DNA of 64,000 nt, taken from an uncultured Christensenellaceae bacterium (GTDB taxonomy: Bacteria > Bacillota > Clostridia > Christensenellales > UBA3700). The notes under the pieces were generated by a model. It did not search any database. It saw nothing but the letters and a program-made list of their open reading frames with translations, and was not told the origin of the DNA. The stretch covers positions 1-64,000 of the forward strand of contig CALWHE010000005.1 of NCBI GenBank assembly GCA_944380295.1, written 5' to 3'. Position 1 is the first letter of the stretch. Every line of letters begins with the position of its first letter. Positions 1-64,000 of this stretch are shown here, piece by piece. Made by a program: the position numbers and the translations under genes.

Positions 1-448
1 AAAGGCACGGTTACAGCCGTGCCTTTGCTATTGGTGCACCCTCAGGGACAAAGCACTCTTATGCTTTTTGTCTTGTGCAAAAAGCATGGGGTGCGGCAAT
101 TTCGGCAAAGAAAGAAAAAGCAGAGCGGAGATATCATGCCGCCGAAATTGCTTTTGATATCCCGCAGAACGCTGCGGGATATCAAAGCTCCCTGAACAAA
201 TCCGCATAAAAAAGGCACGGTTACAGCCGTGCCTTTGCTATTGGTGCACCCTCAGGGACAAAGCACTCTTATGCTTTTTGTCTTGTGCAAAAAGCATGGG
301 GTGCGGCAATTTCGGCAAAGAAAGAAAAAGCAGAGCGGAGATATCATGCCGCCGAAATTGCTTTTGATATCCCGCAGAACGCTGCGGGATATCAAAGCTC
401 CCTGAACAAATCCGCATAAAAAAGGCACGGTTACAGCCGTGCCTTTGC
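1..448. repeat. 210-bp tandem repeat, two full copies plus a 28-bp partial third
   Basis: Bases 1-210 are repeated essentially identically at 211-420, and the first 28 bases recur at 421-448. Each unit carries four inverted repeats: a 10-bp stem (1-26), a 10-bp stem at 61-87, an 11-bp stem (96-106 with 141-151) and a 15-bp stem with a four-base loop (153-186). The array runs off the left edge, so copy number is unknown. No convincing reading frame lies within it. The first hairpin of the last copy acts as terminator of the next gene. Confidence 0.9.
415..446 (-). terminator. Rho-independent terminator of the lipoprotein gene
   Basis: Perfect 10-bp stem with a six-base loop; read on the minus strand it is followed by a run of T. 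It sits just downstream of the lipoprotein stop codon and is also the conserved first hairpin of the 210-bp repeat. Confidence 0.75.
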
Positions 449-468
449 CGATTGAAGCGGTCTTTTGT

Positions 469-1218
469 TTACGCTTTTTGCATGGTAAAATCAAGGAACA
501 GATCGAGGCAATAAAGCGTTGTGTCGGGAGAGCCGACCTTTGGGAAATTCAGTCTTACCACGCCGATGGTCATGGGTATGTCCTCACCGAATACGGCTTG
601 CACTTCCGCAGGTTCGAGTTGCAGGGCCAATCCGAACGTTTTTGTGGTGGTGCCCGAATACCTCAGCGTGAACGAAGAGCCGACGCCGGTTTGCCGATCG
701 CCGAAAAGCACTTGGGTATCATTGGCGATAACTTCCGCGGTAAAGGTTTGGCTTTTCTTATTCGGCACGGATATGGTAATTGAAGGGGAGTCTTTGCTGC
801 TCACGCTTACTTTTATATCCTTATAAGGGCTGTTTTCGCCAAGCTGTTTGTTCAAGTTTGCCACATATGCGTCCAAACTTTTCAGAATGTCGTCTGTGCT
901 GCTGGCAGCGCTTATGCCTTCCAGCCGGACGTTCGAGCCGTCTGTATCGGTATATATGCCAGACCAGTCTATCTCGCCTTTCAGTAGTTCAAACGCAGCG
1001 CGGGGAGAGGCTTCTTCCGTCCCCGCATGATCCACGATGATAAAGCCCTGCCAGCCGCCCTCATCGTCGGGCGATATGTTGCGAAAACTGCCCGTAAAGA
1101 CATATTCCGTGTCATATACCGGATCGGGAGTCCAGGGGGCGCAAGCGGCAATGCCGCAAAGCGTTGCAAAAACCAGGACGGAAACGGATATAATGCAAAA
1201 CAAGCTCTTTTTTTTCAT
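469..1218 (-). CDS. Predicted lipoprotein of unknown function
   Basis: 249 residues. The chosen ATG has a GAGGAGG-type ribosome binding site about six bases upstream; an ATG 18 bases further upstream is less well placed. Residues 1-26 form a lipoprotein signal (basic start, hydrophobic core, Ala-Ala-Cys at 24-26), so Cys26 would be lipidated and the protein held on the outer face of the membrane. The rest is a secreted-type domain with no catalytic motif that I recognise. It is transcribed alone and ends at a hairpin terminator. Function unknown. Confidence 0.8.
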   Translation of the reverse strand: MKKKSLFCIISVSVLVFATLCGIAACAPWTPDPVYDTEYVFTGSFRNISPDDEGGWQGFIIVDHAGTEEASPRAAFELLKGEIDWSGIYTDTDGSNVRLEGISAASSTDDILKSLDAYVANLNKQLGENSPYKDIKVSVSSKDSPSITISVPNKKSQTFTAEVIANDTQVLFGDRQTGVGSSFTLRYSGTTTKTFGLALQLEPAEVQAVFGEDIPMTIGVVRLNFPKVGSPDTTLYCLDLFLDFTMQKA

Positions 1219-1302
1219 TTTTCTCCTCCTCATCAAAAAGTCAATTTAATTATACAATGATTTAAGCGCGTTGTCAATACCCTTGGTTATGAGCAGCCCC
1301 AA

Positions 1303-2742
1303 TCAGAAGTTTTGCGCGCCGGAAGCGTCGCGCCTTTCCCGGTCGTCCTTCTCCACAACTTGCGCGCCCAAATCGGGAGAGGGAGCGGCGGGGGGCTTTT
1401 CTTTGCGCGCTTTGCGCCAAAAGGCGGCAAGCAGAATTATCGCCAACACGCCGGCAAGGGCGACGGTGACGGGGAAGTTGAGCCAAAGTCCGGTGAGTTG
1501 CAGCGGGTAAAACGCGCCCATCAATGTCAGCGGGAAAACAAGCGCCACGGCAAGAGAAAGCGCCGTTGCTTGGACAGACTTGCCTATGGCAAGAAAAAAG
1601 CTTTGCGCGGCAAAGGAGAGCCAGCGCACAAAATATCCCGCGCCGAAGATCGTCAGAGCCGGGCGCGCCATCTGCAATTCCGCCGCGCTCGGATCGGTGA
1701 GGAAAAGACGGGTCAAGCCCTCGGGCGCGCATATCAGCACCACGGCAAAGAGCACGGAGAGCGCCGTGCAGGCAAAAAAGCAATATTTTTCTATGGAAAA
1801 CGCTCTGTGGCGATCGTTCGCGCCCCAATTAAAGCCTATCGCCGGTTGCAGGGAATCGCAAACGCCGTATAAAAGCGGCTGGATCACGCCGTCCGCATAC
1901 ATCAGCACGCCGTAAACGGAAACGGCAAGTTCGCCGCCGAAGCGCAAAAGCAGCACATTCATAAAAATCGAGGTCAAACGGGCGGCAATGTTGTTCAAAA
2001 AGTTGGGCATGCCGCAGGCGAGCGTGCGCTTGATGTCGCCCGCGCGGAATTCAGGGCGGACAAAGCGCAGCGCCGTTTTTTTGCAAAAGAAGGGGATAAA
2101 GGCGCTGACGGCGCAAATCATCATTCCTAGGGCGGTGCCCAATGCCGCGCCCCACACTCCGAACTCAAATACGAAGAGGAACAAAAATTCCAGCAGCATG
2201 CAAAGCAGGGACATGGCGATGTTCATGATCAAACTGCCCCGTATCATGCCGCAGACGCGCAAATAGTTATCCACGGCAAAAATTATGGTGGTGATGGGCG
2301 AACAGAGCGCATAAACGCGCAGATATTGCGCGGCGTATTCCAAAAGCTGTCCTTCCGCGCCCAAGAGGCGCAGCAGAGAAGGCGCGGCTGCGAATAACGC
2401 CGCTCCCAACACGGCGCCGAAAAACACAATGGAAATGCAGGCGCAGGTGAAGACGTTGTTCGCCCGCTCGTATTCTTTTTTACCCAAAGAATGGGATATG
2501 AGCACGGAAGAACCCACGCCGATAAGGTCGGCTATGGCAAAGTTTATTATCACAAAGGGCATGGCAAGATTGATGGCGGCAAAGGCGGTGTCGCCCAAAA
2601 ATCTGCCCACCATCACGCCTTCCATCAGCTGGTATACGGAAGAAGCCAACATGCCCACGGAGCCGGGGATCGCCGCCATGAAAAACAGCTTGCCCGGCTT
2701 GACGCTGCCGAATAAGGTCTTGTTGTCCATGCGTTTTTTCAT
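1303..2742 (-). CDS. MATE family multidrug efflux transporter
   Basis: 479 residues with about twelve hydrophobic segments, the normal length for MATE transporters, which expel drugs and cations using a Na+ or H+ gradient. The N-terminal half has the family pattern of a first helix followed by a VMVGRFLG-like segment, and the two halves look like an internal repeat. It resembles the MepA-like branch. The ATG overlaps the stop of the upstream MarR gene by four bases (ATGA), so the two are co-transcribed and translationally coupled; a GGAGA site precedes it. The neighbour suggests drug-responsive control. Substrate cannot be read from sequence. Confidence 0.93.
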   Translation of the reverse strand: MKKRMDNKTLFGSVKPGKLFFMAAIPGSVGMLASSVYQLMEGVMVGRFLGDTAFAAINLAMPFVIINFAIADLIGVGSSVLISHSLGKKEYERANNVFTCACISIVFFGAVLGAALFAAAPSLLRLLGAEGQLLEYAAQYLRVYALCSPITTIIFAVDNYLRVCGMIRGSLIMNIAMSLLCMLLEFLFLFVFEFGVWGAALGTALGMMICAVSAFIPFFCKKTALRFVRPEFRAGDIKRTLACGMPNFLNNIAARLTSIFMNVLLLRFGGELAVSVYGVLMYADGVIQPLLYGVCDSLQPAIGFNWGANDRHRAFSIEKYCFFACTALSVLFAVVLICAPEGLTRLFLTDPSAAELQMARPALTIFGAGYFVRWLSFAAQSFFLAIGKSVQATALSLAVALVFPLTLMGAFYPLQLTGLWLNFPVTVALAGVLAIILLAAFWRKARKEKPPAAPSPDLGAQVVEKDDRERRDASGAQNF

Positions 2743-3179
2743 TGCTCATCTCCGCGCAAAAGCTCTTCCAGAGCGGCGGCGTAGTCCTCCTGTGCGGCGA
2801 TGAATGCGGCGCCATGTTTTTCCAAAGTGCGGCGCATGGCTTCGCGTTCGGCGGCAAAAAGTTCGGAAAGTTCCGCAAAAACGCGCTCTTTGCCCGCAGG
2901 GGAGAGGCGCATGAATTTGTTTTTGCCGGCGCGGCGCAATTCTATCGTGCCTTCTTGCGCAAGTTTGAGCGCCACCGTGTTGACGGTGGTCTTGGGGATC
3001 AGATAGGCGCAGCTTATCTCCGCCTGCGTGTGTTCGTCCGAGTCGCTCAACGCATAAAGAACGGTGAGGCGGTTTTCCTGTATGCCGCGTCGGCGTGCCC
3101 AAAAATAATATGCGCCGTTCATGCGGTTGATGGCAATGTTCACGCGCTCGTTCATGGCGTCCATGTCATCTTTTTGCAT
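2739..3179 (-). CDS. MarR family transcriptional regulator
   Basis: 146 residues from the ATG preceded by GGAGGGAT; a longer in-frame extension lacks a binding site and crosses the promoter. It has the MarR layout: N-terminal helix, winged helix-turn-helix around residues 40-95 (the stretch with IPKTTVNTV is the recognition helix) and a C-terminal dimerisation helix. MarR proteins usually repress their own operon and release DNA on binding small aromatic ligands. First gene of a two-gene operon with the MATE pump, so it probably controls that pump. Confidence 0.9.
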   Translation of the reverse strand: MQKDDMDAMNERVNIAINRMNGAYYFWARRRGIQENRLTVLYALSDSDEHTQAEISCAYLIPKTTVNTVALKLAQEGTIELRRAGKNKFMRLSPAGKERVFAELSELFAAEREAMRRTLEKHGAAFIAAQEDYAAALEELLRGDEQ

Positions 3180-3236
3180 TTTTATCCCTCCGCGTCGGTA
3201 AAAGCGTTTCAGTCCGAATCCGTATCGTTCGCCGAT

Positions 3237-3265
3237 ATTATATCCGCGAAGCGCGTCAAAGTCAA
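3237..3265 (-). promoter_or_regulatory. Promoter of the marR-MATE operon
   Basis: On the minus strand TTGACT (3260-3265), 17-bp spacer, TATAAT (3237-3242). It lies about 58 bases upstream of the marR start, leaving a normal leader with a ribosome binding site. Confidence 0.75.
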
Positions 3266-3391
3266 GCAAAAAAATTTTTCCGCAGCCGATTTTTGCCAAT
3301 ATATGACAAACGTATATATTTTTCTTGTGTGACAATAAAGAAAACCGCGGCATTTGCGGAAAATTTTCGCAAAGCGCGCAAGGAGAGAGGA

Positions 3392-3577
3392 ATGAGGGCA
3401 AAAAAGTTTTTGCAAAAAGTGCTGGGGTCGGGGTATTCCAAATCGGCAAAGCAGGTGATATTCAACGCCGCCCGCAGCGAGGAAGAAGCGGACGCGGTCG
3501 CCGATCTGATGGACGCCTTCGAAGAAGAAGAAAAGGTGGTGCGTGCCGTTGAGGCGTGGAAGAAGGGCGCTCGGTGA
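3392..3577 (+). CDS. Small hypothetical protein (61 aa)
   Basis: The ATG follows an AGGAGAGAGG sequence directly. The 61-residue product is basic at the N-terminus and acidic in the middle, helical in character, with no membrane segment or signal peptide. It points away from the marR operon and stands alone. I do not recognise a family. The strong ribosome binding site and codon use like that of neighbouring genes support a real gene. Confidence 0.55.
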   Translation: MRAKKFLQKVLGSGYSKSAKQVIFNAARSEEEADAVADLMDAFEEEEKVVRAVEAWKKGAR

Positions 3578-3737
3578 GTCCGCCGCCGGCGCCCGCGCAG
3601 GGGCGGCGCCGTTTTATGCGGCAAAAAGGGAGAGAAAGTCCGTCAGACAAACTGTTCGGGCAAAAGCGGGCAATGCGCTTGCGGCGCCGGGCGTGTTCTT
3701 AGGTTGCGGAGCACGCGCGGACGGCGATGCGGCGCCG

Positions 3738-4346
3738 TTATTTTTTGCTTGAAGTCACCAAATGGGCGAGCATGTCCGCCGCCCTTTTCACGTCTATGGC
3801 GGAAGTGTTTATGCAGATGTCGTAATGCCGCTTGTCGCCCCATTTGCGGTCGGTGAAAAATTCGTAATATTTGGCGCGGTGTTTGTCTATGTTTTTGATC
3901 ATGCGCGCCAGTTGTCTGTCCGTGCGCTGCTCGTCCGGCTGTTTTTCGCGGCAGCGCTCTATGCGGTGGGGCATTTGCGCATACACAAACACGCGCAGCG
4001 GATCGAAGTTGCGCAAGATATGATCGGAACATCTGCCCACCACCACGCAATCGGATTTTTCCGCCATCTCTTTGAGTATGTCGCATTGTGTGGAATAAAT
4101 GGTCTGGGTGGGATTCCAAATGGCGTCCGTCATCAAAAAGCTGGCTCCCGTGTGTATGGGAAAGGAAAAAGCGGGTTTGTGCTCCAAAATGTCGTTTACA
4201 TAGTGCACGGAGAGTTCCGAACGCGCGGCTATCTCTTCCACTATCTCTCTGTCATAATAAGCATAGCCCAACTTTTCCGCCAACCTGCGCCCCAATTCTC
4301 TGCCGCCGCTGCCGAATTCGCGGCTGATGGTGATGATATGGTTCAT
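3738..4346 (-). CDS. Cytidylate kinase-like family protein
   Basis: 202 residues, start preceded by AAGGAGG. The N-terminus (ITISREFGSGGRELG) is the P-loop of the cytidylate-kinase-like family common in Clostridia, followed by a YYDREI motif typical of the group. The protein is slightly shorter than true CMP kinases (Cmk, about 220 residues) and diverges from them, so the phosphate acceptor is uncertain. Likely a cytosolic nucleotide kinase-fold protein. It is monocistronic, converging with the small gene to its left. Confidence 0.85.
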   Translation of the reverse strand: MNHIITISREFGSGGRELGRRLAEKLGYAYYDREIVEEIAARSELSVHYVNDILEHKPAFSFPIHTGASFLMTDAIWNPTQTIYSTQCDILKEMAEKSDCVVVGRCSDHILRNFDPLRVFVYAQMPHRIERCREKQPDEQRTDRQLARMIKNIDKHRAKYYEFFTDRKWGDKRHYDICINTSAIDVKRAADMLAHLVTSSKK

Positions 4347-4469
4347 TGTTCGCGCCTCCTTATCTGTCTATATTTTACCATCACGCTCCGCGCTCGTCAA
4401 GAGGGGAATTTTTGCTGAAAGCGCCAAACGGCAAAAGCGTGCAATTTTCCGAGCGATAAACGGATAAAC

Positions 4470-4492
4470 AAAAACGCGCCTCGGCGCGCTTT
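4470..4492 (-). terminator. Terminator after the nitroreductase gene
   Basis: GC-rich stem (CGCGC/GCGCG, short loop) followed on the minus strand by a T-run, about 70 bases after the nitroreductase stop. Confidence 0.55.
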
Positions 4493-4560
4493 GTCTGTTT
4501 GTTCATTCGTTAAAAATATGCGTTGCAAAAGAGAGTAAGCGATATAAAAGCGGACAGGCT

Positions 4561-5085
4561 TTATATCTTCACTATATACCCTTGCTTGCGGGGCTTGGCG
4601 GGAGCGGGCGGCGCGGCGGCATAGCCCAAGACTATTGAGCCTACGCCTTCCAAATTTTCGTCCAGTCCCCAGGCTGCAAGCAGGGCTTTGCCTTCGGGAG
4701 AGGCGAACATCTCCTTTTCGCGGTTCACCCAAACGGAGGCGAGCCCCACGGCGTGGGCGGCAAGCATCATGTTTTGCAGCACGCAGCTGGCGTCTTGGAT
4801 ATGGGTGGAGGTGTTTTTGTCCGCCAGCACCAGCACTATGACGGGCGCACCGTAATAGGGATCCGAATCTGTGCCCATTACGGCGGCGTTCATCTTCATC
4901 AACTTGTCGCGCGTGACTTTGTCTTTGACGGCGATTATGACGGGGGATTGCCTACCCATGCCTGTGGGCGCCCAAGTTCCCGCTTCCAGCACCTTGTCCA
5001 AAAGCTCTTCGGGAACTGGGTCGGAGCTGTAAGCGCGCACGCTGCGGCGCGTTTTGATGTTTTGCAAAATTTGCTCGTCTGTCAT
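4561..5085 (-). CDS. Nitroreductase family protein
   Basis: 174 residues with an AAGGAGG site before the ATG. The N-terminal RRSVRAYSSDPVPEELL segment is the FMN-contacting signature of the nitroreductase family, and the C-terminal LGY segment matches the usual end of the fold. Members are FMN-dependent NAD(P)H oxidoreductases acting on nitroaromatics, quinones or flavins; physiological substrates are rarely known. It is a short member (usual range 165-220). Single gene, cytosolic. Confidence 0.9.
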   Translation of the reverse strand: MTDEQILQNIKTRRSVRAYSSDPVPEELLDKVLEAGTWAPTGMGRQSPVIIAVKDKVTRDKLMKMNAAVMGTDSDPYYGAPVIVLVLADKNTSTHIQDASCVLQNMMLAAHAVGLASVWVNREKEMFASPEGKALLAAWGLDENLEGVGSIVLGYAAAPPAPAKPRKQGYIVKI

Positions 5086-5185
5086 AAAGCCTCCTTGCCG
5101 CGCGATCTGCGGCGCTTTCTTTTATTAAATTTTAGCATTGCTTTGCGCGCTTGTCAAGGCGCTTTTTTGCCCCTGCTCCCGTTTT

Positions 5186-6073
5186 TTATTCGCGGCGGCG
5201 CCGGGCGGAACGCTTTATCTCTTCGTGGAAAAAGTAATTCACCACCACGGGCGGAGCGGTAAAGGGGCGGGACAGATCGTCTTTGTCGCGCACATATTCC
5301 AAACCTTGTTTGTGGCAGAATCGTCCTATCTCTTCGTCCAGATCCAGCCAATATCCTCTGTTGCGGCGCTCGTATATCTCGCGGTAAAGCGGCAGTAGCG
5401 AGGGGTATTTTTCCGCGATATAGCGCATGATGTCCGCCTTGAAACTGCCGCGCAGATTGAGGTTTTCCAGCCAGATGAGATTGCATATGTCCTTTGCTTT
5501 CAGCATTATTTCCCGGCAATTCGTGATGCCCGGAAAGATGGGGGAGATAAAACAGGTGGTGCGCACGCCGGCGTCGTGAAATTTTTTCATGGCGGCAAAG
5601 CGGCGCTCTATCGAGGGCGCGCGGTCCATATCGTTTTTGAAGTTTTCGTCCAAGGTGTTTATGGAAAAGCAGACGCGCGCGTCGGGAAAGGTTTTTATCA
5701 AGTCCAGATCGCGCAGCACCAAGTCGGATTTTGTGGTCACGGAAATCTTTGCGCCGCTGCCTTGCAGCTGTTGCAGCAGGGCGCGCGTGCGCCCGTATTT
5801 TTCTTCAAGCGGCTGATAAGGATCTGTGACCGAGCCGAAAAACAATTCCTTGCCCGCAAATTTTTCCGGGTGCGCTATCTCCCGCCAAAACTTCACGTCC
5901 GCAAAGCTGCCCCACGGCTCTTCGTGACCGGTGAAACGCTTCATAAAGCAAGCGTAACAATATTTGCAGCCGTGTTCGCAGCCCACATACGGATTGACCG
6001 AATAGTCGCCCACGGGCAAATTCGTTTTGACCGCGATATTATTTACGTTTATCTCTCTTACATACATATCCAT
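5186..6073 (-). CDS. SPL-family radical SAM protein
   Basis: 295 residues from the ATG at 6073 (an ATG six bases later is also possible; neither has a clear ribosome binding site). Cys32, Cys36 and Cys39 form the CxxxCxxC motif that binds the 4Fe-4S cluster and S-adenosylmethionine. The surrounding NPYVGCEHGCKYCYA and the later FGSVTDPYQP and VTTKS motifs place it in the COG1533/SplB-like group named for spore photoproduct lyase. Most members of that group are not true SplB, and the catalytic cysteine of SplB cannot be confirmed here. The start lies 21 bases after a good -10 box. Confidence 0.85.
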   Translation of the reverse strand: MDMYVREINVNNIAVKTNLPVGDYSVNPYVGCEHGCKYCYACFMKRFTGHEEPWGSFADVKFWREIAHPEKFAGKELFFGSVTDPYQPLEEKYGRTRALLQQLQGSGAKISVTTKSDLVLRDLDLIKTFPDARVCFSINTLDENFKNDMDRAPSIERRFAAMKKFHDAGVRTTCFISPIFPGITNCREIMLKAKDICNLIWLENLNLRGSFKADIMRYIAEKYPSLLPLYREIYERRNRGYWLDLDEEIGRFCHKQGLEYVRDKDDLSRPFTAPPVVVNYFFHEEIKRSARRRRE

Positions 6074-6094
6074 GATCGCGCCGCTTTTTATTTT

Positions 6095-6123
6095 AGTATA
6101 CTCCCAAAGCGCGCCCGAGTCAA
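6095..6123 (-). promoter_or_regulatory. Promoter of the radical SAM gene
   Basis: Minus strand TTGACT (6118-6123), 17-bp spacer, TATACT (6095-6100). Confidence 0.65.
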
Positions 6124-6209
6124 TGCAAAAATCAGGGGTTGACTTGCGATGCGCGGTTATGATAAAATAAAAAAAAGAGGTCAAATTCTATCTTTGACAG
6201 GGGAGGAGT

Positions 6210-6662
6210 ATGGACTGGACGGAATATATGGATGACGAGCATGCCGCCGAGTTGACCGCGCTCGCCGCCGGCAGGAGCGTGGAGATCCCGCTCACGCCGC
6301 AAAAGGCGATCAAAGCCGCCGCCGTCTTCGGCGGCGTTGTGGGCATGGACAGATTCGTGCTTGGGGATATAAAGAAGGGCGCGGCAAAACTTGCCGCATT
6401 CGTGGCGATAACAGTGACGTTCATTGCGCTTTTTGCTGTTATCTGCGCACGCACGATCGCGGCTTTCCCGGTGGGTATGAATTATTGGGACAACATCGTG
6501 GAAGCCTGCGGCGCGCCGCTGGCGTATTCTCTGTTCGTGCCCGTTGCGGCGTTTGTCGTTTTTTGCGGGGCGGTGGCTGCGGACGGAGTTGCCTGCGTCA
6601 GGAAAAACGCACAAAACAATTATTACGCCGCCGTTCACGCCCTCAAAGCGCGGCAAGAATAA
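6210..6662 (+). CDS. TM2-domain-like membrane protein
   Basis: 150 residues; the ATG follows GGGGAGGA. Residues 40-62 contain the pattern G..G.DRF.LG....G..KL, close to the TM2 domain (GxxGxHRFYLG) found in small bacterial membrane proteins. Two to three further hydrophobic helices follow and no signal peptide is seen. TM2 proteins have no common biochemical role. Stands alone, divergent from the radical SAM gene. Confidence 0.65.
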   Translation: MDWTEYMDDEHAAELTALAAGRSVEIPLTPQKAIKAAAVFGGVVGMDRFVLGDIKKGAAKLAAFVAITVTFIALFAVICARTIAAFPVGMNYWDNIVEACGAPLAYSLFVPVAAFVVFCGAVAADGVACVRKNAQNNYYAAVHALKARQE

Positions 6663-6898
6663 AATAGTGCAAACCGGCGTTGCGTTTGTGGCGCAGGGAA
6701 GCTTTCCGGGTAGACGGGAAATGCTTTGCGGCAAAAGTTGCCGCCGCGGACGAATACGCCGCGCAAACAGTTTGTCATTTATCAAAGCAAAACAAAATCG
6801 GCGTTCAAAGCAAAAAGGGTGAGCCGCGTTTTATGCAAAGCTCACCCGAACGTTATATTTCGATATTTTGTCCGCCCTTGCGGCAGCGCTAAAGCGCT

Positions 6899-7498
6899 TT
6901 ACTTTAAGGCGGCTCCGCATTCGGGGCAGAATTTTTCGCCGTTTTGCGGCAGCGGCTTGCCGCATGCCGGACAGAACTTTTTGCCTGCCGCCTGCTGCGC
7001 TTCGAACGCCGCCGCGTTTTGCGCGGCAGCCGCTTCCAGATTGGCTTGTTGCAGACGCGCCGCCACTTTTGCCACCTCCGGCATCTCTTCCGCCGTCAGT
7101 CCCATGTTCACAGCCGCTTGCAGATTATAGTATGCCGCGGCTTCTTTGAGCGCGTCCTCGTCAGTTATCTCCACACCGTCTTTGACCAGCATGGCGTTTG
7201 CAACAATGCGGTAGCCGGCAAGGTTGCCCGTGTCGATGAGTTTTTGCGCCGCTTCCACGGAGTTAGTAGTGTAACTGAAAACCTGCGTGAGCGGCACCTT
7301 CTCCTGCGCCTTGACGTAATTGACGATGCGGCACAGCTGCGCGCAATATCCGTATTTTGACATCACTATCATGGCGGGAATGGCGGGGATTATCAATAAT
7401 GCCAGGAGCATCATCACTTTGCTTGCCTTTTGCAATTTTTTGCAGCGCTTATCCAGATCGGGGACGATGGCTTTGAGGTTGATTTCGCGGATGTTCAT
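6899..7498 (-). CDS. Membrane protein with C-terminal zinc ribbon
   Basis: 199 residues from the ATG preceded by AAGGAGAG. One hydrophobic helix (about residues 30-50), a helical middle region rich in Ala and Gln, then at the C-terminus two CxxC pairs (FCPACGKPL and FCPECGAAL), a double-CxxC zinc ribbon of the kind often attached to small membrane proteins. Function unknown; zinc ribbons of this sort usually mediate protein contacts. Monocistronic. Confidence 0.75.
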   Translation of the reverse strand: MNIREINLKAIVPDLDKRCKKLQKASKVMMLLALLIIPAIPAMIVMSKYGYCAQLCRIVNYVKAQEKVPLTQVFSYTTNSVEAAQKLIDTGNLAGYRIVANAMLVKDGVEITDEDALKEAAAYYNLQAAVNMGLTAEEMPEVAKVAARLQQANLEAAAAQNAAAFEAQQAAGKKFCPACGKPLPQNGEKFCPECGAALK

Positions 7499-7642
7499 TT
7501 TTCTCTCCTTGCGGATATTTCTCATTCATATTATATTGAAAAATTCGCCGCTTTTCAATACCTTTGGCAAAATTGGCGTAAAAAATTTCACCCGAGCGAT
7601 AAAATAATGGCGCAACGGAGAATATCGGGCGCGGCTGCGCGT

Positions 7643-7668
7643 AAAAAAACGGACGTTATGCGTCCGCT
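7643..7668 (-). terminator. Terminator overlapping the end of the Pr6Pr gene
   Basis: GGACG/CGTCC stem with a five-base loop, followed on the minus strand by seven T. The 3' stem arm includes the last codons of the gene. Confidence 0.65.
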
Positions 7669-8372
7669 TTTTCCCGCCGCCTTTCGGCGCGCGCATTCAA
7701 TTTTCTGATGGCGGCAAGATAGCCCAGCGCCACCCCGGAGATAAAGATTATCAGCAAGATTATCCACCACACGCAGCCCATGAAGTAGGGCATTTCCGCA
7801 CTGAATCCGAAGGCGCCCGCAGGTGAATCCCAGTTGAGGAAGAAGTAGGGGTAATTGTTGCCGCCGCCGAAGTTCCAATCCAGCGCATAACCTATGCCGG
7901 CAAAGATGAGATAGTATATGGGCGGGATCAGCGCAAAGGCGAACATTTTGAGCGAAGGCTGCCAGTCACGGCAGAGGAAAAAGTCTATTATCGCCACCAA
8001 GGGGACCACCACATGCGTGAGCACGTTTGCCGCCGATTTGAAGCTGCCCGGCAGAGTGGGTGCCAGCACGCAGCAAAACACAATGCCCGTGAGCGTGATG
8101 GATACCGTGAACACGAATTTGACGATGTGCAGCGCGCGCGGTATGACAAAATCGGGCTTGCACAGCGCGATGATGTTCAAAATCGCAAAAACGGCGCACG
8201 TTGCGCCTATCCACAGATTGGATTGCACGGTGAAATACAAAAACGCCGTGCCGCCCGCCATAAAGTCGCCGCCCATTTGCGAGGTGAGCGAAATGCCCGC
8301 AATCATGCAGGCGGCGGTGAGCAATTCCAGCAGCACCGACGTTATTTTAACAGAGAGAATTTTTTTATTCAT
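7656..8372 (-). CDS. Pr6Pr-like six-helix membrane protein
   Basis: 238 residues with six hydrophobic segments, a NxxPYFFLNW-like loop before the last helix and a charged C-terminal tail. The layout matches the Pr6Pr / FAR-17a (AIG1)-like family of small integral membrane proteins, which has no settled function in bacteria. The ATG begins seven bases after a perfect TATAAT and there is no ribosome binding site, so the mRNA is probably leaderless. Confidence 0.7.
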   Translation of the reverse strand: MNKKILSVKITSVLLELLTAACMIAGISLTSQMGGDFMAGGTAFLYFTVQSNLWIGATCAVFAILNIIALCKPDFVIPRALHIVKFVFTVSITLTGIVFCCVLAPTLPGSFKSAANVLTHVVVPLVAIIDFFLCRDWQPSLKMFAFALIPPIYYLIFAGIGYALDWNFGGGNNYPYFFLNWDSPAGAFGFSAEMPYFMGCVWWIILLIIFISGVALGYLAAIRKLNARAERRREKADA

Positions 8373-8378
8373 ATCTTT

Positions 8379-8407
8379 ATTATACAATATAATCGCGCGG
8401 CAGGCAA
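8379..8407 (-). promoter_or_regulatory. Leaderless-type promoter of the Pr6Pr gene
   Basis: Minus strand TTGCCT (8402-8407), 17-bp spacer, TATAAT (8379-8384), then six bases and the ATG. Transcription would start at or next to the A of the start codon. Confidence 0.75.
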
Positions 8408-8632
8408 GTTGTGGCGGCAAAACCGTCGTGGTTTCGATGATATTTTTTCGCGTTTGCTTATATTTGTGTGGTTTTTGTATGAAATCATCTGCGTTTTCAA
8501 ACTTCTCGCCATAATATATTTCACTCGGCGGGCGGATATTTATTGTGATTTTTTGCGGTGCGTTTTGTGCCGCTTACTCGATAGAGGCGGCACGTTTCGT
8601 CCGAAAAACGCAAAATTTTTCGCTTAACGCCC

Positions 8633-8661
8633 TTGCAATGTGTCGCGGATAATGATATAAT
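8633..8661 (+). promoter_or_regulatory. Promoter of the 102-aa membrane protein gene
   Basis: TTGCAA, 17-bp spacer, TATAAT (8656-8661). Unlike its divergent neighbour, this gene keeps a leader of about 25 bases with a CGGAGGT ribosome binding site. The 319 bases between the two genes hold the two promoters and no other feature I can see. Confidence 0.75.
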
Positions 8662-8691
8662 TTATTTGAAAACAACTCGGAGGTAACTCTT

Positions 8692-9000
8692 ATGGCAAAA
8701 AAACAAAGAACGGAGGGCGCGGCAAAGCGCGATCTTTCCAAATTCTGTGCATTCTGGGCAATAATCATTTCGGCTATCCTCTTTTTGCTCAAACTCATCT
8801 TCGACCTTGTCGGCGGCAGTTTGGGCACCGTGGGCACGGTGATGGGTATCATCGCCGCCATCATGCTGGGCATAGCCATCGTCTTCCCCGCGTATTCTTA
8901 TGCATGCAGCAAGGGCAAGACCTGGCGCATAATCTGCATCATCGTGTTTATCGTATATTTCGTGCTCGCCATCCTGGGCAGCGCGGCGCCGCTGTTCTGA
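8692..9000 (+). CDS. Small membrane protein (102 aa)
   Basis: 102 residues with a basic N-terminus (AKKQRTEGAAKRD) and three hydrophobic helices. A CGGAGGT ribosome binding site and a canonical promoter precede it and a strong terminator follows, so it is a monocistronic real gene. I recognise no family motif. Confidence 0.75.
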   Translation: MAKKQRTEGAAKRDLSKFCAFWAIIISAILFLLKLIFDLVGGSLGTVGTVMGIIAAIMLGIAIVFPAYSYACSKGKTWRIICIIVFIVYFVLAILGSAAPLF

Positions 9001-9020
9001 GCCGAGGCGTAAAAAAAAAC

Positions 9021-9049
9021 TTCCGGGGGCGTTTCGCCCCCGTTTTTTT
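9021..9049 (+). terminator. Rho-independent terminator
   Basis: CGGGGGCG/CGCCCCCG stem with a three-base loop, followed by seven T and preceded by an A-run, so it may also work from the other strand. Confidence 0.85.
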
Positions 9050-9102
9050 ATGCGGATCTTTGCGCTTTTTAGCCGTTACAACAAGCGCCTGCTTGCAGTT
9101 TC

Positions 9103-9131
9103 TTGCCATTTTCCGCCAAATGGTTTATAAT
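9103..9131 (+). promoter_or_regulatory. Leaderless-type promoter of the ClC gene
   Basis: TTGCCA (9103-9108), 17-bp spacer, TATAAT (9126-9131), then six bases and ATG at 9138. Confidence 0.75.
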
Positions 9132-9137
9132 CTATTT

Positions 9138-10724
9138 ATGACGGAAGGCGGCGGCAGGATAAAAGTGTTTTTACGTCGGGCGGGCAACACCTTTTTGCCC
9201 GTGTTTGCGCTGGGCTGTTTGGCGGGCGCGCTCTCCGGCGCCGTGGTCTGTCTTTTCAATATCGGCGCGGAATATCTGACGGAGTATTCCGCACAAATTT
9301 ACGATTGGGTCTATTCCCACCCCGCATACATACCACTGCTGTTTTTGGTTTTGGCGGCGCTGGCGCTCACGGTGGCGCTGGTGCAGGCGCGCGTGCCCGA
9401 GGTGCGCGGCAGCGGCGTGCCGCAGACGGAAGGCGTGATGCGCGGTTATTTTTCGTTCAGAAAGCTGCGCGTGTTCCTCGCCACGGCGCTGCTCTCTTAC
9501 ATCTCCTTTTTCGCCGGACTGCCGCTGGGTTCGGAAGGTCCCAGCATCCAATTGGGCGCCACGGCGGCGGGAGGCGTGGCGCAGGGCGGCAGACTGCGTC
9601 TTTCCATGCACCGTTATCTCATCTCCGCGGGCGCGGGCGCGGGTCTTGCCGTGGCGTTCAACGCGCCGCTCACCGGACTTGTGTTCGTGCTGGAAGAGGG
9701 GCAGAAAAAGTTTACCGCTTCCGTGTTTTTCATCTCCGCCGCCGCAATAGCCGTGGCAACGCTGGTCTACCGCGCTCTGCGCATCGCCGTTTTCGGCACC
9801 TTTTCTCCGCACGTCTTTTTTGACATGACCGCCGTGAAAACGGATATCTCCGACTGGAACATATATTGGCTGATGCTCGTGCTGGGCGTTGCCGCGGGGC
9901 TTGTCGCGGTGCTGTTCAACGTGCTGCTCATCCGTTCGCAAAAGCTCACGGACAGGTGGGGCAGGCGTTTTCCGTATCCCGTTCGGCTGCTGCTGGCGTT
10001 CCTCGTCACCGGCGCGGTGGGGCTTATCCCCGCCGTCAAAGGCGCGATATTCGGCGGCAGCACGCTGATAAAAGAGCTTTATGCGGACGCGGACATCGCC
10101 TGGTATATCGTCATGGGCGTGCTGCTTGTCAAACTCGTGCTCATCACGCTGTGTTACGACGCGGGCGCCACGGGCGGACTTTTCGTGCCCATGCTCGCCA
10201 TGGGCGCCCTGGTGGGCGCGCTCACGGGCAAGGCGCTCATCGCCTGCGGCGTTTCCGAACAATATTATCCCATGCTGGTGTGTGTGGGCATGACGGCGTT
10301 TTTTGCCGCCGGTGTGCGCACTCCCATTACCGCTTCCGTGCTCATCGTGGAAATATCCGGGTTTTCTTTCGACATGCTGCCCGCGCTGATCGCGGTGTTC
10401 GTCGCCTATGCCGCGGCGCAGCTGTGCGGCAACCGCCCCATCTATGACAGCATGTTGGAGAGGCAGCTGCGACTCAACGGCGCCAACGCGCCCCGCGCCG
10501 TGCACACGCTGGAGGTGGACGTGGAAAAAGGCTCATTCATAGACGGCAAACACCCGTCCGAGATAATGTTCAAGCCCGAGTGCCGGCTGCTGGGCATATA
10601 TCGCAACGGCAGGCCGGAAACGGCGGATCTCACCGTGCGCGGCGGCGATGTGCTGCTGCTCGAAGTGCGCTCGAACGACCTCGACGAGGAATATAAATAT
10701 CTCTTCGGACTGGTGAAAAGCTGA
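9138..10724 (+). CDS. ClC family chloride channel/transporter with C-terminal TrkA-C domain
   Basis: 528 residues. The three ClC selectivity motifs are visible: GSGVP (about 91), GSEGPS with the gating glutamate at 133, and GGLFVP (about 345). About ten to twelve membrane helices are followed by a soluble C-terminal domain (about 455-528) resembling TrkA-C/RCK-C, which in other channels binds ligands. ClC proteins exchange Cl- for H+ or conduct Cl-; a few carry fluoride. The ATG at 9138 lies seven bases after TATAAT and has no binding site; a GTG at 9165 with AGGA upstream is the alternative start. The next gene overlaps by one base. Confidence 0.93.
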   Translation: MTEGGGRIKVFLRRAGNTFLPVFALGCLAGALSGAVVCLFNIGAEYLTEYSAQIYDWVYSHPAYIPLLFLVLAALALTVALVQARVPEVRGSGVPQTEGVMRGYFSFRKLRVFLATALLSYISFFAGLPLGSEGPSIQLGATAAGGVAQGGRLRLSMHRYLISAGAGAGLAVAFNAPLTGLVFVLEEGQKKFTASVFFISAAAIAVATLVYRALRIAVFGTFSPHVFFDMTAVKTDISDWNIYWLMLVLGVAAGLVAVLFNVLLIRSQKLTDRWGRRFPYPVRLLLAFLVTGAVGLIPAVKGAIFGGSTLIKELYADADIAWYIVMGVLLVKLVLITLCYDAGATGGLFVPMLAMGALVGALTGKALIACGVSEQYYPMLVCVGMTAFFAAGVRTPITASVLIVEISGFSFDMLPALIAVFVAYAAAQLCGNRPIYDSMLERQLRLNGANAPRAVHTLEVDVEKGSFIDGKHPSEIMFKPECRLLGIYRNGRPETADLTVRGGDVLLLEVRSNDLDEEYKYLFGLVKS

Positions 10725-11464
10725 TGGAATGGAATGCGGCGCTTTATGACGGAAGTCACGGCTTTGTGCCGGCATACGGATTGGAAGTATTGGACATGCT
10801 GGGCGATCTGCGCCGTAAAAGCGTGTTGGACGCGGGCTGCGGCACGGGCGTGCTGACGGAGGAGATATACCGCCGCGGCGGCAGAGCGCTGGGTGTGGAC
10901 GCAGACGAGAACATGTTGGCGCTGGCGCGGAAAAAATATCCGCACCTGCGCTTTGAGCGGCGCGATCTGTGCGACCTCGGGTTTACCGGTGCGTTCGACT
11001 GCGTCTTTTCTAACGCCGTGTTGCATTGGATAAAGCGGCAGGACAAAGCTCTGGAAAACTTTTACGCCGCCTTGAAGCCGGGCGGCGTGCTGGCGGCGGA
11101 AATGGGCGGCGCCGGCAATGCCGACATCGTGCTTTCGGCGTTGAAAAACGCGTTGGCGGAGGCGGGTGCGGAATATGAAAACGCCTTTTATTACCGCGGA
11201 GAAGAGTTTGGCTCCGAGCTGGAAAAGGCGGGCTTTACCGTGCTTGAAATGCGCTTTTTCCCGCGCATGACCGCCATGAGCGGCGAGGACGGCTTGGCAA
11301 ATTGGATAAGGCAATTTTGCCCGCAGGCGCTCAAAGCCGCCGGCGAGCAAGCAGACCGCGTGTTGGACAAAGTGAAAAGCGAGGTGGCTGAAAAGCTGTT
11401 TTTCAACGGAGCATGGCACGTGGACTATATGAGATTGAGATTCAAAGCGATAAAGGAGAAATGA
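10724..11464 (+). CDS. Class I SAM-dependent methyltransferase
   Basis: 246 residues. Residues 34-44 (VLDAGCGTGVL) are the glycine-rich SAM-binding loop, followed by an acidic residue at the end of strand 2 (GVDADENML) and a FSNAVLHWI motif typical of the type 11 / trans-aconitate methyltransferase-like group. Substrate unknown. Starts in a TGATG overlap with the ClC gene and ends in an ATGA overlap region with the next gene, so the three genes form one operon. Confidence 0.88.
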   Translation: MEWNAALYDGSHGFVPAYGLEVLDMLGDLRRKSVLDAGCGTGVLTEEIYRRGGRALGVDADENMLALARKKYPHLRFERRDLCDLGFTGAFDCVFSNAVLHWIKRQDKALENFYAALKPGGVLAAEMGGAGNADIVLSALKNALAEAGAEYENAFYYRGEEFGSELEKAGFTVLEMRFFPRMTAMSGEDGLANWIRQFCPQALKAAGEQADRVLDKVKSEVAEKLFFNGAWHVDYMRLRFKAIKEK

Positions 11465-11466
11465 TT

Positions 11467-12246
11467 ATGGAAAGACCTTCACTCACAACGTTGTGCGCAT
11501 CTTTGTGCGCCTGCATGGGCGTGCAAGCGCCGGAACACGCGGAAGCCGCCAACGAAAAATTTGTGGCGGACATCACCGGCGGCAAGACGGTGGACAAGAT
11601 AGTTATGTATAATCCGGACGCCGTGGGCACCTGGATAGTGGAAAAATATGCGGAAAAATTTGTGCCCGTGCGTGACGCCGCGCCCTATGAGTTGCAAATG
11701 CGCACGGTTTTCCCGCCCAAAACGCCCGTGTGTTTTGCCAGCATGTATACGGGCGCGCAGCCTGCCGTGCACGGCATTCAGCGCTATGTGAAGCCGGTTG
11801 TAAAATTGGATTCGCTCTTTGACGCACTGATAAGGCAAGGCAAAAAGCCCGCCATCGTCGCGGTGAAAAACAGCTCTTTGGACAAGATCTTCCGCGAACG
11901 CGAGGGCATGGATTATTATATCACGCCTTACGACAAGGAAGCTGTGGACAAGGGCATAGAGCTGATAGACGGAAAAGAATACGATTTTATCCTCATCTAT
12001 AACCAGGAATACGACGACAGCATCCACTTCACGCACCCCACGTCCCGCCGGGCAAGACGCGCGCTCGACCATTACGCGCAGTCTTTCAAACGCATCGCGG
12101 AAGCGGTGGAAGCAAGCGGTGAGCGCACGCTGCTTGGGTATGCGCCCGATCACGGCGTGCACCGCGAATGGTATCTTTTGGGCAATCACGGCAAGGATAT
12201 CCCCAAAGACATGGAGATAAGCCATTTTTATCACGTCTATAACTGA
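11467..12246 (+). CDS. Alkaline phosphatase-like / phosphodiesterase-fold protein
   Basis: 259 residues. AAAGGAG ends eight bases before the ATG at 11467; an ATG six bases earlier overlaps the upstream stop (ATGA) but is too near the site. The pattern FPPKTPVCFASMYTGAQPAVHGI resembles the nucleophile region of nucleotide pyrophosphatase/phosphodiesterase proteins (Ser or Thr followed by a METTG/HG element). The end carries D-H-G and N-H-G-K motifs like the metal-binding DHG of the alkaline phosphatase superfamily. It is short for the family, so some metal ligands may be missing. No signal peptide. Third gene of its operon. Confidence 0.7.
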   Translation: MERPSLTTLCASLCACMGVQAPEHAEAANEKFVADITGGKTVDKIVMYNPDAVGTWIVEKYAEKFVPVRDAAPYELQMRTVFPPKTPVCFASMYTGAQPAVHGIQRYVKPVVKLDSLFDALIRQGKKPAIVAVKNSSLDKIFREREGMDYYITPYDKEAVDKGIELIDGKEYDFILIYNQEYDDSIHFTHPTSRRARRALDHYAQSFKRIAEAVEASGERTLLGYAPDHGVHREWYLLGNHGKDIPKDMEISHFYHVYN

Positions 12247-12309
12247 GGCGGCGCAACTGCCGCGATGCGGGCGGCGGATGCCGCCGGAAAATGCGTTCTG
12301 AAAAAATGA

Positions 12310-12340
12310 GCGCGCGGCAAACGCCGCGCGCCTTTATCTT
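12310..12340. terminator. Bidirectional terminator between convergent genes
   Basis: Nine-bp GC stem (GCGCGCGGC/GCCGCGCGC, AAAC loop) with a T-rich tail on the plus side and a run of A before it, which serves as T-run for the minus-strand lipoprotein gene. Confidence 0.8.
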
Positions 12341-12418
12341 TTGTGCCTCTGTTTGAAGATCTTATCTTTGGCACACTTTCAGTTTGTGCAGTTTTTGCGG
12401 ATATATGCAATGTATTTT

Positions 12419-13087
12419 TTATGCACCAAAGCCCAGTTGCAGGGCTTCTTCCCTTAGCGCGTCCGGCAGGGACACGCTCGTCTTGTCCAAATAAGAAAAA
12501 ACGTATTTTTCCGCCGTGGCAAAGCGCAGGTTTTCCAAGGTCAGAGTCATCGCGCCCTGTTGCGAACAATCCAGCGTTATCTCGTAGTCGTCAAAGTCGC
12601 CGAACAGCTGCGGCGCCGCGCCGGCAAAGTATTGCTCAAAGTTATCCGTGCCGTCTGTTTCCAACTTATAGCGCTCATATTCCGCACTTTTGAAAAACTC
12701 TTCCGCCTCGGCGCGATATTTTCCGCTCGTGTCCGTCATGATATACGTTTGCCTGTCGGCAAAGGCGTATATCAGACCTGCGGAGTTCAGGGCAAACAGG
12801 GTCGCCGCGCGGGCGTCTTCTCCGCTCAGCCGCGTTATCTCACCCTCTGCGTATTTAACGCCGCCGTCCGGGGAGAGCAGCCAGATCTCATCCGCCGTCA
12901 CGATGAGGTAATTATTGTCTTTTTTATGCACTTCGTATGTTCCTTCTGCGCTTTCGCACGTGCAGGAAGAAAAGTTTTGCAGATCCTGAGGGATATGGTT
13001 TTCCTTGCTCTGCGCCTCAAAGTGCACGCAGCCGGCAAAAAGCGCTGCCGCCAGGCAAAGCGCCGCCGCAAAATATACTTTTTTCAT
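12419..13087 (-). CDS. Predicted lipoprotein of unknown function
   Basis: 222 residues. Lipoprotein signal with Leu-Phe-Ala-Gly-Cys at 16-20, so Cys20 is the likely lipidation site and the mature protein faces outward. The mature part is acidic, rich in Glu and Tyr, with an extra Cys pair near residues 42-44; I recognise no enzyme motif. The start has no clear ribosome binding site. A weak -10-like CATACT (13094-13099) stands six bases before the ATG, the same spacing as the leaderless genes nearby. Confidence 0.78.
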   Translation of the reverse strand: MKKVYFAAALCLAAALFAGCVHFEAQSKENHIPQDLQNFSSCTCESAEGTYEVHKKDNNYLIVTADEIWLLSPDGGVKYAEGEITRLSGEDARAATLFALNSAGLIYAFADRQTYIMTDTSGKYRAEAEEFFKSAEYERYKLETDGTDNFEQYFAGAAPQLFGDFDDYEITLDCSQQGAMTLTLENLRFATAEKYVFSYLDKTSVSLPDALREEALQLGFGA

Positions 13088-13214
13088 ACGCTTAGTATGC
13101 GCGCCGGCGCCGCAAATATAAATTATTGACCGTTTTGTGCACTTGCGGCGCCTTTTGCCTATCCTCGCTTGGTCTTTCGTGCGCGGTTTAATGCGTTATA
13201 TTGCGGCAAAGTGT

Positions 13215-13243
13215 TTGCTTTTTACCGCCCGCGGTGTTACAAT
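13215..13243 (+). promoter_or_regulatory. Promoter of the aminotransferase-tyrS-yigZ-ilvE cluster
   Basis: TTGCTT (13215-13220), 17-bp spacer, TACAAT (13238-13243), about 25 bases before the aminotransferase start. Confidence 0.7.
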
Positions 13244-13268
13244 ATATAAAATCTCACGCGAGGCGGAT

Positions 13269-14462
13269 ATGCAATACGTATTCAGTGACAGAATGAAGGA
13301 TATGGGCGGCAATGCCATCAGGGAGATATTCAAACTGCTCTCCCGTCCGGACATGATCTCTTTTGCCGGCGGTTTTCCCACCGCCTCTCTGCTTCCCGTA
13401 AAAGAAGTGGGGGAGATAGCCGGGGGTCTGCTTCGCGGCGAAAAGGGCGTGGAGATCTTGCAATACGGCGCCACGGAAGGGTATGCCCCGCTGCGCGAGC
13501 GCATTGCCTCTTTTGTTTCCCGTTACGGCATTACCGGCATGAAGAGCGACAACGTGCGCATAGTATCCGGCGGGCAGCAGACGATAGACCTGATGTGCAA
13601 GTGCTTTGTCAACGCCGGGGACGCGGTGCTGGTGGAAGACCCCACTTATCTTGCCGCTCTGCACATCGTGCGCACATATCGCGGCGTGCCCGTGGGCGTG
13701 AAGTCGGGAGAAGAGGGCTTGGACTTGGAAGATCTGGAAGCCAAGATAGTCAAACACAAACCCAAGCTGCTCTATTGCGTGCCCACTTTCTCCAACCCCA
13801 CCGGCAGGACGTATTCTCTGCGGGTGCGCAAGGAGATAGCGCGCATCACCGCAAAGCACGGCGTCATGGTGCTTGAAGACGACCCTTACAGTGAAATTCG
13901 TTTTGCGGGGGAGCGCGTGCCTTCCGTGAAAAGTTTTGACGAGTGCGGCAACGTGGTCTTCACCGCCAGTTTTTCCAAGACCGTTTCTCCGGGGCTGCGC
14001 GTGGGGTATTGTCTGGGCGATCCCACGGTGATGGCAAAGCTCACCATCGGCAAACAGGCGGCGGACGTGCACACTTCGCTGCTTTCGCAAGCCATTGTGG
14101 AGGAGTATTTTGCGCGCGGGCTGTTCGACAAAAAGCTCTCTTGCGCCATTCCCGTTTACAAGGAGAAAAAAGACGCCATGCACGCGGCGATACTCAAATA
14201 TATGCCAAAGGAGTTTTCCTGCACCGATCCCGAGGGCGGGCTGTTCATCTGGGGCGGCTTTGACGAGAGCGCGGGCATAGACACGGCAAACGCCTTTGCC
14301 GGCGCGTGCGGGCGCGGCGTGGCATACGTTTCGGGCGAGAGCTTTTTTGCGGACGGAAAAGACAGGCGGCATTTGCGGCTGAATTATTCCGCCGCCACCC
14401 CCGAACAGATAGAAAGAGGCATAAAAATACTGGCAGAATATTTCAAGGAGTCTATCAAATGA
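13269..14462 (+). CDS. PLP-dependent aminotransferase, fold type I
   Basis: 397 residues. Lys237 in [14 protein letters not shown] is the expected Schiff-base lysine; the [13 protein letters not shown] and [10 protein letters not shown] segments match the 2-aminoadipate/MocR-type aminotransferase group (LysN-like), which transfers amino groups from 2-aminoadipate, aromatic or branched amino acids. No GntR DNA-binding domain is attached. GAGGCGG precedes the ATG. The stop overlaps the tyrS start (ATGA). Presence beside tyrS and ilvE suggests an aromatic or branched amino acid substrate; that is inference. Confidence 0.9.
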
Positions 14463-15667
14463 AAAACGTTCTCGACACGTTGAAGGAAAGAGGATACGTC
14501 AAACAAACGGTTTACGAAGAAGAGCTTTATGAGCTTTTGGGCAAGGAGAGCGTATCTTTTTATATCGGTTTCGATCCCACCGCAGACAGCCTGCATGTGG
14601 GGCATTTTGTGCAGCTGATGGCGATGAGCATCATGCAAAAGGCGGGACATCGTCCCGTTATCCTCATCGGCGGCGGCACGGGTAAGATAGGCGATCCTTC
14701 CGGGAAATCGGACATGCGCAAGATGATGACGGACGAAACGGTCAGGCACAATTGCGAATGCTTCAAAAAGCAGATGTCCAAATTCCTCTCTTTTGAAGGG
14801 GAAAACGCGGCGGTCATGGTCAACAACGCCGACTGGCTGGACAATCTCAACTATATCGGTTTTTTGCGCGAAGTGGGCGTGTATTTTTCCGTGAACAAGA
14901 TGCTCACCGCCGAGTGCTATAAGAGTCGTTTGGAAAAGGGGCTTACCTTTTTGGAATTCAACTATATGCTCATGCAGGCATATGACTTCTGGCACTTGTT
15001 CAAGCATTACGGCTGCCGTTTGGAGTGCGGCGGCGACGACCAGTGGTCCAACATCCTGGCGGGCGCGGATCTCATCAGGCGCAAGGAAGGCGAGGCGGCT
15101 TTTGCCGTGACGTTCAAGCTGCTCACCACTTCCGAGGGCAAAAAGATGGGCAAAACGGAAAAGGGCGCGCTGTGGCTGGACGCGGAAAAGACCTCTCCTT
15201 ACGAATTTTATCAATATTGGCGCAACATAGACGACGGCGACGTGGAAAATTGCATGAAGCTGCTCACCTTCATGCCGCTTGAAGAGATAGAGGAAATGTG
15301 CAAGTTCAAAGACGAGCGCATCAACGCGGCAAAGGCGCGCCTTGCCTATGAACTTACCGCCATCGTGCACGGAAAGGCGGAGGCGGAAAAGGCGCAGGCT
15401 CAGGCGCAGGCGGCGTTTGGCTCGTCGGGCGGCGAACTGCCCACGGCGAGCGTGCCCGCTGGCGTGAACAACATCGTCGACATCATGTGCGCCGTGAAGG
15501 CGGCAAAGTCCAAATCGGAAGCGCGTCAGCTCATCACGGGCGGCGGCGTCAAGGTGGGAGAAGAAAAGATAACGTCTTTCGACGTCTGCTTCACGGAAGA
15601 GCAGCTGCGCGAGGGCATTGTGCTGCACAAGGGCAAAAAAGTGCACATCAAAGTTTTGCGCGGCTGA
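14459..15667 (+). CDS. tyrS: Tyrosine--tRNA ligase
   Basis: 402 residues, normal for bacterial TyrRS. The HIGH signature appears as HVGH (46-49), the KMSKS loop as KKMGKT (around 229-233), and the tyrosine-pocket segment [13 protein letters not shown] and GGDDQWSNI are clear. A C-terminal S4 RNA-binding domain occupies about 335-402. Charges tRNA-Tyr with tyrosine in the cytosol. No T-box leader is visible; it is translated by overlap with the aminotransferase gene. Confidence 0.97.
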
Positions 15668-16287
15668 TGGAGTATCTGGGCATAGAAGGCAGTTTTCGCC
15701 GGAAGGAAACGATCCGCCGTTCCGTGTTCATCACCACTCTTGCGCGGGCGGAAACGCCGGAGCAGGCAACGGAGATATTGCAGGCGGTGCGCAAAGAGTT
15801 TTCCGACGCCACGCACAACTGTTACGCGTTCTGCGTGGGGGAATACAAAAAGAGCAGTGACGACGGCGAACCGCAGGGCACGGCGGGGCAGCCCATCGCG
15901 CAGGTGTTGAAAATGCGCGGCTGCGACAAGATGCTGGCGGTGGTGACGCGCTACTTCGGCGGCATAAAGCTGGGCGCGGCGGGACTGGCGGCGGCATATG
16001 CCGAATGCGTCGGTCGCGCGCTGGACGAAGCCAACCTCAGGCGTTACGTGTTCAGCCGGCGGCTGTCGATAAAAGTGCCATACGCCCTGGCAACGCCCGC
16101 GGAAAGGGCGCTGGCGGAAGCGGGCGCGGAGATCGCGGAGCGCAACTGGGAAGACGGCGCATGTTTCAAAGCCATGCTGCCGGAAGAGCGCGCGGAAGAG
16201 ATGGTGCGCAGGCTGACCGATCTCAGCTGCGGCAAGGCGGAGATAATATCGGAGGGCAGCGGATATGCCGTCCGCAAAATAAAATAA
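15667..16287 (+). CDS. YigZ/IMPACT family protein
   Basis: 206 residues, the usual length of the UPF0029/YigZ family. The N-terminal IMPACT domain shows the diagnostic HNCYAF, SSDDGEPQGTAGQP and VVTRYFGGIKLGAAGLAAAY segments; the C-terminal part is the DUF1949 domain. The bacterial role is unknown, with a structural link to translation control in eukaryotic IMPACT. It starts in a TGATG overlap with tyrS, so it is translationally coupled. Confidence 0.93.
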   Translation: MEYLGIEGSFRRKETIRRSVFITTLARAETPEQATEILQAVRKEFSDATHNCYAFCVGEYKKSSDDGEPQGTAGQPIAQVLKMRGCDKMLAVVTRYFGGIKLGAAGLAAAYAECVGRALDEANLRRYVFSRRLSIKVPYALATPAERALAEAGAEIAERNWEDGACFKAMLPEERAEEMVRRLTDLSCGKAEIISEGSGYAVRKIK

Positions 16288-16318
16288 ACTCGGCAAAAGC
16301 CGAAAAGGGGATAAAAAC

Positions 16319-17374
16319 ATGAAAGTGACATTGACCGCAAATCCTAAGGCAAAGCCCGATTTTTCCAAATTGGGATTCGGCAAATATTTTACCGACCACA
16401 TGCTGGTGATGGAATACGCCGGCGGCAAGTGGGGCGAGCCGGAGATAGTGCCGTATGCGCCTTTTTCCATGCCTCCCGCCACCAACGTGCTGCATTACGC
16501 GCAGAGCATTTTCGAGGGGGCAAAAGCCTATAAAAACGCGCAGGGCAGGATCACCGTGTTCAGGATAGACGACAACTTCAAGCGCATGAACAATTCCGCG
16601 GAGCGCATGTGCATGCCCAAGATAGACGCGGCAAAAGTCAAGGCGGCGCTGTTCGAACTGCTCAAACTGGAAGAGGCGTGGATCCCCACCGCTCCCGGCA
16701 CGGCGCTTTACATCCGCCCCTTCATGTTCGCCAACGAAGAGGTTTTGGGCGTGCACGCCAGCCACAAATACACCTTCTGCATCATTCTCTCTCCCGTGGG
16801 ATCTTATTACGCTCACGGTCTGGAACCCACCAAGATATTGGTGGAAGAAAAGCTGGTGCGCGCCTTTATCGGCGGCACGGGCGAAGCCAAGTGCGCGGGC
16901 AATTACGCCTGCTCGCTGATGGGCGGAGAGATAGCCAACCAAAAAGGTTACGACCAGGCGCTGTGGCTGGACGGCAAGGAGCACAAGTATGTGGAAGAAG
17001 TGGGCAGCATGAACATCTTCTTCGTCATCGGCGACGAGGTGGTCACGCCCGCGCTGGTGGGAAGCATACTGCCCGGCATCACGCGCAACAGTTGCCTGCA
17101 AGTGCTGAAAAAATACGGCTACAAGGCAAGCGAACGCCGCATTTCCATGGACGAGATAGTCAAGGCATATGAAGACGGCAGCCTGAAAGAGAGCTTCGGT
17201 TCGGGCACGGCGGCGGTCATCTCCCCCGTGGGAGTTATCGGTTACCGCGGCAAAGACATGGTCGTGGGCGGCGGCAAGATGGGCGAGATAACCGCCTTCC
17301 TTTACGACAGGATAACGGGCATACAGCAGGAAAAATATCCCGACGAATTCGGTTGGGTGGAAGAAGTCAAATAA
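16319..17374 (+). CDS. ilvE: Branched-chain amino acid aminotransferase
   Basis: 351 residues, matching the longer type II (BCAT-like) family. Lys223 in HKYVEEVGSMNIFF is the PLP lysine; IFEGAKAY, YIRPFM and the C-terminal SFGSGTAAVISPVG segments are characteristic. It performs the last step of Val, Leu and Ile synthesis and the first step of their breakdown, using glutamate/2-oxoglutarate. AAAGGGG precedes the ATG. It lies 31 bases after yigZ in the same direction and is closed by a strong terminator. Confidence 0.95.
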   Translation: MKVTLTANPKAKPDFSKLGFGKYFTDHMLVMEYAGGKWGEPEIVPYAPFSMPPATNVLHYAQSIFEGAKAYKNAQGRITVFRIDDNFKRMNNSAERMCMPKIDAAKVKAALFELLKLEEAWIPTAPGTALYIRPFMFANEEVLGVHASHKYTFCIILSPVGSYYAHGLEPTKILVEEKLVRAFIGGTGEAKCAGNYACSLMGGEIANQKGYDQALWLDGKEHKYVEEVGSMNIFFVIGDEVVTPALVGSILPGITRNSCLQVLKKYGYKASERRISMDEIVKAYEDGSLKESFGSGTAAVISPVGVIGYRGKDMVVGGGKMGEITAFLYDRITGIQQEKYPDEFGWVEEVK

Positions 17375-17392
17375 GACGAAAGAGCTTTAATG

Positions 17393-17421
17393 AGCGCGGG
17401 GCGTCGCCCCGCGCTTTTTCA
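17393..17421 (+). terminator. Terminator after ilvE
   Basis: Nine-bp GCGCGGGGC stem with a three-base loop and five T. Confidence 0.88.
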
Positions 17422-17449
17422 AAATCGCGCTCATGAGTGCATAACGCCG

Positions 17450-17478
17450 TTGACAAGGCTGCATTATTGTGTTACAAT
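17450..17478 (+). promoter_or_regulatory. Leaderless-type promoter of the GNAT gene
   Basis: TTGACA (17450-17455), exactly 17 bp, TACAAT (17473-17478), then six bases and ATG at 17485. Confidence 0.8.
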
Positions 17479-17484
17479 GCCGCT

Positions 17485-18051
17485 ATGGAACTGATAGATA
17501 TAAGCGCGGACAGGCAAAAAACCGCGCAGCTTGCAAAGTGGCTCAAACGCGACTTCCCCCTGGCGGAGCGCACCCCTTTTCGCATTCTGAAAAAGTTGGC
17601 GAAAAAGGGCGGGGCAAAGTTTTATTTCGCCTGCGAAGGGGAAGAGGTGAAGGCATATTGCGTGCTGCACTTTTTCCGCAACTGCACGCAGCTGCTTTAT
17701 CTGGCGGTGCTGCCGCAAATGCGCGGCGCGGGCGTGGGCAGCCTGGTGATGCCGCTCATCAAGCAGAAGGCGCACGGCGCTCTGGTGCTGGAAGTAGAGG
17801 ACCCGGAAGAGGCGAAGAACGAAGAAGAACTCAAAGTGCGCCTGCGCAGGATAGCCTTTTACAAGCGGCTGGGATTTGCCATGCTGGACGGGGTGCGCCT
17901 GCTCATTCCCGGCGGCGCGCTGCGCCCCATGTCCTGCAACGCGGTGGAAGGGGATCTGCCGCGCCTTTGGAAAGAGATGTATGCGGAGATAGCGGGAGTG
18001 TTCGGCGTTTTTTTGCGCACGGACGACAAACCTTTGAAAAGGGAAAAATAG
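17485..18051 (+). CDS. GNAT family N-acetyltransferase
   Basis: 188 residues. The segment LYLAVLPQMRGAGVGSLVM is motif A of GNAT enzymes, with the R/Q-x-x-G-x-G/A acetyl-CoA pyrophosphate loop, followed by FYKRLGF, the usual motif B ending. It moves an acetyl group from acetyl-CoA to an unknown amine. The start codon lies seven bases behind a near-perfect promoter and has no ribosome binding site, so translation is probably leaderless. Monocistronic, ends at a palindromic terminator shared with convergent spoIIR. Confidence 0.88.
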   Translation: MELIDISADRQKTAQLAKWLKRDFPLAERTPFRILKKLAKKGGAKFYFACEGEEVKAYCVLHFFRNCTQLLYLAVLPQMRGAGVGSLVMPLIKQKAHGALVLEVEDPEEAKNEEELKVRLRRIAFYKRLGFAMLDGVRLLIPGGALRPMSCNAVEGDLPRLWKEMYAEIAGVFGVFLRTDDKPLKREK

Positions 18052-18055
18052 ATCG

Positions 18056-18080
18056 GGCGCGCCGCGGCGCGCTTTTTTTA
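18056..18080 (+). terminator. Terminator between GNAT and spoIIR
   Basis: GC palindrome (GCGCGCCGCGGCGCGC) followed by seven T. Confidence 0.8.
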
Positions 18081-18081
18081 T

Positions 18082-18621
18082 TCAGGAAAAATATTTGCGC
18101 CACAGCTCCGCCAACAGGGACTTGTAAGCAAAATCGCCGTTTGGCGCGGATACGAAACACAGCGGCGGGAACATCACGCACCACCAGTTATCGCCCGCTC
18201 CCTCGCCCAGCTCGATGATCAGCGCGTCGTAAACGCCGTCCGGCAGGGTCAGGTCGAGATAAGCGCGGGCGGGAAATTCCTCGCGGCACACCCGGACGCG
18301 CGCGCCGTAATCAAAGCCGTTTTCCGCCAACACCTCGGAGCACAGCTCGGTCAGGGCGGGAACATTTTTTTCCGCCGTGAGCAGGGCGTCTTGCAGCGTG
18401 GCGGCGTTTTCCAGCTGCGGGGAGAGGAACGCCACGGTGGCGTCTTTCACCGCGTATTTCACGGCTTGGTCTTTATCCTCGTTTGAATTGGCGCGTATGT
18501 GTATGCGCAGGTATTGCGCGTCGCTCTCTTGCGCGGAGCAGGCGGCAAGGGTGAAAAAGCAGCACAGCGCGGCAAGCGCGGCAGCGGCGGCTATGTATTT
18601 GCAAAGAAAATGTTTTTTCAT
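18082..18621 (-). CDS. spoIIR: Stage II sporulation protein R
   Basis: 179 residues. LRIHIRANSNEDKDQAVKYAVKD near the N-terminus and GDNWWCVMFPPLCFV near the C-terminus are hallmark SpoIIR segments. SpoIIR is made in the forespore under sigma-F, secreted into the intermembrane space, and triggers the SpoIIGA protease to cleave pro-sigma-E in the mother cell. The N-terminus is a signal with a lipobox-like Leu-Ala-Ala-Cys at 25-28, so lipidation is possible. AGAGGAG precedes the ATG. Its presence shows the organism belongs to a spore-forming lineage. Confidence 0.95.
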   Translation of the reverse strand: MKKHFLCKYIAAAAALAALCCFFTLAACSAQESDAQYLRIHIRANSNEDKDQAVKYAVKDATVAFLSPQLENAATLQDALLTAEKNVPALTELCSEVLAENGFDYGARVRVCREEFPARAYLDLTLPDGVYDALIIELGEGAGDNWWCVMFPPLCFVSAPNGDFAYKSLLAELWRKYFS

Positions 18622-18744
18622 GTTCGGCTCCTCTTTTTATCGCATTATTGACGTTTTTCCGCGTTTGATACCCTTGCGCCGCAAATTTGTATACCCCGCC
18701 TTGTTTTGCGCAAACTAAGCGCAGAATAATATGCGGAGGAAAAA

Positions 18745-19434
18745 ATGTTAAACACGCAAAGACGCGCCGCCCGCCTGACGATCTTCGTTGCGGCGGCGGC
18801 ATTGATACTTATCTTGGCGCTGCTCTTTTTCCCCGGCGGCGGCAGGGCGCAGGCGGCGGGGGAACTGCTGCGTTACGGCAGCCGCGGAGAAAGCGTCAGG
18901 CAGGTGCAGTCGCGCCTCAATCAGCTGGGCTATTGGTGCGGCACGGCGGACGGCATTTTCGGCAATAACACTTTGTCCGGCGTGCGCCGTTTCCAGAGCG
19001 CCAAGGGGCTTGCCGCGGACGGCATAGTGGGTCCAAAAACTTATGCCGCCATGGGCATGGGCACGTCGCAGACGGGATATTCTTCTTCCGATCTGTATCT
19101 GCTGGCGCGCTGCGTATACGGCGAGGCGCGCGGAGAGCCCTATGTGGGGCAGGTAGCGGTGGCGGCGGTGGTGCTGAACAGGGTGAAGAGCGCTTCTTTC
19201 CCCAACAGCATTTCCGGCGTTATTTATCAGCCATACGCTTTCACCTGCGTGGCGGACGGACAGCTTTATCTGGAACCCGATCAAACGGCATACAACGCCG
19301 CGCGCGACGCTATGAACGGATGGGATCCCACGGGCGGCTGCATTTATTATTACAATCCCGCCACAGCCACCAGCGCGTGGATATGGTCGCGCCCCATCAT
19401 GCTGCAAATAGGCAGACACAACTTTTGCAAGTGA
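18745..19434 (+). CDS. sleB: Spore cortex-lytic enzyme SleB
   Basis: 229 residues. A signal/anchor helix (about 10-35) is followed by a peptidoglycan-binding domain (about 40-98, with GSRGESVRQVQSRLNQLGYW and DGIFG.NT) and a hydrolase_2 lytic transglycosylase domain (about 110-229) with the catalytic-region pattern ARCVYGEARGE. SleB sits in the dormant spore and degrades cortex muramic-lactam peptidoglycan during germination. GCGGAGGA precedes the ATG. It lies nine bases before ypeB, the standard partner. Confidence 0.96.
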   Translation: MLNTQRRAARLTIFVAAAALILILALLFFPGGGRAQAAGELLRYGSRGESVRQVQSRLNQLGYWCGTADGIFGNNTLSGVRRFQSAKGLAADGIVGPKTYAAMGMGTSQTGYSSSDLYLLARCVYGEARGEPYVGQVAVAAVVLNRVKSASFPNSISGVIYQPYAFTCVADGQLYLEPDQTAYNAARDAMNGWDPTGGCIYYYNPATATSAWIWSRPIMLQIGRHNFCK

Positions 19435-19442
19435 GGTGAAAT

Positions 19443-20768
19443 ATGAAAAACGCAGCGGCAATATCTCTGACCGTGGTGACCGCGCTGCTTTTGGTGGCGG
19501 TGGCGGTGCTGGGAGTGTTTTTGAGCGTGAGCCTGCAAACGCAGGAGCAATACCGGCTGAGCGCCAACAACGCCTATGAGCAGGCTTACTATCAGCTCAC
19601 GGAGAGCATGGGCAACATGCGCGTGAATTTGGACAAGGCGCGCGCGGCGCAGGGCAATGCCATGATCTGCAAACTGATGATGGACGCGTCCGTGTGCTGT
19701 CAGAGCGCGTCGCAGGCGCTTTACCGCTTTTCTTCAAACGGGCATTCGGCGGCGGCGCTGACCAAATTCGTCAATCAGGCGGGCGATTACTGCGCCTATC
19801 TGCACGGCAAGGCTTCCCGCGGCGAACAGATCACGGCGGAGGAGAGAAACACCCTGCAAAAACTGGGCGACGCCGCCGCGCTGGTGCAGGAAAAGCTGGC
19901 GCCCGTGCGTGAAGAGCTGGGGGCGGGCGGATACGAATTCAGCCGCGTGCTGGGCAGTCTGAACGAAGAGTTTTCCGGAGTGATGAACGCCTTGCAGGAC
20001 GGTTCAACGGAATATCCCTCGCTCATCTATGACGGTCCGTTCAGCGACGGGCTGGACGACAAGCAGGCAAAAACCCTGACGGGTGAAGAGATCTCCGCGC
20101 AGGAAGGAGAGAAGATGGCGCGGGAAAAACTGGGCGCCTTGGGCATAGAAGGTCTTGAATATATCGGAGAGGGCAAGGCGGACTTCAAGAGCTATCTTTA
20201 CGAGATAAAGAGCGAGCACGGCAGCGGCGACGTGCAGATAGCGGCGCGCGGGGGAGCGATAGTGCAATTTTCCTTCAACTGCGAGGCGGGAGAAAAGCGG
20301 GAGTTCGACGCGGGCGAGCAGGCAAAAAAATTCTGCCGGGCGCTGGGCTTTGAGGGTATGACGCCCGTGTGGAGCGCGGAAAAAGACGGGATAATTTATA
20401 TGAATCTGTGCTATGAGCAGGACGGCGCGATCGTCTATCCCGACATGATAAAGGTGAAGATAAACGCCGCGGACGGGCATGTCATCGGCTGTGAAACGCT
20501 CTCTTATCTGTTCAACCACACGCAAAGGCAGCTGCAAAAGCCTGTTTTGAGCGCGGAAGAGATAAAAAGCCGCTCATACGGGGAATTGGAAGTGCAGAGC
20601 GTGCGCCCGGCGGTAATACCCACTCCCGGCGGCGGAGAAAGGCTGACTTATGAGGTGTTCGGCACCATAGGCGAGGAAAAATTCTTTGTATACGTCGATC
20701 CTTGCTCGGGCGAGGAAGTGCGAGTGCTGATGGTGGTGGACGGCGAACAGGGCGAACTGCTCATGTAA
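19443..20768 (+). CDS. ypeB: Germination protein YpeB
   Basis: 441 residues, the usual YpeB length. One N-terminal membrane helix (about 8-29) and a large outer domain ending in repeated PepSY-type units (for example GEEISAQEGEKMAREKLG and the later VYPDMIKVKINAADGHVIG). YpeB and SleB need each other for stable assembly in spores. GAGGTG precedes the ATG and spacing to sleB shows one operon, probably transcribed in the forespore. Confidence 0.95.
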   Translation: MKNAAAISLTVVTALLLVAVAVLGVFLSVSLQTQEQYRLSANNAYEQAYYQLTESMGNMRVNLDKARAAQGNAMICKLMMDASVCCQSASQALYRFSSNGHSAAALTKFVNQAGDYCAYLHGKASRGEQITAEERNTLQKLGDAAALVQEKLAPVREELGAGGYEFSRVLGSLNEEFSGVMNALQDGSTEYPSLIYDGPFSDGLDDKQAKTLTGEEISAQEGEKMAREKLGALGIEGLEYIGEGKADFKSYLYEIKSEHGSGDVQIAARGGAIVQFSFNCEAGEKREFDAGEQAKKFCRALGFEGMTPVWSAEKDGIIYMNLCYEQDGAIVYPDMIKVKINAADGHVIGCETLSYLFNHTQRQLQKPVLSAEEIKSRSYGELEVQSVRPAVIPTPGGGERLTYEVFGTIGEEKFFVYVDPCSGEEVRVLMVVDGEQGELLM

Positions 20769-20774
20769 AGCCGG

Positions 20775-20803
20775 GGCGCGGGCGCAAAGCCCGCGCCTTT
20801 TGC
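20775..20803 (+). terminator. Terminator after ypeB
   Basis: Nine-bp stem GGCGCGGGC/GCCCGCGCC, five-base loop, T-rich tail. Confidence 0.85.
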
Positions 20804-20933
20804 TTTGAGCGCGGGAGCTTTGCAAAGAGGGCATATCCGTCCGGCTGAATTTTATTTTTGTTTTTTTCGTAAAAGTATTTGATAAACGCGCGCAAACATG
20901 TTATTATAATATCGTATCAAATCAAAAGAGGAT

Positions 20934-21038
20934 ATGTATGTCCCAAGACGGATGCGACGCCGCCAAGCCGCGATCGCAGAGCAACTCGAAACGTTCTTCA
21001 ACGGAAAGCATATGTTCGTGCAAAAGAATAATGTGTGA
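20934..21038 (+). CDS. Small upstream ORF (34 aa) before the PRPP synthetase gene
   Basis: ATG preceded by AGAGGA at good spacing; 34 codons ending in TGA 41 bases before the PRPP synthetase start. The peptide is very basic at its N-terminus (MYVPRRMRRRQAAIAEQLE) with a C-terminal part FFNGKHMFVQKNNV. It lies downstream of a TATAAT (20905-20910) and in the leader of the prs-like gene, so it is either a leader peptide or a small protein. It fills most of the 311-base gap after ypeB. Confidence 0.5.
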   Translation: MYVPRRMRRRQAAIAEQLETFFNGKHMFVQKNNV

Positions 21039-21079
21039 AAATTTTTATACGCAAAAAGTTTTACGGAGGTCAAAATAAC

Positions 21080-22276
21080 ATGCCTTTTTTTGAACACGTA
21101 TTCAAATTCGGCAAAGAAGACACCAGCAATATGGGCATTCTCGCGCTCGAGGGCGCCAGAGAGCTTGCAAAAAAAGTGGACGGCTATCTCGTCAACTGGT
21201 TCAATACGGAAGCGGAAAAGTGCGGCAGCGATTCCAGAGTGAAAACCTTCCTCATCGCCAATTCCTGCCCCAGGTTCACCACCGGCGACGGCAAGGGACT
21301 GATAGCGGAAACGGTGCGCGGCAAGGATATTTACATCATCGTTGACGTGGGCAATTATTCGGTCACATACAGCATGTTCGGCACTCAGCACCGCATGTCC
21401 CCGGACGATCATTACGCGGATCTGAAAAGGATAATAGCGGCGATGGGCGGCAAGGCAAAATCCATCACGGTGGTCATGCCCATGCTTTACGGCGGCAGAC
21501 AGCACCGCCGCAACGCGCGTGAATCGCTCGACTGCGCGCAGATGTTGCAGGAATTGCAGATGATGGGCGTGAAGGAGGTCATCACCTTCGACGCGCACGA
21601 TCCGCGCGTGCAGAACGCGGTGCCCATGATGGGCTTTGACAATTTCATGCCCACTTATCAGATACTCAAAGCGCTGCTGGAAAAGTATCCGGACGTGAAC
21701 ATGAACAAGGATAACTTCATGATAGTCAGCCCCGATGAAGGCGCCATGGGCCGCAACATATATTACGCCTCCGTGCTGGGAACGGATCTGGGCATGTTTT
21801 ACAAGAGGCGCGATTACGCCAATGTGGTCAACGGGCGCAATCCCATCATCGCGCACGACTATATCGGTAACGACGTCAGCGGCAAAGACATCTTTGTGGC
21901 GGACGACATCATAGCCACGGGCGACAGCATGCTCAAATTGTGCGTGGAGCTGAAAGAACGCGGCGCAAACAAGATCTTCCTCACCTCCACTTACGCTTTG
22001 TTCACGGAGGGCGTGCAGAAGTTCCGCGACGCTTACGAAAAGGGCTTGTTCACGGCGGTTTTGAGCACCAATCTCACTTATGCCACGCCGGAGCTTTTGC
22101 AGGAGAGTTGGTTCGTGCAGGCGGACATGTCCAAATTCGTGGCATACATAATGGCGGCTTGCAACCAGGATTATTCCGTCAGCACGCTGCTTGACCCTCA
22201 TGACAAAATACACGAGCTGATAGAGGCGTATAACAAGTGCCGTCCGCAGCAGCTCGCAATAAAGATAGAGGAGTAA
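21080..22276 (+). CDS. Ribose-phosphate pyrophosphokinase, clostridial long type
   Basis: 398 residues against about 315 for classical Prs; the longer form is common in Clostridia. It makes PRPP from ribose 5-phosphate and ATP for nucleotide, His and Trp synthesis. Visible motifs: YGGRQHRR (ATP-binding flexible-loop region), VITFDAHDPRVQN (catalytic His and metal site) and VADDIIATGDSM, the PRPP-binding loop in slightly altered form. CGGAGGT precedes the ATG. Two bases separate its stop from the next gene. Confidence 0.9.
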   Translation: MPFFEHVFKFGKEDTSNMGILALEGARELAKKVDGYLVNWFNTEAEKCGSDSRVKTFLIANSCPRFTTGDGKGLIAETVRGKDIYIIVDVGNYSVTYSMFGTQHRMSPDDHYADLKRIIAAMGGKAKSITVVMPMLYGGRQHRRNARESLDCAQMLQELQMMGVKEVITFDAHDPRVQNAVPMMGFDNFMPTYQILKALLEKYPDVNMNKDNFMIVSPDEGAMGRNIYYASVLGTDLGMFYKRRDYANVVNGRNPIIAHDYIGNDVSGKDIFVADDIIATGDSMLKLCVELKERGANKIFLTSTYALFTEGVQKFRDAYEKGLFTAVLSTNLTYATPELLQESWFVQADMSKFVAYIMAACNQDYSVSTLLDPHDKIHELIEAYNKCRPQQLAIKIEE

Positions 22277-22278
22277 TT

Positions 22279-22935
22279 ATGAAAATCAAATGGCTCGGTC
22301 ATTCCTCCTTTTTGCTGGAAGAATCCACCGGAACCACCATCGTCACCGATCCTTATGAGAGCGATTACGTGGGCATTTCTTATCCGGAAGTGCGCGCCGA
22401 CATCGTCACCGTAAGTCACGGGCATCACGATCACAATGCGGCGCACCTGGTGCAGGGGCAGCCGCGCGTGATAGACGGCGTGGGATTGTGGGAGATAGAC
22501 GGCGTTTACATCAACACGCTGGAAAGCTGTCACGATCACCACGGCGGCGCACGCAGGGGCAAGAACCTCATCTGCAAATTCCGTTTGGACGGCGTGGAAG
22601 TCGTGCACATGGGAGATATAGGAGAGGAGATAACCCCGCAGCTGGGAGAAGCCATCGGACCGGTGAACGTGCTGCTCATACCCGTTGGCGGCAATTATAC
22701 GATAGGGGCGGAACAGGCAAAGGAATACGTGGATTTTCTCATGCCCGACATTGTGATCCCCATGCATTACAAGACCCCGTCCAGCAAATTGGACATAGAC
22801 AAATTAAGACCGTTTTTGCAGCTTTTCGACGACGAACAGATCAAATATATAGACGGCAACGTCATAGAATTGGACAGAGAGGATTTTGACGGGGAAAGCA
22901 CGCGCGTCATCGTTTTTGACGGCGACAGATTCTGA
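22279..22935 (+). CDS. UPF0173 metal-dependent hydrolase (metallo-beta-lactamase fold)
   Basis: 218 residues, typical of the UPF0173/YtkL family. H47GHHDH52 is the metal-binding signature; further His ligands follow (SCHDHHGG, MHYK). Predicted cytosolic hydrolase binding two metal ions; natural substrate unknown. GGAGT precedes the ATG. Probably co-transcribed with the PRPP synthetase gene, two bases upstream. Confidence 0.92.
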   Translation: MKIKWLGHSSFLLEESTGTTIVTDPYESDYVGISYPEVRADIVTVSHGHHDHNAAHLVQGQPRVIDGVGLWEIDGVYINTLESCHDHHGGARRGKNLICKFRLDGVEVVHMGDIGEEITPQLGEAIGPVNVLLIPVGGNYTIGAEQAKEYVDFLMPDIVIPMHYKTPSSKLDIDKLRPFLQLFDDEQIKYIDGNVIELDREDFDGESTRVIVFDGDRF

Positions 22936-23087
22936 AACGATCGCGGCGCTCAGCCGGGGCGCCGCGCTTGAAATTTACCTGGGAAAAAGCGGTAAGTCCG
23001 CAAAAATAATATAGGGAATTTAACCGTATGCAATACGGATAGATATTTATATAGAATAAAAAATCAGCGAGTATAGGAGTTTTTTGT

Positions 23088-24584
23088 ATGAGTGAATTTT
23101 ACAGCGAACAAGATCTGGTGAGAATGCACATTTTTCAGCTCAGGGACGCGGCAAGAAAGATAGGCGTTTCCTCTCCCACCACCAAAAACAAAGAAGAACT
23201 TATCAGAATGTATCTGGATATTTCCACCGGCAAAGTGAAGCCCGCGGCGGCAAGCAAGCGCGGCAGACCGCCCAAGCAAAAATTGGACGAGCCTGCGGGA
23301 ACGGCGTCGCCGGCAACGGAGCGCCCCTATGTGCGCGAAGTGAAAGAAGACGCGGAAAAAAGGGATAGGAAAGAACCCGTCAAAGACATCCAGGAAAAAC
23401 TGCCCGTCGACATAAACGATCTTTTGAAGAGCGACGATTGCGAAAAAAAGAGCGGCGTTTTGGACGTTTTGGCGGAGGGATACGGCTTTTTGCGCGCGGA
23501 AAATTGCGAATACGGCAATAAAGACGCCTATGTTTCCTCCAAGCTGATACGCGGCATGGGATTGCGCCCCGGCGATCTGGTCACCGGCATTGCCAAAAAG
23601 AACGCGGAAAACCGTCCGCCCGCCGTCATCGCGGTGGAGAGCGTGAACGGCAAACCGCCGGAGAATCTGCGCCAACGCCCGCAATTCGACAATCTCGTGC
23701 CCATTTATCCCAACGAGCGCTTCAAATTGGAGCGCGACAGCGCGCGCAATGATTTTGCCATCCGCTGCATAGACCTCATCGCGCCCATCGGTAAAGGACA
23801 GAGGGCAATGATAGTTTCCCCTCCCAAGGCGGGCAAGACCACGCTTTTGAAAAAGATAGCCGGCGCCATCGCGGACAATTATCCCAACGTGATGCTGTTC
23901 GTGCTGCTGGTGGACGAACGTCCGGAAGAAGTCACGGACATGCAGCGCTCCATTCGTGGCGAGGTCATCTATTCCACCTTTGACGAAATGCCCGAACATC
24001 ATTGCAAAGCCGCCGAACTGCTGATAGAGCGCGCCAAGCGCAATGTGGAATTGGGCAAAGACGTGGTGATCATCATGGATTCGCTCACTCGTCTTGCCAG
24101 GGCTTACAACCTCACCATTCCGCCCACGGGCAGAACGCTCTCCGGCGGTATCGATCCCGGCGCACTGCACGCACCCAAGCGCTTCTTCGGCAGCGCGCGC
24201 AACATAGAAAACGGCGGCAGCCTCACCATCATCGCCACCGCGCTGATAGACACCGGTTCCCGCATGGACGACGTCATTTATGAAGAGTTCAAAGGCACGG
24301 GCAATATGGAAATACACCTCGATCGCAAACTCTCCGAACGCCGCATCTTCCCCGCCATCGATCTCAATCGTTCCAGCACCAGAAGGGAAGATCTGCTGCT
24401 CACGCAAAAAGAGCTGGAAGGCGTGTTCGCCATGCGCCGCATGATAGCCGGCGACAATGCCGACGCCACCGAGCAGCTGCTCAACATGCTCATGCGCACC
24501 AAAAACAACTCCGATTTTGTGGACAACGTTATCATGCACATGAAGGCGCTGGAAAAACAAGGCTTCAAATATACGGGCAGATAA
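23088..24584 (+). CDS. rho: Transcription termination factor Rho
   Basis: 498 residues. N-terminal Rho-N helical domain (about 1-45), a charged linker (50-110), a cold-shock-like RNA-binding domain (about 112-185, with GYGFLRAENCEYG) and the RecA-type ATPase domain with Walker A PPKAGKTT (Lys250) and the DSLTRLARAYN Q-loop region. Rho is a hexameric RNA translocase that ends untranslated transcription. AGGAG precedes the ATG. The 150-base leader holds a GC-rich hairpin near 22944-22968; rho genes are often autoregulated in the leader. Confidence 0.97.
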   Translation: MSEFYSEQDLVRMHIFQLRDAARKIGVSSPTTKNKEELIRMYLDISTGKVKPAAASKRGRPPKQKLDEPAGTASPATERPYVREVKEDAEKRDRKEPVKDIQEKLPVDINDLLKSDDCEKKSGVLDVLAEGYGFLRAENCEYGNKDAYVSSKLIRGMGLRPGDLVTGIAKKNAENRPPAVIAVESVNGKPPENLRQRPQFDNLVPIYPNERFKLERDSARNDFAIRCIDLIAPIGKGQRAMIVSPPKAGKTTLLKKIAGAIADNYPNVMLFVLLVDERPEEVTDMQRSIRGEVIYSTFDEMPEHHCKAAELLIERAKRNVELGKDVVIIMDSLTRLARAYNLTIPPTGRTLSGGIDPGALHAPKRFFGSARNIENGGSLTIIATALIDTGSRMDDVIYEEFKGTGNMEIHLDRKLSERRIFPAIDLNRSSTRREDLLLTQKELEGVFAMRRMIAGDNADATEQLLNMLMRTKNNSDFVDNVIMHMKALEKQGFKYTGR

Positions 24585-24611
24585 AGGCAGAAGAAAAGGA
24601 TAAAAAGAAAA

Positions 24612-24643
24612 GGGCGGACCGCGGCAGAGCGGCCCGCCTTTTT
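24612..24643 (+). terminator. Terminator after rho
   Basis: GGCGG/CCGCC and CCGC/GCGG stem with one mismatch, then five T. Confidence 0.75.
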
Positions 24644-24654
24644 GTGTCAACGAA

Positions 24655-25161
24655 AACCCCGCGATGGTCGCGGGAGTTCAAAAGAGGCTCAGCCGATGAA
24701 GTAGACAAAAAAACTCCGATTGGGTTAAGATATTAAGGTCTGCCAACCATGGAATAAACCCAATCGGAGGAAAAGATGAAAGAAGTATCTAACATCACAA
24801 ACAGTCTAGCACATACAAAGTGGAATTGCAAGTATCACATAGTATTTGCGCCCAAGTATCGCAGGAAAATTTTATGAAGAAAAGAGGCTTGAGATACGAG
24901 AAATATTGCGTAAATTATGCCAATGGAAGGGTGTAGATATAATAGAAGGTGAAATATGCCCGGATCACATACATATGTTGGTGAGTATACCGCCCAAAAT
25001 GAGCGTTTCGGGATTTATGGGATATTTGAAAGGGAAGAGCAGTCTGATGATATTCCAAAAATGGGGGAATATGAAGTTTGCATACCGAAATCGCGAATTT
25101 TGGTGTAAGGGATATTATGTGGACACTGCGACATAATTTTATGGACACTTTTTTTAACAGG
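24655..25161 (+). mobile_element. IS200-like insertion sequence, degenerate copy
   Basis: A 7-bp stem, 3-base loop hairpin at 24658-24674 resembles the left-end hairpin that Y1 transposases bind. A second 13-bp inverted repeat (about 24715-24769) stands just before the transposase start and includes its ribosome binding site, like the regulatory leader of IS200. No tnpB and no terminal inverted repeats, as expected. The same order of elements is found in the intact copy at 40.8 kb. Right end not resolved. Confidence 0.75.
24776..25157 (+). pseudogene. Disrupted IS200-type transposase (tnpA)
   Basis: The reading frame begins with GGAGG-ATG and a segment like SLAHTKWNCKYHIVFAPKYRRK, then shifts at a TTTT run near 24871-24874 (one extra T compared with the intact relative), and continues with the HUH motif PDHIHMLV and GYYVDT. 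A TAA at 25134 replaces the His codon after YVDTAT, after which FYGH is still readable. Two separate defects make an active enzyme unlikely. Family: Y1 single-strand transposases that excise and insert the element as single-stranded DNA. Confidence 0.85.
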
Positions 25162-25291
25162 TAAGTTGAAGTATACAAACGGATTGGTCTGTGATTTGTA
25201 ACGATAAAGTTTGTGTTGGTCTCAAAAGGACTTCAGAACGGATTGAATAAAAAGACAAAAACAGAAAATAGCGATATAAATATGTTTTTGG

Positions 25292-25320
25292 TTGAAATAA
25301 ACAGGTCGATGTGATATAAT
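25292..25320 (+). promoter_or_regulatory. Promoter of the restriction-modification operon
   Basis: TTGAAA (25292-25297), 17-bp spacer, TATAAT (25315-25320). It precedes the small regulator gene and hsdM. Bases 25162-25291 hold nothing else recognisable. Confidence 0.7.
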
Positions 25321-25350
25321 AAAATTAAATTAATGTAATAGAGGAATACA

Positions 25351-25566
25351 ATGGCGGTATCTTATAAAAGGCTTTGGAAATTGCTCATCGATAGGGATTT
25401 GAAAAAGAAAGATCTAATTGAGCTGTGAGATATCAGCGGTTATACCGTTACAAGGTTAACGCGAGGAGAAAATATCAGCGCTGAAACATTGGCTAAAATA
25501 TGTAAAGCGCTGAATGTCGGCTTTGATGATATTATGGAAATTACGGATTCAACAGAGGGAAAGTAA
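25351..25566 (+). pseudogene. Cro/CI-type helix-turn-helix regulator interrupted by in-frame TGA
   Basis: Seventy-one codons from an ATG with AGAGGAA upstream, ending right before the hsdM ATG. The translation matches the small YozG-like HTH family (AVSYKRLWKLLIDRDLKKKDL, then SGYTVTRLTRGENISAETL and KALNVGFDDIMEI), except for TGA at codon 26 (25426-25428), inside the helix-turn-helix region. Such proteins commonly control linked restriction-modification genes. A one-base change from TGC or TGT would explain it. It could also be a sequencing error. Confidence 0.75.
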
Positions 25567-27306
25567 ATGACGGACAAGGAATTGAAAAAGCTGAAAGATA
25601 ATTTATGGCATGCTGCCGATGTTCTGCGAGCAGGCGCGCATCTGGCTGCCAACAAATACGGACAGCCTATTTTGGGATTGATATTTTTAAGATATGCGGA
25701 TATATTGTTCAAACAGCATATGGAGGACATAAATGCAGAGTTTGAAAAATGTAAAGGCACGAGAATGGAGAAATCCTTGAAAGAGATTGCCATTGAAAAG
25801 TGCGGATTTGTCCTGCCCGAATGCGCATATTATGATTTTATTAACAATGCCCCCGACGATGCTAAAAAAGCCGTCCTCGTAAGAAAGGCTATGGAGGCCA
25901 TTGAGAAGGAAAACCCTAAACTTGAAGGAGTGCTGCCTAAGGAAGTTTACGGTGGACTTGTACCGGAAGAAGAGCCTGAACTTTTGTCTAAAATCGTCCG
26001 CATTTTCAAGGACATCCCCGAAAACAGCACACTCGATATTTTCGGAGAGATTTACGAATATTTCCTCGGCAACTTTGCTTTGGCAGAGGGGAAAGACGGC
26101 GGAACATTTTACACTCCTGCAACGATCGTCAGATATATGGTGGAAGTGCTCAATCCCGAACCGGGCGATAAAAAGTTTTTGGACCCTGCTTGCGGCAGCG
26201 GCGGCATGTTTGTACAAGCGGCAAGATATATGCACGCGCATAATGCAAGTAAGGCAGAGCAGATGAAATTCCGCTGCTACGGCGTGGAAAAAGAACCCGA
26301 TACTGTGAAACTGGCAAAAATGAATTTGCTTCTCAATAACGTGCGAGGCGAAATTACGGAGGCAAATTCTTTTTATTCCGACCCATACAATGCAGTCGGT
26401 CAGTTTGACTATGTAATGGCAAATCCGCCTTTTAATGTGGACGAAGTTGTATTTGACAAAGTCAAGGACGATGCTCGCTTTAATACATACGGTGTGCCGA
26501 GGAATAAGTCTAAATCTACAAAGAAAGATTCGGACAAAAAAGAAACCGTACCCAACGCAAACTATTTGTGGATAGGTTATTTTGCCACGGCTTTGAACGA
26601 AACGGGCAAAGCCGCTCTCGTTATGGCGAATTCCGCTTCCGATGCCGGTGGCAGTGAATATGAGATACGAAAAAAGCTGATAGAAGAGGGCGTTATTTCT
26701 CAGATGGTAACGCTTCCTTCAAATATGTTTTCGTCTGTGACACTTCCCGCAACACTTTGGTTTTTCGATAAGCAAAAGTGCCATACCGACAAGAAAGACA
26801 AGATATTATTCATCGACGCGCGCAACGTGTTTACGCAGGTTGATCGCGCGCACAGGAAGTTTTCCGACGAGCAGATAAAAAATCTAGGTATTATCACAAA
26901 GTTGTACAACGGCGATGAACAGGCATTTGTAAATTTGATTGAAGAGTATAAAGCCAACCTTGAAAAAGCGCCCGAGGTTTCCGACGATAAGGAGATTATG
27001 CCAAAATCCTATTGGCAGACGCAAATCGATTGGCTCAATGAACGCTTCCCCGAAGGGAAATATCACGATGTCATCGGTCTTTGCAAAGCGGCAAAACTTG
27101 ACGGAGAGGATGGGATTATCGATCAGGACTATTCCTTGAATGCGGGGCGATATGTTGGCGTAGTCATCGAAGATGACGGTATGACGGCAGAAGAGTTCAA
27201 AGCGGAAATGTTATCCTTAAACTCCGAGCTGGAAAAACTGAATGGCGAAGCCAGAGAAATAGAGGCACTTATCGCCAATAATCTGAAAGAGTTATTGGGA
27301 GAGTGA
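25567..27306 (+). CDS. hsdM: Type I restriction-modification system, N6-adenine methyltransferase subunit
   Basis: 579 residues. N-terminal HsdM helical domain (about 5-150), then the N6-MTase domain with SAM-binding D206PACGSGGM and catalytic N286PPF. Together with HsdS it methylates adenine at a bipartite target; with HsdR it forms the restriction complex. The ATG follows the regulator stop with no gap. The gene and its partners are much more AT-rich than the core genes on both sides, a sign of transfer. Confidence 0.97.
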   Translation: MTDKELKKLKDNLWHAADVLRAGAHLAANKYGQPILGLIFLRYADILFKQHMEDINAEFEKCKGTRMEKSLKEIAIEKCGFVLPECAYYDFINNAPDDAKKAVLVRKAMEAIEKENPKLEGVLPKEVYGGLVPEEEPELLSKIVRIFKDIPENSTLDIFGEIYEYFLGNFALAEGKDGGTFYTPATIVRYMVEVLNPEPGDKKFLDPACGSGGMFVQAARYMHAHNASKAEQMKFRCYGVEKEPDTVKLAKMNLLLNNVRGEITEANSFYSDPYNAVGQFDYVMANPPFNVDEVVFDKVKDDARFNTYGVPRNKSKSTKKDSDKKETVPNANYLWIGYFATALNETGKAALVMANSASDAGGSEYEIRKKLIEEGVISQMVTLPSNMFSSVTLPATLWFFDKQKCHTDKKDKILFIDARNVFTQVDRAHRKFSDEQIKNLGIITKLYNGDEQAFVNLIEEYKANLEKAPEVSDDKEIMPKSYWQTQIDWLNERFPEGKYHDVIGLCKAAKLDGEDGIIDQDYSLNAGRYVGVVIEDDGMTAEEFKAEMLSLNSELEKLNGEAREIEALIANNLKELLGE

Positions 27307-27307
27307 T

Positions 27308-28483
27308 ATGAAGAAATATGCAAGAATTAAGGAAATAGGGAAAGTCATTACAGGAAAAACACCTTCAACAGAAAACGAAGATAATTTTGGTGGTGATTTT
27401 CCATTTATTACGCCTTCTGATATAAGCACATTTGATGAAAAGTACATTGCAGAAACAGAACGGACTATTTCTTCAAAAGGATACAAGAAGCTGAAGAATA
27501 ACCTTTTACCAATGAATAGCGTTTGTTTTGTGTGCATTGGGTCTACAATAGGTAAAATGTGTTTAACTAACAAGCCATCATTTACCAATCAACAAATTAA
27601 TGCGTTGCTTGTTAATGAAAATTATGACTCACAGTATGTTTTCTATTTGTTGCGGTATGTTAAGGGCTATTTTCAACAAATAGGCGCGGGTACGGGTTCA
27701 GGAAAAGGGATTGTAAATAAATCCACCTTTGAAAAATCAAGAATATGTGTTGAGAAAGATCTTTTCTTCCAAAAGAAAATCGCCTCAATTCTTTCTGCCT
27801 ACGACGATTTGATTGAAAACAACAAGAAGCGGATCAAAATTTTAGAGCAAATGGCAGAGAACCTTTATAAGGAATGGTTTGTTCGTTTCCGTTTCCCGGG
27901 ATATGAAACCGCTGAATTTGAAAACGGCATTCCTAAAGGGTGGGAAATAAGAAGATTAGATAGGGTTTCCAAATTGAGCGCAGGGGGAGATGCTCCGAAA
28001 GATTTTTCGTTGGTGCAATCTAAAGAATATCCTATACCTATTTATTCAAACGGCATAGTAAATGATGGATTATATGGTTATTGTAAAAAACCGACTCGAA
28101 CAGCCAAAAGTATTACAATCTCTGCAAGAGGTACGGTCGGATTTGTTTGTTTAAGGTTTCAGCCTTATATGCCTATAGTGAGATTGGTATCCATTGAGCC
28201 TAAAAATGAAAGTTTAGATGTTTTTTATTTGTATTACTACTTTAAAGAAAATAGTATTGAGGGTTATGGGACTTCTCAACAGCAAATAACGATTCCATAT
28301 TTATCAAAAAAGAAAATTCTTGTACCGAACATAAATTTGATGGAAAAATTTGGAATTTATATTGACAAGTTATTTGATAAAATAAACGTTCTAAAAGAAA
28401 AAAATCAGAATCTTATCAAACAACGCGATTTGCTTTTGCCTCGTTTGATGAGTGGTAAATTGGAGGTTAAAAATGCAAAATAA
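27308..28483 (+). CDS. hsdS: Type I restriction-modification system, specificity subunit
   Basis: 391 residues with two target-recognition domains (about 5-150 and 205-350), each followed by a conserved helical spacer (ASILSAYDDLIENNKKRIK and KINVLKEKNQNLIKQRDLL). The repeat of YKEWF/LLLPRLMSG-type ends is typical of HsdS. It determines the DNA target of the complex. GGGAGAG overlaps the hsdM stop. Target sequence cannot be predicted by eye. The stop overlaps the next start by 11 bases. Confidence 0.95.
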   Translation: MKKYARIKEIGKVITGKTPSTENEDNFGGDFPFITPSDISTFDEKYIAETERTISSKGYKKLKNNLLPMNSVCFVCIGSTIGKMCLTNKPSFTNQQINALLVNENYDSQYVFYLLRYVKGYFQQIGAGTGSGKGIVNKSTFEKSRICVEKDLFFQKKIASILSAYDDLIENNKKRIKILEQMAENLYKEWFVRFRFPGYETAEFENGIPKGWEIRRLDRVSKLSAGGDAPKDFSLVQSKEYPIPIYSNGIVNDGLYGYCKKPTRTAKSITISARGTVGFVCLRFQPYMPIVRLVSIEPKNESLDVFYLYYYFKENSIEGYGTSQQQITIPYLSKKKILVPNINLMEKFGIYIDKLFDKINVLKEKNQNLIKQRDLLLPRLMSGKLEVKNAK

Positions 28484-30155
28484 TCAAATCTTATTGAAAG
28501 AAATAATAAATGCAGAAGTCAAGGAAAGTGAGTTTTGCCAAAACGAAAGTGAATATTTTGAATTCTTTTCCGCAGCACAAATACTCAAAAATTATAATTT
28601 AAGTGACGATGAGATACTGGACGGAATTACAGATGGCGGAAATGACGGTGGATGTGATTCAGCATATTTGTTTCTTAATGGAAATTTAGTAACCACAGAG
28701 CAAATTGCTACATTATCTGCAAATAAAGGAGCAATTCTGAACTTTATAATTGTTCAATCAAAAAATACTCAGTCTTTCAAAGAAGATGTGATTATGAAAT
28801 GGAAAACATTGTCGACGAATCTTTTGGATTTGTCACAACCAACAACCGATTTTGTAGACAGGTATGCTGAAGCCGTGTTGGACAAATTTCAAATGTTTAG
28901 AGATGCTATGACAAAACTAGTAAGGAGTCAAGTAAAAGTACAAATACAATATTTTTACACCACATTAGCAAGCGAATTACATCCGCATGTAATAGAACAG
29001 GCGGAAGAATTAAAAAAAATTTGTAAGGGTTTCTTTCCTGCGGCAACTATCGATGTTATTTTTGTTGATGCTGATAAATTAATGGAATTATATAATGTTG
29101 ATAGTGAGGAAGCAATCAATTTGTATTTAGCGGATCGTCCGATAGCACTGGGAAATCATAAAGACTATGTGGCGTTAGTAAATATTGCTACTTATTTTAA
29201 GTTTATTACGGATGAGAATGGATTGTTACAAAAAAAATTCTTGGAATCTAATGTAAGAGATTATCAAGGAAACAATGCTGTTAATTCTGCTATTGCGGAT
29301 ACATTAAAAGATAACACTGTAGAGGATTTTTGGTGGTTAAATAATGGAGTAACAATCATTGCTGAAGAAATTTCATTGGTGAACAGTCGCGAGTTATTAT
29401 TAGTAAATCCTAGTATTGTAAATGGATTGCAGACAACAACCGAAATTTATAATTACTTTTCGGCAAATACTAATCAATTGGCGAGTGATCTAAGAAATAT
29501 TCTTGTGAGATTAATTGTCCCAGAAAGTGAAGAGTCAAGGGACCGAATTATTTTTGCTACAAATAATCAAACAAACATATCCAAATCCTTGCTGCGAGTT
29601 ACTGATACTATTCACTTACAAATTGAAATGTATTTCAAAAGCCGTGGTTTGTATTATGACCGAAGAAAAAATTATTATAAAAATCAGAAAAAGAAACCGT
29701 CGGAGATTGTTGGAGTGTCTTTTTTAGCGCAGTGTTTAATTACTTTGATTTTGAGAAAGCCAGATTTTGCAAGAGCTAGACCGTCTACCTTGCTTACGGA
29801 TGATGTTACTTATAGTCAATTGTATGGTGAAAATTATGATCTCCAAGCCTATTACAATGCTGCAATGTTGGGTAAATTAATTAAGCGAAATCTTTTAACA
29901 ACGACTGATATGTCTTCGGCAGAAAAAAGTGATGTTTTGTTTTATCTTATGTATGCCGTGGTATCTAAAGTGTTGGGGAAAAAGGATATAACATTTGAAG
30001 ACATTAGCCATATTAATCTAGGATTAATTACAGATGATATGATTGACTCCACAAAAGACGTAGTTTATCGCAAGTATAAAGAACTCGGCGGTAATGGTAG
30101 AGTTGCAAAAAGCAGTACATTCATTAATGAAATTGATACTATAATAGGACTTTAA
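28473..30155 (+). CDS. AIPR (abortive infection phage resistance) family protein
   Basis: 560 residues; the start is set by TTGGAGG upstream and overlaps the end of hsdS. The central block (about 258-295), with ESNVRDYQGNNAVNSAI and DFWWLNNGVTIIAE, is the AIPR family signature, and the VNPSIVNGLQTT segment follows. AIPR proteins include phage-resistance factors such as those of lactococcal abortive infection systems; their reaction is not established. Gene order places it between hsdS and hsdR in one operon, so it is probably part of the same defence unit. Confidence 0.88.
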   Translation: MQNNQILLKEIINAEVKESEFCQNESEYFEFFSAAQILKNYNLSDDEILDGITDGGNDGGCDSAYLFLNGNLVTTEQIATLSANKGAILNFIIVQSKNTQSFKEDVIMKWKTLSTNLLDLSQPTTDFVDRYAEAVLDKFQMFRDAMTKLVRSQVKVQIQYFYTTLASELHPHVIEQAEELKKICKGFFPAATIDVIFVDADKLMELYNVDSEEAINLYLADRPIALGNHKDYVALVNIATYFKFITDENGLLQKKFLESNVRDYQGNNAVNSAIADTLKDNTVEDFWWLNNGVTIIAEEISLVNSRELLLVNPSIVNGLQTTTEIYNYFSANTNQLASDLRNILVRLIVPESEESRDRIIFATNNQTNISKSLLRVTDTIHLQIEMYFKSRGLYYDRRKNYYKNQKKKPSEIVGVSFLAQCLITLILRKPDFARARPSTLLTDDVTYSQLYGENYDLQAYYNAAMLGKLIKRNLLTTTDMSSAEKSDVLFYLMYAVVSKVLGKKDITFEDISHINLGLITDDMIDSTKDVVYRKYKELGGNGRVAKSSTFINEIDTIIGL

Positions 30156-30192
30156 TTGAAGCATAATGTAACTTGATATGAAGGAGAAATCT

Positions 30193-33100
30193 ATGCGTAA
30201 CTTTATATCTGAAGACGACATAGAAAGAGCAATACTCGACAAATTGGGAAAGGCACCGTTAAATTATGATATTTTGCGGTGCAATCCGGATCCGTCCAAA
30301 AGGGAAGATTTAAACGACGGTACAATGCGTGCTACCAAGCGTGAATGCGTTTTGCCGGCTGTTTTGTTGCAATCTCTTAAAAAATTAAACCCCGATATCG
30401 GCGAAGAGTATATTCTCGAAACCGTTAAAGAATTGCGCAAGGATTTTGCGGCAACGGATATCGTGGACACAAACTATAATCTTTACAACCGTATCCGAAA
30501 CGGAATTCAAATAACCGTGCGTAAAAACGGTAAAGAGGACTTTGTTCTGTTAAAACTCATTGACTTTGATGAGCCTAACAACAACAGTTTTACTGCCGTT
30601 TCGCAAATGTGGATTCAGGGCAAAGTATATTTTCGTCGTCCGGATATTTTGATTTTTGTCAACGGGCTTCCGCTTGTCTTTATCGAACTGAAAAACAGTA
30701 TCGTAAAAGTGGAAGAAGCTTACAATAAAAACTTGAAGGACTACATAAAAGACACACCAAACCTCTTTGCCTTCAACCAGCTTTGCGTTTTGTCAAACGG
30801 GCTGGAAACGAGGATCGGAGCATTCAACGCCACGTATAATTTTTTCTTTGAGTGGCTTAAAATTGAGTCAGAGAAGGAAAATCCCGATCGAAAAGCGTTA
30901 TCAGAACCGGAAACCTTTGGGGAAAGTTCGGCACGGTATTTTGTAGACGGTCTTTTGGATAAAAAACGACTTATCGACTATGTAGAAAACTTCATTTTGT
31001 TCGAAAACGGAAAAACAAAGATCGTAGCAAAAAATCATCAGTATCTTGGAGTTAACAATCTCATTGAATCTGTGAAAAACCGTAAAGAGCTTAAAGGAAA
31101 GCTTGGTGTTTTCTGGCATACGCAGGGCAGTGGGAAGAGCTATTCCATGGTAATGTTTGCGCGCAAAGTCATGCGTAAAATCCCGGGCAATTTTTCCTTT
31201 TTGGTTATTACCGATCGCGAAGATCTCGATACGCAAATTTACAAAAACTTTTTGCGCACGGAAGTAATCGGTAAAAAAGAGGAGTGTCAACCCAAAAACG
31301 GCGAACAGCTAAGACAGTATTTGCAAACAAATAAACAGTTTATTTTCACCCTGATACATAAGTTCAGATACGATAAGGGAAAAAAGTACCCTGTTCTTTC
31401 TACGCGCGACGATATTATTGTCCTCGTTGACGAGGCTCACCGCACACAATACAAAGATCTTGCGGAGAATATGCGCACGGCTTTGCCCAACGCTAATTTT
31501 GTGGCGTTTACCGGAACACCTTTGCTTGGAGCAAAGCGACTGACAAATCAATGGTTCGGCAATTACGTGTCGGAATATAATTTTGCGCAGTCTGTCGAAG
31601 ACGGCTCAACGGTGCCGCTCTTCTATTCACGCAGAGTGCCAGAAGTAGGTTTGCAAAATGATTTTCTTGATGACGATGTGCTTGACATTATCGAAGACGA
31701 AAATCTGAACGAAAACGAAACGCGACTATTGGAAAATTCGTCGTCACGCATTTTGGAAGTGATTAAGCGCGACGATAGATTGGATAAGATCGCACAGGAT
31801 ATCGCCTATCATTTTCCTCGGCGCGGTTTCTTGGGTAAGGGCATGGTGGTATCTGTAGATAAATATACCGCCGTTAAAATGTTTGATAAAGTTCAACATT
31901 ATTGGGGAATTGAAAGACAGAATATTATCAAAGAGCGTAATGCTGCCAAAACCGATGAAGAGAGGAAAAGGCTGACGGAAATCCTTAATTATATGAATAG
32001 CGTTGAAATGGCTGTCGTCGTTTCAGAAGAGGCGGACGAAGATGTAAAGTTTGCAAAATTAGGGTTGGATATTGCGCAACACCGCAAAAAAATGACGGAA
32101 ATTACACCAGACGGAAAAGATATAGAAGACAGGTTCAAAGACGCTGCCGACAGACTTCAGCTTGTTTTTGTGTGCGCCATGTGGCTGACGGGGTTTGATG
32201 TGCCGAATCTCTCGACATTATATCTGGACAAACCGATGAAAAGCCACACGCTTATGCAGGCTATTGCGCGCACAAACAGGGTTTACCCAGGTAAAGCCTG
32301 TGGTATTATCGTGGATTATGTTAATGTCTTCAAATATATGCAAAAGGCATTGACAGAATACGCAGTCGGATCCGACGGGGAGGTGTTTCCCGCGAAAGAC
32401 ATTGACAAACTTATAAGCTATATAGACGCTACTGTCGCAGAGGCTGAGTCATGTTTATCCGAACTTGGTATAAGTATCGAAAGTATATTAAATGAATCGG
32501 ATACTTTTGACAGATTAGATAAATTAAGAGAGGCTTACAATACCATTATTGCAAAGGACGAATCCAAAGAGAAAATTAAAGTCATTTTGAATACTCTTGT
32601 CAATTTATATGATGCGGCAAAGCCTGAAATATTCGAAAAAAGCTGGTCTAATCCCAGTTTTTCAGCGTTGGCATATTTGCACGGATTGTTTTTCAATTTG
32701 ATTAACGATGAAAAAATTGCACGCGCAAGACTGCGTATGGCAAAGCTTTTGGATGATAGTGTTTCCACCAATGCGGATTTCATCGGCAATATTCGCAAGA
32801 ACGATGGCGGATACATTATCCACGACTCCAAGGTTATTGATCTTTCAAAAATAGATATAGCCGAACTGAAAAAAGAAATCAAATTAGCGCAATATAAAGC
32901 GATTGAAATAGACGACTTAAGGGCATTTATTGAAAAGGCTCTTGAACAGATGCTAAAGCGTAATTGCACGCGTTCAAAATTTGCCGACAGGTTTAAGCGA
33001 ATAATTGATGCCTACAATGCCGGTGGAACTGAAAACGAAGACTATTTCGAACAACTTACAAAGCTGGTCGCAGAGCTAAAAGAGGAAGAGAACAGAGCAA

Positions 33101-33432
33101 ATGTCGAAGGCTTAACCGAAGAAGAACTTGAAATATTCGATTTGCTCATCGCTGACAAAAAGCTTTCTAAATCTGATGAACAAAAGGTCAAACTCTCCGC
33201 AAAAAATCTATATAAGAAATTATGCGAGCAGAAGGATTCCTTACTAGTTGTCGATTGGTATAAAGACGAACAGCCCAAGGCAAAGATAAGGTCTGCTATT
33301 GAGTTGTCTTTGAATGCTGATTTGCCCGATAGTTACGATACTTCGTCTTTCAAACTAAAAACAGACCTGTTGCTGAATCATTTTATTGATATGGCCGTAC
33401 AGGGCTATGGTTGGATAGGTGAAGTTGCTTAA
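30193..33432 (+). CDS. hsdR: Type I restriction endonuclease subunit R
   Basis: 1079 residues from the ATG with AAGGAG seven bases upstream. N-terminal nuclease domain with D151 and E165-x-K167 (PD-(D/E)xK), then a SF2 translocase domain with Walker A GSGKS (312-316), DEAH box (413-416) and the C-terminal helicase lobe ending in QAIARTNRVYPGK. The long C-terminal helical part binds the methylase core. Translocates DNA and cuts unmethylated phage DNA. Appears intact. The 37 bases after AIPR keep it in the operon. Confidence 0.97.
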   Translation: MRNFISEDDIERAILDKLGKAPLNYDILRCNPDPSKREDLNDGTMRATKRECVLPAVLLQSLKKLNPDIGEEYILETVKELRKDFAATDIVDTNYNLYNRIRNGIQITVRKNGKEDFVLLKLIDFDEPNNNSFTAVSQMWIQGKVYFRRPDILIFVNGLPLVFIELKNSIVKVEEAYNKNLKDYIKDTPNLFAFNQLCVLSNGLETRIGAFNATYNFFFEWLKIESEKENPDRKALSEPETFGESSARYFVDGLLDKKRLIDYVENFILFENGKTKIVAKNHQYLGVNNLIESVKNRKELKGKLGVFWHTQGSGKSYSMVMFARKVMRKIPGNFSFLVITDREDLDTQIYKNFLRTEVIGKKEECQPKNGEQLRQYLQTNKQFIFTLIHKFRYDKGKKYPVLSTRDDIIVLVDEAHRTQYKDLAENMRTALPNANFVAFTGTPLLGAKRLTNQWFGNYVSEYNFAQSVEDGSTVPLFYSRRVPEVGLQNDFLDDDVLDIIEDENLNENETRLLENSSSRILEVIKRDDRLDKIAQDIAYHFPRRGFLGKGMVVSVDKYTAVKMFDKVQHYWGIERQNIIKERNAAKTDEERKRLTEILNYMNSVEMAVVVSEEADEDVKFAKLGLDIAQHRKKMTEITPDGKDIEDRFKDAADRLQLVFVCAMWLTGFDVPNLSTLYLDKPMKSHTLMQAIARTNRVYPGKACGIIVDYVNVFKYMQKALTEYAVGSDGEVFPAKDIDKLISYIDATVAEAESCLSELGISIESILNESDTFDRLDKLREAYNTIIAKDESKEKIKVILNTLVNLYDAAKPEIFEKSWSNPSFSALAYLHGLFFNLINDEKIARARLRMAKLLDDSVSTNADFIGNIRKNDGGYIIHDSKVIDLSKIDIAELKKEIKLAQYKAIEIDDLRAFIEKALEQMLKRNCTRSKFADRFKRIIDAYNAGGTENEDYFEQLTKLVAELKEEENRANVEGLTEEELEIFDLLIADKKLSKSDEQKVKLSAKNLYKKLCEQKDSLLVVDWYKDEQPKAKIRSAIELSLNADLPDSYDTSSFKLKTDLLLNHFIDMAVQGYGWIGEVA

Positions 33433-33933
33433 CACATTTTTGATGTCTAATGTTTTGGTTATCTGATAAGAAATTGTACTTACAGTTAATCTAATTTTTG
33501 ACATTGGCACCGTGGCGTGTGCTTGTCACAGACAAGTGGCGTCGCTTCGCTCCGCCAACAAGCACACGTCTGAACAACTCTTGGACTTGCTAAAATGAAA
33601 GCGAGAGGCAAGCGAAGTTGCCCGCTGATCCGCTTGGGCAATCTTTCGCTTTTTGCCTTCTCGCTATTTTCATTTGTATTGCAATGTCTATTAAGATATT
33701 GTATTTTCTCTACCTCCGTATTTGCCTTTTCGTTTGGCATTGTCGCATAAGCCTCTCAAAAGTAAACGGTCGAAATATCCTTGTTTGGTATTCAATGCAT
33801 ATTGGATATTAAGCAAGGATTTTTCTTTGTCCCGTTGACTTTTGGATATTGCCTTTTATTGTTGTTTTTCATTTATCGTCTTATGCTCCTTTTCTGCCTG
33901 CCGAAAGGCAAATTAACTTCGGAGGTAAAGAAA
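33433..33933. other. Non-coding stretch with two large inverted repeats
   Basis: No gene with a believable start is seen. An 11-bp perfect inverted repeat (CGTGTGCTTGT/ACAAGCACACG) encloses about 33 bases at 33512-33568. A second, longer imperfect hairpin spans about 33592-33675, its arms matching over some 30 bases, with an inner TTGCCC/GGGCAA stem. Part of this may terminate the hsd operon, but the arms are longer than needed and no clear T-run follows. The rest, to 33933, is AT-rich sequence with an apparent leader for the small gene that follows. Confidence 0.6.
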
Positions 33934-34110
33934 ATGAAAAACAACAGAAAAGGTTATGAAGTATTTGAGGAAACAATCTCTCCCGACAATGTTATGCGTA
34001 TGGGAGAATTACTTGCTCTGCAATCGGTAAAGTTTATGTGTGGGCATAAACAGTCACATATTTTTATGGACACTCTTCCAAGTCGGGAATATCAAAGCGA
34101 ATTTTTATAA
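33934..34110 (+). CDS. Small hypothetical protein (58 aa)
   Basis: The ATG is preceded by CGGAGGT at good spacing. The 58-residue product (MKNNRKGYEVFEETISPDNV...) has an amphipathic middle helix and one Cys-x-His pair; no membrane segment. It lies 79 bases before the FtsH-like protease gene in the same direction, but a promoter-like -10 between them suggests separate transcription. No family recognised. Confidence 0.5.
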   Translation: MKNNRKGYEVFEETISPDNVMRMGELLALQSVKFMCGHKQSHIFMDTLPSREYQSEFL

Positions 34111-34122
34111 CATATGCATGTC

Positions 34123-34157
34123 ATGTCCCGAAAAACGGACATAAGATGTCGTATAAT
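34123..34157 (+). promoter_or_regulatory. Operator-like inverted repeat and -10 box before the FtsH-like gene
   Basis: ATGTCC (34123-34128) and GGACAT (34137-34142) form a perfect 6-bp inverted repeat around eight bases; a TATAAT at 34152-34157 follows. No good -35 exists at the proper distance, and the repeat covers that place, so an activator or repressor site is plausible. Confidence 0.45.
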
Positions 34158-34189
34158 GTACTCGAAAATCAACAAAAGAGAGGTCTTTT

Positions 34190-35467
34190 ATGAGTGCATT
34201 CGACAAAGTAATCGGCTATGAAAAAGAGAAGGAAGAACTGTATCAGCTGTGCGACATGGCGAAAAATTCGGCAAAATATGCGGCTCTGGGCGTAAAACTT
34301 CCGCGCGGTATTTTGCTGTACGGTGTGCCGGGTGTAGGTAAAACCTTGATGGCAACGGCTCTCCTCGATGAGATGGATAATGGCAGAAAACGCTACGTTC
34401 TCCGCAAGGACAAAGCCATCGAAGAGTTTGTGGAAAGCATTTCCAAAACCTTTCAGGAAGCTAAAGAGAATGCGCCTTCCGTCATCTTTCTCGATGATCT
34501 CGATAAGTTCGCATCTGACAGCAATTCGCGCAATCCGGAAGAACTTATTGCCGAACAGTCCGGTATCGATGAAGTGAAAGGCGCTGATGTTTTCGTCGTT
34601 GCCACCGCTAATGACGTGCGTGTACTGCCTAATTCATTGCGACGTCCCGGCAGATTCGATCGTATTCTCGAGATTCGTCTGCCCAACCGCAGAGAAGCGG
34701 TGGAGATCGTGCGCCATTATCTGAAAGGGAAAAAGGTTGCAGACGATGTTACTGCCGAGGGCGTAGCGCGGCTGATGGACGGTAATTCGTGCGCCGCACT
34801 GGAGAGCGTTCTCAATGAGGCCGGAATCTATGCGGGGTACGAAAACAAAACGGAAATCAAACGCGAGCATATCGTAAGGGCGGTGCTTCGGGACATCTTT
34901 GAGGCGGACGAATCCGTCAACGAAATATCTGTTGCGGCAAAAGAAGAGGTTGCCTTTCACGAGGCGGGACACGCCGTGGCGGCGCTTGCGTTTGATCCCG
35001 AAGGCGTTGGTCTTATTTCCATTCGGCCGAGTAAGAGCGATGCGCGCGGCGTTGTGCAGATTTTTAAGAGCGAAGATTACTTCGGTTCTTACAATAAAAT
35101 GCATGAGCGCGTCATTTCTTTGCTTGCGGGCCGTGCCGCCGTGGAACTCAAATTCGGTCATACGGATGTCGGGGCTGCCTCCGACCTTAACCGAGCTTCC
35201 GCCATTTTGCAGCGTTTCATCGTCGACTACGCGGCGAGCGGGTTTGCGCTGTTCCATCATGATAATCACGACGGTATCAGTTCGTGTAATCAGGAAGACG
35301 GTATCACGGCGGAACGTAGCGCCATGCTTGCCCGTTGCTATGAAGAGGCGAAAGACGTTCTTCGCAGGAATTGGGCGTTTGTCGAAAAACTCGCGGCGAC
35401 GCTCGTCGAACGGGATACGCTTGTATTCGAAGAGATCGCCGAGCTTCGCAGGGAAATGGCGTCATAA
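34190..35467 (+). CDS. Soluble FtsH-like AAA+ zinc protease
   Basis: 425 residues. AAA+ domain with Walker A G45VPGVGKT52, Walker B VIFLDD (Asp102-Asp103) and an arginine-finger segment NSLRRPGRFDR; C-terminal M41 peptidase with H257EAGH261 and third zinc ligand Asp332 in a GAASDL motif. FtsH proteins unfold and degrade tagged or damaged proteins. Unlike classical FtsH (about 600-650 residues) there is no N-terminal membrane helix pair, so it should be cytosolic. GAGAGG precedes the ATG. Closed by a terminator; single gene. Confidence 0.9.
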   Translation: MSAFDKVIGYEKEKEELYQLCDMAKNSAKYAALGVKLPRGILLYGVPGVGKTLMATALLDEMDNGRKRYVLRKDKAIEEFVESISKTFQEAKENAPSVIFLDDLDKFASDSNSRNPEELIAEQSGIDEVKGADVFVVATANDVRVLPNSLRRPGRFDRILEIRLPNRREAVEIVRHYLKGKKVADDVTAEGVARLMDGNSCAALESVLNEAGIYAGYENKTEIKREHIVRAVLRDIFEADESVNEISVAAKEEVAFHEAGHAVAALAFDPEGVGLISIRPSKSDARGVVQIFKSEDYFGSYNKMHERVISLLAGRAAVELKFGHTDVGAASDLNRASAILQRFIVDYAASGFALFHHDNHDGISSCNQEDGITAERSAMLARCYEEAKDVLRRNWAFVEKLAATLVERDTLVFEEIAELRREMAS

Positions 35468-35471
35468 AGAG

Positions 35472-35499
35472 CGGCGGCGCATAGTTTGTGCGCCGCCTT
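35472..35499 (+). terminator. Terminator after the FtsH-like gene
   Basis: Nine-bp stem GGCGGCGCA/TGCGCCGCC with a seven-base loop and three T. Confidence 0.7.
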
Positions 35500-35544
35500 T
35501 CGCAGATTTCGGCAAAGTGTTGTTTTTTTGATTGTCTTGCGTGG

Positions 35545-35550
35545 TATAAT
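35545..35550 (+). promoter_or_regulatory. -10 box, leaderless spacing, of the chimeric gene
   Basis: TATAAT followed by six bases and ATG at 35557. The -35 region is weak (TTGTTT with a 19-bp spacer). Same arrangement as other leaderless starts in the window. Confidence 0.5.
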
Positions 35551-35556
35551 TGAATC

Positions 35557-36677
35557 ATGGATTATTGTATTTCAGATATCACGGCTATTATGGTCTGTTT
35601 TGCCGTCTGCTCGATAAAATCAGATTCAGCGACAAAGACAAGCTGTATGTGCTGGGCGATATCATCGATAAAGGACCGGACAGTATCCGTCTCGCAAAAC
35701 TTTTGTTTTCCATGCCGAACGTTTATTGCATTGCGGGCAATCATGAATATGATTTTTTAAAGTATTATCGTGCGTTGATGAAGCAGACGGAAGATTATGA
35801 TTGGGTATTGGAGAAGATCGCGGTTATGCCGCGTGAGTTCGCTTTCGGCACAAAGAGGGCGGGGACGCTGCTGAAACATTACGCGATGATAGGAGTTGCG
35901 CGCGTGGAGGACGGTTGTCCTCTCTACGCAGAAGCCTGCAACGAGAAAGGGCTTTGCATGGCAGGACTCAATTTTCCCGCAAACGCCGTGTATAAAGACA
36001 GAGGAGAGAAAGGACAGACAGAGCTTGCGCCTTACGAACTGATACCTTACGTATTGGGGAAATGCGCGAGCGTGGACGAAGCCGAAAAACTGCTCTCGGA
36101 CGTCGAAGTCGTAGGAGAGAGGTTTCGACCGCATTTGCCGCTTGCGCCGCTTCATTGGATAATATCGGACGACAAGAGGAATATTGTGTTCGAATGTACG
36201 TCCGAAGGCGCGCGCATTTTCGACGATCCATTCGGGGTGCTTACCAACAATCCGCCTTTTCCTTATCACGCAGAGAACGTCAAAAATTATGAGCATTTGT
36301 CGCCCGATAACAAAAATTTTACTCTCCGTGTGGGTAAAGCCGATTTTTCCGAGGGAGAAGGCGGGGTTGGGCTGCCGGGCGATCTCACTTCAAAGTCGCG
36401 GTTTGTCAAGGCGTGGTTTTGTCTTAAGAACTCGGTTTGCGGCGATTCGACGGAAAGCAAAGTCGCGCACGTACTGGCTATGCTCGGCACAGTCGCGATG
36501 ACGGGCGGCGCTGTCGTCACGGCGGAGGGCAGGGCGGACGTCACGCGATACTCGTGTTGTATCGACGCGGCAAACGCGACATATTATTACAGGACGTACG
36601 ACAAACTTAAGGTCGGCAAGATCGCGCTCGGACAAGCCGACGTCGACGGCGGAGAGCTTGGCGTTTACGTTTTCTGA
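35557..36677 (+). pseudogene. Frameshifted chimera: metallophosphoesterase N-terminus joined to choloylglycine hydrolase-like domain
   Basis: From the ATG the frame reads MDYCISDI, then a missing C at about 35580 breaks it; in the next frame it continues HGYYGLFCRLLDKI, GDIIDKGPDS and GNHEYDF, the calcineurin-like phosphoesterase motifs (DxH, GDxxD, GNHE). After about 85 residues the sequence becomes choloylglycine hydrolase-like: HYAMIGVARV, EKGLCMAGLNFPANAVY, PLAPLHWIISD, LTNNPPFPYH and GLPGDLTSKSRFV to the normal C-terminus. The first ~25-30 residues of that enzyme, with catalytic Cys2 and Arg, are missing, and so is most of the phosphoesterase. It is therefore probably inactive in both parts. 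It may result from a deletion joining two genes, or from misassembly. Confidence 0.75.
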
Positions 36678-36687
36678 TTAATTTGCG

Positions 36688-36714
36688 GCTGTGCTTTCGG
36701 GCACAGCTTTTTTT
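36688..36714 (+). terminator. Terminator after the chimeric gene
   Basis: GCTGTGC/GCACAGC stem, six-base loop, seven T. Confidence 0.85.
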
Positions 36715-36796
36715 ACGTCTGAGTTTCCCGGTTTGACGTTTACAGGTTTAAAAAACCGGAATTACGTCTATTTTGCGCTTTCACAACATATTGTTG

Positions 36797-36825
36797 TTGA
36801 CAAAGTCTGAAATATATTTTAATAT
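36797..36825 (+). promoter_or_regulatory. Promoter of the repeat-domain lipoprotein
   Basis: TTGACA (36797-36802), 17-bp spacer, TAATAT; an AT-rich leader and AGGAGGAG ribosome binding site follow. Confidence 0.6.
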
Positions 36826-36877
36826 ATAATTATAGATTGTTATCAACTTATTATATAATGAATAAAAGGAGGAGTAT

Positions 36878-39139
36878 ATGAAAAAGTTCAGATATCTGAT
36901 ATTTGCGTGTCTGATCGTCGTGCTTGCTCTCGCTTTGGTAGCTTGCAATAATGACGGAGGAACGACTGAACTGCCGGACAACGGCGGCGACACGGGCGGC
37001 GACACCGACGGCGAAACGGGCGGCGACACCGACGGCGAAACGGGCGGCGACACCGACGGCGAAACGGGTGGCGACACCGACGGAGAAACGGGCGGTGAGA
37101 CCGACGGCGATACTGACGGCGAAACGGGCGGCGAAACCGGCGGCGAAACCGGCGGCGACACCGACGGAGAAGAAAAGCCTGTTTACGATGAAGGTGATAT
37201 CGAATATTATCTCTCCAATCTGGAGCAGTACGACATTTATCCTGTACAGTTCAGAAAAACCGATCTGTCCGATTTCGCAGAATCTGTGACATGGGGTTTT
37301 ACCGTGGGAGAAAACTCGTTTACTCAGGAAAACGGAGAACAGCTCACTTGCTTCTGTGTCGAGGACGAGGCGGAAATTGAACAATTCGGAGGAATATATG
37401 AAGTGACGCGAGTCGAGGGCAACGTGTTTGTTTCAGGAACGCCCTGGATCGTAGACATAGTTTGCACGGGAGAGAGCGACCGTCAGCCGGGCGATTTTCT
37501 CGGTACGGAAGGGAAAGCCCAATACGACGCTTTGAACGAGGACGGCTTTGTGCTGGATCTGGATTCATACACTGCGGCAGACGGCATGGATAATTATGTG
37601 ATATACGCATCTTCCCATATTTACGGCGAAGGTCGCGTTTATCTGATGGATGAAGGCGAAAATCCCGATGACATCATACAGTCTTTGATTGACAAAACGT
37701 CACACTATTTTTATGTGGTCAGGTCGGGAAACGTGTTGCATTACAGTTCTGTCATGAACGCGGTCGATTATCTGAAGCACGTATGCGGCGAAGATGCGGA
37801 TATCGAGTATTACGAGAGTCCGACCTACACGGCGAAAAATACGCTCGTCGCTCTCGCCGATTATGAGGATGCCGTTAGGGCAAACTTCGATTACGTAGCG
37901 GTAAGTGCAGGTTCGACGTATTACGAGGAGGCTCTCAACGTATACTACACGGAAAGGATAATGGCGAGAAAAACGGGCAGCACAGAGTATTTGACGATAG
38001 TAAAATTGACCAACGGGTCTACCGTTGACTGGATAATAAACGAACTGGATCTCGAGATTGCGGATATGGGCAACGACGTTGTCATAGTCGGCACGCCTTG
38101 GGCGGTTTCTGTCGCACGGGGAGAGAAAGACGATTCACTCTTGGGGCAATACGCCGTTACACTCGGCGTAGACGGTATTCTGTCCGCGCTCGAAAACGAT
38201 ATCAGCGGCGTTTACATTTATTTCGGTTTATTGTTGGCTACGGCATATATCGAGACCGACAGCTCGTTCAATATAGTGATAAATTCCGACGAAAACGCCG
38301 AAGTCAACATCCTGGACCGATATTATGTAAAGAGGAATGGTATAATGATATTCGACAACACGCCCGAAACGCTTGAGAAGATACTGAAGACGGGCGAAAG
38401 CATCGTAGACGTTTACGACGTGTATGCGGCAGGCTGGGACGCCCTCGCTTCCGACTCGAAGATGTCGGGCTACGTAAGCGCACTTGAAAACGCGGGTATA
38501 GATTACGTGGTGAACGAAGCCGACATATCGTCGGACACGACAGCTCTCGGGGTAAATTATTCCGAATACGGCTTCAAAGGCGTATTTAAAGACCAAGAGT
38601 ATCTGAAAATAGAATACTACAGCGATCCAAGCGTTGCCGCGACAGAGGCTTCGCAATACGACGGTTGGCTGACGTGCCGCGCTGACGGCAATTATCTGAT
38701 CACAGGAACTCCGTGGATCGTCGATACAGTCACGGGCATAGTTCCCACTGCGGAAAAAGACAAGTTTTTAGACAACGTCGATGAGGATGTATTCAACGAG
38801 TTCATAGCCTTGACCGGGTCTGACGCACTGTGCGTTTTCAACAGACTTGACGCCGACGATTTCGGAGCCGAGAACGCATACTCGTTCTACATAGGGGGCA
38901 ACGACGAGATCTCGTTTAGATACGGCACAGGATCATCACAAGTTGCCGTGTTCGAGTTTGCAGACTCCGAGAGCGCGACGAACTTTATCGACAGTACCGA
39001 AGTAGTATCCGTTGTCTCTGATTTTGCCAACAGGATATATCTGTACGGCAACATGGTCATCATCGGCACGATATCATACGAAATTATGACCCAAGTGTAC
39101 GGATTGTATCCGGGTATGACGTGTTATCAGGAGCTGTAA
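36878..39139 (+). CDS. Large repeat-domain lipoprotein
   Basis: 753 residues. Lipoprotein signal with Val-Ala-Cys at 21-23. Residues about 32-102 are a low-complexity linker of GGDTDGET units. The rest appears to consist of about six units of roughly 100 residues, several ending in a shared (I/V)xGTPW(I/A)V motif (GTPWIVDIV, GTPWAVSVA, GTPWIVDTV). No catalytic motif is recognised. The architecture suits an outward-facing protein held away from the membrane by a flexible stalk. It is monocistronic between two terminators. AGGAGGAG precedes the ATG. Function unknown. Confidence 0.85.
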   Translation: MKKFRYLIFACLIVVLALALVACNNDGGTTELPDNGGDTGGDTDGETGGDTDGETGGDTDGETGGDTDGETGGETDGDTDGETGGETGGETGGDTDGEEKPVYDEGDIEYYLSNLEQYDIYPVQFRKTDLSDFAESVTWGFTVGENSFTQENGEQLTCFCVEDEAEIEQFGGIYEVTRVEGNVFVSGTPWIVDIVCTGESDRQPGDFLGTEGKAQYDALNEDGFVLDLDSYTAADGMDNYVIYASSHIYGEGRVYLMDEGENPDDIIQSLIDKTSHYFYVVRSGNVLHYSSVMNAVDYLKHVCGEDADIEYYESPTYTAKNTLVALADYEDAVRANFDYVAVSAGSTYYEEALNVYYTERIMARKTGSTEYLTIVKLTNGSTVDWIINELDLEIADMGNDVVIVGTPWAVSVARGEKDDSLLGQYAVTLGVDGILSALENDISGVYIYFGLLLATAYIETDSSFNIVINSDENAEVNILDRYYVKRNGIMIFDNTPETLEKILKTGESIVDVYDVYAAGWDALASDSKMSGYVSALENAGIDYVVNEADISSDTTALGVNYSEYGFKGVFKDQEYLKIEYYSDPSVAATEASQYDGWLTCRADGNYLITGTPWIVDTVTGIVPTAEKDKFLDNVDEDVFNEFIALTGSDALCVFNRLDADDFGAENAYSFYIGGNDEISFRYGTGSSQVAVFEFADSESATNFIDSTEVVSVVSDFANRIYLYGNMVIIGTISYEIMTQVYGLYPGMTCYQEL
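36979..37170 (+). repeat. 24-bp coding minisatellite (GGDTDGET units)
   Basis: In-frame tandem copies of a 24-bp unit encoding Gly-Gly-Asp-Thr-Asp-Gly-Glu-Thr, with small variants. Unit number could change by slippage without shifting the frame. Confidence 0.9.
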
Positions 39140-39161
39140 TAGCCGCTTTAGTATAAAAACC

Positions 39162-39196
39162 GCCCTCTCCGACAAACGTGCGGAGAGGGCAATTTT
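39162..39196 (+). terminator. Terminator after the repeat-domain lipoprotein
   Basis: Ten-bp stem GCCCTCTCCG/CGGAGAGGGC, nine-base loop, AATTTT tail. Confidence 0.85.
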
Positions 39197-39200
39197 GTGC

Positions 39201-39229
39201 TTGACAAAACTTTTGCTTGATGCTAAACT
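39201..39229 (+). promoter_or_regulatory. Promoter of the preQ1-regulated operon
   Basis: TTGACA (39201-39206), 17-bp spacer, TAAACT (39224-39229), placing the start near 39236, just before the riboswitch. Confidence 0.75.
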
Positions 39230-39246
39230 TTGTCTGTAAATAACAA

Positions 39247-39316
39247 AGACAGTTCGTGACCATCCTGTCTATAAACAAAACTAGGGAAAAGGATGGGCGC
39301 ATTATGCGCCTTTTTT
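39247..39316 (+). promoter_or_regulatory. preQ1-I riboswitch with terminator expression platform
   Basis: AGACAG (39247-39252) pairs with CTGTCT (39265-39270) around a TTCGTGACCATC loop, followed by the A-rich tail ATAAACAAAACTAGGG, the same layout as the class I preQ1 aptamer upstream of Bacillus que genes. The loop CCATCC (39260-39265) can pair with GGATGG (39291-39296), which overlaps the 5' arm of a terminator (GGCGCA/TGCGCC then six T, 39296-39316). So ligand binding should free the terminator and switch the operon off. preQ1 is a precursor of the tRNA base queuosine. Confidence 0.85.
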
Positions 39317-39344
39317 GTTCGGTCGCGTTCTGAAAAGAGGATAT

Positions 39345-40103
39345 ATGCTTAAAAGAATAAAAAACTCGTTTGCGGAATTCAGACTTCTTCTCAACAGCGT
39401 GCCGACGGCAGTGACAGTCTTTTTCGTTATCAGCGTTTTCGCAATGAATCTTCTCGCCAACAAGAGCATAAATCTGCCCGTAGACTGGCTCGCGCTCGAT
39501 TGCGGAATTATAGTTTCGTGGTTCGCTTTTCTCACTATGGATATCGTGACCAAGCATTTCGGACCAAAGGCGGCTACTCAGCTCTCTGTATTCGCGATAG
39601 CGGTCAACCTCGTGTTCTGCCTGATAATGTTCCTCGGCAGTATCATTCCCGGCGCGTGGGGCGAGTCGTTCGTCGAGCAGGGAGGCGAGAGCATAAACGT
39701 CGCGCTCGACAACACTTTCGGCGGTACCTGGTACGTGCTTGCGGGAAGCACTCTCGCGTTTGTCGTCTCGGCGTTCGTCAACAACTTCGTCAATGCGGGC
39801 ATCGGTCTCGCTTTCAGAAAAAATCCCGACGGCGCGGCGGCGTATTTCCTGCGTTCTTACGTATCGACCGCGATAGGGCAGTTTGCAGACAATATGATAT
39901 TCGCGCTCGTCGTCAGTCACGTGTTCTTCGGCTGGTCGCTTCTGCAGTGCGTCACTTGTTCGCTTACGGGCATGGTCGCGGAGCTGCTCTGCGAAGTGCT
40001 TTTCTCGGGCTTCGGTTACGGCATCTGCAAGAAATGGAAGAAAGAAGAAGTAGGTAAAAAATATTTCGAGTTTTCTGCAAAACTCAGGGAGGAAACGAGA
40101 TGA
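39345..40103 (+). CDS. VUT/YhhQ family queuosine precursor transporter
   Basis: 252 residues with about six membrane helices; MDIVTKHFGPKAATQ and the later AIGQFADNMIF segments match the COG1738 family, shown in Escherichia coli (YhhQ) to import preQ0 and preQ1. AGAGGA precedes the ATG. The preQ1 riboswitch directly upstream agrees with this job: the cell takes up queuosine precursors when they are scarce. The stop overlaps the next start (ATGA). Confidence 0.93.
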   Translation: MLKRIKNSFAEFRLLLNSVPTAVTVFFVISVFAMNLLANKSINLPVDWLALDCGIIVSWFAFLTMDIVTKHFGPKAATQLSVFAIAVNLVFCLIMFLGSIIPGAWGESFVEQGGESINVALDNTFGGTWYVLAGSTLAFVVSAFVNNFVNAGIGLAFRKNPDGAAAYFLRSYVSTAIGQFADNMIFALVVSHVFFGWSLLQCVTCSLTGMVAELLCEVLFSGFGYGICKKWKKEEVGKKYFEFSAKLREETR

Positions 40104-40747
40104 AAGTTCTGATCACGGGTACGAGCGGCGGCATCGGCAAGGCTATCGCGGAAAAATTTATTTCACTCGGTCATGAGGTGATCGGGATCGACAAAGAGGC
40201 GTCTCAGCTGATAAATGACCGATATAAGCATTTCGTAGCCGATATAGCAAAGGGTGATCTGCCTAACGTCGACGGCGTCGAGATACTCGTCAACAACGCG
40301 GGCGTGCAGGACAGCGGCGAGGACATTGACGTCAATCTCAAAGGCACTATCCGCGTGACAGAAAAATACGCGTTTAACGACAGGATAAAAAGCGTGCTTT
40401 TCATAGCTTCGGCAAGCGCCCACACGGGTGCGGAATTTCCCGAGTACGCGGCAAGCAAGGGAGGTATCGTTGCGTATATGAAGAACATCGCGCTGAGAGT
40501 CGCAGAATACGGAGCGACTTCCAACAGTCTTTCGCCTGGCGGCGTCACCACGCATATAAACGACAGAGTGATGAACGACGAGGCGGCGTGGAACAAAATA
40601 ATGTCGCTGACGTTGCTTCCAAAATGGGCAAGCGCGGAGGAGATCGCGGACTGGGCATACTTCGTGACTGCGGTCAACAAGTCCATGACCGCGCAGGACG
40701 TGCTGATAGACAACGGCGAGGCGGCGAAAGCGGAATTTGTCTGGTAA
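40100..40747 (+). CDS. Short-chain dehydrogenase/reductase
   Basis: 215 residues, slightly short for classical SDRs (about 250). Nucleotide-binding GTSGGIG at 7-13, NNAG at about 66, a Ser in SASAHTG and the catalytic Y116-AAS-K120. The variable substrate-binding region is short. It acts on an unknown alcohol or carbonyl using NAD(P)H. It overlaps the transporter gene by four bases and so is under the same preQ1 riboswitch, which hints at a step in queuosine salvage; that is inference. Confidence 0.9.
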   Translation: MKVLITGTSGGIGKAIAEKFISLGHEVIGIDKEASQLINDRYKHFVADIAKGDLPNVDGVEILVNNAGVQDSGEDIDVNLKGTIRVTEKYAFNDRIKSVLFIASASAHTGAEFPEYAASKGGIVAYMKNIALRVAEYGATSNSLSPGGVTTHINDRVMNDEAAWNKIMSLTLLPKWASAEEIADWAYFVTAVNKSMTAQDVLIDNGEAAKAEFVW

Positions 40748-40751
40748 ATTC

Positions 40752-40776
40752 AAAAGGGCGCAAGCCCTTTTTTCTT
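40752..40776 (+). terminator. Terminator after the SDR gene
   Basis: AAAAGGGC/GCCCTTTT stem, four-base loop, T-rich tail. Confidence 0.85.
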
Positions 40777-40786
40777 TGTGTAAAAA

Positions 40787-41290
40787 TAAACCACCGACTA
40801 AGTCGGTGCGTATCAAAAGGCTTTAGCTATGGACAAAAGAAAACCTCCTTTGTTACAATTTATGCAGGTTTGCCAACCGCATAAATTAAAGGAACAAAGG
40901 AGGTTTTCCGACAATGGATAGTTTATCACATACGAAGTGGAATTGCAAATATCATTTGGTATTTGCGCCGAAGTACAGACGGCAGGCAATATATGGAAAA
41001 GTAAAAGAAGATATAGGAAGGATGCTGAGAAAGCTGTGTGAATATAAAGAGGTAGAAATACTTGAAGCAGAAGCGTGTCCTGATCATATACATATGTTGG
41101 TAACGATACCGCCGAAATACAGTGTGGCACAGATAGTAGGATACCTGAAAGGGAAAAGTAGTCTTATGATATTTGAAAAATATGCCAACATGAAATACAA
41201 GTATGGAAACCGACACTTCTGGTGCAGAGGATATTACGTTGATACTGTAACACATTTTTATGGACACTATAACATTAGAAACTTTTAATT
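40787..41290 (+). mobile_element. IS200-like insertion sequence, apparently intact
   Basis: Left-end hairpin of 7 bp with a three-base loop at 40792-40808, then a long leader hairpin (40840-40907) whose 3' arm contains the GGAGG of the transposase, then tnpA. The same order occurs in the damaged element at 24.7 kb. In IS200 such a leader structure keeps transposase expression low. No tnpB. The right end is not obvious; the limit given is the end of the gene. Confidence 0.75.
40914..41288 (+). CDS. tnpA: IS200/IS605-family Y1 transposase
   Basis: 124 residues, complete. The HUH motif is H58-I-H60 in PDHIHMLV and the catalytic tyrosine is in CRGYYVDTV (Tyr107 or 108). The enzyme cuts single-stranded DNA at hairpin ends and moves the element by peel-and-paste. 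The ribosome binding site is locked in a 15-bp hairpin arm. The protein is clearly related to, but diverged from, the broken copy at 24.8 kb, so the two came in separately. Confidence 0.95.
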   Translation: MDSLSHTKWNCKYHLVFAPKYRRQAIYGKVKEDIGRMLRKLCEYKEVEILEAEACPDHIHMLVTIPPKYSVAQIVGYLKGKSSLMIFEKYANMKYKYGNRHFWCRGYYVDTVTHFYGHYNIRNF

Positions 41291-41778
41291 TATCTTCGAA
41301 TAAAAAATAAGATATTGATTAACTAAAACGAATAATATTTATATGTCGGGTCATCGATTTTAGCTATTTCATTACATGTTAATAGCAAGATTGAGACTTA
41401 TCATAATTATGTTAGTTGACAAATTTTACATTAAGTAGTATCATAAAAATATTCAGGCGGTAAATATAAATGATTATATTGAGTAAAAGTTTACATGATT
41501 ATTTGAAAGCGGCTGCCATAAAAGATGGCAAACGAGTTTTATTATTCCCGCAGATAAGACATAGTCAACGCACAAAAAAGCACCGATTTACGGTGCTTTT
41601 TTGTGCGTCAATAAAGCGTATTTACGAAGTCGAACGTTTCGTTTGATATTTATCGGATCAGAGAGCAATATGAAATACTATTTGCAAGATATCGACACAG
41701 GGATTATATTAAGAATTTGATCTTTTCAAAGGGTAATCATTAAACCGGGACATAAAGATGTCGGCATAAACTGCGTTA
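41289..41778. other. Gene-poor spacer between the IS and the fructan regulator
   Basis: 490 AT-rich bases with no supported reading frame. Its only clear element is a long terminator-like hairpin at 41568-41608. Confidence 0.6.
41568..41608. terminator. Perfect 18-bp hairpin, bidirectional terminator
   Basis: An uninterrupted 18-bp stem containing A6 on one arm and T6 on the other around ATTTA. It can end transcripts from both sides, including the minus-strand lacI-type gene 170 bases away. Confidence 0.8.
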
Positions 41779-42819
41779 TCAAATGTCTGACGATTTAAGA
41801 GTCGACTCTCTTACAATGAGTTTTGCGGACACGGAAATGCGCCTTGTCGGCATTTCGGGGAAAGATATGCGCTGTATCAGAGTCTGTACAGTCGCTTTAC
41901 CGAGGAATTTTTTGTCTACGGCGTATGACGTCAGTTTCGGCACGAGCGAGTAGGCTTCGGGCACGTTGTCAAAGCCTACGACCATCGCGTCGTCGGGAAC
42001 TGATACGGAAAGCATAGCCAGGGCGTTGCAAACGGTCCTTGCTACGAAATCGTTGCAACATACAAAACATTCGGGGCGGTATTTCAGCTTGAGTATCTCC
42101 GTTTTCAGATTCTCGGCGTTGCCGTAATCGAAAGAGTCGTCGTCTTTCAGAAGATCCTCGCCTCGGTGATGAGGAGTATTCGTCTTGAAAAGCCCCGCGA
42201 GCATGCCCGTATATCTGTCGTTAAAGCTCATGCAATGCTCTGTATCGCCGATAAACGAAAATTTGGATATGCCGTATTTTTTATTCAGTAGAATGACTAT
42301 TTCCTGTGCAGAACCTACGTCGTCGGCGCAAACTACGTCGTAATTTACGAAAGAGCGTACCGGTTTGCAGGTAAAGTCGGTAAATACGACGGGTTTTTTG
42401 AGATTGAGCAGTCTTTGTACAAAATCCGAGTCAAAGCATTCGACGGTGATTATCCCGTCGATATTCAGGCTTTTCACATAGGACGACAACTCGTGAAAAG
42501 GTTTGGTGTCGTAGTTGAAAGTATATTGAAAAAGCTCGTGATTGTGCTCGTAGCAGAACTGTTCTATCCCGCCGATAAAAGGAATAAAATATTTAATATT
42601 GTTGAGAGGCTTGCCGCTGACGAGCAGTATCCTGTATTTTTCCGACTCGGAAGAAGTGTCTTTCGCGTCGAGAGATTTATAATGCATTTCCGCGGCTTTT
42701 TTGAGCACGGCGGCGCGCGTTTTTTCGGGCACGTAACGTCCGTTGAGAGCTTTTGCGACGGTATTCCGCGAGAGATTGAGCGCCTCCGCGATGCTTTTTA
42801 TTGTGACGGCTTTTCTCAT
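41779..42819 (-). CDS. LacI family transcriptional regulator of the fructan locus
   Basis: 346 residues. N-terminal LacI helix-turn-helix (VTIKSIAEALNLSRNTVAKALNGR, about 5-28) with hinge, then a periplasmic-binding-protein-like effector domain (about 63-340; DAMVVGFDNVPEA near the end is typical). LacI proteins repress sugar genes until a sugar binds. It is transcribed away from the eleven-gene fructan operon, the usual position of a local regulator. AAGGGAA precedes the ATG. The effector is probably a fructose-containing sugar (inference from context). Confidence 0.93.
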   Translation of the reverse strand: MRKAVTIKSIAEALNLSRNTVAKALNGRYVPEKTRAAVLKKAAEMHYKSLDAKDTSSESEKYRILLVSGKPLNNIKYFIPFIGGIEQFCYEHNHELFQYTFNYDTKPFHELSSYVKSLNIDGIITVECFDSDFVQRLLNLKKPVVFTDFTCKPVRSFVNYDVVCADDVGSAQEIVILLNKKYGISKFSFIGDTEHCMSFNDRYTGMLAGLFKTNTPHHRGEDLLKDDDSFDYGNAENLKTEILKLKYRPECFVCCNDFVARTVCNALAMLSVSVPDDAMVVGFDNVPEAYSLVPKLTSYAVDKKFLGKATVQTLIQRISFPEMPTRRISVSAKLIVRESTLKSSDI

Positions 42820-42835
42820 GATTTCCCTTAGTGTA

Positions 42836-42865
42836 ATTTTATCATACCTGCGACAAACAAGTCAA
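42836..42865 (-). promoter_or_regulatory. Promoter of the LacI regulator gene
   Basis: Minus strand TTGACT (42860-42865), 18-bp spacer, TAAAAT (42836-42841). Confidence 0.6.
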
Positions 42866-42935
42866 TATACATTCAAAAATTTTTAAAATAATGCGTTGAA
42901 ATTTGTCGTTAATGCACAAAACTATCGTCAAAATA

Positions 42936-42953
42936 TTTTTGCAAATGCAAAAA
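42936..42953. promoter_or_regulatory. Candidate operator palindrome
   Basis: TTTTTGCA-AA-TGCAAAAA, a perfect 18-bp palindrome 14 bases before the -35 box of the fructan operon and between the two divergent promoters. Position and symmetry fit a LacI-family or other dimeric regulator site; direct evidence is lacking. Confidence 0.5.
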
Positions 42954-42967
42954 AATCAGGATGGTCA

Positions 42968-42996
42968 TTGACAGTTTTCTTGTAAAGTGCTATTGT
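42968..42996 (+). promoter_or_regulatory. Promoter of the fructan operon
   Basis: TTGACA (42968-42973), 17-bp spacer, TATTGT (42991-42996). The leader then forms a CACCGC/GCGGTG hairpin before the GGAGGG ribosome binding site of the first gene. Confidence 0.75.
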
Positions 42997-43044
42997 GAAA
43001 ATATGAGAAGCACCGCAAGGGGAAGCGCGGTGTCCGGAGGGATT

Positions 43045-44331
43045 ATGAGAGTTTCTTTTTTCAAAAGGACGATTTTCGTTTTAATCGTCGTATTATCTGT
43101 AATTACGGCTTTCGCTCTTGCGGGATGCGAAGACAAAGACGGCTGTACTCACGTCTGGAACGACGGAGAGATCACGACCGCCGCGACGTGCACGCAGGAC
43201 GGAGTCAAAACGTTTACCTGTACATTGTGCGGAGAGACGCGTACCGAAGTCGTCGGTAGCAGCGGCCACGTTTTCGACAGAGAAGTTGCCGATGCAAAAT
43301 ATCTCGTCAGCGAGGCTACCTGCATCGCAAAGGCTGTGTATTATAAATCATGCGCCTGCGGAGAAAAGGGCACGGAGACTTTCGAGTACGGCGAATATGT
43401 TGCGCACACTCTCGTCAAAACGGAAAGAGTAGAAGCTACCTGCGCAAACGCAGGCACGGAAGCTTACTGGACGTGCTCGGCATGCGGCAAACTGTTCTCG
43501 GACGAGAACGGAACGACCGAGATAGGTGAGCCTGTCGCAATTCCCGCTACGGGTGATCACGTTTACGGAGCAGACCTGACGAAAGACGCGACGGGACATT
43601 GGTACGAATGCTCTGTCTGCGGAAATAAAAAAGATTTTGCCGAGCATACGCTCGTCGGCGGACATAACGCGGACATTCACTACGACGAATGTTCCGTCTG
43701 CCACGCTAGATTCAACGAGAGTGCGCATGAATGGGACGGCGGCGTAGTCACGACCAAGCCCACGCTGACGTCTGAAGGCGAAAAGACCTATACCTGCGCT
43801 TGCGGTGAGAGCAGAACTCAGGCTATTCCCGCTCAGGCGAGCTTTGCGGACGACTTCACTCTCGAGGAAGGACAGCCCGGTCCCTGGAGTTACGGCAGCG
43901 TAAACTACGTCTGGGGCGCACAGGAGGACTTTACTTTCACTCAGATTACCTCAAAGAATGACGGCGGCGACGGATGGGCGTCTGAAGGCGTAGAGATAAA
44001 AGGCGGCTGGATCAATGCTAGCAATATGATGGCTGTCGCTTATACCGTTGACAGAGACGTGACCGTCAAAGTAAATCTGACGTTTACGGGCGGAACCGCG
44101 GATACGAGACTGTCTCTCCGCACGGGCGTCAAGAACGCCGACGGCGTGATATACGGCAATCCCGCTTATTTCGACGGCGGAAAGCAGAGCAACGTCCTCA
44201 ATTACGAAACGAGGCTCGAACTCAAGGCGGGAGATACGGTATACTTCATATTGGGTAACGAAAACGTTACAAATCCCGCTGCATACCCCAACGGAGAGCT
44301 CGATATCGTTCTGACGCAGGTGATCGGATAA
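43045..44331 (+). CDS. Lipoprotein with Cys/His-rich repeats, first gene of the fructan operon
   Basis: 428 residues; CGGAGGG precedes the chosen ATG, an upstream in-frame extension crosses the promoter. Lipobox Leu-Ala-Gly-Cys at 25-28. Residues about 34-270 hold four to five repeats with paired CxxC motifs (HVWNDGEITTAATCTQDG, CTLCGETR, CSACGKLF, CSVCGNKKDF, CSVCHARF) of a kind common in clostridial surface proteins. The C-terminal part (about 275-428) looks like a beta-sandwich, possibly sugar binding (WSYGSVNYVWG, LRTGVKNADG). No catalytic motif. Role in the locus may be polysaccharide capture; this is inference. Confidence 0.8.
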   Translation: MRVSFFKRTIFVLIVVLSVITAFALAGCEDKDGCTHVWNDGEITTAATCTQDGVKTFTCTLCGETRTEVVGSSGHVFDREVADAKYLVSEATCIAKAVYYKSCACGEKGTETFEYGEYVAHTLVKTERVEATCANAGTEAYWTCSACGKLFSDENGTTEIGEPVAIPATGDHVYGADLTKDATGHWYECSVCGNKKDFAEHTLVGGHNADIHYDECSVCHARFNESAHEWDGGVVTTKPTLTSEGEKTYTCACGESRTQAIPAQASFADDFTLEEGQPGPWSYGSVNYVWGAQEDFTFTQITSKNDGGDGWASEGVEIKGGWINASNMMAVAYTVDRDVTVKVNLTFTGGTADTRLSLRTGVKNADGVIYGNPAYFDGGKQSNVLNYETRLELKAGDTVYFILGNENVTNPAAYPNGELDIVLTQVIG

Positions 44332-44380
44332 CGGTCGGAAATTTCCGCCGCGTGTGTAAATGCGCGGCGGGCAACTTGAA

Positions 44381-47300
44381 ATGGAAAATATGGGAAGGAC
44401 TAGAAAAAGCACGTTTTTGTCAGTCATAATTCTTGTTCTCGCAACGACGGTTGCGCTTCTCGGCGTTACCGCGCAGGGGGAAAAGACTTGTGCCGCAGAA
44501 AACGGCGATTACGGAGAAAATTACAGGAATCAGCTTGCGTTTTCAGCACTAAGGGGTTGGAACAACGACCCGAACGGATTGCTGTACGTCGACGGCACGT
44601 ATCATATGTACTATCAGTACAATTACGATCAGAGGAACGGTCAGACATATAACGGCTGGGGCAATATGAGCTGGGGACACGCGACGAGTACCGATCTCGT
44701 GCATTGGACGGAACAGCCCGTTGCAATACCCGCGTATCAGACGGTGGGCGGACAATATTACGAGATGATGTTCTCGGGAAGCGCCGTTTACGATAAAAAC
44801 AACACCAGCGGATTTTTCGACGCAAACGGAGGCAAAGGTATAGTTGCCATACTGACCCAGCCTCAGACTGCCGACCAGGGCGGCGCACAGAGACAGATAC
44901 TGGCGTACAGCTATGACGGTCAGAATTTTACGATATACGGCGAGATTCTCGGCAGAGAGGACGACGGCGGTATGGGAGACAACGAATTCCGCGATCCCAA
45001 GGTGTTCTGGAGCGAGAAGCATTCCAAGTGGATTATGGCGGTAGGCGGCGGAGCGGTCAGGATGTATTCCTCCAACAATCTCAAAGACTGGAAGTATATC
45101 GGCAGCACGGGCTTCTGGGGCGAGTGCCCCGACTTGTCCGCTTTCGAAACGGAAGACGGTCTGAAGTACGTGTTGATAGTTTCGCCCGAGGATAAGACTC
45201 AAAGCCACAATTTCAACGGTACGACTAAAAAAGATACGTTTTATCCCGCAGAGTATTACGTTGTCGGTTCTCTCGACGATAACGGACTTTTTGTTGCCGA
45301 CGGCGATATCCGAAGATTGAGTTACGGGATAGACAGCTATGCTATGCAGACGTTCAACAACGCGCCCGAAGGCAAGGTTTACGGCATAAGCTGGTCGGCT
45401 AGTTGGAAGAGCGTGGGTCAGTACGAGGCGGTACGCGAAAATTACAACGGCGGCATGACGATCGCGTGCGAGCTTAAACTCGTTAAAAACGTCGAGGGTG
45501 ATTATGTGCTCGAGCGCGTTCCCGTCGAGGCTTTCGACAGTCTCAGAGGAGATGCGATCGGGGAATATACGGGTACGGTCAGCGCAGAGACCGCGGCTTT
45601 GACCGACGTCAATGTCGATGTGTTCGATATGACGGCGACGCTCGATTTCAACGCGGGAGACGCGTCTTTCGCGCAACTCGAGATACGCGCGTCGGCTGCG
45701 GAAAAAACTGTGCTTCGCTACGACGTAGAGAGAGAAGAACTCGTGCTCGACCGTTCGCAGAGTTCTCTGATAGTAAAAGATACCGATTATTTTGCGTTCC
45801 CCGAACGAATACCCGTTAAACTCAAAGACGGAAAACTCGAGATCAGGGTGATAAGCGACAGGGCGTTCGTCAGCGTCTTCGCCAACGGGCAGAGCGCGTT
45901 TGCGGCGATATTCCCGCAGGCGGTCTCCGACGGTATGAAGCTGTATGCGGATGGCAACGTCGGAGCTGACGTGACAATTTACAGCCTATCGGGCATTTTC
46001 GGAGAAGTTTCGCCTTCTGAAAAGCTTATACAGAGTTCAAACAAGTTCGATCTTTCAGTCGGCGACAAGGTCGCGCTCGTAGTTTCGAATTACGCGCTCT
46101 CTTTCGACGAAAACGCAGTTTCTTACGAAGTCGTTGAGGGCGGAGAATTCGTATCTCTCGAGAGCGGGAGCGGCATAGCGTTCGTCACCGCGCTCGGCAA
46201 GGGATACGCTAAGATCAAAGCGGAATACGGCGGTCAGACGCTTTATACCGACGTCTTCGTATATGCCGATGGCTACGTCGGCGATATTGAATACGGCGCG
46301 AAGCTGTTCGGTTTTGCGAGACCCGACGACAACGGCATAGTGCTGTCTAGAGGCGACGGGGACGCGTTTATGTTTTCAGACGAATCAGCCGACGAGTTCG
46401 TCTATTCTGCCGATCTGTCTGTAAACGACGGCGGTCAGGCGAGCGGACTCATGTTCGGCATAAGCGACAACCGCTATTATTATTTCGTCGCTACTGCGGA
46501 TTTCAAGGACAACGTTATCAAAATATGGCGTTCCGACATCGGCGATCTTGCGAGAGTGTCTTATCCGTTCGGCGGCAGAAAGAATTGCCGTCTGACGCTG
46601 GAAGTCGTGGACGGAGTCGCCTATCTTACCGTTGATTCTGACAGCAACGCAGATCTGATATGCGCGCTCGACGGCTATGACGGAGGTATGCTAGGCTTCA
46701 ATACCTACAAGGCGGACACTCTGATCAACAACGTAACGCTTGAAAGGAAAGTTTCGTCTGCTGTCTACGACAAGAGCGCGGACGTGATCTTCCCGATCGG
46801 CGAACGCGAAGTGGTCAAAGTCGTCAACGTCACGGACGGCAGTTACCGTCTGAAAGAGGGAGAATACGCCGTTGAGAACGGACAAGTCGTGCTCAGGTCA
46901 GACTACTTGAACACGCTCGCTTCGGGTACTGAATACGTATTCAGAGTCGTTGCTGCTGACAGAGATTTCGACTTCAAGGTATCGCCCTTGTTCGAGCAAG
47001 CGACGGCGAGCGCGGGAAAACCCGAGTTTTCTCCCGACGAACAGATAACCGTTGCCGTCAGCGGCGCCGCAAACGTCTACGCGGTCAGGATAGACGGCAA
47101 AACTGCGGACGACGAGCTGATCTCCGTCCAGGACGGAGTCGTCACGGTATCCGCCGGTCTCGGACTGATAGAGGGTACCTATACCGTTACGCTTATCACC
47201 GACAACGGCAGACCCGAAGTCAGGATAGTCGTCGCGCGTCCTTACGATGCGTCGGGCGAAGCGGAAGAGCCCGATTTTACGTTCTTTATTATCGACATAA

Positions 47301-47386
47301 CTCTGTTTGCGATCTTTATAATCGCGTGTATAGTTTTGCCTGTCGTCAAAAAGGCAAGAAAAAAGGATGAGGAGAGGAAATCATGA
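44381..47386 (+). CDS. Membrane-anchored GH32 fructan hydrolase (levanase/inulinase type)
   Basis: About 1001 residues; the start is uncertain (ATGs at 44360, 44381 and 44390, none with a good ribosome site). N-terminal signal sequence, then the GH32 five-blade domain with WNNDPNG (nucleophile Asp near 63), FRDPK (Asp205) and GECPD (acid/base Glu248). A beta-sandwich, an Ig-like domain (about 545-630), a concanavalin/CBM66-like module (about 635-790), a further Ig-like domain and a C-terminal membrane helix with a KKARKKDEERKS tail follow. It cleaves beta-fructans outside the cell while fixed to the membrane. The stop overlaps the next gene (ATGA). Confidence 0.93.
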   Translation: MENMGRTRKSTFLSVIILVLATTVALLGVTAQGEKTCAAENGDYGENYRNQLAFSALRGWNNDPNGLLYVDGTYHMYYQYNYDQRNGQTYNGWGNMSWGHATSTDLVHWTEQPVAIPAYQTVGGQYYEMMFSGSAVYDKNNTSGFFDANGGKGIVAILTQPQTADQGGAQRQILAYSYDGQNFTIYGEILGREDDGGMGDNEFRDPKVFWSEKHSKWIMAVGGGAVRMYSSNNLKDWKYIGSTGFWGECPDLSAFETEDGLKYVLIVSPEDKTQSHNFNGTTKKDTFYPAEYYVVGSLDDNGLFVADGDIRRLSYGIDSYAMQTFNNAPEGKVYGISWSASWKSVGQYEAVRENYNGGMTIACELKLVKNVEGDYVLERVPVEAFDSLRGDAIGEYTGTVSAETAALTDVNVDVFDMTATLDFNAGDASFAQLEIRASAAEKTVLRYDVEREELVLDRSQSSLIVKDTDYFAFPERIPVKLKDGKLEIRVISDRAFVSVFANGQSAFAAIFPQAVSDGMKLYADGNVGADVTIYSLSGIFGEVSPSEKLIQSSNKFDLSVGDKVALVVSNYALSFDENAVSYEVVEGGEFVSLESGSGIAFVTALGKGYAKIKAEYGGQTLYTDVFVYADGYVGDIEYGAKLFGFARPDDNGIVLSRGDGDAFMFSDESADEFVYSADLSVNDGGQASGLMFGISDNRYYYFVATADFKDNVIKIWRSDIGDLARVSYPFGGRKNCRLTLEVVDGVAYLTVDSDSNADLICALDGYDGGMLGFNTYKADTLINNVTLERKVSSAVYDKSADVIFPIGEREVVKVVNVTDGSYRLKEGEYAVENGQVVLRSDYLNTLASGTEYVFRVVAADRDFDFKVSPLFEQATASAGKPEFSPDEQITVAVSGAANVYAVRIDGKTADDELISVQDGVVTVSAGLGLIEGTYTVTLITDNGRPEVRIVVARPYDASGEAEEPDFTFFIIDITLFAIFIIACIVLPVVKKARKKDEERKS

Positions 47387-48378
47387 GAAAGAGAAAAGCT
47401 GACGTCAACGCGACCGAAATTGAGACAGAAGCGACCGGATTGCCGTTGAACAACAAAAGCAGGTGGGAGAGCTGGAAGGATAATTTCAAGAGGAGAGGCT
47501 GGATACTGTTGTTTATCCTGCCCGCGGTAATATACATCCTGATATTCTGCTATATCCCGATGTACGGCATACTTGTCGCTTTTCAGAATTATATACCCGG
47601 CGATCCGATAATAGGCGAGGGCACTCAGTGGGTAGGATGGGAAAATTTCAAGACGTTTTTCTCCAACCCCAATTTCCTGACTTATTTCAAGAACACGTTT
47701 TTGCTGTGTATCTTGGGATTTATAGTCGGATTTCCGCTGCCGATAATCGTCGCGCTCCTTCTCAATTCGCTGAGATCGAAAAAGGCGAAGAAAGGTCTGC
47801 AGATATTGTACTACGCGCCGCACTTCATATCTCTGGTCGTAATGGTCGGTATGCTCGAACTGATATTCGGCTCTGACGGACTTATAGATCAGCTCAGCAT
47901 TCAGGCGGGCGGCGACGTCAACGGATTGCAGCTGTTCTTAAAACCCGAAGCGTTCAGACCACTGTTCATATTCTCGGGCAACTGGCAGGACTTCGGGTGG
48001 TCGGCGATAATATACCTCGCGGCGCTTTCTGGCGTAGACCCGTCGTTGCACGAAGCTGCAAAAGTGGACGGAGCTTCCAGATTCAAGCGTATATTCAGCG
48101 TGGATCTTCCCGCGATCGCTCCGACGATAGTGATGCTGATGATACTTTCGGTCGGCAATCTTATGAACTGCGGTTACGAAAAAGTATTGCTTATGCAGAC
48201 GCCCGGCAACCTCGAAACGAGTGAAATACTTTCGACTTACGTCTATACGTTCGGTCTTCTGCGCGAGCAGTACGGCGTAGGTACCGCGGCGGGTCTTTTT
48301 AACTCCGTCATCAACGTCGTGCTGCTTGTGATAGCAAACTTCACGTCGAAAAAGCTCGCCAACCAGAGCATGTGGTAA
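47383..48378 (+). CDS. Carbohydrate ABC transporter permease, LplB-type
   Basis: 331 residues with about six membrane helices after a charged N-terminal tail. PAVIYILIFCYIPMYGILVAFQNY is the typical start of LplB/YtcP-type CUT1 permeases, and the EAA loop reads EAAKVDGASRFKRIFSVDLP, the contact with the ATPase. Forms the pore with the next gene product. Overlaps the GH32 gene by four bases, so translation is coupled to the hydrolase. Confidence 0.93.
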   Translation: MRKRKADVNATEIETEATGLPLNNKSRWESWKDNFKRRGWILLFILPAVIYILIFCYIPMYGILVAFQNYIPGDPIIGEGTQWVGWENFKTFFSNPNFLTYFKNTFLLCILGFIVGFPLPIIVALLLNSLRSKKAKKGLQILYYAPHFISLVVMVGMLELIFGSDGLIDQLSIQAGGDVNGLQLFLKPEAFRPLFIFSGNWQDFGWSAIIYLAALSGVDPSLHEAAKVDGASRFKRIFSVDLPAIAPTIVMLMILSVGNLMNCGYEKVLLMQTPGNLETSEILSTYVYTFGLLREQYGVGTAAGLFNSVINVVLLVIANFTSKKLANQSMW

Positions 48379-48388
48379 GAGGTGGAAT

Positions 48389-49294
48389 ATGAATGCACAG
48401 GAACCCAGGATCAACGCTAAAAAGAACAAAATAAAAGAAAGCAAAACCGATTACGTGTATTACGGAGTGTGCGCGTTCATACTCGCTCTTCTCGCGGTAG
48501 TGGTCATATATCCTCTGTACTATATCGTAATAGCGTCGATATCCGATCCCGACGCGGTCATGACGGGCAAGGTCTGGCTTTATCCCGTAGAACTGACTTT
48601 TTCGGGTTACGGACAGCTGTTCTACCGCGAGGATATATGGAGGAGCTATTTCAACACGATCGCCTATACTGTACTCGGTACGGCGTTCAATGTTGCGCTG
48701 ACGATACCCGCAGGCTGGGCGCTGTCACGCGAATACCTGCCTTTTCGCAAGTTAATAATGCCTTTTCTGATAATAACCATGTTCTTCGGCGGCGGACTCG
48801 TACCTTACGTGATACTGTGCCGCTCTCTCGGGCTTTATCAGAATCCGCTTATCCTTATAATCGGCGGCGGCGTGAGCGTGTACAACGTATTTATGTGCAA
48901 ATCCTTCTTCCAGTCCAACGTGCCGAAAGAGGTGCTCGAGGCGGGTATGATAGACGGTGCGGGTGAGATCAGGACGTTTTTCGATATAGTACTGCCCGTA
49001 GCCAAGTCGATCATAAGCGTCATGATACTTTTCTATGCGGTCGGACACTGGAACAACTATATCGACGCGTATATCTTCAGCATAGACGAAAGCTTTTATC
49101 CGTTGCAGACTCTGCTGAACGGGCTTCTCGACGCAAACTCGGGCGGAGAAGGAGAGGTCGTACTTGAACAGATGAGAGCGGCGACGCAGATAAAATTCAC
49201 GTCGATAATAATAGCAACGATACCCATACTGATCATATATCCTATGATCGAAAAGCATTTCGGGCAGGGCGTGCTCGTCGGCTCGTTCAAGTAA
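48389..49294 (+). CDS. Carbohydrate ABC transporter permease, YtcP-type
   Basis: 301 residues, six helices; EAA-type loop EVLEAGMIDGAGEIRTFFDIVLPVAKS. Second pore subunit of the CUT1 importer. GAGGTG precedes the ATG, ten bases after the first permease. Substrates of this subgroup are usually oligo- or polysaccharide fragments, which agrees with import of fructo-oligosaccharides. Confidence 0.93.
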   Translation: MNAQEPRINAKKNKIKESKTDYVYYGVCAFILALLAVVVIYPLYYIVIASISDPDAVMTGKVWLYPVELTFSGYGQLFYREDIWRSYFNTIAYTVLGTAFNVALTIPAGWALSREYLPFRKLIMPFLIITMFFGGGLVPYVILCRSLGLYQNPLILIIGGGVSVYNVFMCKSFFQSNVPKEVLEAGMIDGAGEIRTFFDIVLPVAKSIISVMILFYAVGHWNNYIDAYIFSIDESFYPLQTLLNGLLDANSGGEGEVVLEQMRAATQIKFTSIIIATIPILIIYPMIEKHFGQGVLVGSFK

Positions 49295-49310
49295 GCGCGG
49301 GAGGAAAACG

Positions 49311-50924
49311 ATGAAGAAACCGATAATCATCATAGTTGCCGTAGTCGTCTGGATAGCCTGCGTGATACCGTTTGCGATGGGCACGGTAAAGGTGAGCGAG
49401 GGCGATCACGATTTCGTGGTGCTTGCGGTAAAAGAGGACGTTGTCAAGGATTACAACACGATGCCTGTATTTGAAAAACTGGCAGACGAAACGGGGCTTG
49501 ACGTATACTGGACTTTCAACACGTCCATGCAGTATTCCAACAACCCAGACCCCGTGGGCATAAACGGCATAGATGCGATATACCATTCGGGGTTCTCCAA
49601 CCTCAAACTGTACGATTACGGCAGGAGGGGCAGGATAATCGCGATCGACGAATATCTTGACAGCATGCCCAAGTTCAAGGAGATACTCAAAGCCCGTCCC
49701 GATATTGCAGAGGCGCTCAAATCTCCCGACGGGCACATCTATTCTTTGCCGAGAGTTGAGGAAATGGGACTCAAAGCATATCCCAACATCCTGTTCATCA
49801 ACAAGACGTGGATCGAAAAACTGATCGACAACGGGCAGATGCCCTCCTCGGTAAAACTGTCCAAAAAAGATCTGACAGACGGTCTCGACCTCAGTCGCGA
49901 CGAGTTCAAGGCGATAATTCAGAAGTTCAACGAGCTTGATATGGACGGCGACGGAAGCACCACCAACGAAGTGCCTCTCGCGTTCGTCAGCGGCAACTGG
50001 CAGGGCAACGAGTCCGATTTCATCGCGTCTTTCGGTGTCCCCGAAAACAAAGAGCACAAGACGATAGTCAACGACAAAGTCGTGTTCACTATAGAAGATG
50101 AAAACTGGTTCAGAGCTATATCTGAGATGAACGAGTGGTTCAGAGAAGGTCTGATACGCTCCACTTCTTTTACTCAGAGTCAGGACAGCTTCCTCGCCAA
50201 CGGTCAGGACGGCAGATACGGCGCGTTCTACTGGTGGGAGAAGGAGACGGTCGTAGCAAATCCCGACGATTACATCATTGTGCAACCGCTCAAGGATGAC
50301 GACGGCAACCGTTACGTCGGCGTAAGCAACGAATTGGAGATAGAAAAAGGCGAATGCGTGATACTGAGTACCTGCGAAGACCCCGAGGAACTTCTCGGAT
50401 ACTTCGACAAGTTCTTCGAGCCCGACTATTCGGCGCAGCTCAACTACGGCTCTATCGAGTCGGGCGCTTTTCTCAGAGAAGAGGTGGACGACAAGCTGAT
50501 CCCCAACGACGATCACGGCGAGCAGAGCGCGGACGACTTCCGTATGAAGAATGCGCCTTACGGGGTAGTATATCTGACCAAGGACGAATGGGCGAACCAC
50601 GTGCAGATGGAATCGCGTGCGGTACTCAGGCTCGAGAGATTGAAGCTTTACGTAAAGCCTCATTCGTATGAAGGTGCGCGCGGAATACCAAATCTGAATT
50701 ATACAGAGCAGGAACTCAAGGACCTCAACGTCCACGAGTCGTCGCTCGGGAACAACATCACCAAGTGGATGACCAATGCGATCATAGGTTCAAGCGCTCC
50801 GACAAGGGAATCGTGGCAGAGTTTTCTCAGCCAAAACAAGACCGCGATCGAGCAGATAAAAGCTATAAATCAGGCAGCTTACGATCGCTATCTGAAGGCA
50901 TTGCAGGCAGAGGAAAGTCAATGA
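49311..50924 (+). CDS. Extracellular solute-binding protein of the fructan importer
   Basis: 537 residues, close to the usual length of LplA/YtcQ-type binding proteins. N-terminal hydrophobic segment (about 4-24) followed by the bilobal binding fold; a calcium-site-like DMDGDGSTTNEVP loop at about 206-218 is common in this family. The lipobox is poor (Trp-Ile-Ala-Cys at 14-17), so it may be anchored by an uncleaved helix rather than by lipid. GGGAGGA precedes the ATG. The stop overlaps the next gene (ATGA). Confidence 0.88.
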   Translation: MKKPIIIIVAVVVWIACVIPFAMGTVKVSEGDHDFVVLAVKEDVVKDYNTMPVFEKLADETGLDVYWTFNTSMQYSNNPDPVGINGIDAIYHSGFSNLKLYDYGRRGRIIAIDEYLDSMPKFKEILKARPDIAEALKSPDGHIYSLPRVEEMGLKAYPNILFINKTWIEKLIDNGQMPSSVKLSKKDLTDGLDLSRDEFKAIIQKFNELDMDGDGSTTNEVPLAFVSGNWQGNESDFIASFGVPENKEHKTIVNDKVVFTIEDENWFRAISEMNEWFREGLIRSTSFTQSQDSFLANGQDGRYGAFYWWEKETVVANPDDYIIVQPLKDDDGNRYVGVSNELEIEKGECVILSTCEDPEELLGYFDKFFEPDYSAQLNYGSIESGAFLREEVDDKLIPNDDHGEQSADDFRMKNAPYGVVYLTKDEWANHVQMESRAVLRLERLKLYVKPHSYEGARGIPNLNYTEQELKDLNVHESSLGNNITKWMTNAIIGSSAPTRESWQSFLSQNKTAIEQIKAINQAAYDRYLKALQAEESQ

Positions 50925-51625
50925 GAGGATTGCAAAGGCTGGGAGAATATCTGTGGGAATTTTTCGTCGTTACCGCGATCGCGGCGGTGTCGGCGGTGAC
51001 GGTATTGCCGTTTTTCCCCGTGACGGTCGGGCTTGCCGATTATTTCGGCAAAGACTTTGAGACGCGCGCCTTCAAGGATATTTTTTCCGCCATTGCCAAA
51101 AACGCGAAAATTATAGCGGCATATACGCTTTTTCAGCTCGTCGCCATAATTTTCCCGGCATTGAACGTGTTCTTTTTCAATACGCACCCCGAAGCGTCCA
51201 ACGCGATAGTGCTCGGAATAAGCTATGCGGTGCTCGCGATAGGCTGTCTGTTCGCGATAACGGCGCCGACGGTGATAGCCAATATGAACGTTACGTTTTT
51301 TCAGCTTCTCAAAAATTGTCTTATACTTTTTTCGGGCGGCTGGGCAAACGGGATACTTGCGGCGATATGCGTCGCCGGCGTTGCAGCTCTGGTGATCTTC
51401 TATCCCTATGTCGTGGTGTTGACGCTGTACGCACTGCCTCTTACGGTGACCAAACTCATGAGAGAAAACTTTCTCAGACTCAAAGCAAAAGCTCTCGGCA
51501 CGTCGGTGTACGAATTGAAACAAAGAGAGAAAAGAGACGATTATCTCGACGAATACGGTAAAATAAAAAGAAATCCGCAGAACGTACGGAACGGAGAAGA
51601 CGACAATGAAGAAAAACACAATTAA
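50921..51625 (+). CDS. DUF624 / YesL-like membrane protein
   Basis: 234 residues with five to six hydrophobic helices and a long charged C-terminal tail. The N-terminal pattern LGEYLWEFFVVTAIAAVSAVTVLPFFPVTVGL matches the DUF624 (YesL) family, which is repeatedly found beside CUT1 sugar importers and whose role is unknown. Overlaps the binding-protein gene by four bases and the following lipoprotein gene by twenty, so it is tightly built into the operon. Confidence 0.88.
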   Translation: MRGLQRLGEYLWEFFVVTAIAAVSAVTVLPFFPVTVGLADYFGKDFETRAFKDIFSAIAKNAKIIAAYTLFQLVAIIFPALNVFFFNTHPEASNAIVLGISYAVLAIGCLFAITAPTVIANMNVTFFQLLKNCLILFSGGWANGILAAICVAGVAALVIFYPYVVVLTLYALPLTVTKLMRENFLRLKAKALGTSVYELKQREKRDDYLDEYGKIKRNPQNVRNGEDDNEEKHN

Positions 51626-53264
51626 AATCGCGATAGTTATCACGGTTGCGGCATTGTTGCTCGCGTTCGTATTGATCGGTTGCGACGAGGAGACGGTAAA
51701 CGCTGCGCCGCAAGTGGACGGAGCGCACGATTTCGACTGCATCGTCGATACCCCCGTGGATATTCTCGACGGAGTAGCTGCGCTCGACGACGAGGACGGA
51801 GACATCACTCCCGACATGGCGATCACGATTACCCCGGAGGCGGAGTTAAGGGACAACGGATATGCCGTTTTCCCCGAAGAAGGCAATTACCGCGTTACCT
51901 ATACCGCAACGGACAGCACGGGCAGAAGTACGAGCGAAAGCGTTATCGTAAGCGCTGTCGAAAGAGAACTCTATATGGATTTCAGCGAGGTCAGCGGGTT
52001 TAAATGCACGACGTCGGGCGGCGCGGCTCTGACAGATAACGGTATGTACGACGGCGTTTACCGCATAAAGGCGAGCGGAGCGGAGATTGCCGAGGACGTC
52101 AGTCTCAGCAGAGATTTTACGCTCACCGGCGGTGAAGAATACAGATTTTCTTACCGCTATTACAGCAGCAAGGCCGGCAGGGTCAACATACTTGCCGACG
52201 GTGTCGCGTTTGCGGTAAAAGAGATATTCAAGGGTGAAAACGTCCTCGAATTCTCATACGTGCCCTTAAACAAAGGTGAGAGCGCGGAGGTCGAAATATC
52301 CGTGCTTCTCGGCGCGCTTGAAGAATTCGAGTTCTATCTGCTCGGCGCGGAGTATACTTTCGCGCAGAACATAGACGGAGAGCTGTTGCAGAAATTCTCT
52401 CTGGCGGGCAGAGTTCACGGCAGATTCGACGGGACGAACGGCAACGCGTGGGTTTCCGAAGACGGAAAGGCGGCGACTCTCGAAGTCACTTCGGCTCACA
52501 ACGTCGATATATGGCGCGGAGGTATGTTCATCGATACGGGTCTCACGGTTTCCGCGGGCGTAGAATATACCGTGTCGTACACGATCGTCAGCAGCGAGGC
52601 AAAGCCTTTCGAGGTTATCCTGAAAAGAGATCAATGGGGTGAGAACAGGTATGACACTTTCGCTATAAGCGACGCGACTACAGCAAGCCGCGTGTCGCGC
52701 ACGTTTATTCCCGATGCCGACAATGCGGGCGCTTTCTGGATATACGTGCAGTCGGGCAATGAAGTCAACAACATAACGATTTCCGATCTCAGCGTGGTCG
52801 CGAAATCGGACGGCAACAAGACGGAAGTCATCACGCTCAAGGATTTCGTATCCAAGCAGGCAGACGGCTATCAGGGGGAATTGCATACGTTCGGCGGAAG
52901 CTTTACGTACACGATCCCGTCGTTCGCTCCGACCGACTGGCAGCAGCAGGTGATCGGACCCGAGTTTTACGTCGGCGGCAGCGGCGAAAATTACGTCGTT
53001 ACGTTCAAAGCCAAGGCGAGCAAACCCGTCGTCACCATTTTCGCTGCAGTCTTATACGGCGGCTGGGATCCCACATGGGTATGGTCGAGATTTACTATCA
53101 CGGAAGACGAGCAGGTGTACACTTTCTTCTGCAATTCCGTGGGCGGCAACAGACTCAACAATTTCGTCTGGCAATTCGGTTCTCAGGCGAATCAGGCGTA
53201 TAACGACGTAAAGATAGAAATAAGCGACGTAAAAATTTCATATAAGGACGCAACTTTGGACTGA
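51606..53264 (+). CDS. Lipoprotein with DUF5011-like and carbohydrate-binding-like domains
   Basis: 552 residues. Lipobox Leu-Ile-Gly-Cys at 23-26. Residues about 33-118 look like a DUF5011/cadherin-like Ig domain (DDEDGDITPDM, GNYRVTYTATDSTG). Three beta-sandwich modules follow (about 122-255, 258-400 and 405-552); the second (WRGGMFIDTGLTVSAGVEYTVSY) and third (TDWQQQVIGPEFYVGGSGENY) resemble CBM4/9-type carbohydrate-binding modules. No hydrolase motif. Probably holds fructan at the cell surface. Starts inside the end of the DUF624 gene. Confidence 0.82.
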   Translation: MKKNTIKIAIVITVAALLLAFVLIGCDEETVNAAPQVDGAHDFDCIVDTPVDILDGVAALDDEDGDITPDMAITITPEAELRDNGYAVFPEEGNYRVTYTATDSTGRSTSESVIVSAVERELYMDFSEVSGFKCTTSGGAALTDNGMYDGVYRIKASGAEIAEDVSLSRDFTLTGGEEYRFSYRYYSSKAGRVNILADGVAFAVKEIFKGENVLEFSYVPLNKGESAEVEISVLLGALEEFEFYLLGAEYTFAQNIDGELLQKFSLAGRVHGRFDGTNGNAWVSEDGKAATLEVTSAHNVDIWRGGMFIDTGLTVSAGVEYTVSYTIVSSEAKPFEVILKRDQWGENRYDTFAISDATTASRVSRTFIPDADNAGAFWIYVQSGNEVNNITISDLSVVAKSDGNKTEVITLKDFVSKQADGYQGELHTFGGSFTYTIPSFAPTDWQQQVIGPEFYVGGSGENYVVTFKAKASKPVVTIFAAVLYGGWDPTWVWSRFTITEDEQVYTFFCNSVGGNRLNNFVWQFGSQANQAYNDVKIEISDVKISYKDATLD

Positions 53265-53269
53265 CAACT

Positions 53270-54625
53270 ATGAAGACATTGAAAGAGATAAACGCGTATA
53301 TCAAAGAAAACAAGGCGGGCATCGATCCCCGTTTCAGACAAAGATATCACATGATGCCGCCGATCGGCTGGATGAACGACCCCAACGGTTTGAGCGTGTT
53401 CAACGGAAAGTATCATCTTTTTTATCAGTACAATCCGTTTGACGTAAAGCCCGGCGTGATGCTGTGGGGGCAATTTACTTCCGAAGATCTGATAAAATAC
53501 GTCGACGAGGACGTCGCGATCGTTCCGGATGCAAAATACGACAGCATTTTTTCGGGCGGAGCGATTGGAACGGACGACGGCTTGTGCGCTGTGTTCACTT
53601 TGCATCACGAGAGCGATTTAGTAAAAAAAGAGGAAATTTTCGTAGCGTATTCTGACGACGGCGTGACGTTCGGCGAAAAGACAAAGGCGTTCGACAACGA
53701 GGATCTCCCGGAATATATCAGTCGCGCGGATTTCCGTGACCCCTATCCCGTGAAGAGAAAGGGCGAGTATTTCGTGTTTCTCGGCGGCAAGGACAAGCGG
53801 AGCAACAGCGGAGTTATTGTCGTGCTCGGAGGCAAAGACCTTTCCCGACTTGAATACAGGTTCACGATAGGACCCTTTTATGAGCTGGGAGATATGGGTG
53901 AGTGCCCGTCGCTGTGCAGAGTGGGAGACAAGGATGTTTTCGTAGTGTCTGGTTGCAACGTTAAAGAGCGCGGCAACGACTTCAAAAACGTCAATTCGAG
54001 TGTGTTCATAGTCGGCAACGTCGATTTCAAAAAGGGAGAAATGACAGTCGATCTGATAAAAGAGATAGACAAGGGCGACTGCTTTTATGCGCCGCAATTC
54101 GTAAACGGCTCAGAAAGACCATTGATGATCGGCTGGCAGGAGATGTGGGGCAAGTCCTATCCCACGCAGAACGACAGAGACGGCTGGGTGGGAGCTTTCA
54201 CTATACCGCGCGAGATCTCGCTGAGAGAGGGAGACGTATTCCAGGCTCCCGTGAGAGAACTGGACAAATATTGTTCTCCTTACGTCGGTGACGGCGTGCC
54301 GCGTTGCGCACGTCTTAAACTCAGACTGACGGGAGACGGTAAGGTAGCGTTCAAAGGAAAGGACGGAGAGTTTTCCGTAGGCAGTGCGTCGGGTAAGATA
54401 TATCTCGACACAACGCTTTCCAACAATATGAACGGTTGCGTAAGAAAAACCGACGGCAGATACACTGATTGCGAAGTGCTCGTGCTCATAGACGTATCGG
54501 GTGTCGAAATATTCGTTGACGGTGGCAGAGAGACCGTCAGCAGCAGAATTTACATAGACGGCGGGTTGTCGCTTGAAACTGTCGGCAAAGCAGAAATATC
54601 AGCCGTGGAAAGGGTGGACGTATGA
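53270..54625 (+). CDS. Cytoplasmic GH32 beta-fructosidase
   Basis: 451 residues, no signal peptide. Starts with RYHMMPPIGWMNDPNG (nucleophile Asp37), FRDPY (Asp157) and GECPS (Glu211), the GH32 catalytic triad, followed by the C-terminal beta-sandwich. Typical of sucrose-6-phosphate hydrolase or exo-fructosidase. In this locus it should cut imported fructo-oligosaccharides to fructose. The ATG lies five bases after the previous stop with no strong ribosome site. The stop overlaps the next start (ATGA). Confidence 0.94.
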   Translation: MKTLKEINAYIKENKAGIDPRFRQRYHMMPPIGWMNDPNGLSVFNGKYHLFYQYNPFDVKPGVMLWGQFTSEDLIKYVDEDVAIVPDAKYDSIFSGGAIGTDDGLCAVFTLHHESDLVKKEEIFVAYSDDGVTFGEKTKAFDNEDLPEYISRADFRDPYPVKRKGEYFVFLGGKDKRSNSGVIVVLGGKDLSRLEYRFTIGPFYELGDMGECPSLCRVGDKDVFVVSGCNVKERGNDFKNVNSSVFIVGNVDFKKGEMTVDLIKEIDKGDCFYAPQFVNGSERPLMIGWQEMWGKSYPTQNDRDGWVGAFTIPREISLREGDVFQAPVRELDKYCSPYVGDGVPRCARLKLRLTGDGKVAFKGKDGEFSVGSASGKIYLDTTLSNNMNGCVRKTDGRYTDCEVLVLIDVSGVEIFVDGGRETVSSRIYIDGGLSLETVGKAEISAVERVDV

Positions 54626-56127
54626 GAATCAGAAAATTGGTTGCGGTCGCGTTGGCGGCTCTGGCACTCGTTATGACGTTCGTCGCGTGCGGCGACAAGG
54701 AAAACGAAAAGGATCTGTCTGCGTCGGTATTTCCCGTCTCGTCCTATAACGATACGGTCGGGGTGACGATGGGCGACGTGATGCCGTTTTACGACGACGG
54801 CGTTATGAACATCTACCATCTGCAGAACAGCAGGGGAACTCTCAGCACGTATTATCATCCTATATCGAGGCTGACGACTACCGATTTTCTGCATTATACC
54901 GACGAGGGAATAGCGATCCCGTTTGAGGAAAATTACAAATCTCCCGACGCGGCGATAGGCACGGGCTCTTTTATCAAGGACGAAAACGGAGTATATCATT
55001 GCTTCTATACCGGGCATAACGCGGAGGAGAATACGGGTCTGCCGTATTTCGAAGTGGTCAGGCACGCGGTCAGCAAGGATCAGGAAACATGGACCAAGGT
55101 CGAAGATTTCAATCTTTACGGTTACAGCAACGACTTCAGAGATCCTTACGTGTATTACGACTCGTACGACGCGTGCTATTATATGCTCGTGACTACCAAC
55201 GAGGGTGGAAGAGGAGTTATAAAGAGGTATTCGTCGACCTCTCTCGACGCTGTCGACGACGAGTGGATCGACCGCGGGGTGTTCTTTGCTAATGACGACG
55301 GCACCTACAACATGGAGTGTCCGTCCTACGTGGAGTACAACGGATATTGGTATCTTGCATACAGCGAGCAGGGAGAGAACAGGGTGACTCATTACAGATA
55401 CCGCACGGAGAGGAACGGAGAGTGGAAGAAATTCGAGCGCGACAGCATAGACGCCAGCGGTTTTTACGCAGGAAGGCTTGAAAAGGCGGGCGACGATCTG
55501 TATGCGTTCGCCTGGTGCGCGACGCTGACCGGCGGCGCGGTCGGCGAGTTCGACTGGGGCGGCAATCTCGTCACTCATCAGATATTGCAGAAATCGAACG
55601 GAGAGCTTTGCGCCGTGCTCGTGTCGGGCGTGGAAGAAGCCGTGAACTCAGAGAAAGAATACGCATTCGCGGACGGCGGCGAGGCAGGCGACGTGGCGTT
55701 TGACGGGTCGGGATTCGCTTCAAGGGCGGTTTTTGAGATCCCGGAAGGAATCGTCAGAATGAGCTTCGACGTTACCGTGAACGGTTACGGCGGCAATTTC
55801 GGTTTGACTTTCAGTCTGAAGAAGGGGCTCAACGACAGGCTCGGCGAAGCCGTTGTGGCGTTCGATCCCGCCGGCAATAAGCTGACGTGTTACAACGACG
55901 TGTCCAGCATAGTCCGCTACGGCGATCCGCTCGCCAACGTGGACTTCGTCTATATGCAAGGCAAAACGTATTCGGTCGACGTGCTGATAGACGGGGAGGT
56001 GCTGACGGTTTATTTCGACGACACCGTCGCCGTCACTGCCCGTTTTGTGAATATGGAAGACAACTATTTTGCGTTCTACTCCAACGGCGTAAACGTAAAA
56101 TTCGGAGGTATAAGTTTTTATGAATAA
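54622..56127 (+). CDS. GH32-like lipoprotein with divergent nucleophile motif
   Basis: 501 residues. Lipobox Phe-Val-Ala-Cys at 20-23. The catalytic domain lacks WMNDPNG and has MGDVMPFYDDGV instead, where Asp52 would be the nucleophile; FRDPY (Asp174) and MECPS (Glu232) keep the other two GH32 residues. The C-terminal part (about 355-501) is a DUF4975-like/beta-sandwich module. Proteins of this type are annotated as GH32 with unknown fructan specificity. It is anchored outside the cell and complements the other surface GH32. Confidence 0.85.
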   Translation: MRIRKLVAVALAALALVMTFVACGDKENEKDLSASVFPVSSYNDTVGVTMGDVMPFYDDGVMNIYHLQNSRGTLSTYYHPISRLTTTDFLHYTDEGIAIPFEENYKSPDAAIGTGSFIKDENGVYHCFYTGHNAEENTGLPYFEVVRHAVSKDQETWTKVEDFNLYGYSNDFRDPYVYYDSYDACYYMLVTTNEGGRGVIKRYSSTSLDAVDDEWIDRGVFFANDDGTYNMECPSYVEYNGYWYLAYSEQGENRVTHYRYRTERNGEWKKFERDSIDASGFYAGRLEKAGDDLYAFAWCATLTGGAVGEFDWGGNLVTHQILQKSNGELCAVLVSGVEEAVNSEKEYAFADGGEAGDVAFDGSGFASRAVFEIPEGIVRMSFDVTVNGYGGNFGLTFSLKKGLNDRLGEAVVAFDPAGNKLTCYNDVSSIVRYGDPLANVDFVYMQGKTYSVDVLIDGEVLTVYFDDTVAVTARFVNMEDNYFAFYSNGVNVKFGGISFYE

Positions 56128-57076
56128 AATTTATTGCATGGGAGAATTGCTGATAGATTTTCAGTCTGAGGGCAACGGCTCGCTGAAAGAAACCGACAGG
56201 TTTGTGAAAAAAGCGGGCGGCGCTCCCGCCAACGTATGCGTTCAGGCGAAAAAACTGGGTTGCGACGCCGTCTATCTGACTAAGGTCGGAGCTGACGGGT
56301 TCGGAGATTTTCTCGTCGCAACTCTCGAGAGCGAGGGCGTCGACGTATCTTATATCGGAAGAAGCGCAGATCTCAACACTTCGCTCGCGTTCGTGAGCAT
56401 ACGCGAGAACGGTGAGAGAGATTTCAGCTTTTACCGCACGATGACCGCCGATCTTTACATAGAGCCAGCCGACTTTGAGGATGTTGAATTTTCCAAAGGC
56501 GACGTGCTTGAGTTCGGCAGCGTAGCGCTCGCTACGGATACCGCGAGAGACACGCACAGGTATCTTATAGAAAAGGCGGTCAAGGCGGGCACGCTGAGCT
56601 GCTTCGATCCCAATCTCAGGTTTAATCTCTGGAAAGATCCCGAGGAACTGAGAAAGGTCGTGAAAGAGTTTGCGCAATACGCCGACGTCATCAAGGTGGG
56701 CAAGGACGAGCTTGAATTTATCGTCGGAGACGCCGCTGATCGCGAAAAAGCGCTTTTCGGAGGCAGTCTCAAAGTGCTCGCCGTAACTGACGGAAGCAAA
56801 GGAGCAGATATAATACTCGCCGACGGTCGCAGGTTTGAATGCACGGGATACAAGGTCAAAGCCGTGGATACGACGGGTGCGGGAGACTCGTTCTTCGGCG
56901 CGCTGATAGCCGGACTTTTCAAGGCGGGTGCGAAACCCGAAAATCTGCTTGAAGATACGATTGATTACGGCAAAATACTCGATTTTGCCTGTAAATGCGG
57001 TGCGTATACCACTACCGGTTACGGCGCGATCCCCTCGATGGGAAACAGAGAAACTGTAGATAAGGCGGTAAGATGA
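56120..57076 (+). CDS. PfkB family fructokinase
   Basis: 318 residues. N-terminal GELLIDF and KKAGGAPANV (PfkB signature 1) and C-terminal D250TTGAGDSF (signature 2, catalytic Asp256) are clear. Phosphorylates fructose to fructose 6-phosphate with ATP, feeding glycolysis. It overlaps the previous gene by eight bases, which supports fructose as the product of this locus. GGAGG precedes the ATG. Confidence 0.93.
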   Translation: MNKIYCMGELLIDFQSEGNGSLKETDRFVKKAGGAPANVCVQAKKLGCDAVYLTKVGADGFGDFLVATLESEGVDVSYIGRSADLNTSLAFVSIRENGERDFSFYRTMTADLYIEPADFEDVEFSKGDVLEFGSVALATDTARDTHRYLIEKAVKAGTLSCFDPNLRFNLWKDPEELRKVVKEFAQYADVIKVGKDELEFIVGDAADREKALFGGSLKVLAVTDGSKGADIILADGRRFECTGYKVKAVDTTGAGDSFFGALIAGLFKAGAKPENLLEDTIDYGKILDFACKCGAYTTTGYGAIPSMGNRETVDKAVR

Positions 57077-57077
57077 T

Positions 57078-58310
57078 ATGGCAACTGTTCAACTTGTAAA
57101 CGTAAATAAAGTATACGACGGCGGCGTTCACGCCGTACACGATTTTTCGATCGACATCGAGGACAAAGAGTTCATCGTTTTCGTCGGTCCGTCCGGATGC
57201 GGCAAGTCCACGACGCTGCGAATGATAGCAGGTCTCGAGGAGATATCTTACGGGGAGTTGTATATCGACGGCAAACTGATGAACAGCGCTGCGCCAAAAG
57301 ACAGAGACATAGCGATGGTGTTCCAGTCTTACGCGCTATATCCGCAGATGACGGTTTACGACAATATGGCGTATGCGCTGAAACTCAGGAAAGTTCCCAA
57401 ACAGGAGATAGATTCGAGGGTTAGAGCGGCGGCTGACATACTTAAACTCACCCCGTATCTCAACAGGAAGCCGCGCGCATTGTCGGGCGGTCAGAGACAG
57501 AGAGTCGCGCTTGGCAGAGCGATCGTGCGCCGTCCCAAGGTGTTCCTTATGGACGAGCCTCTTTCCAACCTCGACGCAAAACTCAGAGTAGCGATGAGAA
57601 GTGAGATCGTCAGAATCCACAAAGAAGTGGAAGCGACGACAATTTACGTCACGCACGACCAGATCGAGGCAATGACGATGGCGTCACGCATTGTCGTCAT
57701 GAAAAACGGGTTTATCCAGCAGATCGGCGAGCCGAACGAGGTATACAGCCATCCGGCAAATATGTTCGTGGCGGGATTCATAGGCACTCCCGCAATGAAT
57801 TTTCTGCACGGTAAATCGGAAAAAGGGTTTTTCTGTATTGACGGTACTGACGAAAAGATCAGACTGACCGAGGAACAGCAAAAACTTCTCGCCGCCTACG
57901 AAAACAAGAGGATAGTTTACGGTATCCGTCCGGAAAATCTTATATATGAAGAGGACGAGAGATTTGCAGATTTCAAGGATATGTCTTTTTCAATGAAATG
58001 CAATATAGTCGAAAGACTCGGCGATACCGTCAACGTGCACGGAACGGTAAAAGACAACGATGTGATTATAAAAATGAACAGCAAATTCGGTGTTGACGGA
58101 AAAACCGAGATAAGAGTCGCCGCCGACAGCGCATATGCGCGCTTCTTCAACGAAAGCACTACAAATGCGATCACACCCGGGCACAATGCCTATGAGGAAG
58201 CCCCGGTAGCTGTATCTCCCGACGAGGAAAAGGTTGTGATCGTCAAAACCGAACCCAAAGGATTTTTGTCAAAACTGACAGACGCCATAAAAAGCAGATT
58301 TAAAAAGTAA
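57078..58310 (+). CDS. Carbohydrate ABC transporter ATPase, MsmK/UgpC type
   Basis: 410 residues. Walker A GPSGCGKST (37-45), signature LSGGQ (135-139), Walker B VFLMDEP (about 155-161), then a regulatory MOI/TOBE domain (about 240-370) and a basic tail. The MsmK/UgpC type energises CUT1 importers and can serve several permeases. A dedicated ATPase is not always present beside LplB/YtcP-type permeases. Last gene of the operon, one base after the fructokinase stop, before a terminator. Confidence 0.95.
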   Translation: MATVQLVNVNKVYDGGVHAVHDFSIDIEDKEFIVFVGPSGCGKSTTLRMIAGLEEISYGELYIDGKLMNSAAPKDRDIAMVFQSYALYPQMTVYDNMAYALKLRKVPKQEIDSRVRAAADILKLTPYLNRKPRALSGGQRQRVALGRAIVRRPKVFLMDEPLSNLDAKLRVAMRSEIVRIHKEVEATTIYVTHDQIEAMTMASRIVVMKNGFIQQIGEPNEVYSHPANMFVAGFIGTPAMNFLHGKSEKGFFCIDGTDEKIRLTEEQQKLLAAYENKRIVYGIRPENLIYEEDERFADFKDMSFSMKCNIVERLGDTVNVHGTVKDNDVIIKMNSKFGVDGKTEIRVAADSAYARFFNESTTNAITPGHNAYEEAPVAVSPDEEKVVIVKTEPKGFLSKLTDAIKSRFKK

Positions 58311-58325
58311 CATACCAACCCAAAA

Positions 58326-58363
58326 TAAAAAAGCCCGTGGGAACGCATTTCCGCGGGCTTTTT
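58326..58363 (+). terminator. Terminator of the fructan operon
   Basis: Long stem AAAAGCCCGTGGGAA/TTCCGCGGGCTTTT with one G-T pair, five-base loop; A-run before and T-run after. Confidence 0.85.
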
Positions 58364-58532
58364 GCACTTAAATGCAATGCGTCATTTACATGACGATTAT
58401 AAAAATCTGACGGAGCCGGCTGGCTTGCCACGGGAGTTTCGCCATGCGACGAAAACCGCGGCATCGCAACGGTATCGGTACCGCCGCGCCGAACCCGTTA
58501 TAAATAACGGGGTCGACGACCACTTATCCCAC
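58364..58532. other. Palindrome-rich non-coding segment next to the tRNA
   Basis: No supported gene. Short inverted repeats follow each other: TTGCA/TGCAA (58362-58377), CGTCAT/ATGACG (58380-58395), GGTA-rich palindrome near 58471 and CCCGTTAT/ATAACGGG (58494-58511). Origin unknown. Confidence 0.5.
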
Positions 58533-58577
58533 AAAAAAAAGAAACCAAAACCGACAGTTTCGATTTTGGTTTCTTTT
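58533..58577 (-). terminator. Terminator of the tRNA-Ala gene
   Basis: Fourteen-bp stem AAAAGAAACCAAAA/TTTTGGTTTCTTTT, 13-base loop, followed by a T-run on the minus strand; one arm touches the encoded CCA. Confidence 0.75.
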
Positions 58578-58652
58578 GGTGGAGATAACGGGACTCGAAC
58601 CCGTGGCCTATGCGTTGCGAACGCATCGCTCTACCAGCTGAGCCATATCCCC
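58577..58652 (-). tRNA. tRNA-Ala (anticodon CGC)
   Basis: The minus strand folds as a complete cloverleaf: seven-bp acceptor GGGGATA/TATCTCC with G3-U70, the alanine identity pair; D-arm GCTCAGCTGGTAGAGC; anticodon stem ATGCG/CGCAT with loop TTCGCAA (anticodon CGC, reads GCG); T-loop GGTTCGAGTCC; discriminator A and encoded CCA (76 nt). Its 3' end faces the accessory block to the left. Confidence 0.95.
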
Positions 58653-58798
58653 ACGGCACAGACTATTTTAGCACCGAAAAGCCGGCGTGTCAAACGATAT
58701 TGCGCGATTGGGGCAAAAAACCGATAAAATGTTGAGCGCGGCGGGGAGGTTTTCGTCTTAAAAAATGTATAACATTTGTAAATTACTTGATTTGCCCC

Positions 58799-58827
58799 TT
58801 TATTTGGCAAAAAATATGTGCTATAAT
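58799..58827 (+). promoter_or_regulatory. Promoter of hpf
   Basis: TTTATT (58799-58804), 17-bp spacer, TATAAT (58822-58827). Confidence 0.6.
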
Positions 58828-58870
58828 GTTATCAACAAGAGGGGAAACCTCAAACAAGGAGGCTCTGATC

Positions 58871-59398
58871 ATGAAACTTGAAATCATTTCCAGAAATTAC
58901 AAAGTGTCCGACCATCTCAAAAGCGTTATTGCGGATAAAGTGGAAAAATTTGCCCGTTATTTCGAAGACGACGCCGTGATGAAAGTATCGCTCAAACAGA
59001 TAGGCAAGGACAAATACGGCATGGAAATAACCGTGTTCTTTTCCGGCAACAACATTGTGCGCAGCGAAGTCATCTCCGACAACATGTATAACAACATAGA
59101 CGTGGCGCTGCCCAAGATAGAGGGACAGATACGCAAATATCGCACCAAATTGGGTAAAAAGATCAAGCAGTCCGCCATAGACGAAATGGCTCCGGCGGAA
59201 AAGGCGGAGATCCCGTCCGACAAGGTGGTGCGCAAAAAGAACTTTGCCCTGCACAAGATGAGCGTGAGCGAAGCCATTGCGGAAATGGATCTGGTGGATC
59301 ACACCTTTTATGTGTTCCTCAATGAAGAAAACGGCATGGTCAACGTGGTTTATCGCAGAGAAGACGGAGGCTGCGGTCTTATCGACCTCGTATATTAA
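58871..59398 (+). CDS. hpf: Ribosome hibernation promoting factor, long form
   Basis: 175 residues, the length of the long HPF of Bacillota. N-terminal S30AE/YfiA domain (about 1-100) that binds the 30S decoding region and C-terminal domain (about 118-175, with VVRKKNFALHKMSVSEAIAEMDLVDHTFYVF) that joins two 30S subunits to form inactive 100S ribosomes in stationary phase. AAGGAGG precedes the ATG. Monocistronic with its own promoter and terminator. Confidence 0.96.
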   Translation: MKLEIISRNYKVSDHLKSVIADKVEKFARYFEDDAVMKVSLKQIGKDKYGMEITVFFSGNNIVRSEVISDNMYNNIDVALPKIEGQIRKYRTKLGKKIKQSAIDEMAPAEKAEIPSDKVVRKKNFALHKMSVSEAIAEMDLVDHTFYVFLNEENGMVNVVYRREDGGCGLIDLVY

Positions 59399-59424
59399 GA
59401 GAAAAGCAAAGCAAAAAACAAGAG

Positions 59425-59449
59425 GGTCCGCGGTAACGCGGACCTTTTT
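59425..59449 (+). terminator. Terminator after hpf
   Basis: GGTCCGCG/CGCGGACC stem with GTAA tetraloop and five T. Confidence 0.9.
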
Positions 59450-59832
59450 GCCGTCACGGACGGCCGTGGCAGTCCAAAGGCGGAACAGGATGGCGGAGAG
59501 CGTAAAGCGCGGAAGATATAAACGACAGGCAAGAATACGAATAAGGCAGACGGGATATTTTGCAAATCGGAGATGAAAAAGACAGCCGACGTGAAGAAAA
59601 GACAAACGCGGAAGCCGTTTTGATACCATACAAAATGTAAAGAAGCGGACAAGACGGGCGCGGTTAGGCGCAAAGCGCCGCGCCGAGTCATTGGTCGGCG
59701 CGTGCCAAACCCCGAAGCGACGCAAGAAAAGGGCAAGTGCCGTTTGCGGGAATAACGGCGGCACGGGCATGTGTTCGAGTGCGGCTGAGCGCCGTTTATC
59801 AAAATATTACACAACATATAAGGCGTTGAGTG
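59450..59832. other. Intergenic region before trpS without a supported gene
   Basis: About 380 bases. GC-rich inverted repeats occur (for example around 59664-59687, GGCGC/GCGCC), but no T-box consensus (AGGGTGGNACCGCG) and no believable reading frame on either strand. Confidence 0.55.
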
Positions 59833-59861
59833 TTTACTTTTTACGTTTGTTATGCTATACT
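59833..59861 (+). promoter_or_regulatory. Promoter of trpS
   Basis: TTTACT (59833-59838), 17-bp spacer, TATACT (59856-59861). A second TATACT follows at 59865-59870. Confidence 0.65.
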
Positions 59862-59893
59862 TTGTATACTGCATGAACAATACGGGCGGAAAT

Positions 59894-60895
59894 ATGGAGA
59901 AAAAAGTTATTTACAGCGCCGTTCAACCCACCAGTCAGCTTACCTTGGGCAATTATCTGGGAGCGGTGAACAACTGGCTCAAAATACAGGACGACGAGCA
60001 AAACGATTGCATTTTTGCGGTGGCGGATCTGCATTCGCTCACCATTCGGCGCGCGCCGGAAGAGGTGGAGAGCAGAACGCTTTCGCTGTTGGCGCAATTT
60101 TTGGCGTTCGGTCTGGACGAAAAAAAGAACGTCATCTATGTGCAGTCGCATGTTGCCGCGCACACGCGCCTTGCTTGGATCCTGAATTGCTATACATATG
60201 TGGGCGAAATGGCGCGCATGACGCAATTCAAGGATAAATCCGCCAAACATGCAGATAACGTGAATATGGGGTTGATGGATTATCCCGTGCTGATGGCGGC
60301 GGACATTTTGCTTTACGACACGAATTTGGTGCCGGTGGGCGTGGACCAGTTGCAGCATTTGGAGATCACGCGCGACATAGCCATTCGCTTCAACAACATT
60401 TACGGAGAGACCTTCAAGGTGCCGGAGGCGCTGTTGGGCAGGGCGGGAGCCAAGATAATGAGCCTTTCCGATCCGCTTGCCAAGATGAGCAAGTCCGATC
60501 CCAATCCCATGGGCAGGATAAACGTGTTGGACAGCGAAGCGGACATCGTGAAAAAATTCAAGCGCGCCGTGACTGATAGCGAGGCGGTGATAGCTTACGA
60601 TCCGGAGAAAAAGCCGGGCGTATCCAACCTGCTCACCATATTGGCGGCGGTGGAAGGCGTCACGCCGGAGCAAGCCGCGGCGGAGTGCGAGGGAATGATG
60701 TATGGGCACCTCAAACTGCGCGTGGCGGACGCGGTGGCGGCGATGCTCAAACCGGTGCGGGAAAATTATGCCGCGCTGATGGGCGACAAGGCTTATTTGC
60801 TGGATATGGCGCGCCGCGGAGCGGAAAAGGCGGCTGCGCGCGCGGACAAAACGCTAGCGCGGGCGAGCAAAGCGGTGGGGCTTTTGGTGGACTGA
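59894..60895 (+). CDS. trpS: Tryptophan--tRNA ligase
   Basis: 333 residues, normal for bacterial TrpRS. YSAVQPTSQLTLGNYLGA contains the HIGH-equivalent TLGN, and KMSKS is at 197-201. The VPVGVDQLQHLEITRDIA segment is also diagnostic. Charges tRNA-Trp in the cytosol. GGCGGA stands before this ATG; an in-frame ATG at 59873 is possible. The stop overlaps the next gene by one base (TGATG). Confidence 0.96.
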   Translation: MEKKVIYSAVQPTSQLTLGNYLGAVNNWLKIQDDEQNDCIFAVADLHSLTIRRAPEEVESRTLSLLAQFLAFGLDEKKNVIYVQSHVAAHTRLAWILNCYTYVGEMARMTQFKDKSAKHADNVNMGLMDYPVLMAADILLYDTNLVPVGVDQLQHLEITRDIAIRFNNIYGETFKVPEALLGRAGAKIMSLSDPLAKMSKSDPNPMGRINVLDSEADIVKKFKRAVTDSEAVIAYDPEKKPGVSNLLTILAAVEGVTPEQAAAECEGMMYGHLKLRVADAVAAMLKPVRENYAALMGDKAYLLDMARRGAEKAAARADKTLARASKAVGLLVD

Positions 60896-61785
60896 TGTTC
60901 GGATACGTCCTCATAGACAAACCGGATATGTTCGTAAAGGACTTTGCCATGTATCGCGCTTTTTATTGCGGATATTGCAAGAGCGTGGGCAAAAAGTGTT
61001 CGCAGATCATGCGTTTCACCACCAATTACGACATCACCTTTCTGGATCTTCTGCTACACAGCGTATACGGCAGAGAAAAACAGCTTGACAACCAGGTGTG
61101 CGTGCTCAATCCGCTGCGCAAAAAGACCATAGGTCTGCGCGACGAGCTGACCGACAGATGCATAGACGCCAACAATATCCTGCTGCATTACAAGCTGCGC
61201 GATGATATTTTGGACAAAAGCGGCGCGGGCAGGGGATTTATCGACAAAGTCGTCTTGCGCCGCCATTATAAAAAGGCGTGCAAAAACCTGCCGCAGAGCG
61301 ACAGATCGTGCGCGGAAAATTACGAGCGTCTGCGCAAACTGGAAAAGGAAAATTGCGCCGAACTTGACGCGGCGGCAGACCCCTTTGCCTGCATGATGCG
61401 CGACATCGGAGAGGAAGTTTTTGCGGAAAAATATACGCCGGCGATAGGCGATCTGCTCTATAACATCGGCAGATGGGTGTATCTGACAGACGCGATGGAC
61501 GATCTGGAAAAGGACGCCAAAAGCAAGAATTACAATCCGTTTTTGGCGGGATACGCCTTTGAGGGCAGAGAAAAATTCATCGCCGACAAAAAAGAGGAAC
61601 TGGATTTCATCTTTGCCGCAAGTCAAAAGGCGATCATGGAAGCGTTCGACAAGATAACCACGCCGCTTTACGAAGGCGTGCTGACCAATATAATATGGTA
61701 CGGGTTACCCGCTGCCACCAAAACGATCATCGGAGGAAACAAGATTGCAAAAAAGTCCTTATTCAATTCTGGGATTGAAAGATGA
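60895..61785 (+). CDS. DUF5685 family protein
   Basis: 296 residues. MFGYVLIDKPDMFVKDFAMYRAFYCGYCKSVG with its CxxC and RFTTNYDITFLDLLLHSVYG are the DUF5685 signature; DAMDDLEKDAKSKNYNPFL near residue 200 recalls the aspartate-rich helices of prenyl-chain synthases, which this family distantly resembles. No function established. Starts in the TGATG overlap with trpS. Always seen by me here as the first of a trio with the J-like and membrane proteins. Confidence 0.85.
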   Translation: MFGYVLIDKPDMFVKDFAMYRAFYCGYCKSVGKKCSQIMRFTTNYDITFLDLLLHSVYGREKQLDNQVCVLNPLRKKTIGLRDELTDRCIDANNILLHYKLRDDILDKSGAGRGFIDKVVLRRHYKKACKNLPQSDRSCAENYERLRKLEKENCAELDAAADPFACMMRDIGEEVFAEKYTPAIGDLLYNIGRWVYLTDAMDDLEKDAKSKNYNPFLAGYAFEGREKFIADKKEELDFIFAASQKAIMEAFDKITTPLYEGVLTNIIWYGLPAATKTIIGGNKIAKKSLFNSGIER

Positions 61786-62371
61786 CGCCACTCAGGAGCA
61801 GATAGACAACGCCTATTACGACCTCAAACAGCAATATGAAGCCAAGCTGTTCGAAGAGGGCGAAGTGGGCATGACTGCGTCCAAGAAACTCGCCGAGCTG
61901 GAGCGCGCTTACAACGACTGTTTGGAAGATCTGAACAAGCGCGTGACATACGATAATTACGGCGGCACATACGGCATGGTGGAGCAGCTCATCAAAGAGG
62001 GCAAGATAAACGAAGCGCAAAAGCAGTTGGACGCCATAGAACCGCGCGACGCGGAGTGGCACTATATGCAGGCGGTGATTTATTACAAGCGTAATTGGCA
62101 CATAGAGAGCAAAAAGCAGCTTGAACTTGCCGTGGCGCTCGACCCGGGCAACAATAAGTATCAAACCACGCTGCAAAGGCTCACGGAATCCATCAACAAT
62201 GCCGGCGCGCAGCAGGACGCGCAGGGGCAGCGCGGCGGATACGCCCGCCCGGACGCCAGAGCGGCGGGAAGCGCGGCAACGGCAAACGCCTGCTGCAACA
62301 CGTGCAGCACGCTTATCTGCTGCGACTGCCTGTGCGAATGCTGCGGCGGAGATCTGATCCCCTGCTGCTGA
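61745..62371 (+). CDS. J-domain-like protein with cysteine-rich tail
   Basis: 208 residues from a TTG start (GGAGG eight bases upstream), overlapping the DUF5685 gene by 41 bases. Residues 4-62 (SPYSILGLKDDATQEQIDNAYYDLKQQYEAK) look like a DnaJ J-domain, but the HPD tripeptide needed to stimulate DnaK is absent. A TPR-like helical region (about 75-155) follows. The end holds about ten cysteines in the last 26 residues (CCNTCSTLICCDCLCECCGGDLIPCC). Probably a scaffold or metal-binding protein acting with its neighbours. Confidence 0.8.
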   Translation: MQKSPYSILGLKDDATQEQIDNAYYDLKQQYEAKLFEEGEVGMTASKKLAELERAYNDCLEDLNKRVTYDNYGGTYGMVEQLIKEGKINEAQKQLDAIEPRDAEWHYMQAVIYYKRNWHIESKKQLELAVALDPGNNKYQTTLQRLTESINNAGAQQDAQGQRGGYARPDARAAGSAATANACCNTCSTLICCDCLCECCGGDLIPCC

Positions 62372-62374
62372 GTC

Positions 62375-62932
62375 ATGAAGCGGCGTTATTCATATGAAAT
62401 AGCGCTTTCGGCGATCGCCGCGGCAATAGCGATCCTGGCGGTGGTGGCGCAGGCTTATGTGGACGTTCTGACCATTGCGTTCAATGTGATAGCCGCCCTA
62501 GCGATCGCTATACCGCTCACAAAGGATATGTGGAAGGGCGCGCTCATGGCGTTTGCGGTCACAAGCATAGTATCCTTTTTCATAGTCAATCTGTATGCGT
62601 TGCCCTTCATCATGATGTTCGGCTCTTACGCCATCATCGCCTGGGCGCTCGACTTCAAATTATACAAAGCGGAAAAGCTGCCCAAGGCGTTGAAAATAAC
62701 GCTCATCACGGTGATCAAGATAGGGTATTACGCGCTGATGTTCTGGGGCTGTTACAAGCTGATGGAAGAGCTGTTCTTCGGCGGCACCATCAACTTTTTC
62801 GGCACGCAATACGACGTATCTTTTTACGTTATCTGGGGCATATGTTTTGCGGTTTTTTGCGTTTACGACCCCTTTATGCGCTGGGTGTTCAAAAACGAAT
62901 GTATCCTGGTGAGCAGGATAGTGAAAAAATAA
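62375..62932 (+). CDS. Polytopic membrane protein of unknown function
   Basis: 185 residues with about five hydrophobic helices and a basic start (MKRRYSYEIALSAIAAAIAILA). It lies three bases after the J-like gene stop, so it belongs to the same operon as trpS-DUF5685-J. It resembles the small multi-helix proteins that sit next to such J-like genes in other Clostridia; no transport motif is visible. Confidence 0.75.
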   Translation: MKRRYSYEIALSAIAAAIAILAVVAQAYVDVLTIAFNVIAALAIAIPLTKDMWKGALMAFAVTSIVSFFIVNLYALPFIMMFGSYAIIAWALDFKLYKAEKLPKALKITLITVIKIGYYALMFWGCYKLMEELFFGGTINFFGTQYDVSFYVIWGICFAVFCVYDPFMRWVFKNECILVSRIVKK

Positions 62933-62962
62933 GGCGGAGCTTTGAAAGTTTGCCCGTGCGGC

Positions 62963-63003
62963 AAGGGCGCGCTCGCGTAAGGCAAACGCGGGCGCGCCTT
63001 TTT
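62963..63003 (+). terminator. Terminator of the trpS operon
   Basis: Long imperfect GC stem (AAGGGCGCGC.CGCGT with ACGCG.GCGCGCCTT), loop about seven bases, five T. Confidence 0.8.
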
Positions 63004-63064
63004 CCGCGGCGCCGCGCACAGAGCGCAGCGTTTTATGCGGCGCAAGTGCAAAACGCCGCGCTCG

Positions 63065-63247
63065 TCACGACTGCGCGCAGGTGAAGGTGAGGGGCGTGAA
63101 TCTTTCGCCCACGCAGGAAGAAAAGAGCATGCAGCACAGCGCCAGACTGAGCGGATCGCAGGAATTGGGGCGGGAGCGCTCGTCGCTCATGCAGGTGCCC
63201 GTGCCCAGCGCCATCAGCAGTAAAACAGCAAACAGAGAATTATTCAT
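63065..63247 (-). CDS. Small hydrophobic Cys-containing protein (60 aa)
   Basis: ATG with AGAGGA about nine bases upstream. MNNSLFAVLLLMALGTGTC is a short hydrophobic, signal-like start, followed by a polar part with six cysteines and ending TCAQS. May be a small secreted or membrane peptide. No family recognised; support is moderate because the opposite strand is also open. Confidence 0.45.
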   Translation of the reverse strand: MNNSLFAVLLLMALGTGTCMSDERSRPNSCDPLSLALCCMLFSSCVGERFTPLTFTCAQS

Positions 63248-63322
63248 ACGCAAAGTCCTCTTTTTTGGCAAAATATCCCTTTTTTATACATTATGCGCCG
63301 CGCCTTGCCGGCGTGAGCGCCT

Positions 63323-63328
63323 TATAAT
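63323..63328 (+). promoter_or_regulatory. -10 box with leaderless spacing, arsR-type gene
   Basis: TATAAT, six bases, then ATG at 63335. No good -35 at 17 bp. Confidence 0.55.
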
Positions 63329-63334
63329 ATAGCT

Positions 63335-63700
63335 ATGAGATATGACGATTGTTTATACATAGACAAGGCAAGAGAGGACATTTTGCGCGCTTATATGCCC
63401 ACGGAAGCGGAAGCGCGGGCGCTGGCGGACTTTTTCTCCGTCTGCGCCGATCCCACGCGCGTGAAGATGCTCTCCGCGCTCGCAGCCGGGGACATGTGCG
63501 TGGGCGACATCGCCTGCGTGGTGGGCATGCACCCTTCCACGGTGTCGCACCAGCTCAAACTTTTGCGCGACAAGGGCATGGTTAAGGATAGGCGGCGGGG
63601 CAAGGTGATCTATTATTCTCTGGCGGACGAGTGCGTGGTGGCGGCTTTGGACGTGGGCACGGAACGTCTTTTGCGCGCGAGCGCGGGCGGCAGGGCGTAA
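63335..63700 (+). CDS. ArsR/SmtB family transcriptional regulator
   Basis: 121 residues. Winged helix-turn-helix of the ArsR type: ALADFFSVCADPTRVKMLSAL, then DIACVVGMHPSTVSHQLKLLRDKGMVKDRRRGKVIYYSL. A Cys in CADPTR and the CVGDIAC segment (Cys-x4-Cys) at the position of the arsenic/cadmium site (ELCVCDL in CadC/ArsR) suggest a metal-sensing repressor. No target gene such as an efflux pump is next to it. The start is leaderless. uvrC follows 137 bases later with its own promoter. Confidence 0.92.
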   Translation: MRYDDCLYIDKAREDILRAYMPTEAEARALADFFSVCADPTRVKMLSALAAGDMCVGDIACVVGMHPSTVSHQLKLLRDKGMVKDRRRGKVIYYSLADECVVAALDVGTERLLRASAGGRA

Positions 63701-63728
63701 AGGCAAACGCTTTTCAAAGCCCGCCGAT

Positions 63729-63757
63729 TGACAAAAACGCTCCCGCGGGCTTATAAT
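63729..63757 (+). promoter_or_regulatory. Promoter of uvrC
   Basis: TTGACA (63729-63734), 17-18-bp spacer, TATAAT (63752-63757). Confidence 0.7.
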
Positions 63758-63837
63758 GAAAGCCGGACAAAAAGCTGCTTTTGCGGCTTTGCCTGCGACG
63801 CCGGCAAAACGCACAAAAGCAGGCGGCAAAGCGGAAA

Positions 63838-64000
63838 ATGAACGATATATTGCGGCAAAAGATAAAAGATCTGCCCGAGCAAAGCGGCGTTTACATCATG
63901 TATTCGCAATCGGGGCAGATACTCTATATAGGCAAAGCCAAGGTGCTGAAAAACCGGGTGAGCCAATATTTCAACGCCGGCGTCAAAACGGAAAAAGTGG
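63838..64000 (+). CDS. uvrC: UvrABC system protein C, N-terminal part (runs off the window)
   Basis: The first 54 codons are present. LPEQSGVYIMYSQSGQILYIGKAKVLKNRVSQYF is the GIY-YIG nuclease start of UvrC, which makes the incisions on both sides of DNA damage with UvrB. GCGGAAA precedes the ATG. The gene continues beyond base 64000. Confidence 0.93.
   Translation, partial: MNDILRQKIKDLPEQSGVYIMYSQSGQILYIGKAKVLKNRVSQYFNAGVKTEKV

Follow-up and report, generated by a model that had tools for sequence, protein, structure and literature searches.

Described systems for the salvage of queuosine precursors

In C. difficile, a preQ1-I riboswitch controls queK, qrtT and queL, which code for a queuosine (Q) hydrolase, an ECF S component and an enzyme converting queuine to preQ1, respectively (PMC11477304, in part). 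The yhhQ genes, too, are found under preQ1 switches (PMC11625349, in part), and the QPTR protein of E. coli takes up preQ0 and preQ1 but not queuine at the levels tested, whereas that of Chlamydia takes up queuine (PMC11570991, in part).

The locus described here lies in a window of 64,000 nucleotides, i.e. the whole stretch of DNA that was analysed, and comprises a transporter gene and a gene for a short-chain dehydrogenase (SDR) behind a predicted preQ1-I riboswitch. It resembles the C. difficile operon in that such a switch precedes an importer for a Q precursor together with an enzyme, which in the case of queL makes preQ1 from queuine (PMC11477304, in part), but differs from it in its importer, a PF02592 protein instead of an ECF S component, in its enzyme, an SDR instead of the radical enzyme QueL, and in the lack of a nucleoside hydrolase in the two-gene unit. 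With the QPTR/YhhQ family (COG1738, PF02592, TIGR00697) it shares a PF02592 match above the cut-off and the same regulatory setting (PMC11625349, in part); unlike that family, the branch found in the window scores below the TIGR00697 cut-off and is nearly always partnered by an SDR. QueT (PF06177), the ECF importer of preQ1, has the same supply role and a distribution within the order that nearly excludes that of the pair, but is an unrelated transporter without this SDR.

A search of the literature returned no link of an SDR to Q salvage or to preQ1 switches, a mention in McCown 2014 or Yuan 2019 being possible. No SDR appears in the accessible parts of a transporter survey and a preQ1 riboswitch review (PMC11130926, PMC11625349); likewise, the term 'dehydrogenase' does not occur in the accessible text of PMC11130926, PMC6593275 and PMC11625349, nor 'SDR' in that of two of these. 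What would be new here is the kind of enzyme in a preQ1-controlled salvage operon, operons of this sort as such being already known.

The operon and its leader

The operon consists of the following elements, in order along the forward strand.

39201..39229, + strand: sigma-70-like promoter, TTGACA (39201-39206), 17 nt, TAAACT (39224-39229), recognised in the sequence; a similar site lies upstream of the aptamer in relatives
39244..39290, + strand: predicted preQ1-I riboswitch aptamer, P1 GACAG/CUGUC, A-rich tail ACAAAACUAGGGA (RF00522 match)
39260..39296, + strand: alternative helix CCAUCC (39260-39265)/GGAUGG (39291-39296) of the MFE fold, with a putative role in switching
39296..39316, + strand: intrinsic terminator-like hairpin GGCGCA/UGCGCC followed by six T (sequence, fold)
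39345..40103, + strand: predicted queuosine-precursor transporter of a divergent branch of PF02592 (Vut_1; YhhQ/QPTR-type; 82.7 bits, E 4.6e-23)
40100..40747, + strand: intact SDR of 215 aa, partner of the transporter (adh_short, E 4.5e-19; alignments A1 and A6; AlphaFold model)

The aptamer aligns over its full length to positions 1-45 of the RF00522 model and scores 28.8 bits (E 3.1e-4 in a permissive local search of 221 bases), i.e. below the gathering score of 39 bits that defines membership of the family. At gathering scores Rfam returned no riboswitch, so that a gathering scan alone overlooks the aptamer, and its detection needed the permissive Rfam search as well as two models of our own, R1 and R2. 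Across the 1.75-Mb genome, the site is the top one of the six RF00522 matches listed (E 5.6e-4, the next one having E 1.01). The short P1 hairpin, C-rich loop and A-rich 3' tail characteristic of preQ1-I aptamers are all present and conserved in A4 and A5. Since the element is found again directly ahead of the transporter gene in related loci, the sub-threshold score does not reflect a chance match; an origin of the arrangement by chance or artefact is ruled out by the recurrence of both the pair and the leader, as detailed below.

In the MFE fold the alternative helix shares nucleotides with the aptamer and with the base of the terminator. Judging from this fold and from known preQ1-I switches, the leader would let transcription through at low preQ1, leading to the synthesis of the importer and of the translationally coupled SDR, while binding of preQ1 would let the aptamer hold the CCAUCC strand, so that the terminator forms and the operon is turned off.

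Transporter and short-chain dehydrogenase

The transporter named VUT in the earlier note belongs, by its sequence, to a divergent branch of PF02592: it exceeds the gathering cut-off of that family (82.7 versus 27.2 bits) and falls short of the equivalog cut-off of TIGR00697, 'queuosine precursor transporter' (37.4 versus 50.95 bits). Its gene overlaps that of the SDR by ATGA.

By its motifs and its Rossmann fold the SDR is a classical one, with TGxxxGIG, NNAG and the residues N79-S104-Y116-K120 intact, as seen from alignments A1 and A6, the structural model and the fold search. Invariant among the 49 sequences of A6 are the key glycines, N79, S104, S106, Y116, K120 and Asp31, and the family has residues of its own (E112-F113, N154, W176, D204-N-G-E207 and F213). 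In the AlphaFold model (pLDDT 94.7, pTM 0.92) strand 2 ends at residue 31, and Asp31 lines up with an Asp of 5gwt, whose structure was determined with NADH. An Asp at the end of strand 2 favours NAD(H), and NAD(H) more often means oxidation; Asp31 therefore suggests NAD(H) as the cofactor and, on general grounds, oxidation as the more usual direction.

Fold comparisons with Foldseek and VIA-align returned the generic SDR fold alone, without a clue to the substrate (VIA-align Z up to 29.5, rmsd 1.6, 210 residues aligned, with ties throughout). Likeness to SDRs of the FabG-like PRK06550 type (VIA-align Z about 28-29) and to EntA/DhbA, a 2,3-dihydro-2,3-dihydroxybenzoate dehydrogenase having been found in Foldseek, extends to fold, motifs and the NAD-type Asp. 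EntA oxidises a ring diol adjoining a double bond. Unlike these classical SDRs, the protein is far below all NCBIfam cut-offs listed, is only 215 aa long owing to a shortening between strands 3 and 5, and carries its own E112-F113, DNGE and FVW end. Among the 25 of 187 NCBIfam matches listed no SDR family came near its cut-off, the best one, the FabG/PRK06550 equivalog, scoring 79.9 bits against a cut-off of 270.

The entire SDR sequence is devoid of cysteine, which is evidence against both QueF-type and radical-SAM chemistry. Accordingly, it lacks the radical-SAM CxxxCxxC motif that defines QueL, although the same reaction would be possible without membership of that family, and there is no Pfam match to QueF (PF14489).

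Recurrence of the gene pair

Among 99 genomes, i.e. the window's own and 98 relatives, the transporter was found in 23 (E<=1e-10), and in all 23 loci an SDR homologue adjoins it (tblastn with the window SDR), with 48-90% identity to the window SDR, the latter excluded. Conversely, starting from the SDR (E<=1e-30) gave 24 matches in the 99 genomes, namely the 23 genomes with the transporter and G022, where the SDR is cut off by the start of the contig (base 3) and neither the transporter nor QueT is in view. Phylum-wide the SDR family is rare: of 398 genomes drawn evenly, two have it, the window's own and G240.

A wider scan with alignment A1 gave 536 confirmed stretches, the best 80 of which were taken as named loci; as they were picked by similarity, they favour the close, pair-bearing branch. 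Their records are labelled uncultured Clostridia, Lachnospiraceae, Acholeplasmatales, Anaeroplasma, Spirochaetales and Evtepia, amongst others, and include Clostridia, Bacilli and Spirochaetales labels. In 77 of these best 80 loci a PF02592 transporter adjoins the SDR. Seventy-four have a transporter of the A2 type, all of one branch, directly upstream, and the other three have a canonical QPTR exceeding the TIGR00697 cut-off (59-159 bits), which lies just downstream of the SDR in L088 and L098 and just upstream in L106 (Evtepia gabavorous). The two genes of the 74 pairs are separated by at most 2 nt in 64 cases and overlap in 55, and no gene recurs regularly behind the SDR. At least four of the 80 loci (L030, L031, L049, L054) overlap loci of relatives already counted and were excluded from the test of distances, in which transporter and SDR distances are correlated over 89 paired loci (r 0.63; maximum of 1000 permutations, 0.31), some correlation being also expected from shared descent alone.

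No transporter was found near the SDR in three of the best 80 loci (L062, L074 and L075). As a separate observation, the QueA reading frame in the genomes of L074 and L075 (G510 and G511) is split by stops or frameshifts and looks broken.

Leaders of related loci

In the window's own genome and its relatives the aptamer is located just upstream of the transporter in 20 of the 23 loci, 19 of them recognised by a strict pattern and one (L021) by model R2 (E 2.7e-4); it was not found in L022 and L025 and is weak in L019. The RF00522 scores listed for the relatives' loci range from 24 to 29 bits. Strict aptamer patterns match 73 of 103 loci.

Two models were built because a joint alignment of both aptamer types (A3) mis-registered P1. 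In the terminator type, to which the window belongs, the leader reads GACAGUUCG...CUGUC...AAAACUA; in the ribosome-site type it reads AAGAUGUUCCUUG...CAUCUU...ACAAGGAG, with a pseudoknot that includes the AGG of the ribosome site. For the latter type (A5, 11 sequences) 97.5% of helix cells are paired, compared to 21-64% for slid partners, and the pseudoknot P2 (CCUUG/CAAGG), counted in these 11 sequences, has 100% of its cells paired.

R1 and R2 were run over 84 loci, consisting of the best 80 together with L019, L021, L022 and L025. Within the best 80 named loci they place preQ1-I aptamers before 60 (E<0.004), with match coordinates just ahead of the transporter: R1 accounts for 37 matches at E<1e-14 and R2 for 23 at E<0.004, the R2 counts being model matches as scored. 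Of these 60 loci, 16 had supplied rows to the models and 44 had not. Five further, weaker R2 matches have E 0.006-0.052, and 15-20 of the best 80 loci are without an aptamer by R1/R2, which is explained in part by short contigs.

The arrangement given in the earlier note, a preQ1 riboswitch preceding the transporter and an SDR overlapping it by ATGA, is thus confirmed in sequence, Rfam and Pfam, and the search it had proposed for such pairs behind preQ1 riboswitches did find them to recur (23 of 23 loci; 77 of the best 80, with aptamers before 60).

Of note, seven ribosome-site-type aptamers contain an extra, often hairpin-like stretch between P1 and the A-rich tail and span 66-82 nt as compared to about 42:

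L057, 7151-7232: long ribosome-site-type aptamer
L058, 4979-5056: long ribosome-site-type aptamer
L080, 4376-4441: long ribosome-site-type aptamer
L081, 7163-7241: long ribosome-site-type aptamer
L083, 7159-7238: long ribosome-site-type aptamer
L094, 7159-7236: long ribosome-site-type aptamer
L103, 7160-7233: long ribosome-site-type aptamer

A third aptamer-like type, AGCGAAG UUCGGCCUCUAAAUC CUUCGCU ... AAAACCAAGGAG with the ribosome site in its tail, also stands before the same pair:

L027, 2258-2307: third aptamer-like type
L028, 2257-2306: third aptamer-like type
L029, 2219-2268: third aptamer-like type
L097 and L108, upstream of the transporter: third aptamer-like type, recognised by eye

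The queuosine pathway in the host genomes

Among the 99 genomes TGT was found in 92, QueA in 94, QueH in 75 and QueC in four, and strong QueF matches (E about 1e-33) are confined to the same four, none of which has the pair; de novo synthesis of preQ1 beside the pair can thereby be rejected. Another 13 genomes, among them the pair-bearing G015, G017, G019 and G078, give weak partial QueF matches (E 1e-9 to 1e-6) that probably reflect a related fold. The window's own genome has TGT, QueA and QueH, and neither QueC nor QueF was found in it. In line with this, QueA is present in 49 and QueC in none of the 50 SDR-bearing genomes tested from the best 80 named loci. The presence of QueA and absence of QueC imply that these bacteria insert preQ1 and must obtain it. 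A role of the SDR as a substitute for QueH was also considered and is unlikely, because three pair-bearing genomes (G009, G060, G081) lack QueH and so do some that have no pair.

In genomes of this order the pair takes the place of QueT, the importer of preQ1. QueT occurs in 48 of the 99 genomes, namely in 2 of 23 with the pair versus 46 of 76 others (Fisher p 8.7e-6, a value that ignores kinship and is a guide only), and within the genus g3 in none of eight pair-bearing genomes versus four of five others. The window's own genome and G055 keep QueT as well as the pair. Inspection by eye of ten QueT regions, using a rough ORF list, recognised no linked queK or queL.

A related locus without the transporter

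In G240 the SDR is 60% identical to that of the window and has no such transporter within 1.5 kb. Instead, its end is one base short of that of a convergent ECF S gene (L133, G240:C15:103000-117500, 14.5 kb), which in turn overlaps a gene for a PF01156 nucleoside hydrolase, the SDR being on the other strand. The ECF S component is CD3073-like, and both it and the hydrolase are below the named NCBIfam cut-offs. Ahead of the hydrolase lies a leader reading GACAG...CUGUC-GCUAAACAAAACCAGGA, followed by a terminator-like hairpin, which is matched by R1 (E 1e-4 over 104 kb) and folds better than 200 of 200 shuffles; Rfam's RF00522 model does not list it. The SDR is thus found beside a hydrolase and an ECF S component, the gene kinds of queK and qrtT in the C. 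difficile queK-qrtT-queL operon, albeit in a single case.

A TIGR04100 radical SAM protein and a TIGR04002 membrane protein are encoded 2.4 kb away. The radical SAM protein had no match in a PDB sequence search, and the nucleoside hydrolase, ECF S and radical SAM proteins of G240 gave no tblastn match in the other loci.

Proposed function and alternatives

Because of the recurrent pairing, the preQ1 switch, the occurrence in taxa that need salvage and the independent context in G240, the SDR is very likely to be a dedicated enzyme of Q-precursor salvage, and probably a hitherto undescribed one that serves to recycle preQ1 in gut bacteria unable to make it. That the SDR acts in queuosine salvage, possibly on a freed cyclopentene or sugar part, had been suggested in the earlier note: the same four lines of evidence uphold the link to precursor salvage, whereas such a freed part as the sole substrate fits less well than queuine itself, since nothing in the two-gene unit would free it.

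An importer and an enzyme under feedback by preQ1, in cells that need preQ1, suggest that the imported compound is turned into preQ1 with the help of the enzyme. As the hosts feed preQ1 and not queuine into tRNA (TGT, QueA) and cannot make preQ1, the most likely cargo would be queuine; import solely of preQ1 would need no enzyme, which also supports queuine as the cargo and preQ1 as the product of the SDR. Queuine is an abundant free form, and for this reason, together with the precedent of QueL and a cyclopentenediol that an SDR could oxidise, it is the best candidate. The pair could therefore quite conceivably be a preQ1-repressed salvage operon that imports queuine and converts it to preQ1 by means of the SDR, the conversion itself being put forward with slightly more reserve. 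Oxidation of one cyclopentenediol hydroxyl with NAD+ would render the C-N bond labile, and the amine might leave either via an amino-ketone to imine conversion and hydrolysis or via beta-elimination, yielding preQ1 and a cyclopentenone. More tentatively still, the SDR might thus be a non-radical queuine lyase, which oxidises the cyclopentenediol with NAD+ and frees preQ1 as an Fe-S-free counterpart of QueL. However, preQ1 itself is another possible cargo, and the E. coli QPTR did not take up queuine at the levels tested (PMC11570991, in part). The three loci without a transporter near the SDR (L062, L074, L075), two of them in genomes with a QueA that looks broken, and the presence of QueT in the window's own genome and in G055 also speak against this reading.

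The same pathway logic would hold if the cargo were a related compound that has to pass through a redox step at an alcohol, a carbonyl or the ring on its way to preQ1, e.g. 7-hydroxymethyl or 7-formyl deazaguanine, oxidised queuine or the base of glycosylated Q. SDRs act on alcohols and carbonyls, and those of the dihydropteridine type act on similar heterocycles; to our knowledge, however, none of these is established in free form as an abundant nutrient, as queuine and Q are, and this possibility is considered unlikely.

Direct import of preQ1, with an SDR whose substrate lies outside queuosine metabolism and whose pairing reflects a shared need, would alone satisfy the pathway, and the 46 of 76 pair-less genomes that have QueT do without this SDR family, which among the 99 genomes occurs outside the pair-bearing ones only in G022. 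Such a loose relationship is nevertheless rather unlikely in view of the near-absolute pairing in both directions, the coupling by overlap, three further associations with another QPTR branch and one with a hydrolase-ECF operon.

The SDR fold resembles that of polyol and diol dehydrogenases, galactitol and butanediol dehydrogenases ranking high although tied with many others, and the enzyme might act after an unlinked lyase to clear or recycle the five-carbon piece freed from queuine. In that case a separate lyase would be expected in or near the operon, but nothing is conserved behind the SDR, which moreover is coupled to the importer itself; this role is considered quite unlikely.

A substitution for QueF, with the transporter supplying preQ0 and the SDR reducing it at the nitrile to give preQ1, would yield the product that the switch demands and would be in line with the transport of both preQ0 and preQ1 by the E. 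coli QPTR (PMC11570991, in part) and with the lack of a clear QueF in pair-bearing relatives. Against it stand the absence of any cysteine from the window SDR, Asp31, which suggests NAD(H) and not NADPH, and the finding of QueC in 0 of 50 SDR-bearing genomes, which implies that these have no home-made preQ0. QueF chemistry uses a catalytic cysteine, and we know of no SDR that reduces a nitrile, so that this substitution appears improbable.

A neutral SDR, retained beside the transporter through common ancestry, which within one order does hold neighbours together, is very improbable given that the pair persists between SDRs of only 53-90% identity, across many families and under the record labels Clostridia, Bacilli and Spirochaetales, and that the catalytic residues do not vary among 49 sequences.

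Significance for queuosine salvage

The importer-SDR pair, predicted to be under preQ1 control, is present in roughly a hundred genomes. If the proposed role is correct, the SDR would be the first of queuosine metabolism, distributed together with its own importer and a preQ1 switch among gut Clostridia, Bacilli and Spirochaetales, and the pair would bring SDRs as an enzyme class into a pathway not known to contain any. It could then explain the use of queuine by preQ1 auxotrophs without the radical lyase and serve as a gene marker for Q salvage. Gut bacteria compete for queuine, a micronutrient, and through them so does the host.

Neighbouring genes in the window

Upstream of the operon, positions 34190-35467 (+) encode a 425-aa FtsH-like protein with AAA and M41 peptidase parts, which begins at position 160 of the FtsH profile, i.e. 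without the membrane part. The single frame at 35550-36677 (+) joins an N-terminal Metallophos part (residues 11-91) to the body of a choloylglycine hydrolase (88-370); the hydrolase body starts at profile position 27 and hence lacks its own N-terminus, and the frame is a product of fusion, recombination or assembly. The product of 36878-39139 (+), 753 aa long and lipoprotein-like, contains GGDTDGETGG-type repeats in a row and has no Pfam or NCBIfam match. Directly behind the SDR an IS200-type transposase is encoded (40914-41288, +), preceded at 40789-40900 by a sub-threshold match to STnc490 (39.6 of 56 bits), which is probably the IS200-type element's own end hairpin.
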